Shown: in pieces, positions 1 through 33,713 of the stretch
Position numbering within the stretch: the first letter of the stretch is position 1
How the letters are laid out: every line of letters begins with the position of its first letter
Assembly (NCBI GenBank): GCA_913061495.1
Contig: CAJXVG010000010.1
Span: 1 to 33,713, forward strand
Source of the DNA: an uncultured Winogradskyella sp.
GTDB taxonomy: Bacteria; Bacteroidota; Bacteroidia; Flavobacteriales; Flavobacteriaceae
Reading direction: 5' to 3'
Length of the DNA stretch: 33,713 nt
The notes under the pieces: model-generated
What the model was told of the DNA's origin: nothing
Seen by the model: the letters and a program-made list of their open reading frames with translations, nothing else
Database searches by the model: none
Program-made: the position numbers and the translations under genes

Positions 1-47
1 CTACACGTAAGGAGTCGTCGGCAGCGTCAGATGTGTATAAGAGACAG
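1..47 (+). other. Illumina Nextera P5-side adapter (artefact)
   Basis: This is library adapter and not genome. Bases 1-6 match the end of the P5 primer, 7-14 (GTAAGGAG) match the Nextera i5 index known as S505/N505, 15-28 match the read-1 adapter and 29-47 are the 19-bp Tn5 mosaic end. The order is exactly that of a Nextera library molecule. Genomic sequence starts at about 48. Confidence 0.98.
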
Positions 48-766
48 AAATAATAAAGCACAATTGCCATACCTGCTAAAGCAACAATAGAACCTATGAT
101 GCCAAGCTGAACACTTTTCCAAATAAATGGTCTCCTAATAAAGCTCTTGGTTGCGCCAACCATTTGCATCGTTTTAATAATAAATCGTTTGGAATAAACA
201 GCCAATCTTATAGAGCTGTTAATCAATAATACTGCAATTAAAGTAAACAGTCCGCTGATAACCAATACCCAAAAGGTAATTTTTTTAACGTTGTCATTCA
301 TCAATTCCACCAAATCGTTATCGTACCTAGTTTCTTCAATAAATGCTTTTGTAGAAAGACCTTCTGTGATTTCAGATAACTTTTCAGTAGTCACAAAATC
401 TGCTTTCAAATATACATCTATGGAATTTTTTAACGGATTGTAACCCACAAAATCCATAAAATCTTCTCCAGTTTCAGATTTCATTAGTTCAGCAGCTTCC
501 TCTTTAGAAACATAAACCGCTTCTTTGGTGTAATCTGCCATAGCTAAAGTTTTCTTTAGCTGATTTACTTCAACCTCTTTCGCAGTATCATTCAAATAAA
601 TGGTCATTACCACTTGCTCTTTAAAATGATCGGCTACTTTTTTTGAGTTAATGACCAATAGTCCCAAGCATCCTAAAAGGAACAAAACCAATGCAATACT
701 GATAACGACTGAGATATAAGAAGAAATAAGTTTTCGTTTTTGATACTTATCAAAAGATGATGCCAT
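48..766 (-). CDS. ftsX: Cell-division ABC transporter permease FtsX (partial)
   Basis: FtsX is the inner-membrane partner of the ATPase FtsE and activates peptidoglycan hydrolases at the division site. The reading frame begins with ATG at 766 (MASSFDKYQKRKLISSYISV) and runs off into the adapter at 47, so about 239 codons are present and the C-terminal end is missing. Visible parts are an N-terminal cytoplasmic stretch, a first membrane helix (SIALVLFLLGCLGLLVI), a periplasmic domain of about 130 residues, then a helix (FWVLVISGLFTLIAVLLI) followed by the family segment around IKTMQMVGATKSFIRRPF. A third helix starts just before the break. It is divergent from leuS. The call rests on the membrane layout and the MVGAT-type motif. 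Confidence 0.88.
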
Positions 767-858
767 GGATTAATACGAATTAGTGCTGTAAAAATAAAAA
801 ACAATTTGCTTATGCAGACTATTACAACGTTTAGTTTTTTATTGTGTTGTAATAGGTT

Positions 859-866
859 TAAATTTG
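859..866 (+). promoter_or_regulatory. Putative -7 promoter element for leuS
   Basis: TAAATTTG fits the Bacteroidota -7 consensus TAnnTTTG and lies 26 nt before the leuS ATG. No well-spaced -33 TTG is obvious (the nearest is about 14 nt upstream), so this is tentative. Confidence 0.4.
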
Positions 867-892
867 CACCTTATTTCAAGTAATACAGGACT

Positions 893-3800
893 ATGCAGTA
901 CGATTTCAATCAAATCGAAAAAAAGTGGCAAGACTACTGGGCAAAAAACCAAACGTTTAAAGCTGTAAACAATTCAGATAAACCAAAATATTACATTTTG
1001 GATATGTTCCCTTATCCAAGTGGAGCAGGCTTACACGTCGGTCATCCATTAGGTTATATAGCGAGTGATATTTATGCACGTTACAAGCGTCATAAAGGCT
1101 TTAACGTATTGCACCCACAAGGTTATGATAGTTTTGGTTTACCTGCAGAGCAGTATGCAATTCAAACAGGTCAGCATCCTGCTGTAACAACCGAAGAAAA
1201 TATTAAAACCTACCGCAGACAATTAGACCAAATAGGGTTTTCCTTTGATTGGAGTAGGGAAGTACGCACCTCAGATCCTCAATATTATAAATGGACACAG
1301 TGGATCTTTATTCAACTGTTTGAATCTTATTTCTGCAAGGATTCCAATATGGCAAAACCGATTTCTGAATTGATTGCAGTGTTTGAAGCTGAAGGGAATT
1401 TAAAAATAAATGCTGAATGTGATGATAATATTGAGCCTTTTACAGCTGAAAATTGGAACAGTTATTCATCTAAACAACAACAAGAAATTCTATTAAAATA
1501 CAGACTGACCTATTTAGCCGAAACGGAAGTAAATTGGTGTCCTGCACTAGGAACGGTTTTAGCCAATGACGAAATTGTAAACGGAGTATCGGAAAGAGGA
1601 GGACATCCTGTTGTCAGAAAAAAAATGACACAATGGAGTATGCGAATTTCTGCTTATGCAGAACGTTTGCTTCAAGGTTTAGATACTATTGACTGGACAG
1701 ATTCACTAAAAGAAAGCCAACGTAATTGGATTGGGAAATCGGTTGGAGCGTCAGTTATCTTTAATGTCATTCCGACAGAGCGCAGCGACGAGAAATCTCA
1801 TAAAATCGATGTCTTCACCACAAGGCCAGACACCATATTTGGAGTCTCATTTATGACACTAGCTCCAGAACACGACTTAGTTTCAAAAATAACAACTCCA
1901 GAGCAAAAAGCCGAAGTTGAAGCCTACATAGAAAAAACAGCAAAACGAAGTGAGCGCGATAGAATGGCAGATGTAAAAACAATTTCGGGTGTGTTTACCG
2001 GATCGTATGCTGAACATCCATTTACAAAAGAACCAGTTCCAATCTGGATTGGCGATTACGTTTTGGCAAGCTACGGAACAGGAGCAGTTATGTCTGTGCC
2101 ATGTGGTGACCAACGCGATTATGATTTTGCAAAGCATTTTAATATTCCAATTCCAAATATATTTGAAGGAGTTGATATTTCTGAAGAAGCCTATGGCTCA
2201 AAAGAAAATGTAAAGATTACCAATAGTGATTTCCTCAACGGAATGAACATGAAAAAGGCAACCAAACGTGCCATCTACGAATTGGAACAATTAGGACAAG
2301 GAGAAGGGAAAACCAATTACCGTTTACGCGATGCTGTGTTTTCTCGTCAGCGTTATTGGGGCGAACCATTTCCGGTTTATTACGTAAACGGAATGCCGCA
2401 AATGATAGATGCCAAACATTTACCATTAACATTACCCGAAGTTGAAAAATATTTACCAACCGAAGAAGGTGAACCACCTTTGGGACGTGCAGATGTTTGG
2501 GCTTGGGATACAAATACAAATCAAGTAGTTTCAAATGAACTTGTCTTTCCGACAGAGCTCAGCGACGAGGAATCTCACAACGGAATCTACCCTTTAGAAC
2601 TAAACACTATGCCAGGTTGGGCAGGCAGCTCTTGGTATTTTTTCCGTTATATGGAAGAAAAAGCCAATAGAGACGATGCTTTTGCCACAGAAGATGCACT
2701 TAAGTATTGGGAAAATGTAGATTTATATATTGGAGGAAGTGAACATGCTACAGGCCATTTATTATACTCACGTTTTTGGGTAAAATTTATGAAAGACCGA
2801 GGATTTGTAAATGTAGAAGAGCCTTTTAAAAAGCTGATTAACCAAGGGATGATTCTTGGGACTAGTGCTTATGCGTATGTTTTAAAAAGGTCTGCAGAGA
2901 TGCCTGAATCTTACATCCAAAAAGACTTTGATAAATTTCAAAGAGCTAAGGAATTTTTAGGTGATTGTGTGAAGAGTTTTATTATCTCAAAGGAATTAAA
3001 AAATAAAATAATTCATGGAACTGCTAATCAAAAAGATTTGGTTGAGATCTTAAAATTTGATAATTGGTTTAACTCTCAGACTAAGCAAAAAGAACTAAAG
3101 ATTTATCTTGAAGAAGTTAAAGCAGAAGATATCAGACGAATTCCTATTCCAGTTGAATTTGTCAATTCTTCAAATGAAATTGATTTTAATTCTTATCATA
3201 AATGGAATCCAGAATATAATTCAGCAGAAATTTTATCAAGTATTGCTGATAGAGAAGTTGAAAAAATGTCCAAATCCAAATACAACGTTGTCAATCCAGA
3301 TGATATTGTAGCAGATTACGGAGCAGACAGCCTACGACTCTATGAAATGTTTTTGGGACCATTAGAACAATACAAGCCATGGAATACAGCTGGTATTACT
3401 GGTGTTCACAGCTTTCTTAAAAAACTGTGGAAATTATATGCAGATGATAATGGATTAAAAGTTAATGATGCAGAGACAACAAAAGATAGCCTAAAAACAT
3501 TACATAAAACCATAAAGAAAGTAGAAGAAGATATTGAGAATTTCTCTTTTAACACGTCGGTTTCTACCTTTATGATTGCTGTAAATGAGTTAACAGCCCA
3601 AAAATGTACAAGCAAAGAAATTTTAGAACCTTTACTGGTTTTAATTTCACCTTATGCACCACATATTGCAGAAGAGTTATGGTCACAATTAGGAAATGCT
3701 GAATCCATCTCAACAGCACCTTTTCCTAAATTTGAAGAAAAATATTTAGTGGAAAGCAGCAAGGAATATCCAATTTCGTTTAATGGCAAAATGCGTTTTA

Positions 3801-3943
3801 CCATGGAATTGCCTTTAGATTTAAGCAAAGACGAAATTGAAGCGGCTGTTATGGCAAATGAAAAAACCCAAAATCAATTGCAAGGTCGCACACCTAAAAA
3901 AGTGATAGTTGTACCTGGTAAAATTGTAAATATTGTAGGATAA
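893..3943 (+). CDS. leuS: Leucyl-tRNA synthetase, enlarged
   Basis: Class I synthetase that charges tRNA-Leu with leucine and edits mischarged products. The HIGH-type motif is HVGH at residues 48-51, the CP1 editing domain contains TTRPDTIFG near residue 310, the tryptophan-rich WAGSSWYF is near 578-585, and KMSKS is at 791-795, followed by an anticodon-binding helical domain and the C-terminal domain. At 1016 aa it is much longer than the 860 aa of E. coli. Two things account for part of the excess. A 39-nt repeat is present in frame twice, giving PTERSDEKSH near residue 295 and PTELSDEESH near 554. A segment of about 85 residues (about 661-748) before KMSKS is longer than I expect for Bacteroidota LeuS. 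All catalytic motifs are intact, so it is presumed functional. A strong terminator follows. Confidence 0.97.
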   Translation: MQYDFNQIEKKWQDYWAKNQTFKAVNNSDKPKYYILDMFPYPSGAGLHVGHPLGYIASDIYARYKRHKGFNVLHPQGYDSFGLPAEQYAIQTGQHPAVTTEENIKTYRRQLDQIGFSFDWSREVRTSDPQYYKWTQWIFIQLFESYFCKDSNMAKPISELIAVFEAEGNLKINAECDDNIEPFTAENWNSYSSKQQQEILLKYRLTYLAETEVNWCPALGTVLANDEIVNGVSERGGHPVVRKKMTQWSMRISAYAERLLQGLDTIDWTDSLKESQRNWIGKSVGASVIFNVIPTERSDEKSHKIDVFTTRPDTIFGVSFMTLAPEHDLVSKITTPEQKAEVEAYIEKTAKRSERDRMADVKTISGVFTGSYAEHPFTKEPVPIWIGDYVLASYGTGAVMSVPCGDQRDYDFAKHFNIPIPNIFEGVDISEEAYGSKENVKITNSDFLNGMNMKKATKRAIYELEQLGQGEGKTNYRLRDAVFSRQRYWGEPFPVYYVNGMPQMIDAKHLPLTLPEVEKYLPTEEGEPPLGRADVWAWDTNTNQVVSNELVFPTELSDEESHNGIYPLELNTMPGWAGSSWYFFRYMEEKANRDDAFATEDALKYWENVDLYIGGSEHATGHLLYSRFWVKFMKDRGFVNVEEPFKKLINQGMILGTSAYAYVLKRSAEMPESYIQKDFDKFQRAKEFLGDCVKSFIISKELKNKIIHGTANQKDLVEILKFDNWFNSQTKQKELKIYLEEVKAEDIRRIPIPVEFVNSSNEIDFNSYHKWNPEYNSAEILSSIADREVEKMSKSKYNVVNPDDIVADYGADSLRLYEMFLGPLEQYKPWNTAGITGVHSFLKKLWKLYADDNGLKVNDAETTKDSLKTLHKTIKKVEEDIENFSFNTSVSTFMIAVNELTAQKCTSKEILEPLLVLISPYAPHIAEELWSQLGNAESISTAPFPKFEEKYLVESSKEYPISFNGKMRFTMELPLDLSKDEIEAAVMANEKTQNQLQGRTPKKVIVVPGKIVNIVG
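1765..1803 (+). repeat. In-frame 39-nt repeat, copy 1, inside leuS
   Basis: This stretch matches 2542-2580 at 35 of 39 bases. It is read as VIPTERSDEKSHK and falls in a loop of the CP1 editing domain just before the TTRPDTIFG motif, where other LeuS proteins have a shorter loop. Core: TTCCGACAGAGC then CAGCGACGAG. Confidence 0.8.
2542..2580 (+). repeat. In-frame 39-nt repeat, copy 2, inside leuS
   Basis: Second copy of the repeat at 1765-1803, in the same orientation and the same reading frame, read as VFPTELSDEESHN. It lies just before the segment that leads to the WAGSSWYF motif. TTCC and GGAA at the two ends of the core can pair, giving a weak hairpin. The four mismatches to copy 1 show that the two are not a recent exact duplication. 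Confidence 0.8.
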
Positions 3944-3947
3944 TCAA

Positions 3948-3965
3948 TTCCTGCGAAAGCAGGAA
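3948..3965. repeat. Short REP-like hairpin
   Basis: TTCCTGCGAAAGCAGGAA is a perfect 7-bp stem closed by a GAAA tetraloop, starting 4 nt after the leuS stop codon. From general knowledge, similar TTCCTGC/GCAGGAA hairpins are scattered through many Bacteroidota genomes. It has no T-tract, so it is not the terminator. Confidence 0.65.
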
Positions 3966-3995
3966 ACTCAAAATTAATTTGAACGACAAAATTTG

Positions 3996-4024
3996 AAGCC
4001 TTCAGAATACTGAAGGCTTTTTTT
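3996..4024 (+). terminator. Intrinsic terminator of leuS
   Basis: A perfect 10-bp stem, AAGCCTTCAG (3996-4005) and CTGAAGGCTT (4010-4019), with loop AATA, followed by a run of seven T (4018-4024). Confidence 0.93.
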
Positions 4025-4041
4025 GTTTTTAATAATGAGAC

Positions 4042-4157
4042 TTCTCGATACAATTTGCTCATGCTTCACAAACCATTCGAAGTGACGTAATGCATTAGAA
4101 TATCTTAGTAGTCAGTTCGAGTGACATTGTTTTTTTTTTGCATTTTTGTATCGAGAA
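4042..4157. repeat. Palindromic MITE-like intergenic element
   Basis: The ends are a perfect 12-bp inverted repeat, TTCTCGATACAA (4042-4053) and TTGTATCGAGAA (4146-4157). Inside, TCGAAGTGAC (4077-4086) pairs with GTCAGTTCGA (4111-4120) at 9 of 10 positions, giving a nested cruciform of about 116 nt. I recall similar TTCTCGATAC/CACTCGAAGTGAC sequences as dispersed repeats in flavobacteria, but copy number cannot be tested here. No clear target-site duplication was seen. Confidence 0.7.
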
Positions 4158-4459
4158 CTTTTTTCAAAAAAAACACTTTATCGAAACTATTATACATTTG
4201 TCTAATAGTGTATTATGTTTAAAATGAGCTGATTATTGATTTTTATTCAAAAAAAAAGCTTCAAAATAATAATTCCATAAAAATGACTTCCACTTGAGGC
4301 TCAAATTTGTTTAGTTTAATTTTTTAATGGTATTTCACATGGCTATTAATCTTAAAATCTGCACTTAAATGGAAAGCGCTTGTTAATTCATTTGAATTAA
4401 ATAAATAAAGCTGAGTAGCGATTTCCATTTTTGCAGATTTATTAAACTAAAATTACCAA

Positions 4460-5560
4460 ATGAAAATAGGAGTCCCAAAAGAAATTAAGAACAACGAAAA
4501 TCGTGTTGGTATGACTCCATCAGGAGTTTTCGAGTTGACTAAAAACAATCATAAAGTATTTGTACAAAAAGATGCTGGTTTTGGAAGTGGCTTTTTTGAT
4601 CAGGATTACATAGAAGTTGGAGCAACCGTTTTAGATACCATAGAGGAAGTTTACGCATCTGCAAAAATGATTGTAAAGGTTAAAGAACCTATTGCAAAAG
4701 AATATCCTTTGATAAAAGAAAATCATGTGGTATTCACCTATTTTCATTTTGCCTCAAGTGAAACACTGACAAAAGCTATGCTAAAAAGTAATGCTGTTTG
4801 TATTGCTTATGAAACGGTTGAAGATAAAGATGGTTCCTTACCATTATTAACTCCCATGTCGGAAGTGGCAGGAAGAATGGCGATACAACAAGGAGCAAAA
4901 TACTTAGAAAAACCCATTAAAGGACGTGGAGTATTATTAGGAGGAGTTCCGGGAGTACCACCTGGTAAAGTTTTAGTACTTGGTGCCGGTATTGTTGGTA
5001 TTCAAGCCGCAAAAATGGCAGCTGGTTTGGGCGCTCATGTTACTATAATGGATATTAATATGAAACAATTACGATATGTAAACGATGTAATGCCAAGTCA
5101 TGTGGTCACTGAATTTTCAAGTGAATATAACATTAGAAAACGCATTAAGGATCATGATTTAATTATTGGAGGTGTATTGGTAAAAGGAGCAAAAGCACCA
5201 AAATTAATCACACGAGACATGTTGAAAGATATGCGGCCAGGAACAGTTTTGGTGGATGTAGCTGTGGATCAAGGAGGTTGTATAGAAACGACTAAGGCCA
5301 CAACCCATGAGGACCCTACTTTTATCATTGATGATGTTGTACATTATTGTGTAGCTAATATGCCTGGAGCCGTACCTTATACTTCTACCCTAGCACTTAC
5401 AAATGTAACATTGCCGTATGTGCTAAGATTGGCAAATGAAGGTTGGGAAAAAGTTTGCGCTAAAGATAAAATGTTGTCCAAAGGTCTTAATATTGTGAAA
5501 GGTAAAGTGGTTTATCAAGAAATTGCTGAAGCCTTTAATTGGTCGGTTGATGCTATGTAA
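4460..5560 (+). CDS. ald: Alanine dehydrogenase
   Basis: NAD-dependent enzyme that interconverts L-alanine and pyruvate plus ammonia. The 366-residue length is usual for the family. The residues used by characterised alanine dehydrogenases are present at matching numbers: R15, K75 (in KVKEP), H96 (in YFHFAS) and D270 (in VDVAVDQGGC). The nucleotide-binding fold has GAGIVG at 175-180 with the acidic residue D198 at the end of the second strand. The ATG at 4460 gives the standard N-terminus MKIGVPKEIKNNENRV. It stands alone behind a long AT-rich upstream region with inverted repeats, which suggests its own regulation. Lrp-type control is common for ald genes, and an Lrp-family gene lies 2 kb away, but that link is inference. 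Confidence 0.96.
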   Translation: MKIGVPKEIKNNENRVGMTPSGVFELTKNNHKVFVQKDAGFGSGFFDQDYIEVGATVLDTIEEVYASAKMIVKVKEPIAKEYPLIKENHVVFTYFHFASSETLTKAMLKSNAVCIAYETVEDKDGSLPLLTPMSEVAGRMAIQQGAKYLEKPIKGRGVLLGGVPGVPPGKVLVLGAGIVGIQAAKMAAGLGAHVTIMDINMKQLRYVNDVMPSHVVTEFSSEYNIRKRIKDHDLIIGGVLVKGAKAPKLITRDMLKDMRPGTVLVDVAVDQGGCIETTKATTHEDPTFIIDDVVHYCVANMPGAVPYTSTLALTNVTLPYVLRLANEGWEKVCAKDKMLSKGLNIVKGKVVYQEIAEAFNWSVDAM

Positions 5561-5662
5561 TGTTTTAGACTGACACATCCATTGCTGACAAAATTTCTTA
5601 ACTAATATTTGGCTCGTTATTTGTTACTCTTTCCTTAAATTTACAATACAAAAATTATAATT

Positions 5663-6370
5663 ATGGGAGGAATAGGAATGGGCTATTGGATATTAATTGG
5701 AGCCATTGCTTTAGTCAGTTGGTTGGTTAGTAATCAATTGAAGAAAAAGTTTGCCAAGTACTCTAAGGTGCAATTGAGAAATGGCATGAGCGGAAGAGAG
5801 ATTGCAGAGAAAATGCTTGCAGATAACGGTGTTTCTGATGTTGAGGTAATTTCAACACCAGGACAATTGACAGACCATTACAATCCAAAAAATAAAACGG
5901 TTAACCTGAGTGAGTCCGTTTACAATCAGCAAAATGCAGCTGCAGCTGCCGTTGCTGCGCATGAGTGTGGCCATGCAGTACAACATGCACAAGCTTACAG
6001 CGCCTTAGGTATGCGTTCAGCATTAGTACCAATTGTAAGTGTTACTTCTGGAATGTCACAATGGTTGGTCATTGGTGGTTTAATTTTAGGTGCAGCAGCT
6101 GGAGTAGGAATTGGATATTGGGTAGCCGTTGCTGGATTAGTGTTTATGGCCTTTGCTACTTTATTTAGTTTTATTACACTACCTGTAGAATATGATGCAA
6201 GTAACCGAGCATTAGCTTGGTTAAAGACTGAAAATATGGTAACGCCAGAAGAATATAAAGGTTCTGAAGATGCACTTAAGTGGGCAGCAAGAACTTATTT
6301 AGTAGCCGCAATTGGTGCACTTGCATCTTTATTATATTGGGCACTTCAGGTGTTTGGAGGACGAGATTAA
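5663..6370 (+). CDS. YugP-type membrane zinc metallopeptidase
   Basis: Member of the neutral zinc metallopeptidase family typified by Bacillus YugP (Zn_peptidase_2). The 235-residue protein has an N-terminal membrane helix (GYWILIGAIALVSWLVS), a cytoplasmic or membrane-proximal catalytic part with the zinc-binding HECGH at residues 100-104, then two or three further hydrophobic helices (about 130-170 and near the C-terminus). The segment EYDASNRALAWL is typical of these peptidases and probably supplies a further metal ligand. The substrate is unknown. It lies 102 nt after ald and is followed by a strong terminator. Confidence 0.9.
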   Translation: MGGIGMGYWILIGAIALVSWLVSNQLKKKFAKYSKVQLRNGMSGREIAEKMLADNGVSDVEVISTPGQLTDHYNPKNKTVNLSESVYNQQNAAAAAVAAHECGHAVQHAQAYSALGMRSALVPIVSVTSGMSQWLVIGGLILGAAAGVGIGYWVAVAGLVFMAFATLFSFITLPVEYDASNRALAWLKTENMVTPEEYKGSEDALKWAARTYLVAAIGALASLLYWALQVFGGRD

Positions 6371-6390
6371 TACTATTGAAATTAAATTTA

Positions 6391-6416
6391 AAGCCCTGAT
6401 TTATCAGGGCTTTTTT
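6391..6416 (+). terminator. Intrinsic terminator after the YugP-type gene
   Basis: AAGCCCTGAT (6391-6400) pairs perfectly with ATCAGGGCTT (6403-6412), followed by six T (6411-6416). Confidence 0.92.
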
Positions 6417-6467
6417 GTTTCATATTTTGAAAATACTTAATTTGAACCCACTAAATTAAATCATATC

Positions 6468-7172
6468 ATGGAAAACCAATTACCAGAAAAAATTGTAGTA
6501 GGCACTCTTTCAGAAGTAGAACGTGCAGCATTTTACAGAAAAACCTACGCACATGTTGCAGGTGGAGTTCTTGTCTTTATCTTATTTGAATTTCTTCTAC
6601 TCCAAAGTGATACTATTGTAGAATTTATGCTTTCAATGACCGAAGGTTATAAATGGCTCTTAATGCTCGGAGGATTTATGCTAGCAACCAATTACGCTGA
6701 AGGTATGGCACTGAGAACATCAGATAGAAATATGCAGTATTTAGCTTACGCAATTTATATCTTTTTTGAAGCATTGATATTTGTACCTATGATTTATATA
6801 GCAGCATTCTATATGGAATCTGGGCCAGAAATATTAAATCAAGCAGCAATAGTAACTTTGGCTTTATTTACAGGTTTGTCTGCTGTTGTACTTCTAACCA
6901 AAAAGGATTTTTCATTTTTAAAAACAGGACTGACCATTGGTTTCTTTATTGCCATTGGGTTAATAATTGCAGGAACCATTTTTGGTTTTAATCTTGGCTT
7001 GTGGTTTTCCGTTGCTATGTGTTTATTGGCAGGAGGATCAATATTGTACCAAACATCAAATTTGGTAAATAAGTATTCTGTGGATGAGTATATACCAGCA
7101 TCATTAGGGTTGTTTGCTTCTTTGATGCTCTTATTTTGGTATATTCTTAGAATTTTTATGTCTAGGGATTAA
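6468..7172 (+). CDS. Bax inhibitor-1 / YccA family membrane protein
   Basis: 234-residue integral membrane protein with about seven hydrophobic helices, matching the BI-1 (TMBIM) family in length and layout. The N-terminus (about residues 1-28) is hydrophilic, followed by helices starting at HVAGGVLVFILFEFLLL. The family includes calcium-leak channels and the FtsH-interacting YccA, but nothing in the sequence decides the function here. It is bracketed by two nearly identical terminators and is therefore probably transcribed alone. Confidence 0.85.
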   Translation: MENQLPEKIVVGTLSEVERAAFYRKTYAHVAGGVLVFILFEFLLLQSDTIVEFMLSMTEGYKWLLMLGGFMLATNYAEGMALRTSDRNMQYLAYAIYIFFEALIFVPMIYIAAFYMESGPEILNQAAIVTLALFTGLSAVVLLTKKDFSFLKTGLTIGFFIAIGLIIAGTIFGFNLGLWFSVAMCLLAGGSILYQTSNLVNKYSVDEYIPASLGLFASLMLLFWYILRIFMSRD

Positions 7173-7196
7173 TTTGAATAAAACTATATATACTTT

Positions 7197-7222
7197 AAGC
7201 CCTGAGAAATCAGGGCTTTTTT
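7197..7222 (+). terminator. Intrinsic terminator after the BI-1 family gene
   Basis: AAGCCCTGA (7197-7205) and TCAGGGCTT (7210-7218) form a perfect 9-bp stem with a GAAA loop, followed by a run of six T. The stem is almost identical to that at 6391-6412. It separates this gene from the convergent Lrp-family gene. Confidence 0.92.
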
Positions 7223-7250
7223 ATTTACGTCCAAAAATAAATTAATAGAA

Positions 7251-7721
7251 TTAAATTTTAATCTGTCTATTTATCTGTTCTTGAAGTGATATGAAAGTTT
7301 CAGTACGTGAAACACCTTTTATACTTTGTATTTCAGAATTCAAAACGTGCATTAAATGTTCATTGTCTTTTGCCAGAATTTTAAGGAAGATACTCCAATG
7401 ACCTGTGGTATAATGACATTCAATAACTTCTGGTATTTTTTGCAACTGTTTTACAGCTTCAGGATTACTAACGGCTTTATCAAGATAAACACCAACAAAA
7501 GCCATTGTGGTATAGCCTAAAACTTTTGGATTTACAATAAATTTAGAGCCAGCCAGTAAACCTGATTTTTCAAGTTTTTTAAGTCTTTGGTGAATTGCTG
7601 CACCAGAAATACCAACATTACGAGCTATTTCTAAAATTGGTGTTCTGGCATCTTCCATTAATGCTCTAAGTATTTTTTTGTCAATACCATCTATGTAAAC
7701 ACCCTTTTCATTAATCTTCAT
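7251..7721 (-). CDS. Lrp/AsnC family transcriptional regulator
   Basis: 156-residue regulator. The N-terminal winged helix-turn-helix has the family pattern IDKKILRALMEDARTPILEI then ARNVGISGAAIHQRLKKLEK (residues about 13-55). The C-terminal RAM ligand-binding domain covers about 65-150 (VGVYLDKA, YTTGHWSIFLKILA, VLNSEIQSIKGVSRTETFI). It lies 64 nt downstream of the saccharopine dehydrogenase-like gene on the same strand, so the two may be cotranscribed and the regulator may sense lysine or a related amino acid. That last point is inference. Confidence 0.92.
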   Translation of the reverse strand: MKINEKGVYIDGIDKKILRALMEDARTPILEIARNVGISGAAIHQRLKKLEKSGLLAGSKFIVNPKVLGYTTMAFVGVYLDKAVSNPEAVKQLQKIPEVIECHYTTGHWSIFLKILAKDNEHLMHVLNSEIQSIKGVSRTETFISLQEQINRQIKI

Positions 7722-7785
7722 ATTTGTTGAGTCTAAAATTGAAAGTTAAAAATAAGAAAAGCATTTCAAAATGAAATTTTTTATA

Positions 7786-9150
7786 CTAAAGGTTTAATGG
7801 ATTGTAACCTAAATAGGGAACTTCGTTTTCCTTAAATTCAATATCATAAGTTTCAAGCTCATCTAATATAGGCTTATAGACTTCTTTTGTAATTGGGATT
7901 TGTACTCCAGGAGTTGTTATTTTACCATTTAAAATAGCCAATGTTGCTATAGCAACTGGTAAACCCACTGTTTTGGCCATAGCAGTATAGGTTTGATCTT
8001 CTCCTATTGCTACCATTGTAGAATCAATCTGATGTTTTTCACCATTTAATTCGTAACCAAACTTATGGTACATTACAATCATATCCTTGTCATCTTCGCT
8101 AAGCGTCCAGCTATCCATTAATATTTTCTGAAGAATCTGCGCTGGTGTTGCCTCTTTCAATTCTACTTTTTTGTCTGCGCTAAATAAATCGAGTTCTAAA
8201 AATTTATCCCATACAATATCATCTTGGTCTATTTTAAGCGCATGCCTAAATTTTAATTCTACGGAATCTGTTGGGCTGTAAGGTAAAAATGCATTTACGA
8301 AATCACGGTAACTCATATTAGAGCTGTCTTCAATAGTATAACTGTCGTCTGTCATTCCTAATTGTACAAAAACATTCCAAGCTCTGCTGAAACCAACACG
8401 TCGCATTGTACCACGATATAAAGTTTTAACGTTTTCTAATCCATAAACATTTTGATATTTTAAAGAATCTCTATTGGCATAGCCTTCAAAACGGCCGAAA
8501 CCTTCAACATCCAAAAATTCGGTGCGTCTAAATAATCGATTGTAAGGAATATATTTAAACTGTCCTTCTTGTAAAAACTTGGCAGCTCCGCCTTGGCCTG
8601 CAACAACAACGTTTCTTGGGTTCCAAGTAAACTTATAATTCCAAAGATTGTTGTCACTTTCAGGAGCCACAAGGCCTCCCGTAAAAGATTCAAACAAAAT
8701 TATTTTTCCACCTTTATCTCTTATTCTGTCAATAACCTGCATTGCACTCATGTGGTCAATACCAGGATCTACACCAATTTCGTTCATAAACACTAAATTA
8801 TTGGCTTTGGCATCAGCATCTAAGGCTTGCATTTCATCACTAACATAAGAAGCAGTAACCATATGTTTTTTGTAGGTTATACAATCTTTTGCCGCTTCGA
8901 CGTGAAATCTGGCAGGAAGCATGGAAATTACAATATCTGCATTTTTTATTGCTGTAGATCTCGAATCAGAATCAAAGACATCTAAATGAACAATATCAAT
9001 TTCTTTATGATTACCGACCAACTTTTGGGCATTTTCAACATTAAGGTCACCGATGGTAATATGAAGGTTTTCAGATTTAGATTTGTCTCTTAAATATTTT
9101 ATGAGGTAAGATGTGGATTTTCCTGCACCTATGATTAAAATTTTTCGCAT
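7786..9150 (-). CDS. Saccharopine dehydrogenase family protein
   Basis: NAD(P)-dependent oxidoreductase of the saccharopine dehydrogenase/reductase family (454 residues). The N-terminal Rossmann fold begins at once with MRKILIIGAGKSTSYLIKYL, and a conserved NEIGVDPGIDHMSA segment follows the nucleotide-binding domain. The C-terminal half matches the saccharopine dehydrogenase C-terminal domain (KTVGLPVAIATLAILNGKI). I start it at the ATG at 9150. An upstream ATG at 9189 would add MYLVLSCFTKLVI ahead of the nucleotide-binding strand and is unlikely. Likely role: lysine-saccharopine metabolism, supported by the adjacent Lrp-family gene and, further off, a glutaryl-CoA dehydrogenase-like gene. 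Confidence 0.88.
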   Translation of the reverse strand: MRKILIIGAGKSTSYLIKYLRDKSKSENLHITIGDLNVENAQKLVGNHKEIDIVHLDVFDSDSRSTAIKNADIVISMLPARFHVEAAKDCITYKKHMVTASYVSDEMQALDADAKANNLVFMNEIGVDPGIDHMSAMQVIDRIRDKGGKIILFESFTGGLVAPESDNNLWNYKFTWNPRNVVVAGQGGAAKFLQEGQFKYIPYNRLFRRTEFLDVEGFGRFEGYANRDSLKYQNVYGLENVKTLYRGTMRRVGFSRAWNVFVQLGMTDDSYTIEDSSNMSYRDFVNAFLPYSPTDSVELKFRHALKIDQDDIVWDKFLELDLFSADKKVELKEATPAQILQKILMDSWTLSEDDKDMIVMYHKFGYELNGEKHQIDSTMVAIGEDQTYTAMAKTVGLPVAIATLAILNGKITTPGVQIPITKEVYKPILDELETYDIEFKENEVPYLGYNPLNL

Positions 9151-9156
9151 TATAAC

Positions 9157-9164
9157 TAATTTTG
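9157..9164 (+). promoter_or_regulatory. Putative -7 element for the DUF423 gene
   Basis: TAATTTTG fits TAnnTTTG and lies 57 nt before the DUF423 ATG, in the divergent spacer. No clear -33 box, so weak. Confidence 0.3.
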
Positions 9165-9221
9165 TAAAGCACGAAAGTACTAAATACAAAAGGCAATAAA
9201 AACCGAAACAAGACTTAAATT

Positions 9222-9611
9222 ATGAATAAGAAATTATTGATTACAGGATCTATTTTAGGAATTTTAGGAATAATTCTAGGTGCATTTGCAGCACATGGCT
9301 TAGAAAAATTGGTAGATGAGAATTCTGTAAAATCTTTTGAAACAGGAGTGCGCTACCAAATGTACCACTCATTTTTACTATTAATTTTAGGAGGTACCAC
9401 TTTTTTAAATTTAAAAGCTAAAAAAACCATCTTTTATTTAGTGGTTTTTGGGTTAATTCTGTTCTCAGGTTCTATCTATGGTTTGGCTACAAATGAACTC
9501 TCAGCTTTTGATTTTAAGACTATTGCGATGTTTACTCCAATTGGCGGATTAATATTAATAATTGCTTGGGTTGTTGTGTTAATCGGAATATTAAAGTCAA
9601 AGGTCGATTAA
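9222..9611 (+). CDS. DUF423 family membrane protein
   Basis: 129-residue protein with four hydrophobic helices. The first helix carries the family signature GIILGAFAAHGLEK (about residues 17-30), followed by the conserved FETGVRYQMYHSF. E. coli YgdD is of this family and its function is not established. It is divergent from the saccharopine dehydrogenase-like gene and 66 nt ahead of pckA, which has its own promoter-like box. Confidence 0.9.
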   Translation: MNKKLLITGSILGILGIILGAFAAHGLEKLVDENSVKSFETGVRYQMYHSFLLLILGGTTFLNLKAKKTIFYLVVFGLILFSGSIYGLATNELSAFDFKTIAMFTPIGGLILIIAWVVVLIGILKSKVD

Positions 9612-9645
9612 TGTTAATCGGCAAGGTTGTTTTAAAATAAAGTTT

Positions 9646-9653
9646 TAATTTTG
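9646..9653 (+). promoter_or_regulatory. Putative -7 promoter element for pckA
   Basis: TAATTTTG fits TAnnTTTG, with TTG at 9627-9629 as a possible -33 box (16-nt gap, slightly short). It sits 24 nt before the pckA ATG. Confidence 0.5.
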
Positions 9654-9677
9654 CTCACCTAAAACAACACAACAATT

Positions 9678-11294
9678 ATGGTAAACCATACACAATCAGC
9701 GAAATCGATTTCGTTAGACGCTTACGGTATTAAAAATGCCAAAATAAACTATCAGTTATCTTCAGATGAATTACATGCCGAGACCATTGCAAAAGACCAA
9801 GGAGTTGAGGCTTCCTCTGGAGCTTTAGCAGTAAAGACAGGCGAATTTACTGGTCGTTCGCCAATGGATAGATTCATTGTAAAAGATGATATTACAAAAG
9901 ATAAAGTTTGGTGGGGAAATATCAATATCCCTTTTGAAAGCGATAAGTTTCAAAAGCTTTATGACAAAGTTGTAGATTACCTTTCTGAAAAAGAGATTTA
10001 TGTTAGAGATAGTTATGCTTGCGCAGACGAAAACTATAAACTGAACATCCGAGTTATAAATGAGTATCCATGGAGCAATATGTTTGCCCATAACATGTTT
10101 TTACGCCCAACTGAAGAAGAGCTAAAAGACTTTTTACCAGAATGGACCGTTGTAAATGCTCCAGGATTTATGGCAGATCCTGAAGTTGATGGGACACGTC
10201 AGCATAATTTCGCAATCCTTGATTTTACTAGAAAAATAGCTTTGATTGGTGGAACTGGTTATACAGGCGAAATTAAAAAAGGAATTTTTTCTGCATTGAA
10301 TTTTATACTTCCAGTCTTTAAAAATACCTTGCCAATGCATTGTAGTGCAAATGTTGGTAAAGAAGGTGATACTGCAATTTTCTTTGGTTTATCAGGAACA
10401 GGAAAAACAACACTTTCTACCGATGCCAATCGTAGTTTAATTGGTGATGACGAGCATGGTTGGACAAAAGAAAACACTGTTTTTAATTTTGAAGGAGGCT
10501 GCTACGCTAAAGTAATAAACTTATCTCAAGAACAAGAGCCAGAAATTTTCGGTGCCATCAAAAAGGGAGCTATTTTAGAAAATGTTGTGATGGACAACGA
10601 GGGTAATGTGGATTTTGAAGATACCTCAATTACTCAAAATACTAGGGTAAGTTACCCAATTTACCATATAGATAATATTAAACAACCTTCAATAGGTGAA
10701 AATCCTAAAAATATATTTTTCTTAACAGCTGATGCATTTGGTGTTTTGCCTCCAATCTCTAAATTGACTCCTAGTCAGGCAGCTTATCATTTCATTTCTG
10801 GTTACACGGCTAAAGTTGCTGGTACAGAAGCTGGAGTTGTTGAGCCAATGCCAAGTTTTTCAGCATGTTTTGGTGCACCTTTTATGCCATTGCATCCAAC
10901 GGAATATGCAGCTATGTTAAGCAAAAAGATGAAAGAATCTGGTGTTAATGTATGGTTGGTAAATACAGGTTGGACAGGCGGTCCTTACGGTGTTGGCACA
11001 CGTATGAAATTAAAGTACACACGTGCCATGATCAATGCCGCCTTAAATGGTGATTTAAAAGACTACACGTATGAAGATTACCATATTCATTCCGTATTTG
11101 GAGTAGCACAACCAAGAACATGTCCTGGTGTGCCAACAGAAGTGTTAAGTCCAAGAACAACTTGGGATAATGATGAAGCCTATTATAAAATGGCATTTAA
11201 GTTATCAAATGCATTTAGGGAAAACTTTAAAAAGTTTGAGTCGTATGCTTCTGAAGAAGTGAGACGTGGAGGACCACAGCGTTATGCTTTTTAA
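9678..11294 (+). CDS. pckA: Phosphoenolpyruvate carboxykinase (ATP)
   Basis: Converts oxaloacetate and ATP to phosphoenolpyruvate, CO2 and ADP, the entry step of gluconeogenesis. 538 residues is normal for the ATP-type enzyme. The kinase loop FGLSGTGKTTLS is at about residues 236-247, the metal-binding GDDEHGW follows, and RSPMDRF (about 60) and NTGWTGGPYGVGTRM (about 433-447) are family signatures. It is followed by a strong terminator shared with the convergent hemD. Confidence 0.98.
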   Translation: MVNHTQSAKSISLDAYGIKNAKINYQLSSDELHAETIAKDQGVEASSGALAVKTGEFTGRSPMDRFIVKDDITKDKVWWGNINIPFESDKFQKLYDKVVDYLSEKEIYVRDSYACADENYKLNIRVINEYPWSNMFAHNMFLRPTEEELKDFLPEWTVVNAPGFMADPEVDGTRQHNFAILDFTRKIALIGGTGYTGEIKKGIFSALNFILPVFKNTLPMHCSANVGKEGDTAIFFGLSGTGKTTLSTDANRSLIGDDEHGWTKENTVFNFEGGCYAKVINLSQEQEPEIFGAIKKGAILENVVMDNEGNVDFEDTSITQNTRVSYPIYHIDNIKQPSIGENPKNIFFLTADAFGVLPPISKLTPSQAAYHFISGYTAKVAGTEAGVVEPMPSFSACFGAPFMPLHPTEYAAMLSKKMKESGVNVWLVNTGWTGGPYGVGTRMKLKYTRAMINAALNGDLKDYTYEDYHIHSVFGVAQPRTCPGVPTEVLSPRTTWDNDEAYYKMAFKLSNAFRENFKKFESYASEEVRRGGPQRYAF

Positions 11295-11314
11295 GGCAAA
11301 CATTCTATAAAACT

Positions 11315-11348
11315 AAAAAAGCGATTCTAAAATTAGAATCGCTTTTTT
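11315..11348. terminator. Bidirectional terminator, pckA / hemD
   Basis: An almost uninterrupted inverted repeat: AAAAAAGCGATTCTAA (11315-11330) pairs with TTAGAATCGCTTTTTT (11333-11348) around a 2-nt centre. The A-run on one side and the T-run on the other make it work on both strands, which fits the convergent genes pckA and hemD. Confidence 0.92.
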
Positions 11349-11366
11349 TTTATTGTTAACAGAGAA

Positions 11367-12116
11367 TTACTTTCCCTTATTTACACTATCAATATATTTC
11401 TGTAAAGCCATAGTCATTGATGGAGTTTCAGGTGTTGGTGCAGAGATATCTACTCTAAGACCCTTTTCTTTTACCGCTTTTACCGTAGTATTACCAAAAA
11501 CTGCAATTCTAGTATTTTTCTGTTCAAAATCTGGGAAATTGTGAAACAGAGATTCTATACCAGATGGGCTAAAGAATACTAAAATATCGTAAAATACATT
11601 TTCCAAATCAGATAAATCACTAATTACCGTTTTGTAAAATGTAGCTTGCTTCCAGTTAACACCCAATGCATCCAATGTTTCAGGAATAATAGGTTTTACT
11701 TTATCTGTAGTTGGTAAAAGGAATGTTTCGTCTTTATATTTCTTAATTAAAGGAGAAAGGTCTTCAAAATTACGTTTCCCAACATAAATCTTACGTTTTC
11801 TATATACCACATATTTCTGAAGGTAGTAAGCCACAGCCTCCGATTGGCAGAAATACTTCATGGAATCTGGTACTTTAAAGCGCATTTCATCTGCAACTCT
11901 AAAGAAGTGATCTACTGAATTTCTACTTGTTAAGATTATAGCGCTGTATTTGCTAAGGTCAACTTTTTGTTGTCTTACATCTTTGGCAGATACGCCCTCA
12001 ACATGGATAAACGGTCTAAAATCTACCTTTACTTTTTGCTTTTGTTGCAAATCAAAATAAGGTGAATTTTCTATTTTAGGCTCTGGTTGGGATACTAAAA
12101 TCGTTTTCACTTTCAT
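11367..12116 (-). CDS. hemD: Uroporphyrinogen-III synthase
   Basis: Closes hydroxymethylbilane into uroporphyrinogen III in haem and sirohaem synthesis. The 249-residue protein has the two-lobed HemD layout with poorly conserved sequence. Recognisable parts are ILTSRNSVDHFF (about residues 61-72), FLLPTTDKVKPIIPETLD in the middle, and DILVFFSPSGIESLF with IAVFGNTTVKAVKEKGLRV towards the C-terminus. It sits 17 nt downstream of the DUF4271 gene, a pairing usual in flavobacteria, so both form one transcript ending at the bidirectional terminator. Confidence 0.9.
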   Translation of the reverse strand: MKVKTILVSQPEPKIENSPYFDLQQKQKVKVDFRPFIHVEGVSAKDVRQQKVDLSKYSAIILTSRNSVDHFFRVADEMRFKVPDSMKYFCQSEAVAYYLQKYVVYRKRKIYVGKRNFEDLSPLIKKYKDETFLLPTTDKVKPIIPETLDALGVNWKQATFYKTVISDLSDLENVFYDILVFFSPSGIESLFHNFPDFEQKNTRIAVFGNTTVKAVKEKGLRVDISAPTPETPSMTMALQKYIDSVNKGK

Positions 12117-12133
12117 ACTTAAATCTTGTTTTT

Positions 12134-12784
12134 TTAAGCGTTATACCCTCTAATAGCCTTGTATAAAAGGATATAAGGCCCGATTTCGAGAGCGCAAAGA
12201 TACAATAAAAAATAGAAAAAATTAGGATTTATTGACTTTTGATGATTTTTGAATGAAGTAAGAAATCCGATGAAATTTATTAGAAACACAATGCAGATGG
12301 ATGCGATTATAATAATTTCCAGATATTTATCGGTATATAACAGAAATAGGTTAGCAATTAAAAAAATAAGACCAGAATAATTCTTAAAAGTTGTTTTTTG
12401 AAACAGATAATCATCAATAAGGCTGTCAATGTCAAAAAGGCTTCCAATGAGACGCTCTAGCAATGTTTTTATTAAAATGATGGTTGAGACCGCAAAGAGC
12501 AATTTTAAAAACGGAACTAATTCAAAATTTAATGGATCTATAAAAGTAGAATACGCAAAATGCAGAAAAATACTTAGCGAAAGCACTAAATTAATAAACA
12601 AAAGACCATCAAATCCATCTATAAATTTTTGGTCTTTAGCATAAATTTTTAAATATTTTGAATTACCTACAACATATATAAAATCACTAAACCTAAGTGA
12701 ATTCACGTATTTAGCAGCAGTAACCATTACTAATCCTAAAATGGTAAAAACGGTAAACCACTCGTAAGTAATAAAATCTCGCAT
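12134..12784 (-). CDS. DUF4271 integral membrane protein
   Basis: 216-residue protein with six or so hydrophobic helices (for example FLLYTDKYLEIIIIASICIV and the C-terminal FFYFLLYLCALEIGPYILLY). The C-terminal LYLCALEIGPYILLYKAI is the most recognisable part of the family. Function unknown. It is the first gene of a two-gene transcript with hemD. Confidence 0.85.
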   Translation of the reverse strand: MRDFITYEWFTVFTILGLVMVTAAKYVNSLRFSDFIYVVGNSKYLKIYAKDQKFIDGFDGLLFINLVLSLSIFLHFAYSTFIDPLNFELVPFLKLLFAVSTIILIKTLLERLIGSLFDIDSLIDDYLFQKTTFKNYSGLIFLIANLFLLYTDKYLEIIIIASICIVFLINFIGFLTSFKNHQKSINPNFFYFLLYLCALEIGPYILLYKAIRGYNA

Positions 12785-12873
12785 GTGGCTAAATTAAAGA
12801 AATTTAAGATTTAGACAATCACCAATCACCATAATCCGCAAAATAAATTGAGTGTAATATTCATTAAAACCTT

Positions 12874-12881
12874 TACTTTTG
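12874..12881 (+). promoter_or_regulatory. Putative -7 element for the glycosyltransferase-pyrC operon
   Basis: TACTTTTG fits TAnnTTTG and is 44 nt before the ATG at 12926. A TTG at 12848-12850 is the nearest -33 candidate (23-nt gap, long). Confidence 0.4.
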
Positions 12882-12925
12882 TCAAAACTCAAAATACGAG
12901 GTTAATCGTGTTTAAAACGCTGTAA

Positions 12926-13648
12926 ATGCCAGACGCAATTGTCATTATTCCAACCTATAATGAAATAGAGAATATTGAAGCCATAATTAGAGCTGTATTC
13001 GCTCAACCAAAGCTGTTTCATATTTTAGTAGTAGATGATAATTCGCCAGATAAAACGGCAGAAAAAGTCACAGCTCTAAAAACGGAGTTCAATCATCAAT
13101 TGCATTTGTTGAAACGTGAAGAAAAAAGTGGACTAGGCTCGGCTTATTTAGCAGGTTTTAAATGGTGTCTAAAAGAAAAATACGAATATATTTTTGAGAT
13201 GGATGCTGATTTTTCGCATAACCCAAACGATTTGGTTAAATTATACAATGCTTGTGCGGAGAACAATGCAGATATAGCCATAGGAAGCAGATACGTAAAA
13301 GGTATTACCGTTGTAAATTGGCCAATGTCACGTATTTTGTTGTCGTACGGAGCATCAAAATATGTACGTTTAATAACACGGATGAAGGTGAATGACTCCA
13401 CAGCAGGATTCATTTGTTACAGAAGAAACGTGTTGGAGGCTATAAATTTGAACAAAATACGATTTGTTGGTTATGCCTTTCAAATTGAAATGAAATTTAA
13501 AGCCTATAAAAAAGGTTTTAAAATTGTTGAAATCCCTGTTATCTTTAAAGATAGGGTAAAAGGAAAATCAAAAATGAGTGGAAGTATTATTTCCGAAGCC
13601 ATTTTTGGAGTAATTAGTTTAAAATTTAATAGCTTATTTAGTAAGTAG
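12926..13648 (+). CDS. GT2 glycosyltransferase, polyprenol-phosphate mannose synthase-like
   Basis: 240-residue family 2 glycosyltransferase of the DPM1 type, which transfers a sugar from a nucleotide donor to a polyprenyl phosphate. Visible motifs are the N-terminal VIIPTYNEIENI (7-18), VVDDNSPD (35-42), the donor and metal-binding EMDADFSHNP (91-100), IGSRYV, and the C-terminal IPVIFKDRVKGKSKM typical of this subgroup. No C-terminal membrane helices, so it acts at the inner face of the membrane. It lies 7 nt before pyrC and the two are probably cotranscribed. The sugar and acceptor cannot be told from sequence. Confidence 0.9.
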   Translation: MPDAIVIIPTYNEIENIEAIIRAVFAQPKLFHILVVDDNSPDKTAEKVTALKTEFNHQLHLLKREEKSGLGSAYLAGFKWCLKEKYEYIFEMDADFSHNPNDLVKLYNACAENNADIAIGSRYVKGITVVNWPMSRILLSYGASKYVRLITRMKVNDSTAGFICYRRNVLEAINLNKIRFVGYAFQIEMKFKAYKKGFKIVEIPVIFKDRVKGKSKMSGSIISEAIFGVISLKFNSLFSK

Positions 13649-13655
13649 AGCGACC

Positions 13656-14999
13656 ATGAAGCAACAGACATTAATTAAAAATGCAAAAATCGTTAACGAA
13701 GGAAAAATCGTTGAAGGCGATATACTAATAGAAAATAACATTATAAAGTCCATTGACTCTTCAATAAGTGTTAAATCGGCAGATATGACAGTTATTGATG
13801 CAGAAGGAAATTATGTCTTGCCAGGCATGATAGACGACCAAGTGCATTTTAGAGAACCAGGATTAACTCACAAGGCAAACATTGAAACCGAATCTAAAGC
13901 AGCTTTGGCTGGCGGAATTACATCTTTCATTGAGATGCCAAATACAAATCCACAGACCACAACGGTTAAAAAGTTGGAAGAAAAGTTCGCTATTGCAGAG
14001 AAATCATCTTATGCTAATTATTCTTTCATGTTTGGTGGTACTAATGACAATTTGGATGAAATCTTAAAAGTAAACCCCAAAACCGTTGCAGGTTTAAAGT
14101 TATTTTTAGGCTCTTCAACAGGAAATATGTTAGTAGATGACCCAAAAACCATTGAAAAGATATTCAGCAGTACAGATATGGTAATATCAGTACATTGTGA
14201 GGATGAAGCAACTATAAAAGCAAATTTAGAAAAACATAAGGCAAAATATGGAGATGATATTCCGATGGGAAAACATCCAATCATCCGTAGTGAGGAGGCT
14301 TGTTATATTTCATCTTCAAAAGCTATAGAGTTAGCTAAAAAAACAGGTGCAAGATTGCATGTGTTTCACCTTTCAACAGGAAAAGAAACCAATTTATTTA
14401 CCAATAAAATTCCGCTTAAAGACAAAAAGATTACTGCTGAGGTTTGTATTCACCATTTATGGTTTTCAGATGAAGATTATGAACGAAAAGGCAGTCTCAT
14501 TAAGTGGAATCCTGCTGTAAAAACAGTGAATGACAGAGCGCAACTTTGGAAAGCACTTTTAGATGACAGAATTGATGTGATCGCCACAGACCACGCTCCG
14601 CATACTTTTGAAGAAAAAAACAATCCTTATACTAGCGCACCATCTGGTGGACCTTTGGTGCAACACGCTTTAGTTGCACTTTTAGAGACTTATCACCAAG
14701 GTAAAATAGGGTTAGAGAAAATAGTTGAAAAAATAGCACATAATCCTGCGATATTGTTTAATGTAGAAAAACGTGGCTATATTAGAGAGGGTTACTTCGC
14801 AGATTTGGTAATTGTAGATTTACAAAGTCCGTGGAGCGTAAATAAGAGCAATATTCTTTACAAATGTGGTTGGTCGCCTTTTGAAGGTAATGTTTTTAAA
14901 AGTAGAATAACCCATACTTTTGTAAACGGCCAATTAGCCTACAACAATTTTAAGGTTTTAGACGTTAAAGCAGGACAACGACTAACTTTTGATAGATAA
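13656..14999 (+). CDS. pyrC: Dihydroorotase, Bacteroidota-type
   Basis: Catalyses the ring closure of carbamoyl-aspartate to dihydroorotate in pyrimidine synthesis. 447 residues, amidohydrolase fold. Probable metal and catalytic residues: H64 in DDQVHFREPG, carboxylatable K148 in GLKLFLGSSTGN, H180 in SVHCED, H238 in VFHLST and D312 in ATDHAPH. The first His of the usual HxH pair is Gln (Q62-V-H64). As I recall, the same Gln occurs in the Porphyromonas enzyme and other Bacteroidota, so it looks like a lineage trait and not damage. It is followed after 2 nt by the DUF4296 gene. Confidence 0.94.
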   Translation: MKQQTLIKNAKIVNEGKIVEGDILIENNIIKSIDSSISVKSADMTVIDAEGNYVLPGMIDDQVHFREPGLTHKANIETESKAALAGGITSFIEMPNTNPQTTTVKKLEEKFAIAEKSSYANYSFMFGGTNDNLDEILKVNPKTVAGLKLFLGSSTGNMLVDDPKTIEKIFSSTDMVISVHCEDEATIKANLEKHKAKYGDDIPMGKHPIIRSEEACYISSSKAIELAKKTGARLHVFHLSTGKETNLFTNKIPLKDKKITAEVCIHHLWFSDEDYERKGSLIKWNPAVKTVNDRAQLWKALLDDRIDVIATDHAPHTFEEKNNPYTSAPSGGPLVQHALVALLETYHQGKIGLEKIVEKIAHNPAILFNVEKRGYIREGYFADLVIVDLQSPWSVNKSNILYKCGWSPFEGNVFKSRITHTFVNGQLAYNNFKVLDVKAGQRLTFDR

Positions 15000-15001
15000 C
15001 A

Positions 15002-15508
15002 ATGTTAAAAAAAATCAGTGTCATATTACTTTTTTTAAGTTGCTTAGCATGTAGTGATAAGCCCAAAAAACCAGATAATCTTATTTCTGAAACAAAGATG
15101 GAAGCTGTGCTATATGATTTGTATATGATAAATTCAGCAAAGGGAGTCAATAGAAAACTGTTGGAGAAAAATGGATTTGTACCTGAAACTTATATTTTAA
15201 CCAAGCACAATGTAGATAGTTTACAGTTTGCAGAAAGTAATAATTACTATGCCTTTGAGACAGAAACCTACAGTGAAATTGTAGAAAATGTTAAGGACAG
15301 ACTGGAAAAGGAAAAAGAAGAGTATGAAGACTTACAAGCAGCTGAAGGACTTGCCGCTAAAAAAAGACGGGATTCAATAAAAGAAGCAAATAAGGGTTCA
15401 GTGAAAATTAAGGATTCTATTAAATCAAATTTGAAAAAAAACAAAAAAGATATTAATGATTTAAAGTATGTTTCTGACAAGAAAAAACCTAACGACTCAA
15501 TTAAATAA
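15002..15508 (+). CDS. DUF4296 lipoprotein
   Basis: 168-residue secreted lipoprotein. The signal peptide MLKKISVILLFLSCLAC ends in a lipobox with C17 as the lipidated residue. The DUF4296 domain covers about 27-105 (ETKMEAVLYDLYMINSAKG, then AESNNYYAFETETYSEIV). The C-terminal part (about 98-168) is highly charged, rich in Lys, Glu and Asp, and likely coiled or disordered. Starting 2 nt after pyrC, it is probably translationally coupled with it. Function unknown. Confidence 0.88.
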   Translation: MLKKISVILLFLSCLACSDKPKKPDNLISETKMEAVLYDLYMINSAKGVNRKLLEKNGFVPETYILTKHNVDSLQFAESNNYYAFETETYSEIVENVKDRLEKEKEEYEDLQAAEGLAAKKRRDSIKEANKGSVKIKDSIKSNLKKNKKDINDLKYVSDKKKPNDSIK

Positions 15509-15515
15509 ATAGATT

Positions 15516-16535
15516 TTAATTCTCGAAATCATTCAAATACAATTTACTGACATCTTCAATAGAATCATCAATTGATTTAAAGTTGTAACTAATCAAATTT
15601 TTTATTTTAGAATTATCATACTTGGTGGTTGTGGTAATTGACCTTGCCATTTGTTTAGACAATTGTCTGCGTTTTCCCAATAGTTTATACCTTAACCAAT
15701 CCATTCTCCAAACAATGGCCAAAAGCCAAGGTTTGGCTTCTTTTTTGGGTGGTTTGCTGCCTAAAGCATTGGCCACTTTTTGCTGAAAGGCTTTAAAACT
15801 CAAATTTTCTGAAACCAAAATAAAACCTTCATTTTTAATGTTGCTATCCATTAAATTTGTCAAGCAATTCACCACATCCCAAACATCAATGTAGCCAGTA
15901 ACACCTTTTGTATAGTGAGACATGCCTTTATGAATTTTTTTAAAAAGGCTGCCACTGCCACCACTGTGCCAAAAACCAGGACCCAAAATAACTCCAGGAT
16001 TTACTACAACAGCATCCAGACCTTCTTGTGTGCCACGCCAAACTTCTAGCTCAGCACCATATTTAGTTATTGCATAAACGCTATTGTCATCTTCTGGGTT
16101 CCAAGCTGTTTGTTCATCAATTAATTTGTCAGAATTATTATGGTGACCAATTGCTGCTACTGAACTCACATAACATAACTTTTTCACATTTTTACTTATA
16201 CAAAGATTTACGATATTGGCTGTGCCTTCAATATTAATTTTACGTAATGTTCTATATTTATCAGGTTCAAAAGAGACAAAGGCAGCACAGTGATAAACTT
16301 GCGAAACACCTTGAAAAGCAGACTGAAGTTTCGGGATATCAGCAATATCTGCTTCAACCCATTCAATGTTGTTGAACAAGGTTTCAGCATTATCCGAAAA
16401 ATAGGAGAAAACATGTTTTACACGACTTAAAGTTTTTTTTCGTCTAAAAAAAGCTCGGACTTTCTGTTTCTCTGTCACTAATTTATATAGCAAATGTGAG
16501 CCAACCAATCCTGTTCCGCCTGTAACTAATATCAT
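15516..16535 (-). CDS. NAD-dependent epimerase/dehydratase family protein
   Basis: 339-residue extended short-chain dehydrogenase. The nucleotide-binding motif TGGTGLVG is at residues 5-12, the catalytic triad is likely S124 or S125 with Y154 and K158 (YAITK), and HCAAFVSF matches the family's fourth strand. The substrate cannot be assigned: nucleotide sugars, sterol-like or flavonoid-reductase-like substrates are all possible. It converges on the DUF4296 gene with only 7 nt between stop codons and is divergent from tyrS. Confidence 0.87.
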   Translation of the reverse strand: MILVTGGTGLVGSHLLYKLVTEKQKVRAFFRRKKTLSRVKHVFSYFSDNAETLFNNIEWVEADIADIPKLQSAFQGVSQVYHCAAFVSFEPDKYRTLRKINIEGTANIVNLCISKNVKKLCYVSSVAAIGHHNNSDKLIDEQTAWNPEDDNSVYAITKYGAELEVWRGTQEGLDAVVVNPGVILGPGFWHSGGSGSLFKKIHKGMSHYTKGVTGYIDVWDVVNCLTNLMDSNIKNEGFILVSENLSFKAFQQKVANALGSKPPKKEAKPWLLAIVWRMDWLRYKLLGKRRQLSKQMARSITTTTKYDNSKIKNLISYNFKSIDDSIEDVSKLYLNDFEN

Positions 16536-16566
16536 AGTGTAAAGTTACGCTTTTTTAAAATTGTCT

Positions 16567-16596
16567 TTTGGGATTTAAAGCGGAAACATATCTTTG
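16567..16596 (+). promoter_or_regulatory. Promoter of tyrS
   Basis: TTTG (16567-16570), an 18-nt gap and TATCTTTG (16589-16596) match the Bacteroidota -33/-7 promoter. The ATG follows 28 nt later. Confidence 0.65.
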
Positions 16597-16624
16597 CTGA
16601 AATTAATTAAGAACCAAAATTATA

Positions 16625-17923
16625 ATGGGAAAGAACTTTGTTGAAGAATTGACATGGCGAGGTATGTTGCACGATAGCATGCCAGGAGTAGAAGAACATC
16701 TTAAAGAAGCTATGCGTTCTGCTTATGTGGGTTTTGATCCAACGGCAGACTCTCTGCATATTGGTAATTTGGTGCCTATAATGTTGTTGGCACATTACCA
16801 ACGTTGTGGACATAAGCCAGTAGCTTTGGTCGGTGGAGCAACAGGTATGATTGGAGATCCTTCCGGAAAATCAAGCGAGCGAAATTTATTGGACGAAAAA
16901 ACACTGCGTCATAACCAAGATGCCATAAAAAAACAATTATCTCATTTTTTGGATTTTGAAAGTAATGAAGCTAATTCAGCAGTTTTAGTGAACAACTACG
17001 ATTGGATGAAGGAATTTTCGTTTTTAGAATTTATAAGAGATGTAGGCAAGCACATCACTGTGAATTATATGATGGCAAAAGATTCTGTAAAAAACAGAAT
17101 TTCTGCAGAATCAACTAATGATGGTATGAGTTTTACAGAGTTTACGTACCAATTAGTACAAGGTTACGATTTTCTTCATCTTTATAAAGAAAACGATTGT
17201 ACCATACAAATGGGAGGAAGCGACCAATGGGGAAATATAACCACAGGCACCGAACTTATCCGTAGAATAGGAAACGGAAAAGGTTTTGCTATAACGTGTC
17301 CGTTGATTACAAAAAGCGATGGTTCAAAATTTGGCAAGTCCGAAGGTGGAAACGTTTGGTTAGATGCCAACAGAACGTCACCATATAAATTTTACCAATA
17401 TTGGTTAAATTCTAGTGATGAAGACGCTGTAAAGTATATTAAAATTTTTACGTTTCTAACACAAGATACTATAGAGAACCTAGTTGAAGAACATGCTGAA
17501 GCTCCACATTTAAGAACGTTGCAAAAACGATTGGCAAAAGAGCTTACTACAATGGTACACTCAAAAGAAGATTTTGAAAATGCCGAAAAAGCATCGGGAA
17601 TTCTATTTAGTAAATCATTTAAATCAGATATTAAAACCTTAAACGAAAAACTATTCTTAGATGTATTTGAAGGTGTGCCACAAGCCGAAATTTCAAAAGC
17701 AGACTTTGATGAAGGTATTGATATGATTGCAGCTTTAGCAGCAAAAACCAACTTTTTAAATTCCAACGGAGAAGCACGTAGAGCTTTAAAGGAAAATTCA
17801 GTTTCAGTTAATAAAGAAAAAGTGAAAGAGGGTTACATCTTATCTAATGAAGACTTAATTAACGAGCGTTATATTATTTTAAATAAAGGGAAAAAGAATA
17901 CCTATATCATTAAATTAGTTTAA
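16625..17923 (+). CDS. tyrS: Tyrosyl-tRNA synthetase
   Basis: Class I synthetase that charges tRNA-Tyr. 432 residues, usual for the bacterial enzyme. HIGN at 45-48 is the HIGH motif, [12 protein letters not shown] precedes it, the tyrosine pocket includes [21 protein letters not shown] is present, and KFGKS (about 235-239) is the KMSKS motif. The C-terminal part from about residue 370 is an S4-like RNA-binding domain ([20 protein letters not shown]). Confidence 0.98.
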
Positions 17924-17945
17924 CTACCTCAAAGTATATATTTAA

Positions 17946-17985
17946 AGATCTAACAGTTTTAAACAAAAATTGTTAGGTCTTTTTT
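17946..17985 (+). terminator. Intrinsic terminator of tyrS
   Basis: AGATCTAACA (17946-17955) pairs with TGTTAGGTCT (17971-17980), 10 bp with one G-U pair and a 15-nt loop, followed by a T-run to 17985. Confidence 0.8.
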
Positions 17986-17987
17986 AC

Positions 17988-18021
17988 AAAAAAAAAGTGC
18001 CCAAAATTTCTTCTGGGCACT
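17988..18021 (-). terminator. Minus-strand intrinsic terminator
   Basis: AGTGCCCA (17996-18003) and TGGGCACT (18014-18021) form an 8-bp GC-rich stem. On the minus strand it is followed by a run of nine T (complement of 17988-17996), so it ends a minus-strand transcript. No annotated long gene sits upstream of it on that strand within 240 nt. Confidence 0.8.
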
Positions 18022-18046
18022 CACTAACCAATCAATCAACTAGAGG

Positions 18047-18142
18047 CTAATTTGAATTTTTCTTTTTCATGGAATTTTCAAATTTTATAGCCTCCCAGTT
18101 TTTGTCGGCTTTTTGTTGTAAACCTTTCACCTTTTCTTTAAT
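18047..18142 (-). CDS. Possible small basic protein, about 27-31 aa
   Basis: A short frame ends at the stop at 18047-18049, 26 nt before the minus-strand terminator. Read from GTG at 18130 it gives a 27-residue Lys-rich peptide containing KADKNWEAIKFENSMKKK, and the frame stays open back to an ATT codon at 18142, just after an in-frame TAG. There is no ATG. The sequence looks like real coding sequence (Gln/Lys/Glu-rich with a Trp) and not random AT-rich spacer, but it may equally be the remnant of a longer gene or part of a small RNA. I do not recognise a family. Confidence 0.35.
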   Translation of the reverse strand: MKEKVKGLQQKADKNWEAIKFENSMKKKNSN

Positions 18143-18280
18143 CTATTTTATTAAAGTATTGTTAAAACAAGAATTTGTAAATTAGATATAATAAGCCAAT
18201 GACTTGTTTTGTAATGGTTCTGTAACTAATAGAATAAAAGAAATGCTTCAGTAAAAGTAGTTGAAATATAAAATAACGAT

Positions 18281-19261
18281 TTACAAAGCCATAAGGTTGC
18301 ACCCACGAATATCCGAAATGTCAAAACGTCCAATAATTTCAAAAGAACCGTTTTTGTAAGCTTTACCCAAATCTTGTGTAGCTATAAATGAACAGGAATT
18401 TACATTTGCCAAATCAATAACATTGATGCCACCAGTTTTATTAGGTTTTTGGAGAGTTAAAGCATCTTCGGTATCTCTTGTTAAGATTTTCATCCATGGA
18501 GGACATTCAAAAATACCGTTACCTTTTGAATATGCCTGACTTAAAAGTTCGGTCATTCCATATTCGCTGTGTATTTTGGGAACATCAAAACCTGTTTTTA
18601 AAATATTATGCAACTCTTGTCTAATAATTTCTTTACGTCTGCCTTTCATTCCGCCAGTTTCCATAACGACTGTATGTTTTAGATTTAACTGAAATTGTTC
18701 AACCAAATCCAATAAGGCAAAAGAGACTCCGATAAGTAATGTTTTTTGTTTTTTCTGTTCTAATATTTGAAGTGTATTTTTTAATTCTTCTAAATTATTT
18801 AAATAAAATCCACTTTTAGGATGTTTGGATGCTACAATTAAATCATTGACCATATAGATTAATGATGAACCATCACGCTCTAAATATGAAGGCAATAATG
18901 CTAAGACTGCATAATCTTGAATATTACCATAAAAATGTTTGAAACCTTCCCTGAAACTTGCTTCGTATAGTTTTAGGTCTGTTACCAAGTGTGTGCTGAC
19001 AGTACTACCTGTTGTGCCAGAGCTGGTAAAGGTCGTTTCAATGGAATTGTTTGAACTTACAACTTGATGGCTTTTAAAGAATTGGATAGGCAAAAAAGGA
19101 ATATTTTCAATTGTCTTAACATCAGAGGGATGTTTGTAAAGTAAATCACAAAACGAACGATAGACTGTATTATTTTCAAATTGAAACCTAAAGACTTCTA
19201 AGGCCAAAGATTCAAATTCGGCATCAGATTTTATATTGAAAATGTCATCTTTAGATATCAT
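18281..19261 (-). CDS. LuxE/PaaK-like acyl-transferase (acyl-protein synthetase family)
   Basis: 326-residue protein of the LuxE family, related to adenylate-forming enzymes. The phosphate-binding loop TSSGTTG is at residues 79-85, and later segments (LLPSYLERDGSSLIYMVNDLI, METGGMKGRRKEI, HSEYGMTELLSQAY) match the family. LuxE activates fatty acids as acyl-AMP, but there is no luxCD partner here, so the substrate is unknown. I start it at the ATG at 19261, since an upstream ATG at 19306 would lie inside the preceding terminator. A promoter-like TACTTTTG ends 4 nt before this ATG. Confidence 0.85.
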   Translation of the reverse strand: MISKDDIFNIKSDAEFESLALEVFRFQFENNTVYRSFCDLLYKHPSDVKTIENIPFLPIQFFKSHQVVSSNNSIETTFTSSGTTGSTVSTHLVTDLKLYEASFREGFKHFYGNIQDYAVLALLPSYLERDGSSLIYMVNDLIVASKHPKSGFYLNNLEELKNTLQILEQKKQKTLLIGVSFALLDLVEQFQLNLKHTVVMETGGMKGRRKEIIRQELHNILKTGFDVPKIHSEYGMTELLSQAYSKGNGIFECPPWMKILTRDTEDALTLQKPNKTGGINVIDLANVNSCSFIATQDLGKAYKNGSFEIIGRFDISDIRGCNLMAL

Positions 19262-19265
19262 ATTG

Positions 19266-19273
19266 CAAAAGTA
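19266..19273 (-). promoter_or_regulatory. Putative -7 element immediately before the LuxE-like gene
   Basis: On the minus strand TACTTTTG fits TAnnTTTG. Its last base is 4 nt from the ATG, which would put the transcript start at or next to the start codon. No clear -33 box. Confidence 0.45.
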
Positions 19274-19280
19274 TGTAAAA

Positions 19281-19314
19281 TAAAAAAGCGTTGCTTGAAA
19301 TTTCAAGCAACGCT
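19281..19314 (-). terminator. Terminator of the T9SS secreted-protein gene
   Basis: A perfect 28-bp palindrome (19287-19314), AGCGTTGCTTGAAA and TTTCAAGCAACGCT, is followed on the minus strand by a T-run. It starts 24 nt after the stop codon at 19338 and lies just upstream of the LuxE-like gene. Confidence 0.92.
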
Positions 19315-19337
19315 ATAATAAATTAAAAGAACTAAGC

Positions 19338-21650
19338 TTACTTAATTACTAGTTTTCTAGTCGTTGAAGCATTGTTCTGAGTTATTTTAACAATATAAAC
19401 TCCAGAGTTTAAATTAGACACATTTAATGTGTTATTTACAAGAGTTTCGTTTTTAACTCGCTTACCTAATATATCGTAAACCTGTACTGAAATTGCTGCA
19501 TTTCTTGTAGAAGAAATAGTTACAGTGTTTCCGTTAGTTGGGTTTGGATATATAGAGAATATAGATGTTTCAACTTGATCAACAGAAAGTGATGTGTCAT
19601 CATTTTCTAAACCAGGTGAGAATAATGCACCTCCATTACCAGCAATTGTAGAATGCGCAACAAATGGTCCCGTGAAATCAGGATCACGTCCTATAGATTG
19701 GTTGTCTCCAGCTTCACCTCCATAGGTAATTTCTATAAGAGTTACACCATTATTGTCTGCTAATATAACAGAATCACCACCATTATTCAACCCAAAAGAT
19801 CCTGTTGAAGCTACTTGAGATAATCCGTTAATATCTGTTGGAGTGCCACCACCAAAGACAGTAATAAAACTGTTTGCAGATAGAACTGTGCCAGCAGGAA
19901 AGATGTGTCTTACAGAATTACCGTCAGCTATTGTATAATCACTCATGTCTATACTTACAGAGCTAGTATTGTAAATTTCAACAAATTCATCTTCAGTTGT
20001 ATCTATAGTTCCGTCACCATTAGCATCACCATTTGTCGCATCAGGATCTGCATTTATTTCGTTAATAACCAAAGATACTGGGTCACATTGTGCTGATGCT
20101 ACATTACCAGAAATAGTTGTGCCATCACAATCACCTCCGTTTAAAGTAATGTCCCAAGCATCTCCTTCACTAAGACCTGTGATTGTTATTGTGCCATCTT
20201 CCATTAATGAAGGATCATCACCACCTATTGTTCCAGAAGAGGTTGTGGTTACAGAAGTTATAGTATTATCAGAACCTGAATAAGGAATATTAATAGTTAC
20301 TTGGTCATTGTTATCTCCATCGGTGTTTGAAGCACATTCATAATTTTCAGTCTCTAAAGTTACACTACAAAGTGCACAGTCAGAAGTTGGTCTTGTTCCC
20401 AAAGTTGGGCAAGTTCCGAATGCCGCTAACCTTACATTAGATAAATCATAAGAAGAGTAAGACCCATCTGAGTCTAAGTATTGTACGCCAATAAATACAT
20501 CTGTTCCTGTAGCCGCAGATAAATCCACACTGTAAATACCAGTTTCAGAAATAGTTTGAGCAGATGTCCAGGTAGCTCCATCAGGACAAAGGCTACTGTA
20601 ATCAGAAGTATATTGAATGTCTAAAGTTGAACCGTCAAAACCTTCAGTGGCATCAAATAATAATTGTAGATCAGAAGTAGCAGTCATATCTAATGGACCA
20701 AAAACTAACCAGCCATTAGTTTCTTGCGTACATCCACCACCACAAAATCCATTAATGGAATAAGTGCCACCGTCTTCTTCCCAAACATCCATGTCGGCAT
20801 TAGCTGTAACTGTTACTATTTCAAATAGCTCTGTACCTGTGCTTAGATCAAAACAAGTGTTGGGTGTTGGGTCACATTCTGCTGCATCAACTGTTCCAGA
20901 AACAGAAAATGTACCACAATCCCCACCATTTAAAACAATATCCCATTCGTCTCCTTCATTTAATTCTGTAATGGTAATTGTTCCATCAGTAACTGAAGCA
21001 GGGTTATCACCACCTACTGTACCTCCACTTGTTGTGGTTACAGAGATGATACTTGCGTCAGAGCCTGTGTAAGGTATGCTTATGGTAACTGAATCATTGT
21101 TATCACCTACTGTGCTAGAATTACAGGTTGTAGAGCCTTGTCCTAATATTACACCACAAGATGTAGAGAATCCTGTCCAAACAACATCATCAATCACAAC
21201 TTGTCCATCACTGTTATTTGCATTGATAAATTTTATAACGGCAGTTCCAGGCTGTTCTACCGTAAAAGTAGGCGAAGCTTTAACAATACCTTGCTCACCA
21301 GAACTAGTAACGTTTCCGACTAAAATATCATTAACTAAAACATTTAAATCAACATTTGTTCCAAAAGCTTGTAAATAATTGAATTGAATGGTTCCAATTC
21401 CACCAGAAATACTACCAGAATTAAACTCTGCTTGTGGAGTTCTATTTCTGCCAATCATGATAGATTGACCTGTAATTTGAACATCACCTCTACATTGAAT
21501 AAAATCCCAAGTAGATCCGTCTTGACCAATGAAATCACCATCGATGTAAGATGAAGTGGTAGATGGAAAGTTATCGAATGTTTCAGTTCCTTGTGCAAAG
21601 GAGACCGAAGCCATCAAAAATGTAAACAATAAAAAGTAAATTTTTTTCAT
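19338..21650 (-). CDS. Secreted multidomain protein: lamin-tail domain and T9SS sorting signal
   Basis: 770-residue protein exported by Sec and then the type IX system. Signal peptide 1-20 (MKKIYFLLFTFLMASVSFAQ). Residues 21-160 form a beta-rich domain (ETFDNFPS to VVIDDVVWTGF). Residues about 165-261 and 427-524 are two copies of a repeat (DNNDSVTISIPYTGSD / DNNDQVTINIPYSGSD and later GGDC) with Cys at both ends. A jelly-roll-like domain lies between them (about 266-415). Residues about 525-680 are a lamin-tail domain starting LVINEINADPD, with an Asp-rich DANGDGTID loop that probably binds calcium. The C-terminal 699-770 is the type A sorting domain (SIYPNPTNG to KLVIK). No catalytic domain is visible, so a surface or adhesive role is likely. 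It ends at a strong terminator. Confidence 0.9.
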   Translation of the reverse strand: MKKIYFLLFTFLMASVSFAQGTETFDNFPSTTSSYIDGDFIGQDGSTWDFIQCRGDVQITGQSIMIGRNRTPQAEFNSGSISGGIGTIQFNYLQAFGTNVDLNVLVNDILVGNVTSSGEQGIVKASPTFTVEQPGTAVIKFINANNSDGQVVIDDVVWTGFSTSCGVILGQGSTTCNSSTVGDNNDSVTISIPYTGSDASIISVTTTSGGTVGGDNPASVTDGTITITELNEGDEWDIVLNGGDCGTFSVSGTVDAAECDPTPNTCFDLSTGTELFEIVTVTANADMDVWEEDGGTYSINGFCGGGCTQETNGWLVFGPLDMTATSDLQLLFDATEGFDGSTLDIQYTSDYSSLCPDGATWTSAQTISETGIYSVDLSAATGTDVFIGVQYLDSDGSYSSYDLSNVRLAAFGTCPTLGTRPTSDCALCSVTLETENYECASNTDGDNNDQVTINIPYSGSDNTITSVTTTSSGTIGGDDPSLMEDGTITITGLSEGDAWDITLNGGDCDGTTISGNVASAQCDPVSLVINEINADPDATNGDANGDGTIDTTEDEFVEIYNTSSVSIDMSDYTIADGNSVRHIFPAGTVLSANSFITVFGGGTPTDINGLSQVASTGSFGLNNGGDSVILADNNGVTLIEITYGGEAGDNQSIGRDPDFTGPFVAHSTIAGNGGALFSPGLENDDTSLSVDQVETSIFSIYPNPTNGNTVTISSTRNAAISVQVYDILGKRVKNETLVNNTLNVSNLNSGVYIVKITQNNASTTRKLVIK

Positions 21651-21675
21651 AATAATATTTTATAAATTTAGAACA

Positions 21676-21683
21676 CAAATATA
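21676..21683 (-). promoter_or_regulatory. Putative -7 element for the T9SS secreted-protein gene
   Basis: On the minus strand TATATTTG fits TAnnTTTG, 25 nt before the ATG. No clear -33 box. Confidence 0.4.
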
Positions 21684-21880
21684 ACAAGAAATGCTTGTGT
21701 ATTATAACTCAAGAGCTGTAATAATTTGCTCTTTACAATATCTTAACATAGTTAATATCAGTAATTTCTTATTAACAAAGACTTGCGTTTATATGTTAGG
21801 TAATTGTTATCAATTCAAAATTTACAATAAGGTAAAGCAGATATATTCTATATTTACACATCATTAAAAGTGTATTAACA

Positions 21881-22567
21881 TTGAAGAAAAAAGACATTAA
21901 GATATTACTGGTAGATGATGAGCCAGATATTTTAGAAATAGTAGGCTATAATCTTTCCTCTGAAGGCTATCAAGTAATTACAGGTGAAAATGGTAGAGAG
22001 GCTATTGAAAAATCTAAAAAACATAAACCTCACCTTATAATTTTAGATGTTATGATGCCAGAGATGGATGGTATTGAAGCATGCGAACGTATAAGGGAAC
22101 TACCAGAATTAAACAACACTATAATTACATTTTTAACGGCTCGAGGTGAGGATTACTCCCAAGTTGCTGGTTTTGATGCTGGTGCAGATGACTACATTAC
22201 AAAACCCATAAAGCCAAAAGTATTGGTTAGTAAGGTTAAAGCACTACTAAGGCGTCTAAAGGATAGTGAAAATGCAACAGACTCAATTATTAAAATTGGT
22301 CAACTTACCATTAATAGGGAAGAATACAAAATCACAAATAAAGGCAAGGAGATTATCTTACCGAGAAAAGAATTTGAATTGTTATCTTTGCTAGCAACCA
22401 AGCCTGGCAAGGTTTTTAAACGTGAAGAAATTCTAGATAAAGTCTGGGGAAATGAAGTAGTAGTTGGAGGAAGAACAATTGATGTACACATTAGAAAACT
22501 TCGCGAAAAGATTGGCGACAAATCCTTTAAAACCGTAAAAGGCGTTGGTTACAAGTTTGTGGACTAA
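21881..22567 (+). CDS. OmpR/PhoB-family response regulator
   Basis: 228-residue two-component regulator. The receiver domain (about 6-122) has acidic residues D12 and D13, the phosphoacceptor D56 (LIILDVMMPEMDG) and the conserved K108 (YITKPIKP). The C-terminal winged-helix DNA-binding domain covers about 130-228 (KEFELLSLLATKPGKVFKRE, VDVHIRKLREKI type end). The start is TTG at 21881. No in-frame ATG or GTG gives a normal N-terminus. Its stop overlaps the next ATG (TAATG), so it is translationally coupled to the kinase. It resembles PhoB-like flavobacterial regulators, but the signal is unknown. Confidence 0.95.
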   Translation: MKKKDIKILLVDDEPDILEIVGYNLSSEGYQVITGENGREAIEKSKKHKPHLIILDVMMPEMDGIEACERIRELPELNNTIITFLTARGEDYSQVAGFDAGADDYITKPIKPKVLVSKVKALLRRLKDSENATDSIIKIGQLTINREEYKITNKGKEIILPRKEFELLSLLATKPGKVFKREEILDKVWGNEVVVGGRTIDVHIRKLREKIGDKSFKTVKGVGYKFVD

Positions 22568-23610
22568 TGCAAAAAAATAATCTTAAGAAAACCTATAAAT
22601 TTGCAATAAGAACGTCGCTATATGTTACGATCTTTACAACACTCCTTGTGAGTGTTTTTTTATATCACTTCCATACTTTTAATTGGCAAGTCGTCTTCTT
22701 TCCTTTGATTTGCTTCACAATGTGTTTTGCAATTGTACAATATAGAGTAGAACGATTTATATATAGAAGGGTAAAAAAAATATATGATGACCTCACACTC
22801 TTAGAATCTACAAGCTTGCGACAACAACCCATAACAACAGATATGGGAACATTAACACGCGAAATTGATAAATACGCAAGAGATAAAAAGTTAGAAATTG
22901 AGACCCTTAAAGTTAGGGAGGAATACCGAAAAGAGTTTATGGGCAATGTTTCGCACGAGCTAAAAACACCATTGTTTACTGTACAAGGCTATATTTTAAC
23001 GCTTTTAGATGGTGCTATGGACGATAAAAAAATCCGAAAGAAATATCTAAACAGGGCTAATAAAGGAGTTGAGCGACTTATCTATATTATCAAGGATTTA
23101 GATATGATTACTAAACTAGAAGTGGGCGATTTAAGTCTGAACAAGGAAGTTTTCGATATTATTGAAGTTGTAAAAGGAGTTTTTGAACTGTTTGAAATGA
23201 AAGCAGGAAAAAAGAAAATAACGCTTACGTTTGATATGGAATATAACGAGCCAATAATGGTCTTTGGAGATAAAGAACGTATTCAACAAGTGCTCACTAA
23301 TCTGGTGGTAAACTCCATAAAATATGGAAGAGAGAAAGGAACGACAGAAGTGAGTATAGAAAATCTAATAAAAAACAAAGCTATAATAAGAGTTACTGAT
23401 AATGGTGAAGGAATTGCAACTGAACATATCTCAAGATTGTTTGAGCGTTTTTACCGAGTAGATAAAAGCGGATCTCGAAAAGAAGGTGGTTCAGGTTTAG
23501 GTTTATCTATAGTAAAACACATAATTGAAGCGCACGAAGAAAAAATTTATGTTGAGAGTGAGGCTGGTGTTGGTAGTGAGTTTTCTTTTACTTTAGAAAA
23601 GATTGAATAG
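22567..23610 (+). CDS. Sensor histidine kinase
   Basis: 347-residue membrane kinase paired with the response regulator. Two membrane helices lie close together (about 14-34 and 41-59) with only a few residues between them, so there is almost no extracytoplasmic sensor domain. The HisKA domain has H130 in NVSHELKTP, and the ATPase domain has the N box (NLVVNSIKYG), DNGEG and GSGLGLSIV. The FERFYRVDKSGSR segment is typical. The gene overlaps the regulator by 1 nt and its 3' end overlaps the convergent glycosyltransferase by 18 nt. Confidence 0.95.
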   Translation: MQKNNLKKTYKFAIRTSLYVTIFTTLLVSVFLYHFHTFNWQVVFFPLICFTMCFAIVQYRVERFIYRRVKKIYDDLTLLESTSLRQQPITTDMGTLTREIDKYARDKKLEIETLKVREEYRKEFMGNVSHELKTPLFTVQGYILTLLDGAMDDKKIRKKYLNRANKGVERLIYIIKDLDMITKLEVGDLSLNKEVFDIIEVVKGVFELFEMKAGKKKITLTFDMEYNEPIMVFGDKERIQQVLTNLVVNSIKYGREKGTTEVSIENLIKNKAIIRVTDNGEGIATEHISRLFERFYRVDKSGSRKEGGSGLGLSIVKHIIEAHEEKIYVESEAGVGSEFSFTLEKIE

Positions 23611-24654
23611 CTTATCGTAGCTCACATTGTAGTTTATGGATTTAAAACCAGAAAAGTCATTGGCTTTATTCAGTTTTGAGATGTTAAAATCCTCTTGGTT
23701 ACAATAAGGTGCTGTTTTTTCTTCATTAAATTTCTTCGCCAAATACTCTTGTTCAAACTGACCTGGAGTAGGTATAAAAAATGCTTTTTTTTCTAGCTTA
23801 GCTAAATCCATTATAGTTGTATAGCCTGAACGACTTAAAATGAGTTCACTTTTATTTATAGCTTTTTCAAGTGCTTGGCTAGTCATAAAATTGTAAACAG
23901 TAATATGGTCGTTTTTAATTATAGTTTGTTCATTTTCAATTTTACCTTTTATAAATAATACATCTCCTTCAAAATCATTCAATTCAAAAAGTAGTTTTTC
24001 CTCTAAAAAAGTACGTTGCGGTTCTGGTCCTGAGAGTAAAACCAAAAGATCATATTTCTTTTCTAAATTCTGTTTTTCAAACCGACTCAAAGGCCCTAAA
24101 TATTTTAAAGTTGTTTTAAAATCTTCAATATGTCCTAAATTTCCACTGAGGTTATTTGTTCCCATATGATCCGGAACCCAACATTCATCAAATTTTGAAA
24201 TAATCTGTTGATGTAATTTACTGCTTAACCAAGTTGTAGAGCCACTTAAAACACGTAATTGGTGTGTTATAAATACCGAAGGAATATCTTTATGCCTAAC
24301 ACCAAAGCGATTATCTGAAATTATGCCAGATATTTGTTCGCCCTCAACAATTGTCTCAACTGCCTTTTTCTCTCTTTTAATAGTTTTTAAAAGGTGAGGC
24401 GAATCCTTTATCATCTTCAATTTAAAACTGTTCGCTTTTTTTGCATAAGTAATGTTGTAAGAAGGAATTTCAGTTGCTTTAAGTTTTGGAAATTCTTTCT
24501 TTAATAATTCCAGTCCTATACCATCACTGGCAATCACAGGTTCAAAATTATGTGTAATTAAAGCATTTATAATTGGAATACAACGTGTAGCATGGCCCAA
24601 GCCCCAGTTTAACGGAGCAACTAAAATTCGTTTTTTATTTGAATTGGGTTTCAG
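23593..24654 (-). CDS. MurG-like GT-B glycosyltransferase (TIGR00661-like)
   Basis: Nucleotide-sugar glycosyltransferase of the GT-B fold. The N-terminal loop is ILVAPLNWGLGHATRC, which is where family members usually begin, and the donor-binding C-terminal part has LSRSGYTTIMDLAKLEKKAF followed by IPTPGQFEQEYLAKKF, as in MurG-like enzymes. The start is a problem. The open frame extends to an ATG at 24780, but that adds about 42 non-family residues, overlaps trmB head-to-head and passes over a promoter-like box. Between that box and the family N-terminus there is no ATG, GTG or TTG, and CTG at 24654 (giving LKPNSNKKRILVAP) is the best placed. The end coordinate is therefore provisional. The product sugar is unknown. 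Confidence 0.8.
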   Translation of the reverse strand: MKPNSNKKRILVAPLNWGLGHATRCIPIINALITHNFEPVIASDGIGLELLKKEFPKLKATEIPSYNITYAKKANSFKLKMIKDSPHLLKTIKREKKAVETIVEGEQISGIISDNRFGVRHKDIPSVFITHQLRVLSGSTTWLSSKLHQQIISKFDECWVPDHMGTNNLSGNLGHIEDFKTTLKYLGPLSRFEKQNLEKKYDLLVLLSGPEPQRTFLEEKLLFELNDFEGDVLFIKGKIENEQTIIKNDHITVYNFMTSQALEKAINKSELILSRSGYTTIMDLAKLEKKAFFIPTPGQFEQEYLAKKFNEEKTAPYCNQEDFNISKLNKANDFSGFKSINYNVSYDKLFNLF

Positions 24655-24686
24655 TTGTTGAAAATTTGAATTATGATTGTAGCAAA

Positions 24687-24694
24687 CAAAGATA
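24687..24694 (-). promoter_or_regulatory. Putative -7 element for the GT-B glycosyltransferase
   Basis: On the minus strand TATCTTTG fits TAnnTTTG. It supports a transcript start near 24682 and thus a translation start after it, but the -33 box is not clear. Confidence 0.4.
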
Positions 24695-24757
24695 AACCTA
24701 AATTGTTTCCTTAATTTTACCGAATTATTAAGATTAAGTTGATTTAAGCATACAAAA

Positions 24758-25432
24758 GTGGGAAGCAAAAACAAACTCAAACGATTTAAGGAAAACGAAA
24801 CCTTTCATAATGTATTTCAACCAACCAGAGAGGAATTGGTTGAAGAAAAGTACAGTTTAAAAGGTAAATGGAGAAAAGAAGTCTTTAAAAACGACAACCC
24901 TTTGGTATTGGAACTGGGCTGTGGCAAAGGCGAATACACTGTTGGTTTGGCGCAACGCTATCCAGATAAAAATTTTATAGGTATTGACATTAAAGGTGCG
25001 CGTTTTTGGCGCGGAGCAAAAACAGCTATCGAAGAAGACATTCCAAATGCTGCTTTTATTAGAACGCAAATTGAATTAATTGAATATATTTTTGAAGAAA
25101 ATGAAATAGATGAAATATGGATTACCTTCCCAGATCCACAAATAAAGTACAAACGAACTAAGCACAGAATGACCAATCTTCAGTTTTTAGAACGTTATAA
25201 AAAAGTACTCAAGCCAGAAGGATTGATACACTTAAAAACGGATAGCGAATTTATGCATGGTTACACGCTTGGCTTATTGCATGGTACAGGTCACGAAGTG
25301 CTTTATGCCAATCACAATGTATATAAACTAGAGGGAAGTCCGGAGGAAGTGACACAGATTCAGACCTTTTACGAAAACCAGTATTTAGAGAAAGACAAAG
25401 CAATTACGTATATTAGATTCAAAATTAATTAA
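24758..25432 (+). CDS. trmB: tRNA (guanine-N7-)-methyltransferase
   Basis: Methylates G46 in the variable loop of tRNAs using S-adenosylmethionine. 224 residues. The SAM-binding motif is LELGCGKGEYTVGLA (about 51-65), GIDIKGARFWRGAKTA follows, and the TrmB signature FPDPQIKYKRTKHRM is present. The start is GTG at 24758, which gives the usual flavobacterial N-terminus MGSKNKLKRFKENETF. It lies 3 nt before the LysE-family gene, so trmB, that gene and the alkyltransferase-like gene form a tight operon. Confidence 0.96.
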   Translation: MGSKNKLKRFKENETFHNVFQPTREELVEEKYSLKGKWRKEVFKNDNPLVLELGCGKGEYTVGLAQRYPDKNFIGIDIKGARFWRGAKTAIEEDIPNAAFIRTQIELIEYIFEENEIDEIWITFPDPQIKYKRTKHRMTNLQFLERYKKVLKPEGLIHLKTDSEFMHGYTLGLLHGTGHEVLYANHNVYKLEGSPEEVTQIQTFYENQYLEKDKAITYIRFKIN

Positions 25433-25435
25433 ACT

Positions 25436-26065
25436 TTGAGCATTACAGTCATCTTCTTCCTAGGGCTTTTTGTTGCGCTTTTAGGTGTAATTCCGCCAGG
25501 ATTACTCAATATGACGGCAGCTCGGATAAGTCTCAAAGAAGGTGCTGGTAGTGGTATTATGTTCTCAACAGGAGTGTGTATTGTAGTATTTGCACAAACC
25601 TATATTGCAGCTATTTTTGCCCGTTATTTATCTAGCCACCCCAATATTATAGAAATTCTTCAACGTGTGGCATTCGTAATTTTTGTGTTAATTACTATTT
25701 ACTTTTTGGTGTTGGCTTCAAAACAGCACGAGCCAAAAGTAGAAACAGATATCAGAAGTAAAAAAAGCCGTTTGTTCCATGGTGTGTTATTGTCTGTGTT
25801 AAATGTATTCCCAATTCCATACCAAGCTTATATGACTATTACTTTGGCATCCTTTGGGTGGATGGATTTTCAGCGCACCAGCATTATTACTTATGTTACA
25901 GGTGCTGCGACAGGTACCTTTGTAATGCTGTATTTTTATATTTTCTTTTTTGAAAAGATAAAGGATACAAAGTTCACTTCGCAAAAAAGTATGAACTACA
26001 GCATTGGCATTATTACGGGAATTGTATCGCTCGTAACACTCATAAATATTTTAATGGAGTTATAA
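25436..26065 (+). CDS. LysE family transporter
   Basis: 209-residue membrane protein with six hydrophobic helices, matching the LysE/RhtB exporter family. The first helix carries GVIPPGLLNMTAARISLKEG (about 17-36), the family's amphipathic signature. The start is TTG at 25436, 3 nt after the trmB stop. An amino acid or similar small molecule may be the substrate, but it cannot be told from sequence. The stop overlaps the next ATG (TAATG). Confidence 0.88.
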   Translation: MSITVIFFLGLFVALLGVIPPGLLNMTAARISLKEGAGSGIMFSTGVCIVVFAQTYIAAIFARYLSSHPNIIEILQRVAFVIFVLITIYFLVLASKQHEPKVETDIRSKKSRLFHGVLLSVLNVFPIPYQAYMTITLASFGWMDFQRTSIITYVTGAATGTFVMLYFYIFFFEKIKDTKFTSQKSMNYSIGIITGIVSLVTLINILMEL

Positions 26066-26406
26066 TGAAGCCAGAAACGCTCACCTTTTTTGAAAAAGTT
26101 TATGAGGTAGCAAGGCAAATTCCTTACGGAAAAGTAACTAGTTATGGAGCTATTGCCAAATATCTAGGCACTGCAAAAAGTGCAAGAATTGTCGGTTATG
26201 CAATGAAGGGATCTTTAGATAAGGACGTCCCAGCACATCGCGTAGTTAACAAAAAAGGACTTTTAACAGGGAAGCATCATTTTGAAGGCACCAACCTTAT
26301 GCAACAACTTTTAGAAAATGAAGGGATTGAAGTGGTGGAAAATCAAATTCAAAATTTAGAGATTGTGTTTTGGGATCCAGCTGAGGAACTAAACAAAGAT
26401 TCCTAA
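26065..26406 (+). CDS. Alkyltransferase-like protein (ATL), Cys replaced by Ala
   Basis: 113-residue protein matching the DNA-binding domain of O6-methylguanine methyltransferase. The usual active-site PCHRV is PAHRV here (residues 56-60, A57), so it cannot accept the alkyl group. Such ATL proteins bind O6-alkylguanine and mark it for nucleotide excision repair. The helix-turn-helix region (PYGKVTSYGAIAKYLGTAKSAR) with the arginine finger R41 is intact. It overlaps the LysE-family gene by 1 nt. Confidence 0.9.
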   Translation: MKPETLTFFEKVYEVARQIPYGKVTSYGAIAKYLGTAKSARIVGYAMKGSLDKDVPAHRVVNKKGLLTGKHHFEGTNLMQQLLENEGIEVVENQIQNLEIVFWDPAEELNKDS

Positions 26407-26538
26407 TGAAAGGCTGAATTCTGTTATTTTCTAATTTTTTTAAAATTTTTAATTATTTGCATACCTGTATGATTAATTCCGTCTATCCACATATAAATAT
26501 CTTCAAACTTACCGCTTCATTCTTCGAGGTTTAATACT

Positions 26539-26546
26539 TATCTTTG
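26539..26546 (+). promoter_or_regulatory. Putative -7 element for the mrp operon
   Basis: TATCTTTG fits TAnnTTTG, 78 nt before the mrp ATG. The 218-nt spacer holds nothing else that I recognise. Confidence 0.45.
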
Positions 26547-26624
26547 CATTTAGAATAAATCTGAATAAGGATAGAAACCGAATACAAACTCCAATTTTCT
26601 GTTTCTTAGGAATTTAAAAATTAT

Positions 26625-27764
26625 ATGAAGCTGAATAAACAAGATATACTTGAAGCATTAAAAACCATAACTGCACCTGGCGAAGGACAAAATATGGTAG
26701 ATAGTGGTGCTGTAACTAATGTAGTAACATTTGCAGATGAGGTTATTGTAGATATCACAATCAAAAATCCTAGTCTTCAAGCACGTAAAAAAACCGAAGT
26801 TGAAATTTTGCAAACTATTCATAAGGAGGTTTATGAAAAAGCAAAAATAAAAGTAAACCTAAAAGTTGATGCTCCCGAAAAACAAAAAACAAATGAGATA
26901 AAAGGAAAACCAATTCCTGGTATTCAGAATATAATTGCTGTGGCTTCCGGAAAAGGAGGTGTAGGGAAATCTACAGTAACTGCTAATTTGGCTGTGACTT
27001 TATCTAAAATGGGTTTTAAAGTAGGGGTTTTGGATGCAGACATTTACGGACCTTCAATTCCCATTATGTTTGATGTAGCTTCAGAACGTCCACTATCGGT
27101 TAATATAGACGGAAAATCTAAAATGAAGCCTGTAGAGAATTATGGAGTAAAAATATTGTCCATTGGGTTTTTTACCAAACCAGATCAGGCAGTAATTTGG
27201 AGAGGACCAATGGCATCCAAAGCATTAAATCAAATGATCTTTGATGCCGCTTGGGGAGAATTAGATTTCCTTTTGCTCGATCTTCCTCCAGGTACAGGAG
27301 ATATTCATTTGAGTATAATGCAAGCACTTCCAATTACAGGTTCAGTTGTTGTAAGTACACCACAAAACGTGGCTTTGGCAGACGCTAAAAAAGGTGTGGC
27401 AATGTTTCAGCAAGAAAGTATAAATGTGCCAGTTTTAGGTATTATTGAGAATATGGCTTATTTTACTCCAGCAGAACTTCCTGAAAACAAATATTATATT
27501 TTTGGGGAAAAAGGCGCCAAAAATCTGGCAGAAGATTTAAACGTACCATTTTTGGGTGATGTACCTTTGGTTCAAAGTATAAGAGAAGCTGGAGACATCG
27601 GTAGGCCAGCTGCCATGCAAACTGCAACACCAATAGAATCTGCATTTGAAGATATTACAAAAGAAGTAGTACAACAAGTGGTAAACAGAAATGAGGATTT
27701 GCCTGCAACAGAGGCAATAAAAATAACGACAATGGCAGGTTGCTCTGCTGTAAATAAAAAGTAG
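26625..27764 (+). CDS. mrp: Mrp/ApbC/NBP35-type Fe-S cluster carrier ATPase
   Basis: 379-residue P-loop ATPase that carries Fe-S clusters to target proteins. Residues about 1-85 are a MIP18/DUF59 domain, and the deviant Walker A GKGGVGKST is at 109-117. DADIYGPSIP and WRGPMASKAL are family signatures, and LLLDLPPGTGD is the switch/Walker B region. The C-terminus has MAGCSAVNKK with a Cys. The next gene starts right after the stop (no gap) and encodes an Nfu-type scaffold, which fits the Fe-S role. Confidence 0.95.
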   Translation: MKLNKQDILEALKTITAPGEGQNMVDSGAVTNVVTFADEVIVDITIKNPSLQARKKTEVEILQTIHKEVYEKAKIKVNLKVDAPEKQKTNEIKGKPIPGIQNIIAVASGKGGVGKSTVTANLAVTLSKMGFKVGVLDADIYGPSIPIMFDVASERPLSVNIDGKSKMKPVENYGVKILSIGFFTKPDQAVIWRGPMASKALNQMIFDAAWGELDFLLLDLPPGTGDIHLSIMQALPITGSVVVSTPQNVALADAKKGVAMFQQESINVPVLGIIENMAYFTPAELPENKYYIFGEKGAKNLAEDLNVPFLGDVPLVQSIREAGDIGRPAAMQTATPIESAFEDITKEVVQQVVNRNEDLPATEAIKITTMAGCSAVNKK

Positions 27765-28007
27765 ATGAGCTCAGAAGAACTAAGAATAAACGTTGAAAAA
27801 GCACTAGAGGAAATCCGTCCGTTTTTACAAAGTGACGGTGGTGATATCGATTTGGTGGCTATAGAAGATGATAAATTGGTGAGGGTTCAGTTAGTTGGAG
27901 CTTGCACATCTTGCAGTGTCAACCAAATGACTTTGAAGTCTGGAGTAGAAATGACCATAAAAAAGTATGCTCCTCAAATTGAAAGTGTTATTAATGTTGA
28001 AAAGTAA
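27765..28007 (+). CDS. NifU C-terminal domain (Nfu-type) Fe-S scaffold
   Basis: 80-residue protein made up of the Nfu domain alone. The cluster-binding CxxC is C47-T-S-C50 in LVGACTSCSVNQMTL, and LQSDGGDIDLVAIED is the family N-terminal signature. It probably assembles or transfers a 4Fe-4S cluster as a homodimer. It begins directly after the mrp stop codon. Confidence 0.95.
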   Translation: MSSEELRINVEKALEEIRPFLQSDGGDIDLVAIEDDKLVRVQLVGACTSCSVNQMTLKSGVEMTIKKYAPQIESVINVEK

Positions 28008-28039
28008 GAGCCATTTAGCGTTCTTGGTAAATTCACAGA

Positions 28040-28047
28040 TACTTTTG
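28040..28047 (+). promoter_or_regulatory. Putative -7 element for the ferredoxin-NADP reductase gene
   Basis: TACTTTTG fits TAnnTTTG, 22 nt before the ATG. The nearest TTG upstream is only 13 nt away, so the -33 box is uncertain. Confidence 0.45.
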
Positions 28048-28069
28048 TTTCGTTCCCAATATTAAATTC

Positions 28070-29131
28070 ATGATTAAAACAGATATAATTATAATCGGTG
28101 CTGGCCCAACAGGGCTTTTTGCCGTTTTTGAAGCCGGACTACTAAAATTAAAATGCCATTTAATTGATGCGCTTCCACAACCAGGTGGGCAATGTTCAGA
28201 GATTTACCCTAAAAAACCCATTTATGATATTCCTGCATATCCAGAAATTTTAGCTGGTGATTTAACTGATAAATTAATGGAGCAATGCAAGCAATTTCAA
28301 CCAGGTTTTACATTGGGTGAGCGTGCAGAAACCATAGAAAAACAAGACGATAATAGTTTTATTGTCACTACAAACAAAGGAACAAAGCATCAGGCTCCAG
28401 TAGTTGCAATTGCAGGTGGTTTAGGAAGTTTTGAGCCACGCAAACCCTTAATTCATAATATTGCCAATTTTGAAGATAATGGTGTAGAATACATTATAAA
28501 AGATCCTGAAATTTATAGAAATAAAAAAGTGGTTATCGCTGGTGGTGGAGATTCAGCATTAGATTGGAGTATCTTTTTAAGTGATGTTGCTTCAGAAGTA
28601 ACTTTAATTCACCGACGAAACGAATTTAGAGGCCATTTAGATTCTGTTGAAAAAGTACAAGAATTAAAAAATAAAGGAAAAATAAACCTTATAACTCCAG
28701 CTGAAGTTGTTGGGCTAGTTGGTGATGACAGGCTGAATGCGGTCGTTGTAAAACAAGCACAACATATTGAAAAGGAATTTGAAATAGAATGTGATCATTT
28801 TATTCCACTATTTGGATTATCTCCTAAGCTTGGACCCATTGCAAATTGGGGACTTGAGATTGAAAAAAATGCTATTAAAGTTGATAATTCACTTGATTAC
28901 CAAACTAATATTTCTGGGGTTTTTGCAATTGGTGATGTAAACACATATCCAGGAAAATTAAAACTGATTCTTTGTGGTTTTCACGAGGCAACATTAATGT
29001 GCCAAGCCGCTTATAAAATTATTCATCCAGATAAGCGTTACGTAATGAAATATACCACTGTTGCTGGAGTAAATGGATTTGATGGTACCAGAAAAGAAGC
29101 ACCAAAAGCGGTAGTAAAGAGTATTCAGTAA
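28070..29131 (+). CDS. Ferredoxin-NADP+ reductase, thioredoxin-reductase-like
   Basis: 353-residue FAD enzyme of the YumC type, which moves electrons between NAD(P)H and ferredoxin. The FAD-binding IIGAGPTGLFAVFEAG is at about 7-22, GGQCSEIYP follows, the NAD(P)-binding VVIAGGGDSALDW is at about 154-166, and the second FAD motif is GVFAIGDVNTYPGK near 285. The active CxxC of true thioredoxin reductases is absent. A 2Fe-2S ferredoxin gene lies about 400 nt downstream and is the likely partner. The broken four-helix-bundle gene sits between them. Confidence 0.92.
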   Translation: MIKTDIIIIGAGPTGLFAVFEAGLLKLKCHLIDALPQPGGQCSEIYPKKPIYDIPAYPEILAGDLTDKLMEQCKQFQPGFTLGERAETIEKQDDNSFIVTTNKGTKHQAPVVAIAGGLGSFEPRKPLIHNIANFEDNGVEYIIKDPEIYRNKKVVIAGGGDSALDWSIFLSDVASEVTLIHRRNEFRGHLDSVEKVQELKNKGKINLITPAEVVGLVGDDRLNAVVVKQAQHIEKEFEIECDHFIPLFGLSPKLGPIANWGLEIEKNAIKVDNSLDYQTNISGVFAIGDVNTYPGKLKLILCGFHEATLMCQAAYKIIHPDKRYVMKYTTVAGVNGFDGTRKEAPKAVVKSIQ

Positions 29132-29146
29132 ATAGTATTTAGTATA

Positions 29147-29495
29147 ATGGCTGTACAAAAATCTCAAGATTTAGCGGTATATATTTACAACACATTTAAG
29201 GATAATAAGGATTTCTCTTTTCGTGGTCAAATAAAAAGAGCAACAGTATCAATATCCAATAATATAGCAGAGAAATTTGATAGAAATTCTAATGCAGATT
29301 TTACTAGATTTTTGTATTTTTCTTTTGCCTCCAATAGTGAAATTAGGTCAACGCTATATTTATATATTCGGTTGAGTTTTATAGAAAAAATGAAGCTGAT
29401 ATATTAATAGAAAAAATGAAGCTGATATATTAATAGAAAAAACTAATGAGATTTCTAAAATGCTTCATGGCTTAATCAAATCTATAAGAAACTAA
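29147..29495 (+). pseudogene. Four-helix-bundle (S23/IVP-type) protein gene, frameshifted
   Basis: The first 86 codons (to the stop at 29405-29407) encode a four-helix-bundle protein of the type found in 23S rRNA intervening sequences and as free-standing genes. QIKRATVSISNNIAEKFDR is the family core. The protein then ends early. The expected C-terminal helix (EISKMLHGLIKSIRN) is present at about 29448-29492 in another frame. The break coincides with a 26-nt tandem duplication (29381-29432), and a lost A in the A-run of each unit would explain the shift. Function of the intact family is unclear. The gene lies between a reductase and its likely ferredoxin. Confidence 0.82.
29381..29442 (+). 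repeat. 26-nt tandem repeat, 2.4 copies
   Basis: Two exact copies of a 26-nt unit (29381-29406 and 29407-29432, beginning ATAGAAAAAATGAAGC) plus a partial third (ATAGAAAAAA, 29433-29442). The unit is not a multiple of three, so it breaks the four-helix-bundle reading frame. The A-rich unit suggests slippage or an assembly error. Confidence 0.92.
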
Positions 29496-29526
29496 TTACT
29501 AAATCCTAGCTACTTATTACTTTTCT

Positions 29527-29862
29527 ATGGAATATCAAGACATCAAGATCACAATCATAGACCGAGAAGGTGTAAAACACAATGTTGAAGCACCAATTGA
29601 TATGGCAATGAACCTTATGGAAGTAGTCCGTTCTTTTGAACTTGCTCCTGAGGGAACCATTGGTGTCTGTGGTGGTATGGCAATGTGTGCATCTTGTCAA
29701 TGCTATGTGTTAAGTGATACTGAATTGCCAGAAATGCAAGATGATGAAGAGGCTATGCTATCTGAAGCATTTTACGTTAAAGATAACAGCCGTTTGGGCT
29801 GTCAGATTCATATCACTCCAGATATTGAGGGTTTAGAAGTTGAGTTGGCTCCTGAGAGTTAA
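29527..29862 (+). CDS. 2Fe-2S ferredoxin
   Basis: 111-residue ferredoxin of the adrenodoxin/Isc type. The cluster ligands are C48, C54, C57 and C92 (spacing C-x5-C-x2-C-x34-C, in GVCGGMAMCASC and LGCQIHIT). C59 is an extra Cys next to the third ligand. It is the likely electron partner of the reductase gene upstream. The stop lies 7 nt from that of the convergent metallophosphoesterase gene. Confidence 0.95.
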   Translation: MEYQDIKITIIDREGVKHNVEAPIDMAMNLMEVVRSFELAPEGTIGVCGGMAMCASCQCYVLSDTELPEMQDDEEAMLSEAFYVKDNSRLGCQIHITPDIEGLEVELAPES

Positions 29863-29869
29863 TTTATTC

Positions 29870-30766
29870 CTATTCTGTTTTATATGCACTCAATTTCGTT
29901 GGACCTTCCAACAAAAATCGATCAATTTTTAGTGTACCATCTTCGGTAGTGACTATTTGCCATTTTATAAGTGAAATAGCTCCATTTTCAATTTCTAAGC
30001 CTGTTATACTTCTTGGATGCACACAGCTTCCGTCATTAAAAAAAGCTATATCACCAGGCTCGGGAAATCGTGGCCTGTGGGTATGGCCAAAAATGGTAAT
30101 GAGGTTATTATTTTGTATAATCCATTTCTTCGTTCTTCGTTCAATTTTAATAAGCTCTTTATAGTTTTTTGCTGGGCTTGTAGGATCGGCAATACCTATA
30201 ACATTAAGAGGTTTCCAAAGAATGCGAACCATAAACCGACTCCATTTCCAGAACAGAAAATTCCACCAATCTGCTTGGTGACCATGGGTTAAGAATAATT
30301 CTTGATTAGTCTTAGAATGTTTTAAAACTACAGCTTCATGATATTTAATATTGCAGAATAAATCTTCGTCTTTACCAGTTTTCCTGTCAAAAAAAGTATA
30401 AAGGTGTTTTTCCACATAACTTTGGTTCTTATACACCATATCGTGGTTGCCCCAAATCATATGTAAACGCCCTTCATCATGAAACAATTTCATAAGCATA
30501 TACACATTCTTATGCGCTAAAAAGATAGATTCAAAAGAGAGGTTTTCCCAAAGCTCATCTCCATCACCTAACTCGCAATAGTCAAAACCTTCTTTGTAAT
30601 AGTGCTTTAATGCATGAAAATAGATATTTCTGTTTTTAGAAAAATCGTCAGCAAAACTATTGTCTCCTCTATGGCAATCGCTAAAAAGAATGAATTTAGA
30701 TGTTTCATCAAAAGGAACTCTTTTGGCTGATTTGTATGCCTTATCTAATCTGGTTTTTGATGACAT
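29870..30766 (-). CDS. Metallophosphoesterase (calcineurin-like)
   Basis: 298-residue phosphoesterase. The dimetal-site motifs are all present: SDCHRGD (D30, H32), GDGDELW (68-74), the catalytic GNHD (106-109), LTHGHQADWW and FGHTHRP near the C-terminus. No signal peptide or membrane helix is evident, so it is cytoplasmic or peripherally bound. The substrate is unknown. It has some likeness to UDP-diacylglucosamine hydrolases (LpxH) but lacks enough for a call. It is the last gene of an operon with the DUF3050 and SGNH genes, 29 nt after the latter. Confidence 0.88.
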   Translation of the reverse strand: MSSKTRLDKAYKSAKRVPFDETSKFILFSDCHRGDNSFADDFSKNRNIYFHALKHYYKEGFDYCELGDGDELWENLSFESIFLAHKNVYMLMKLFHDEGRLHMIWGNHDMVYKNQSYVEKHLYTFFDRKTGKDEDLFCNIKYHEAVVLKHSKTNQELFLTHGHQADWWNFLFWKWSRFMVRILWKPLNVIGIADPTSPAKNYKELIKIERRTKKWIIQNNNLITIFGHTHRPRFPEPGDIAFFNDGSCVHPRSITGLEIENGAISLIKWQIVTTEDGTLKIDRFLLEGPTKLSAYKTE

Positions 30767-30795
30767 ATGGAGTCTTTCAACTAAAATAGTAAAAC

Positions 30796-31503
30796 TTACT
30801 CAATTTTTTCTAAAGCAATGGGAAGTATGCGTTCTATGAATTTTGAATAGGCCAATTCTGAAGGGTGCAAACCATCAGAAGCTACCAAATTGGGATTGTT
30901 TAAGCCTTGACGAGTAATATCTGTAACAGTCACAAATGTAATATTATTCTGATTACAGTAATCTTCTGCAAACGTGTTATAGGTATCAATTTCTGAAGAA
31001 ATATTGCTGGGATTATTACTGTTTTGACCAAATGGAGTGAATGCATAATCTGGAATAGAAACCACAATCACATTGTTTTTGTCATCTTTAGCGAGCTCAA
31101 TAGCTTTTTCCACTAACTCAGGAAACTCTTCCTCATAAAGTGAAAACGGTTTACCTTGATATTGATTGTTGACACCAATTAGTAAGGTCACCAAATCATG
31201 GTTAGCCACTAAGTTTTCATTCTCAATTGCGTTAATAAGATTTGAGGTTGTCCAGCCGGTTTGTGCAATAATTTCTAAATTAATCCTTGCATCACTCATT
31301 AAAGTATTAACAAGGCTGTCTTTTAATTGTCCAGGAAATCTACACGTATCGCAAACACTTTCTCCAATGGTGTAGCTATCTCCCAAAGTTAAAATGTTGT
31401 AAGAATTTTGAGTTTCTTTAATAACATTAGTCTTCTCACTATTGCACCCAATGAGCAACACTAATAAAACCAAGCAGATATGTTTTATGTATTTAAGATT
31501 CAA
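30796..31503 (-). CDS. SGNH/GDSL hydrolase lipoprotein
   Basis: 235-residue lipoprotein esterase or lipase-like enzyme. The signal peptide MNLKYIKHICLVLLVLLIGC has a lipobox with C20. Block I is LTLGDSYTIG (catalytic Ser in GDSY, residues 41-44), block III is LIGVNNQYQG and block V is DGLHPSELAY with the catalytic Asp and His. The start is TTG at 31503, the only codon that gives a full signal peptide. It overlaps the end of the DUF3050 gene by 11 nt, so it is translationally coupled. CDTCRFPGQL is a Cys pair likely to form a disulphide in the periplasm. Confidence 0.9.
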   Translation of the reverse strand: MNLKYIKHICLVLLVLLIGCNSEKTNVIKETQNSYNILTLGDSYTIGESVCDTCRFPGQLKDSLVNTLMSDARINLEIIAQTGWTTSNLINAIENENLVANHDLVTLLIGVNNQYQGKPFSLYEEEFPELVEKAIELAKDDKNNVIVVSIPDYAFTPFGQNSNNPSNISSEIDTYNTFAEDYCNQNNITFVTVTDITRQGLNNPNLVASDGLHPSELAYSKFIERILPIALEKIE

Positions 31504-32281
31504 GGATGGCTTCTTTTTGTTCTATTGCAGTCTCTATGGCATTCCATAAAACAATACGTTTTTCTAATGCATATTTTGAAATGTTTTCTACTTCTTTCCA
31601 TTTAGTTTCGTCATCTCCGCATAGTTCTTCAATCATTTTTAGAGCCATCGGACCGTGTTCATCTTCATCGAGCTCAATGTGTCTCTCAAAATAATAAATG
31701 AGTTTTTCTATTTGTGAATCTGATAGTTTTTTCTGAAAACCCTTAATAATCTCGGTAAACATACTTGGAATTAAATCTTCTCTTCCAAAGGTAAATGCTG
31801 CTGCTATTTCGTGAGGCTTTCCATAAGATGAAACCTCAAAAGTAAAGTTTAAAAAGTCTTTTAATTCTTCAGGTAAATCACTGGTTTTTATACTTGTGAA
31901 TATATTTTTTGTTGAAGTAAAATGTTCTTGGAATTCATGGATTTTAGAAGTGCTCGCGCCTATATCTTCCATAGCATCGAGGTACATTTCAAAATGACTT
32001 TGTCTTTCATTTTTAATATTGATATCGGTTTCTTCCGCCAATACAATTTCATTAATGAGATATCTAGTTTCAGGATTTCCCACAGGCATCCAAGGCAATG
32101 TTGTACAGGTTAGATGATTTTGAAGCGCTTTTAGTAAAGACATAAAATCCCATACCGCAAAAACATGGTACTCTAAAAAAGATTTTAAATCATCTACCGT
32201 GTTGATTTTATCGTAAAGCGGATGCTCTAATAATTGTTTTTGATAAGGAGTAACAGATTTTTGAACAGCTTCAATAGTCAT
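31493..32281 (-). CDS. DUF3050 protein, haem-oxygenase-like fold
   Basis: 262-residue all-helical protein of DUF3050, a family related to haem-oxygenase-like and TenA-like folds. Conserved-looking acidic and His residues sit in pattern: H39 in EYHVFAVWDF, E83/E84 in LAEETD, H96 in SHFEMY, E168 in GREDL, and H201, D205 and H209 in ERHIELDEDEHG. That arrangement resembles the ligand set of haem-oxygenase-like diiron oxidases, but whether it binds iron is inference. It heads the operon DUF3050, SGNH lipoprotein, metallophosphoesterase and has its own promoter-like box. Reaction unknown. Confidence 0.87.
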   Translation of the reverse strand: MTIEAVQKSVTPYQKQLLEHPLYDKINTVDDLKSFLEYHVFAVWDFMSLLKALQNHLTCTTLPWMPVGNPETRYLINEIVLAEETDINIKNERQSHFEMYLDAMEDIGASTSKIHEFQEHFTSTKNIFTSIKTSDLPEELKDFLNFTFEVSSYGKPHEIAAAFTFGREDLIPSMFTEIIKGFQKKLSDSQIEKLIYYFERHIELDEDEHGPMALKMIEELCGDDETKWKEVENISKYALEKRIVLWNAIETAIEQKEAILES

Positions 32282-32293
32282 AGCGCTTTTTTA

Positions 32294-32301
32294 CAAAAGT
32301 A
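32294..32301 (-). promoter_or_regulatory. Putative -7 element for the DUF3050 operon
   Basis: On the minus strand TACTTTTG fits TAnnTTTG, 12 nt before the ATG, directly after the terminator of the preceding gene. Very short leader. Confidence 0.5.
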
Positions 32302-32338
32302 AAAAATAAAAAATGCTTCCTGAATTAGAAAGCATTTT
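32302..32338 (-). terminator. Terminator of the glutaryl-CoA dehydrogenase-like gene
   Basis: On the minus strand AAAATGCTTTC and GGAAGCATTTT (32328-32338 and 32310-32320) form an 11-bp stem with one G-U pair and a 7-nt loop, followed by a T-rich tract to 32302. It lies about 28 nt after the stop codon. Confidence 0.85.
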
Positions 32339-32366
32339 AATGAAAATATTATTTAGTTACTGCCTT

Positions 32367-33545
32367 TTATTTAAAAGCATTTAGTCCAGTAACATCTAAG
32401 CCTGTGATAAGTAAATGAATATCGTGAGTGCCTTCATAGGTGATAACGCTTTCTAAATTCATCATGTGTCGCATAATGCTGTATTCACCAGTAATTCCCA
32501 TGCCACCTAACATCTGTCGTGCTTCACGGGCAATTTTTATAGCCATGTCAACATTGTTTCGTTTTGCCATGGAAATTTGGGCAGAAGTTGCTTTGCCTTC
32601 ATTTTTTAACTGACCTAATCTAAAAGCCAATAACTGAGCTTTAGTAATTTCAGTAATCATTTCGGCTAATTTTTTTTGCTGTAGTTGAAATGCTCCAATT
32701 GGCTTTCCAAATTGAATACGTTCTTTTGCGTAACGAAGCGCAGTATCGTAGCAATCCATTGCAGCACCAATTGCTCCCCAAGAAATACCAAAACGAGCCG
32801 AATCTAAACAACCCAAGGGAGCACCCAACCCTGATTTGTTTGGTAATAAGTTTTCCTTAGGCACTTTTACATCTTGAAAAATAAGCTCTCCAGTAGCGGA
32901 TGCTCTAAGCGACCACTTATTATGTGTTTCAGGAGTTGAAAACCCTTCCATGCCACGCTCTACTATAAGGCCGTGAATACGACCTTCTTCATTCTTTGCC
33001 CAAACTACAGCCACGTTACAAAATGGTGAATTGCTAATCCAAAGTTTAGCACCATTTAAAAGATAATGGTCTCCCATATCTTTAAAGTGAGTGGTCATGC
33101 CAGCAGGATTACTTCCATGGTCTGGTTCTGTTAACCCAAAAGAGCCCATCCATTCTCCACTAGCTAATTTTGGAAGGTACTTTTTACGTTGCTCCTCATT
33201 ACCGTATTTCCAAATAGGATACATCACTAAAGAAGATTGTACAGAAGCCGTACTACGCACTCCAGAATCTCCACGTTCAATTTCTTGCATTATTAAACCA
33301 TAAGAAATTTGGTCTAATCCTGCGCCTCCATATTCTTCTGGTATATAAGGGCCAAAAGCTCCAATTTCTGCTAAACCATTTATAATTTGTTTTGGAAACT
33401 CTGCTTTTTGGGCATATTCTTCTATAATAGGTGAAACATCGCGCTTTACCCAATCTCTAGCAGCATCACGCACTAATTTGTGCTCCTCGGAAAGTAAATC
33501 ATCAAGATTGTAATAATCTGGCGCTTCAAATAAATCTGGTTTCAT
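32367..33545 (-). CDS. gcdH: Acyl-CoA dehydrogenase, glutaryl-CoA dehydrogenase-like
   Basis: FAD enzyme of 392 residues. SVQSSLVMYPI near residue 100, EPDHGSNP, WISNSPFCNVAVVWAK and the C-terminal YEGTHDIH (catalytic Glu) match glutaryl-CoA dehydrogenases, which oxidise and decarboxylate glutaryl-CoA to crotonyl-CoA in lysine and tryptophan breakdown. SLRASATGELIFQDVKVP is also typical. Another acyl-CoA dehydrogenase subtype cannot be fully excluded. It has a good promoter and its own terminator, so it is probably transcribed alone. Confidence 0.88.
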   Translation of the reverse strand: MKPDLFEAPDYYNLDDLLSEEHKLVRDAARDWVKRDVSPIIEEYAQKAEFPKQIINGLAEIGAFGPYIPEEYGGAGLDQISYGLIMQEIERGDSGVRSTASVQSSLVMYPIWKYGNEEQRKKYLPKLASGEWMGSFGLTEPDHGSNPAGMTTHFKDMGDHYLLNGAKLWISNSPFCNVAVVWAKNEEGRIHGLIVERGMEGFSTPETHNKWSLRASATGELIFQDVKVPKENLLPNKSGLGAPLGCLDSARFGISWGAIGAAMDCYDTALRYAKERIQFGKPIGAFQLQQKKLAEMITEITKAQLLAFRLGQLKNEGKATSAQISMAKRNNVDMAIKIAREARQMLGGMGITGEYSIMRHMMNLESVITYEGTHDIHLLITGLDVTGLNAFK

Positions 33546-33567
33546 TTTTTTAATTTTTGTTGAAACA

Positions 33568-33600
33568 CAAAAGTAACGAAAACGTTTTCAGGTTGCAAAA
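33568..33600 (-). promoter_or_regulatory. Promoter of the glutaryl-CoA dehydrogenase-like gene
   Basis: On the minus strand TTTTG (33600-33596), a 20-nt gap and TACTTTTG (33575-33568) match the Bacteroidota promoter. The ATG follows 22 nt later. Confidence 0.7.
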
Positions 33601-33658
33601 GCCAAACTACATTTTAAGATAAAAGTCTTTGGTGAGATTTGTATAGTCTTCTGTGTAT

Positions 33659-33713
33659 CTGTCTCTTATACACATCTCCGAGCCCACGAGACCGAGGCTG
33701 ATGTCGTATGCCG
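33659..33713 (+). other. Illumina Nextera P7-side adapter (artefact)
   Basis: Bases 33659-33677 (CTGTCTCTTATACACATCT) are the Tn5 mosaic end, 33678-33692 the read-2 adapter, 33693-33700 (CGAGGCTG) match the Nextera i7 index N710, and 33701-33713 match the start of P7 with one mismatch. Not genomic. Confidence 0.98.

Follow-up and report, generated by a model that had tools for sequence, protein, structure and literature searches.

Two in-frame 39-nt repeats in a Winogradskyella leuS gene are probably single arms of a dispersed TGTC-tagged palindromic repeat

Protein-coding palindromes are best known from Rickettsia. In an uncultured Winogradskyella sp., the essential gene leuS contains one 39-nt sequence twice, which raises the question of how the same letters came to stand at two places of a conserved enzyme, and whether they belong to the protein or to a repeat that entered it. 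The stretch analysed here, called the window, is contig C10 (33,713 nucleotides) of a draft assembly of 301 contigs and 3.22 Mb. The features concerned are the following.

893..3943, + strand: leuS, leucine--tRNA ligase, host gene of both copies; 1016 aa; TIGR00396 leuS_bact, 911.9 bits
1765..1803, + strand: copy 1, TGTC-tagged arm; LeuS V292-I-P-T-E-R-S-D-E-K-S-H-K304; site 1, editing domain
2542..2580, + strand: copy 2, identical arm type; LeuS V551-F-P-T-E-L-S-D-E-E-S-H-N563; site 2, before IYPLELNTMPGWAGSS

A repeat search and the codon positions confirmed the pair that had been noticed in the initial annotation: 39 nt, direct, 35/39 identical (90%) and 777 apart, with codons beginning at 1766 and 2543 in an identical reading frame. 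Copy 1 falls inside the PF13603 match (LeuS residues 277-463). We call both sites loops on the basis of gaps relative to the solved 1h3n chain and of their variability; a LeuS model predicted from an alignment of four rows had a mean pLDDT of 34.2 and was set aside. Rfam gave nothing at the gathering threshold in window positions 1-4500. Downstream of leuS lie a hairpin (TTCCTGC/GCAGGAA, 3948-3965) and an inverted pair (4024-4053 and 4146-4175, 77% complementary), which are perhaps further dispersed repeats. At the contig ends, a 20-nt inverted end sequence (29-48 and 33658-33677) looks like what we take to be a Nextera adapter.

A search for the 31-nt core with up to three mismatches hit the window twice and 100 shuffles of it not once; in the whole 3.22-Mb assembly it found just the two leuS copies, and the reversed-pattern control gave 0. 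Exact copies of the core are present between genes in other genomes. With 0 shuffle matches and these exact intergenic copies elsewhere, chance likeness is excluded for the 39-nt family. More generally, we give almost no credence to chance likeness or ordinary loop expansion as the source of the inserts, even though loop lengths vary and 20 of the 31 long loops of other genera that are not of DUF559 size (see below) have no arm by a rule that misses some.

The arm family is dispersed in the genus, 26 of 68 genomes carrying one to four copies (at most two mismatches) at 38 places, with 0 in the reversed control. Reading of the loci assigned 18 of these places to conserved genes and 20 to intergenic positions, so the similar sequences between flavobacterial genes that the initial annotation had described do exist. 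A search of 84,980 named species with the exact pattern gave 27 stretches (29 copies), of which 17 are flavobacterial, eight come from Bacteroidales MAGs (five from one MAG), one from Burkholderiales and one from a gammaproteobacterial MAG. In a family-level sample, 18 of 397 genomes matched within one mismatch, two of the 18 being Winogradskyella. Intergenic copies recur at equivalent places, one set being L009, L021, L025, L030, L033, L035 and L108 and another L008, L011, L019 and L112; presumably these places follow a gene with a RidA-like end and adjoin genes that begin with MIKFF.

A wider pattern, GTCAYTNNGAN{6,22}GANNARTCT, had 13 hits in the source genome and none in the control. Four of these arms are in frame in conserved genes, namely LeuS copy 1, a bacterial alpha-2-macroglobulin (A2M; VIQSDSEES), an E1-type 2-oxoacid dehydrogenase (VIKSDSEES) and, in the opposite orientation, a BioF/Kbl-family enzyme (KILRFALNDNTD), the last two hosts being named from NCBIfam matches below curated cut-offs. 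Another arm lies within a doubtful 118-codon ORF, and LeuS copy 2 is missed because it reads GTCTTT. Contig C11 of the same genome holds a diverged inverted pair of the arm. The wider pattern had 22 hits in genome G054 and 21 in G021 (control 0); among 30 of these 43 hits, seven are in LeuS (three), IcmF, PrmC or GltX, two are in short ORFs and 21 are in no 120-codon ORF, the IcmF arms being both arms of one element. Against a dispersed repeat, the initial annotation had set the picture of two peptides conserved in place in a genome with no further copies. One part of that picture was found, in that no other copy lies within three mismatches, but neither peptide is conserved in place, and the wider class is dispersed in the source genome, with its 13 arms.

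Intergenic elements mostly consist of two different arms joined head to head, with a length of 82 nt in three examples. Such paired arms can fold into a long hairpin: for the four pairs folded, 10, 7, 15 and 1 of 200 shuffles were as good. The single window copies have no such advantage: on the + strand, 177 and 154 of 200 shuffles fold equally well. The stem of the arm family is the 5-bp ATTCC/GGAAT, for which copy 1 has TTCC/GAAA; the sibling family encoding SELVSES has an 8-bp stem and a 5-nt loop, and the arm families share the ends TGTCATT and ATCTCA. Parsing 82 of 361 site sequences as arms gave 42 distinct 4+4 stem pairs; of their 168 paired positions, 99 were complementary, compared with a mean of 54.6 (sd 6.0, highest 80) in 10,000 shuffles; some of the parsed sequences are not elements, a bias that works against the result. 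Nine different fully complementary 4-bp stems were found, the shuffle maximum being seven. Since stems covary across inserts, modules are exchanged whole, with their matched stems, and not letter by letter.

In the collected loci we counted 63 distinct copies, 19 of which are well inside long ORFs (at least 230 codons, with at least 35 codons on each side of the arm) and are called coding, and 44 elsewhere. All 19 coding copies lie on one strand and in one frame, reading V-I-[PS]-T-E-x-S-D-E-[EK]-S apart from substitutions in the more diverged ones. An inverted partner arm (TTCGAAATGACA within two mismatches, at most 120 nt downstream) accompanies one of the 19 coding copies versus 32 of the 44 others (Fisher p 6e-7), and the single coding case, L017, where the partner has two mismatches and is 5 nt away, is probably due to chance. 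The element picture of the initial annotation is corrected accordingly: the unit found in genes is one arm, not the whole palindrome, and the loops are used by several families rather than one. Coding copies lie in LeuS (sites 1 and 2), HisA, A2M, diphosphomevalonate decarboxylase, pyruvate dehydrogenase E2 (PDH-E2) and IcmF; at least one host of each kind was scanned by profile, and the others, among them the majority for A2M and HisA, were identified by likeness. A further LeuS site 1 copy, on contig C11 of G063, is omitted from the coding table and has the identical frame.

The arm is open in four of its six frames, so that a single frame at seven gene sites is unexpected from openness alone. 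As just one of the four stop-free readings of the 39-nt family is found well inside genes, selection most likely removes insertions in the other readings. Under a looser rule (150-codon ORF, any distance from its ends), readings in other frames or on the opposite strand appear in L009, L030, L101, L104, L121, L125 and L132; all of these are close to an ORF end or in short ORFs and are taken as chance open stretches. The one-strand rule is true of the 39-nt family and not of the whole repeat class. Two-arm elements are read through in frame in IcmF (L120, L387/L389), GltX (L401) and HisA (L293), giving peptides such as VISNDSEKS...EEEILRIAQND in IcmF and SVISSDVEKS...DLSTALMMTS in HisA.

A second sample from outside the genus gave the same result. 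It comprised 21 copies in 16 genomes, of which nine were coding, 9/9 in the same frame and strand, and the partner arm was present in 0/9 coding copies versus 10/12 of the rest (55/293930 = 2e-4). The hosts, named by likeness, were LeuS site 1 (three), A2M (two), HisA (two), IcmF (one) and PDH-E2 (one). In these counts, a HisA copy lying in 207 open codons was taken as coding and L410 (180-codon ORF, same frame, partner present) was not; the sample is not fully independent, as the IcmF locus L415 is probably from the same genome as L120 and its intergenic copies may overlap with named contigs already counted.

Site 1 was compared in the 59 Winogradskyella LeuS that are 900 aa or longer: it is empty in 31 and filled in 28, by the 39-nt arm family (7), SSAVETS (7), TSSAVEKS (4), ASEAKQS (3), others (4) or a DUF559-type insert (3). 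Site 2 has the shortest length in 47 of 61 rows and is filled in 14; the 39-nt arm occupies it in the source genome (G000) and G021, whereas elsewhere CHSELVSES, CHSALDAES, CHSEQSEES and others are found. For other genera, LeuS was fetched for 109 of the 120 genomes in the family search, and 108 were readable at site 1: 67 were short, 10 had an insert of DUF559 size, 11 were long with a recognisable arm and 20 were long without one, by an arm rule that misses some visible arms (e.g. L173). The observation that homologues are shorter at both loops therefore holds, and the idea that the leuS copies are exonised copies of a dispersed repeat is supported, with at least seven gene sites in frame and relatives often empty at both loops. 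That the peptide is kept for a function in these proteins, the DNA repeat being secondary, is consistent with its single reading and its presence in core enzymes; however, it is very unlikely in view of the short loop in 31/59 LeuS of the genus and 67/108 of other genera, the unrelated hosts, the covariation of stems at the DNA level and an identity that extends to third codon positions.

The gain at site 1 is +18 nt net for a 36-nt arm; it is below the arm length, so host codons were lost or replaced. A LeuS tree built without the two loops requires at least 23 changes of state at site 1, at least 16 between filled and empty and at least six for the 39-nt family; these counts are approximate, 20 of the 56 inner branches being strongly supported and 16 weak. 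Third codon positions were compared in eight species pairs sharing the 39-nt insert, with flanks of 120 nt on each side; in these pairs, which are not independent, 107/128 positions were equal in the insert and 354/640 in the flanks (by pair 15, 14, 14, 12, 15, 12, 12 and 13 of 16 against 43, 46, 42, 47, 42, 53, 44 and 37 of 80). Four pairs of other families gave 16/18, 12/18, 17/18 and 16/19 in the insert versus 52, 49, 58 and 36 of 80 in the flanks, the second of them, G030/G032 (12/18 versus 49/80), showing little excess. Likeness of the flanks does not rise near the insert (G019/G017: 18/40, 43/80, 92/160, 170/320). A spread of the inserts by horizontal transfer of leuS segments between species would fit their patchy distribution on the LeuS tree, but it is less likely still than a peptide function: third positions in the nearest 60 nt of flank differ as much as more distant ones, so that any tract transferred would hardly extend beyond the insert itself, and the tree was built from LeuS, so that transfer of the whole gene would not raise the count of changes.

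Other loops gave a comparable picture. HisA, readable in 29 of 30 loci, has an empty loop (10 residues) in 11; filled loops hold CHSEQSEES-type, VISTEQSDEKS-type or two-arm inserts, and the source genome has a diverged CHSEQSEES-type insert. In A2M (30 loci), 15 of the 27 readable species carry 13-residue inserts of equal length from different families, such as VIQSDSEES-, VTSSAVEKS- and VSLSAVEGS-types; VIPTERSDEES-types also occur in A2M, and no clearly empty allele was present among the 27. Loops of LeuS site 1, HisA, A2M and IcmF are reused across genera, and the PDH-E2 copy of the second sample lies in a different part of the linker.

These loops bear most directly on the main rival explanation, in which old insertions are refreshed by gene conversion, arms being exchanged later with a change of family and deletions giving the empty alleles. 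The use of identical loops in other genera, the A2M inserts of one length from different families and the greater likeness of inserts than of flanks all speak for it. Several genomes with a coding copy, on the other hand, have no second family copy within two mismatches that could serve as donor, the arm being present in the gene only (LeuS in G014, G017 and G019; A2M in G015, G028 and G059), and empty and filled alleles alternate between near neighbours (at site 1, G012 is empty and G019 filled). As a full account we rate gene conversion as rather unlikely, well behind insertion, but conversion between arms could act alongside insertion.

LeuS site 1 also holds far larger inserts, of 138-211 aa. 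A DUF559-like endonuclease domain is present there in frame in three of the 59 Winogradskyella, PF04480 scoring in the inserts of G029 and G058 (115.9 bits in G058), and the inserts of DUF559 size in 10 of the 108 LeuS of other genera were judged by length and look. The loci with DUF559-type inserts are L094, L095, L099, L126, L162, L163 and L165-L172, the MAG contig L126 having in addition the IPTE arm at site 2. Terminal inverted repeats were tested in nine of the 13 found: L094, L095, L167 and L170 beat all 200 left-end shuffles, L099 tied with them, and L162, L163, L168 and L171 did not beat them. In Winogradskyella, DUF559 domains also interrupt MetH (L345) and RecG (L358, L360, L361) in frame, L345 and L361 having been scanned; by analogy, such inserts may be like inteins or homing endonucleases without splicing. 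No paper holding both DUF559 and leucyl-tRNA synthetase was found in the open-licence literature.

Taken together, we consider it probable that the 39-mers of the window are single-arm copies of a small dispersed, TGTC-tagged (CGTC-REP-like) palindromic repeat, whose arms insert into loops and are then filtered by selection. New arms would arrive as insertions by a trans-acting route, perhaps via single-stranded hairpins at replication forks. Single arms would then settle in those loops of conserved genes that vary, at the cost of some host codons, and would hardly affect how the enzyme works. Several findings weigh against this account: neither a mover nor a donor turned up at the 30 Y1-transposase loci covered (see below), several genomes carry the arm in a gene only, the net gain at LeuS site 1 is smaller than the arm, the looser ORF rule brings out other frames, the pair G030/G032 shows little excess, and random insertion followed by selection does not by itself account for the use of identical loops in different genera. 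It is possible, though we hold it doubtful, that the loops of LeuS (sites 1 and 2), HisA, A2M and IcmF are landing pads common to flavobacterial genera. Palindromic modules of many families, and in the case of LeuS site 1 a DUF559-type domain as well, would then be swapped there by a mechanism that targets these loops, in place of random insertion followed by selection.

The mover was sought beside Y1 transposases. Checked by exact arm words of 10-12 nt, no arm of the 39-nt family was near any of 30 Y1-transposase loci, taken from 50 listed matches, so that a RAYT as mover has no visible link to this family. TGTCACTTCGA, the start of another family, was beside one of the 30 loci. Many of the 50 matches are probably IS200-like or weak matches and not RAYTs.

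Among known systems, the closest are the CGTC-tagged REPs. The parts of PMC3733652 (Di Nocera, De Gregorio and Rocco 2013) that describe them list them for Bacteroidetes, with the tag CGTC, TGTC (in many) or CCTC, a stem of 8-9 bp starting AT, a loop of 4-5 nt, an unpaired tail that is mostly CCA and no dedicated transposase. They form mostly head-to-head dimers, often of two different units, and some lie inside genes, including those of tRNA synthetases (PMC3733652); the word 'leuS' is absent from its main text. Both window copies likewise begin TGTC, and head-to-head pairs prevail (32/44 outside long ORFs, 10/12 in the second sample). The arm differs in its 5-bp stem with a long inner part and in its tail CTCA. 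As stem and tail do not agree, we regard the window family as a variant of the CGTC-REP kind and not as a member. The parts of PMC3733652 considered here give one case of different REPs at about the same recB site in two Xanthomonas, and they do not mention loops that are refilled by many families in several genera. GTAG REPs, as portrayed in that paper, are also short palindromes, often paired; the present family has no GTAG tag and flanks none of the 30 Y1 loci (of 50 listed). A 2025 REP survey (PMC12306157) lists Flavobacterium genomes, and the term 'in-frame' is absent from its main text. Among the matches listed for the open-licence literature, none was, by title and start of abstract, a paper on in-frame palindromes of Flavobacteria.

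The likeness to Rickettsia palindromic elements that the initial annotation had proposed holds in part. These elements (Ogata 2000, 2002), in the portion of the review PMC10969869 dealing with them, are palindromic, about 150 bp long and in frame in unrelated, probably working genes. In-frame insertion into unrelated conserved genes is shared; however, the unit here is a single arm of 36-39 nt and not a palindrome of about 150 bp, and it occurs in a different phylum; the two are likened by behaviour. What Flavobacteriaceae show is turnover, the same loops of an essential enzyme being empty, filled or refilled by different families among species of one genus. Such a series found in nature can be used to study the movement of REP-like DNA, the tolerance of a folded enzyme for inserts and the possible addition of new peptide to proteins by repeats.
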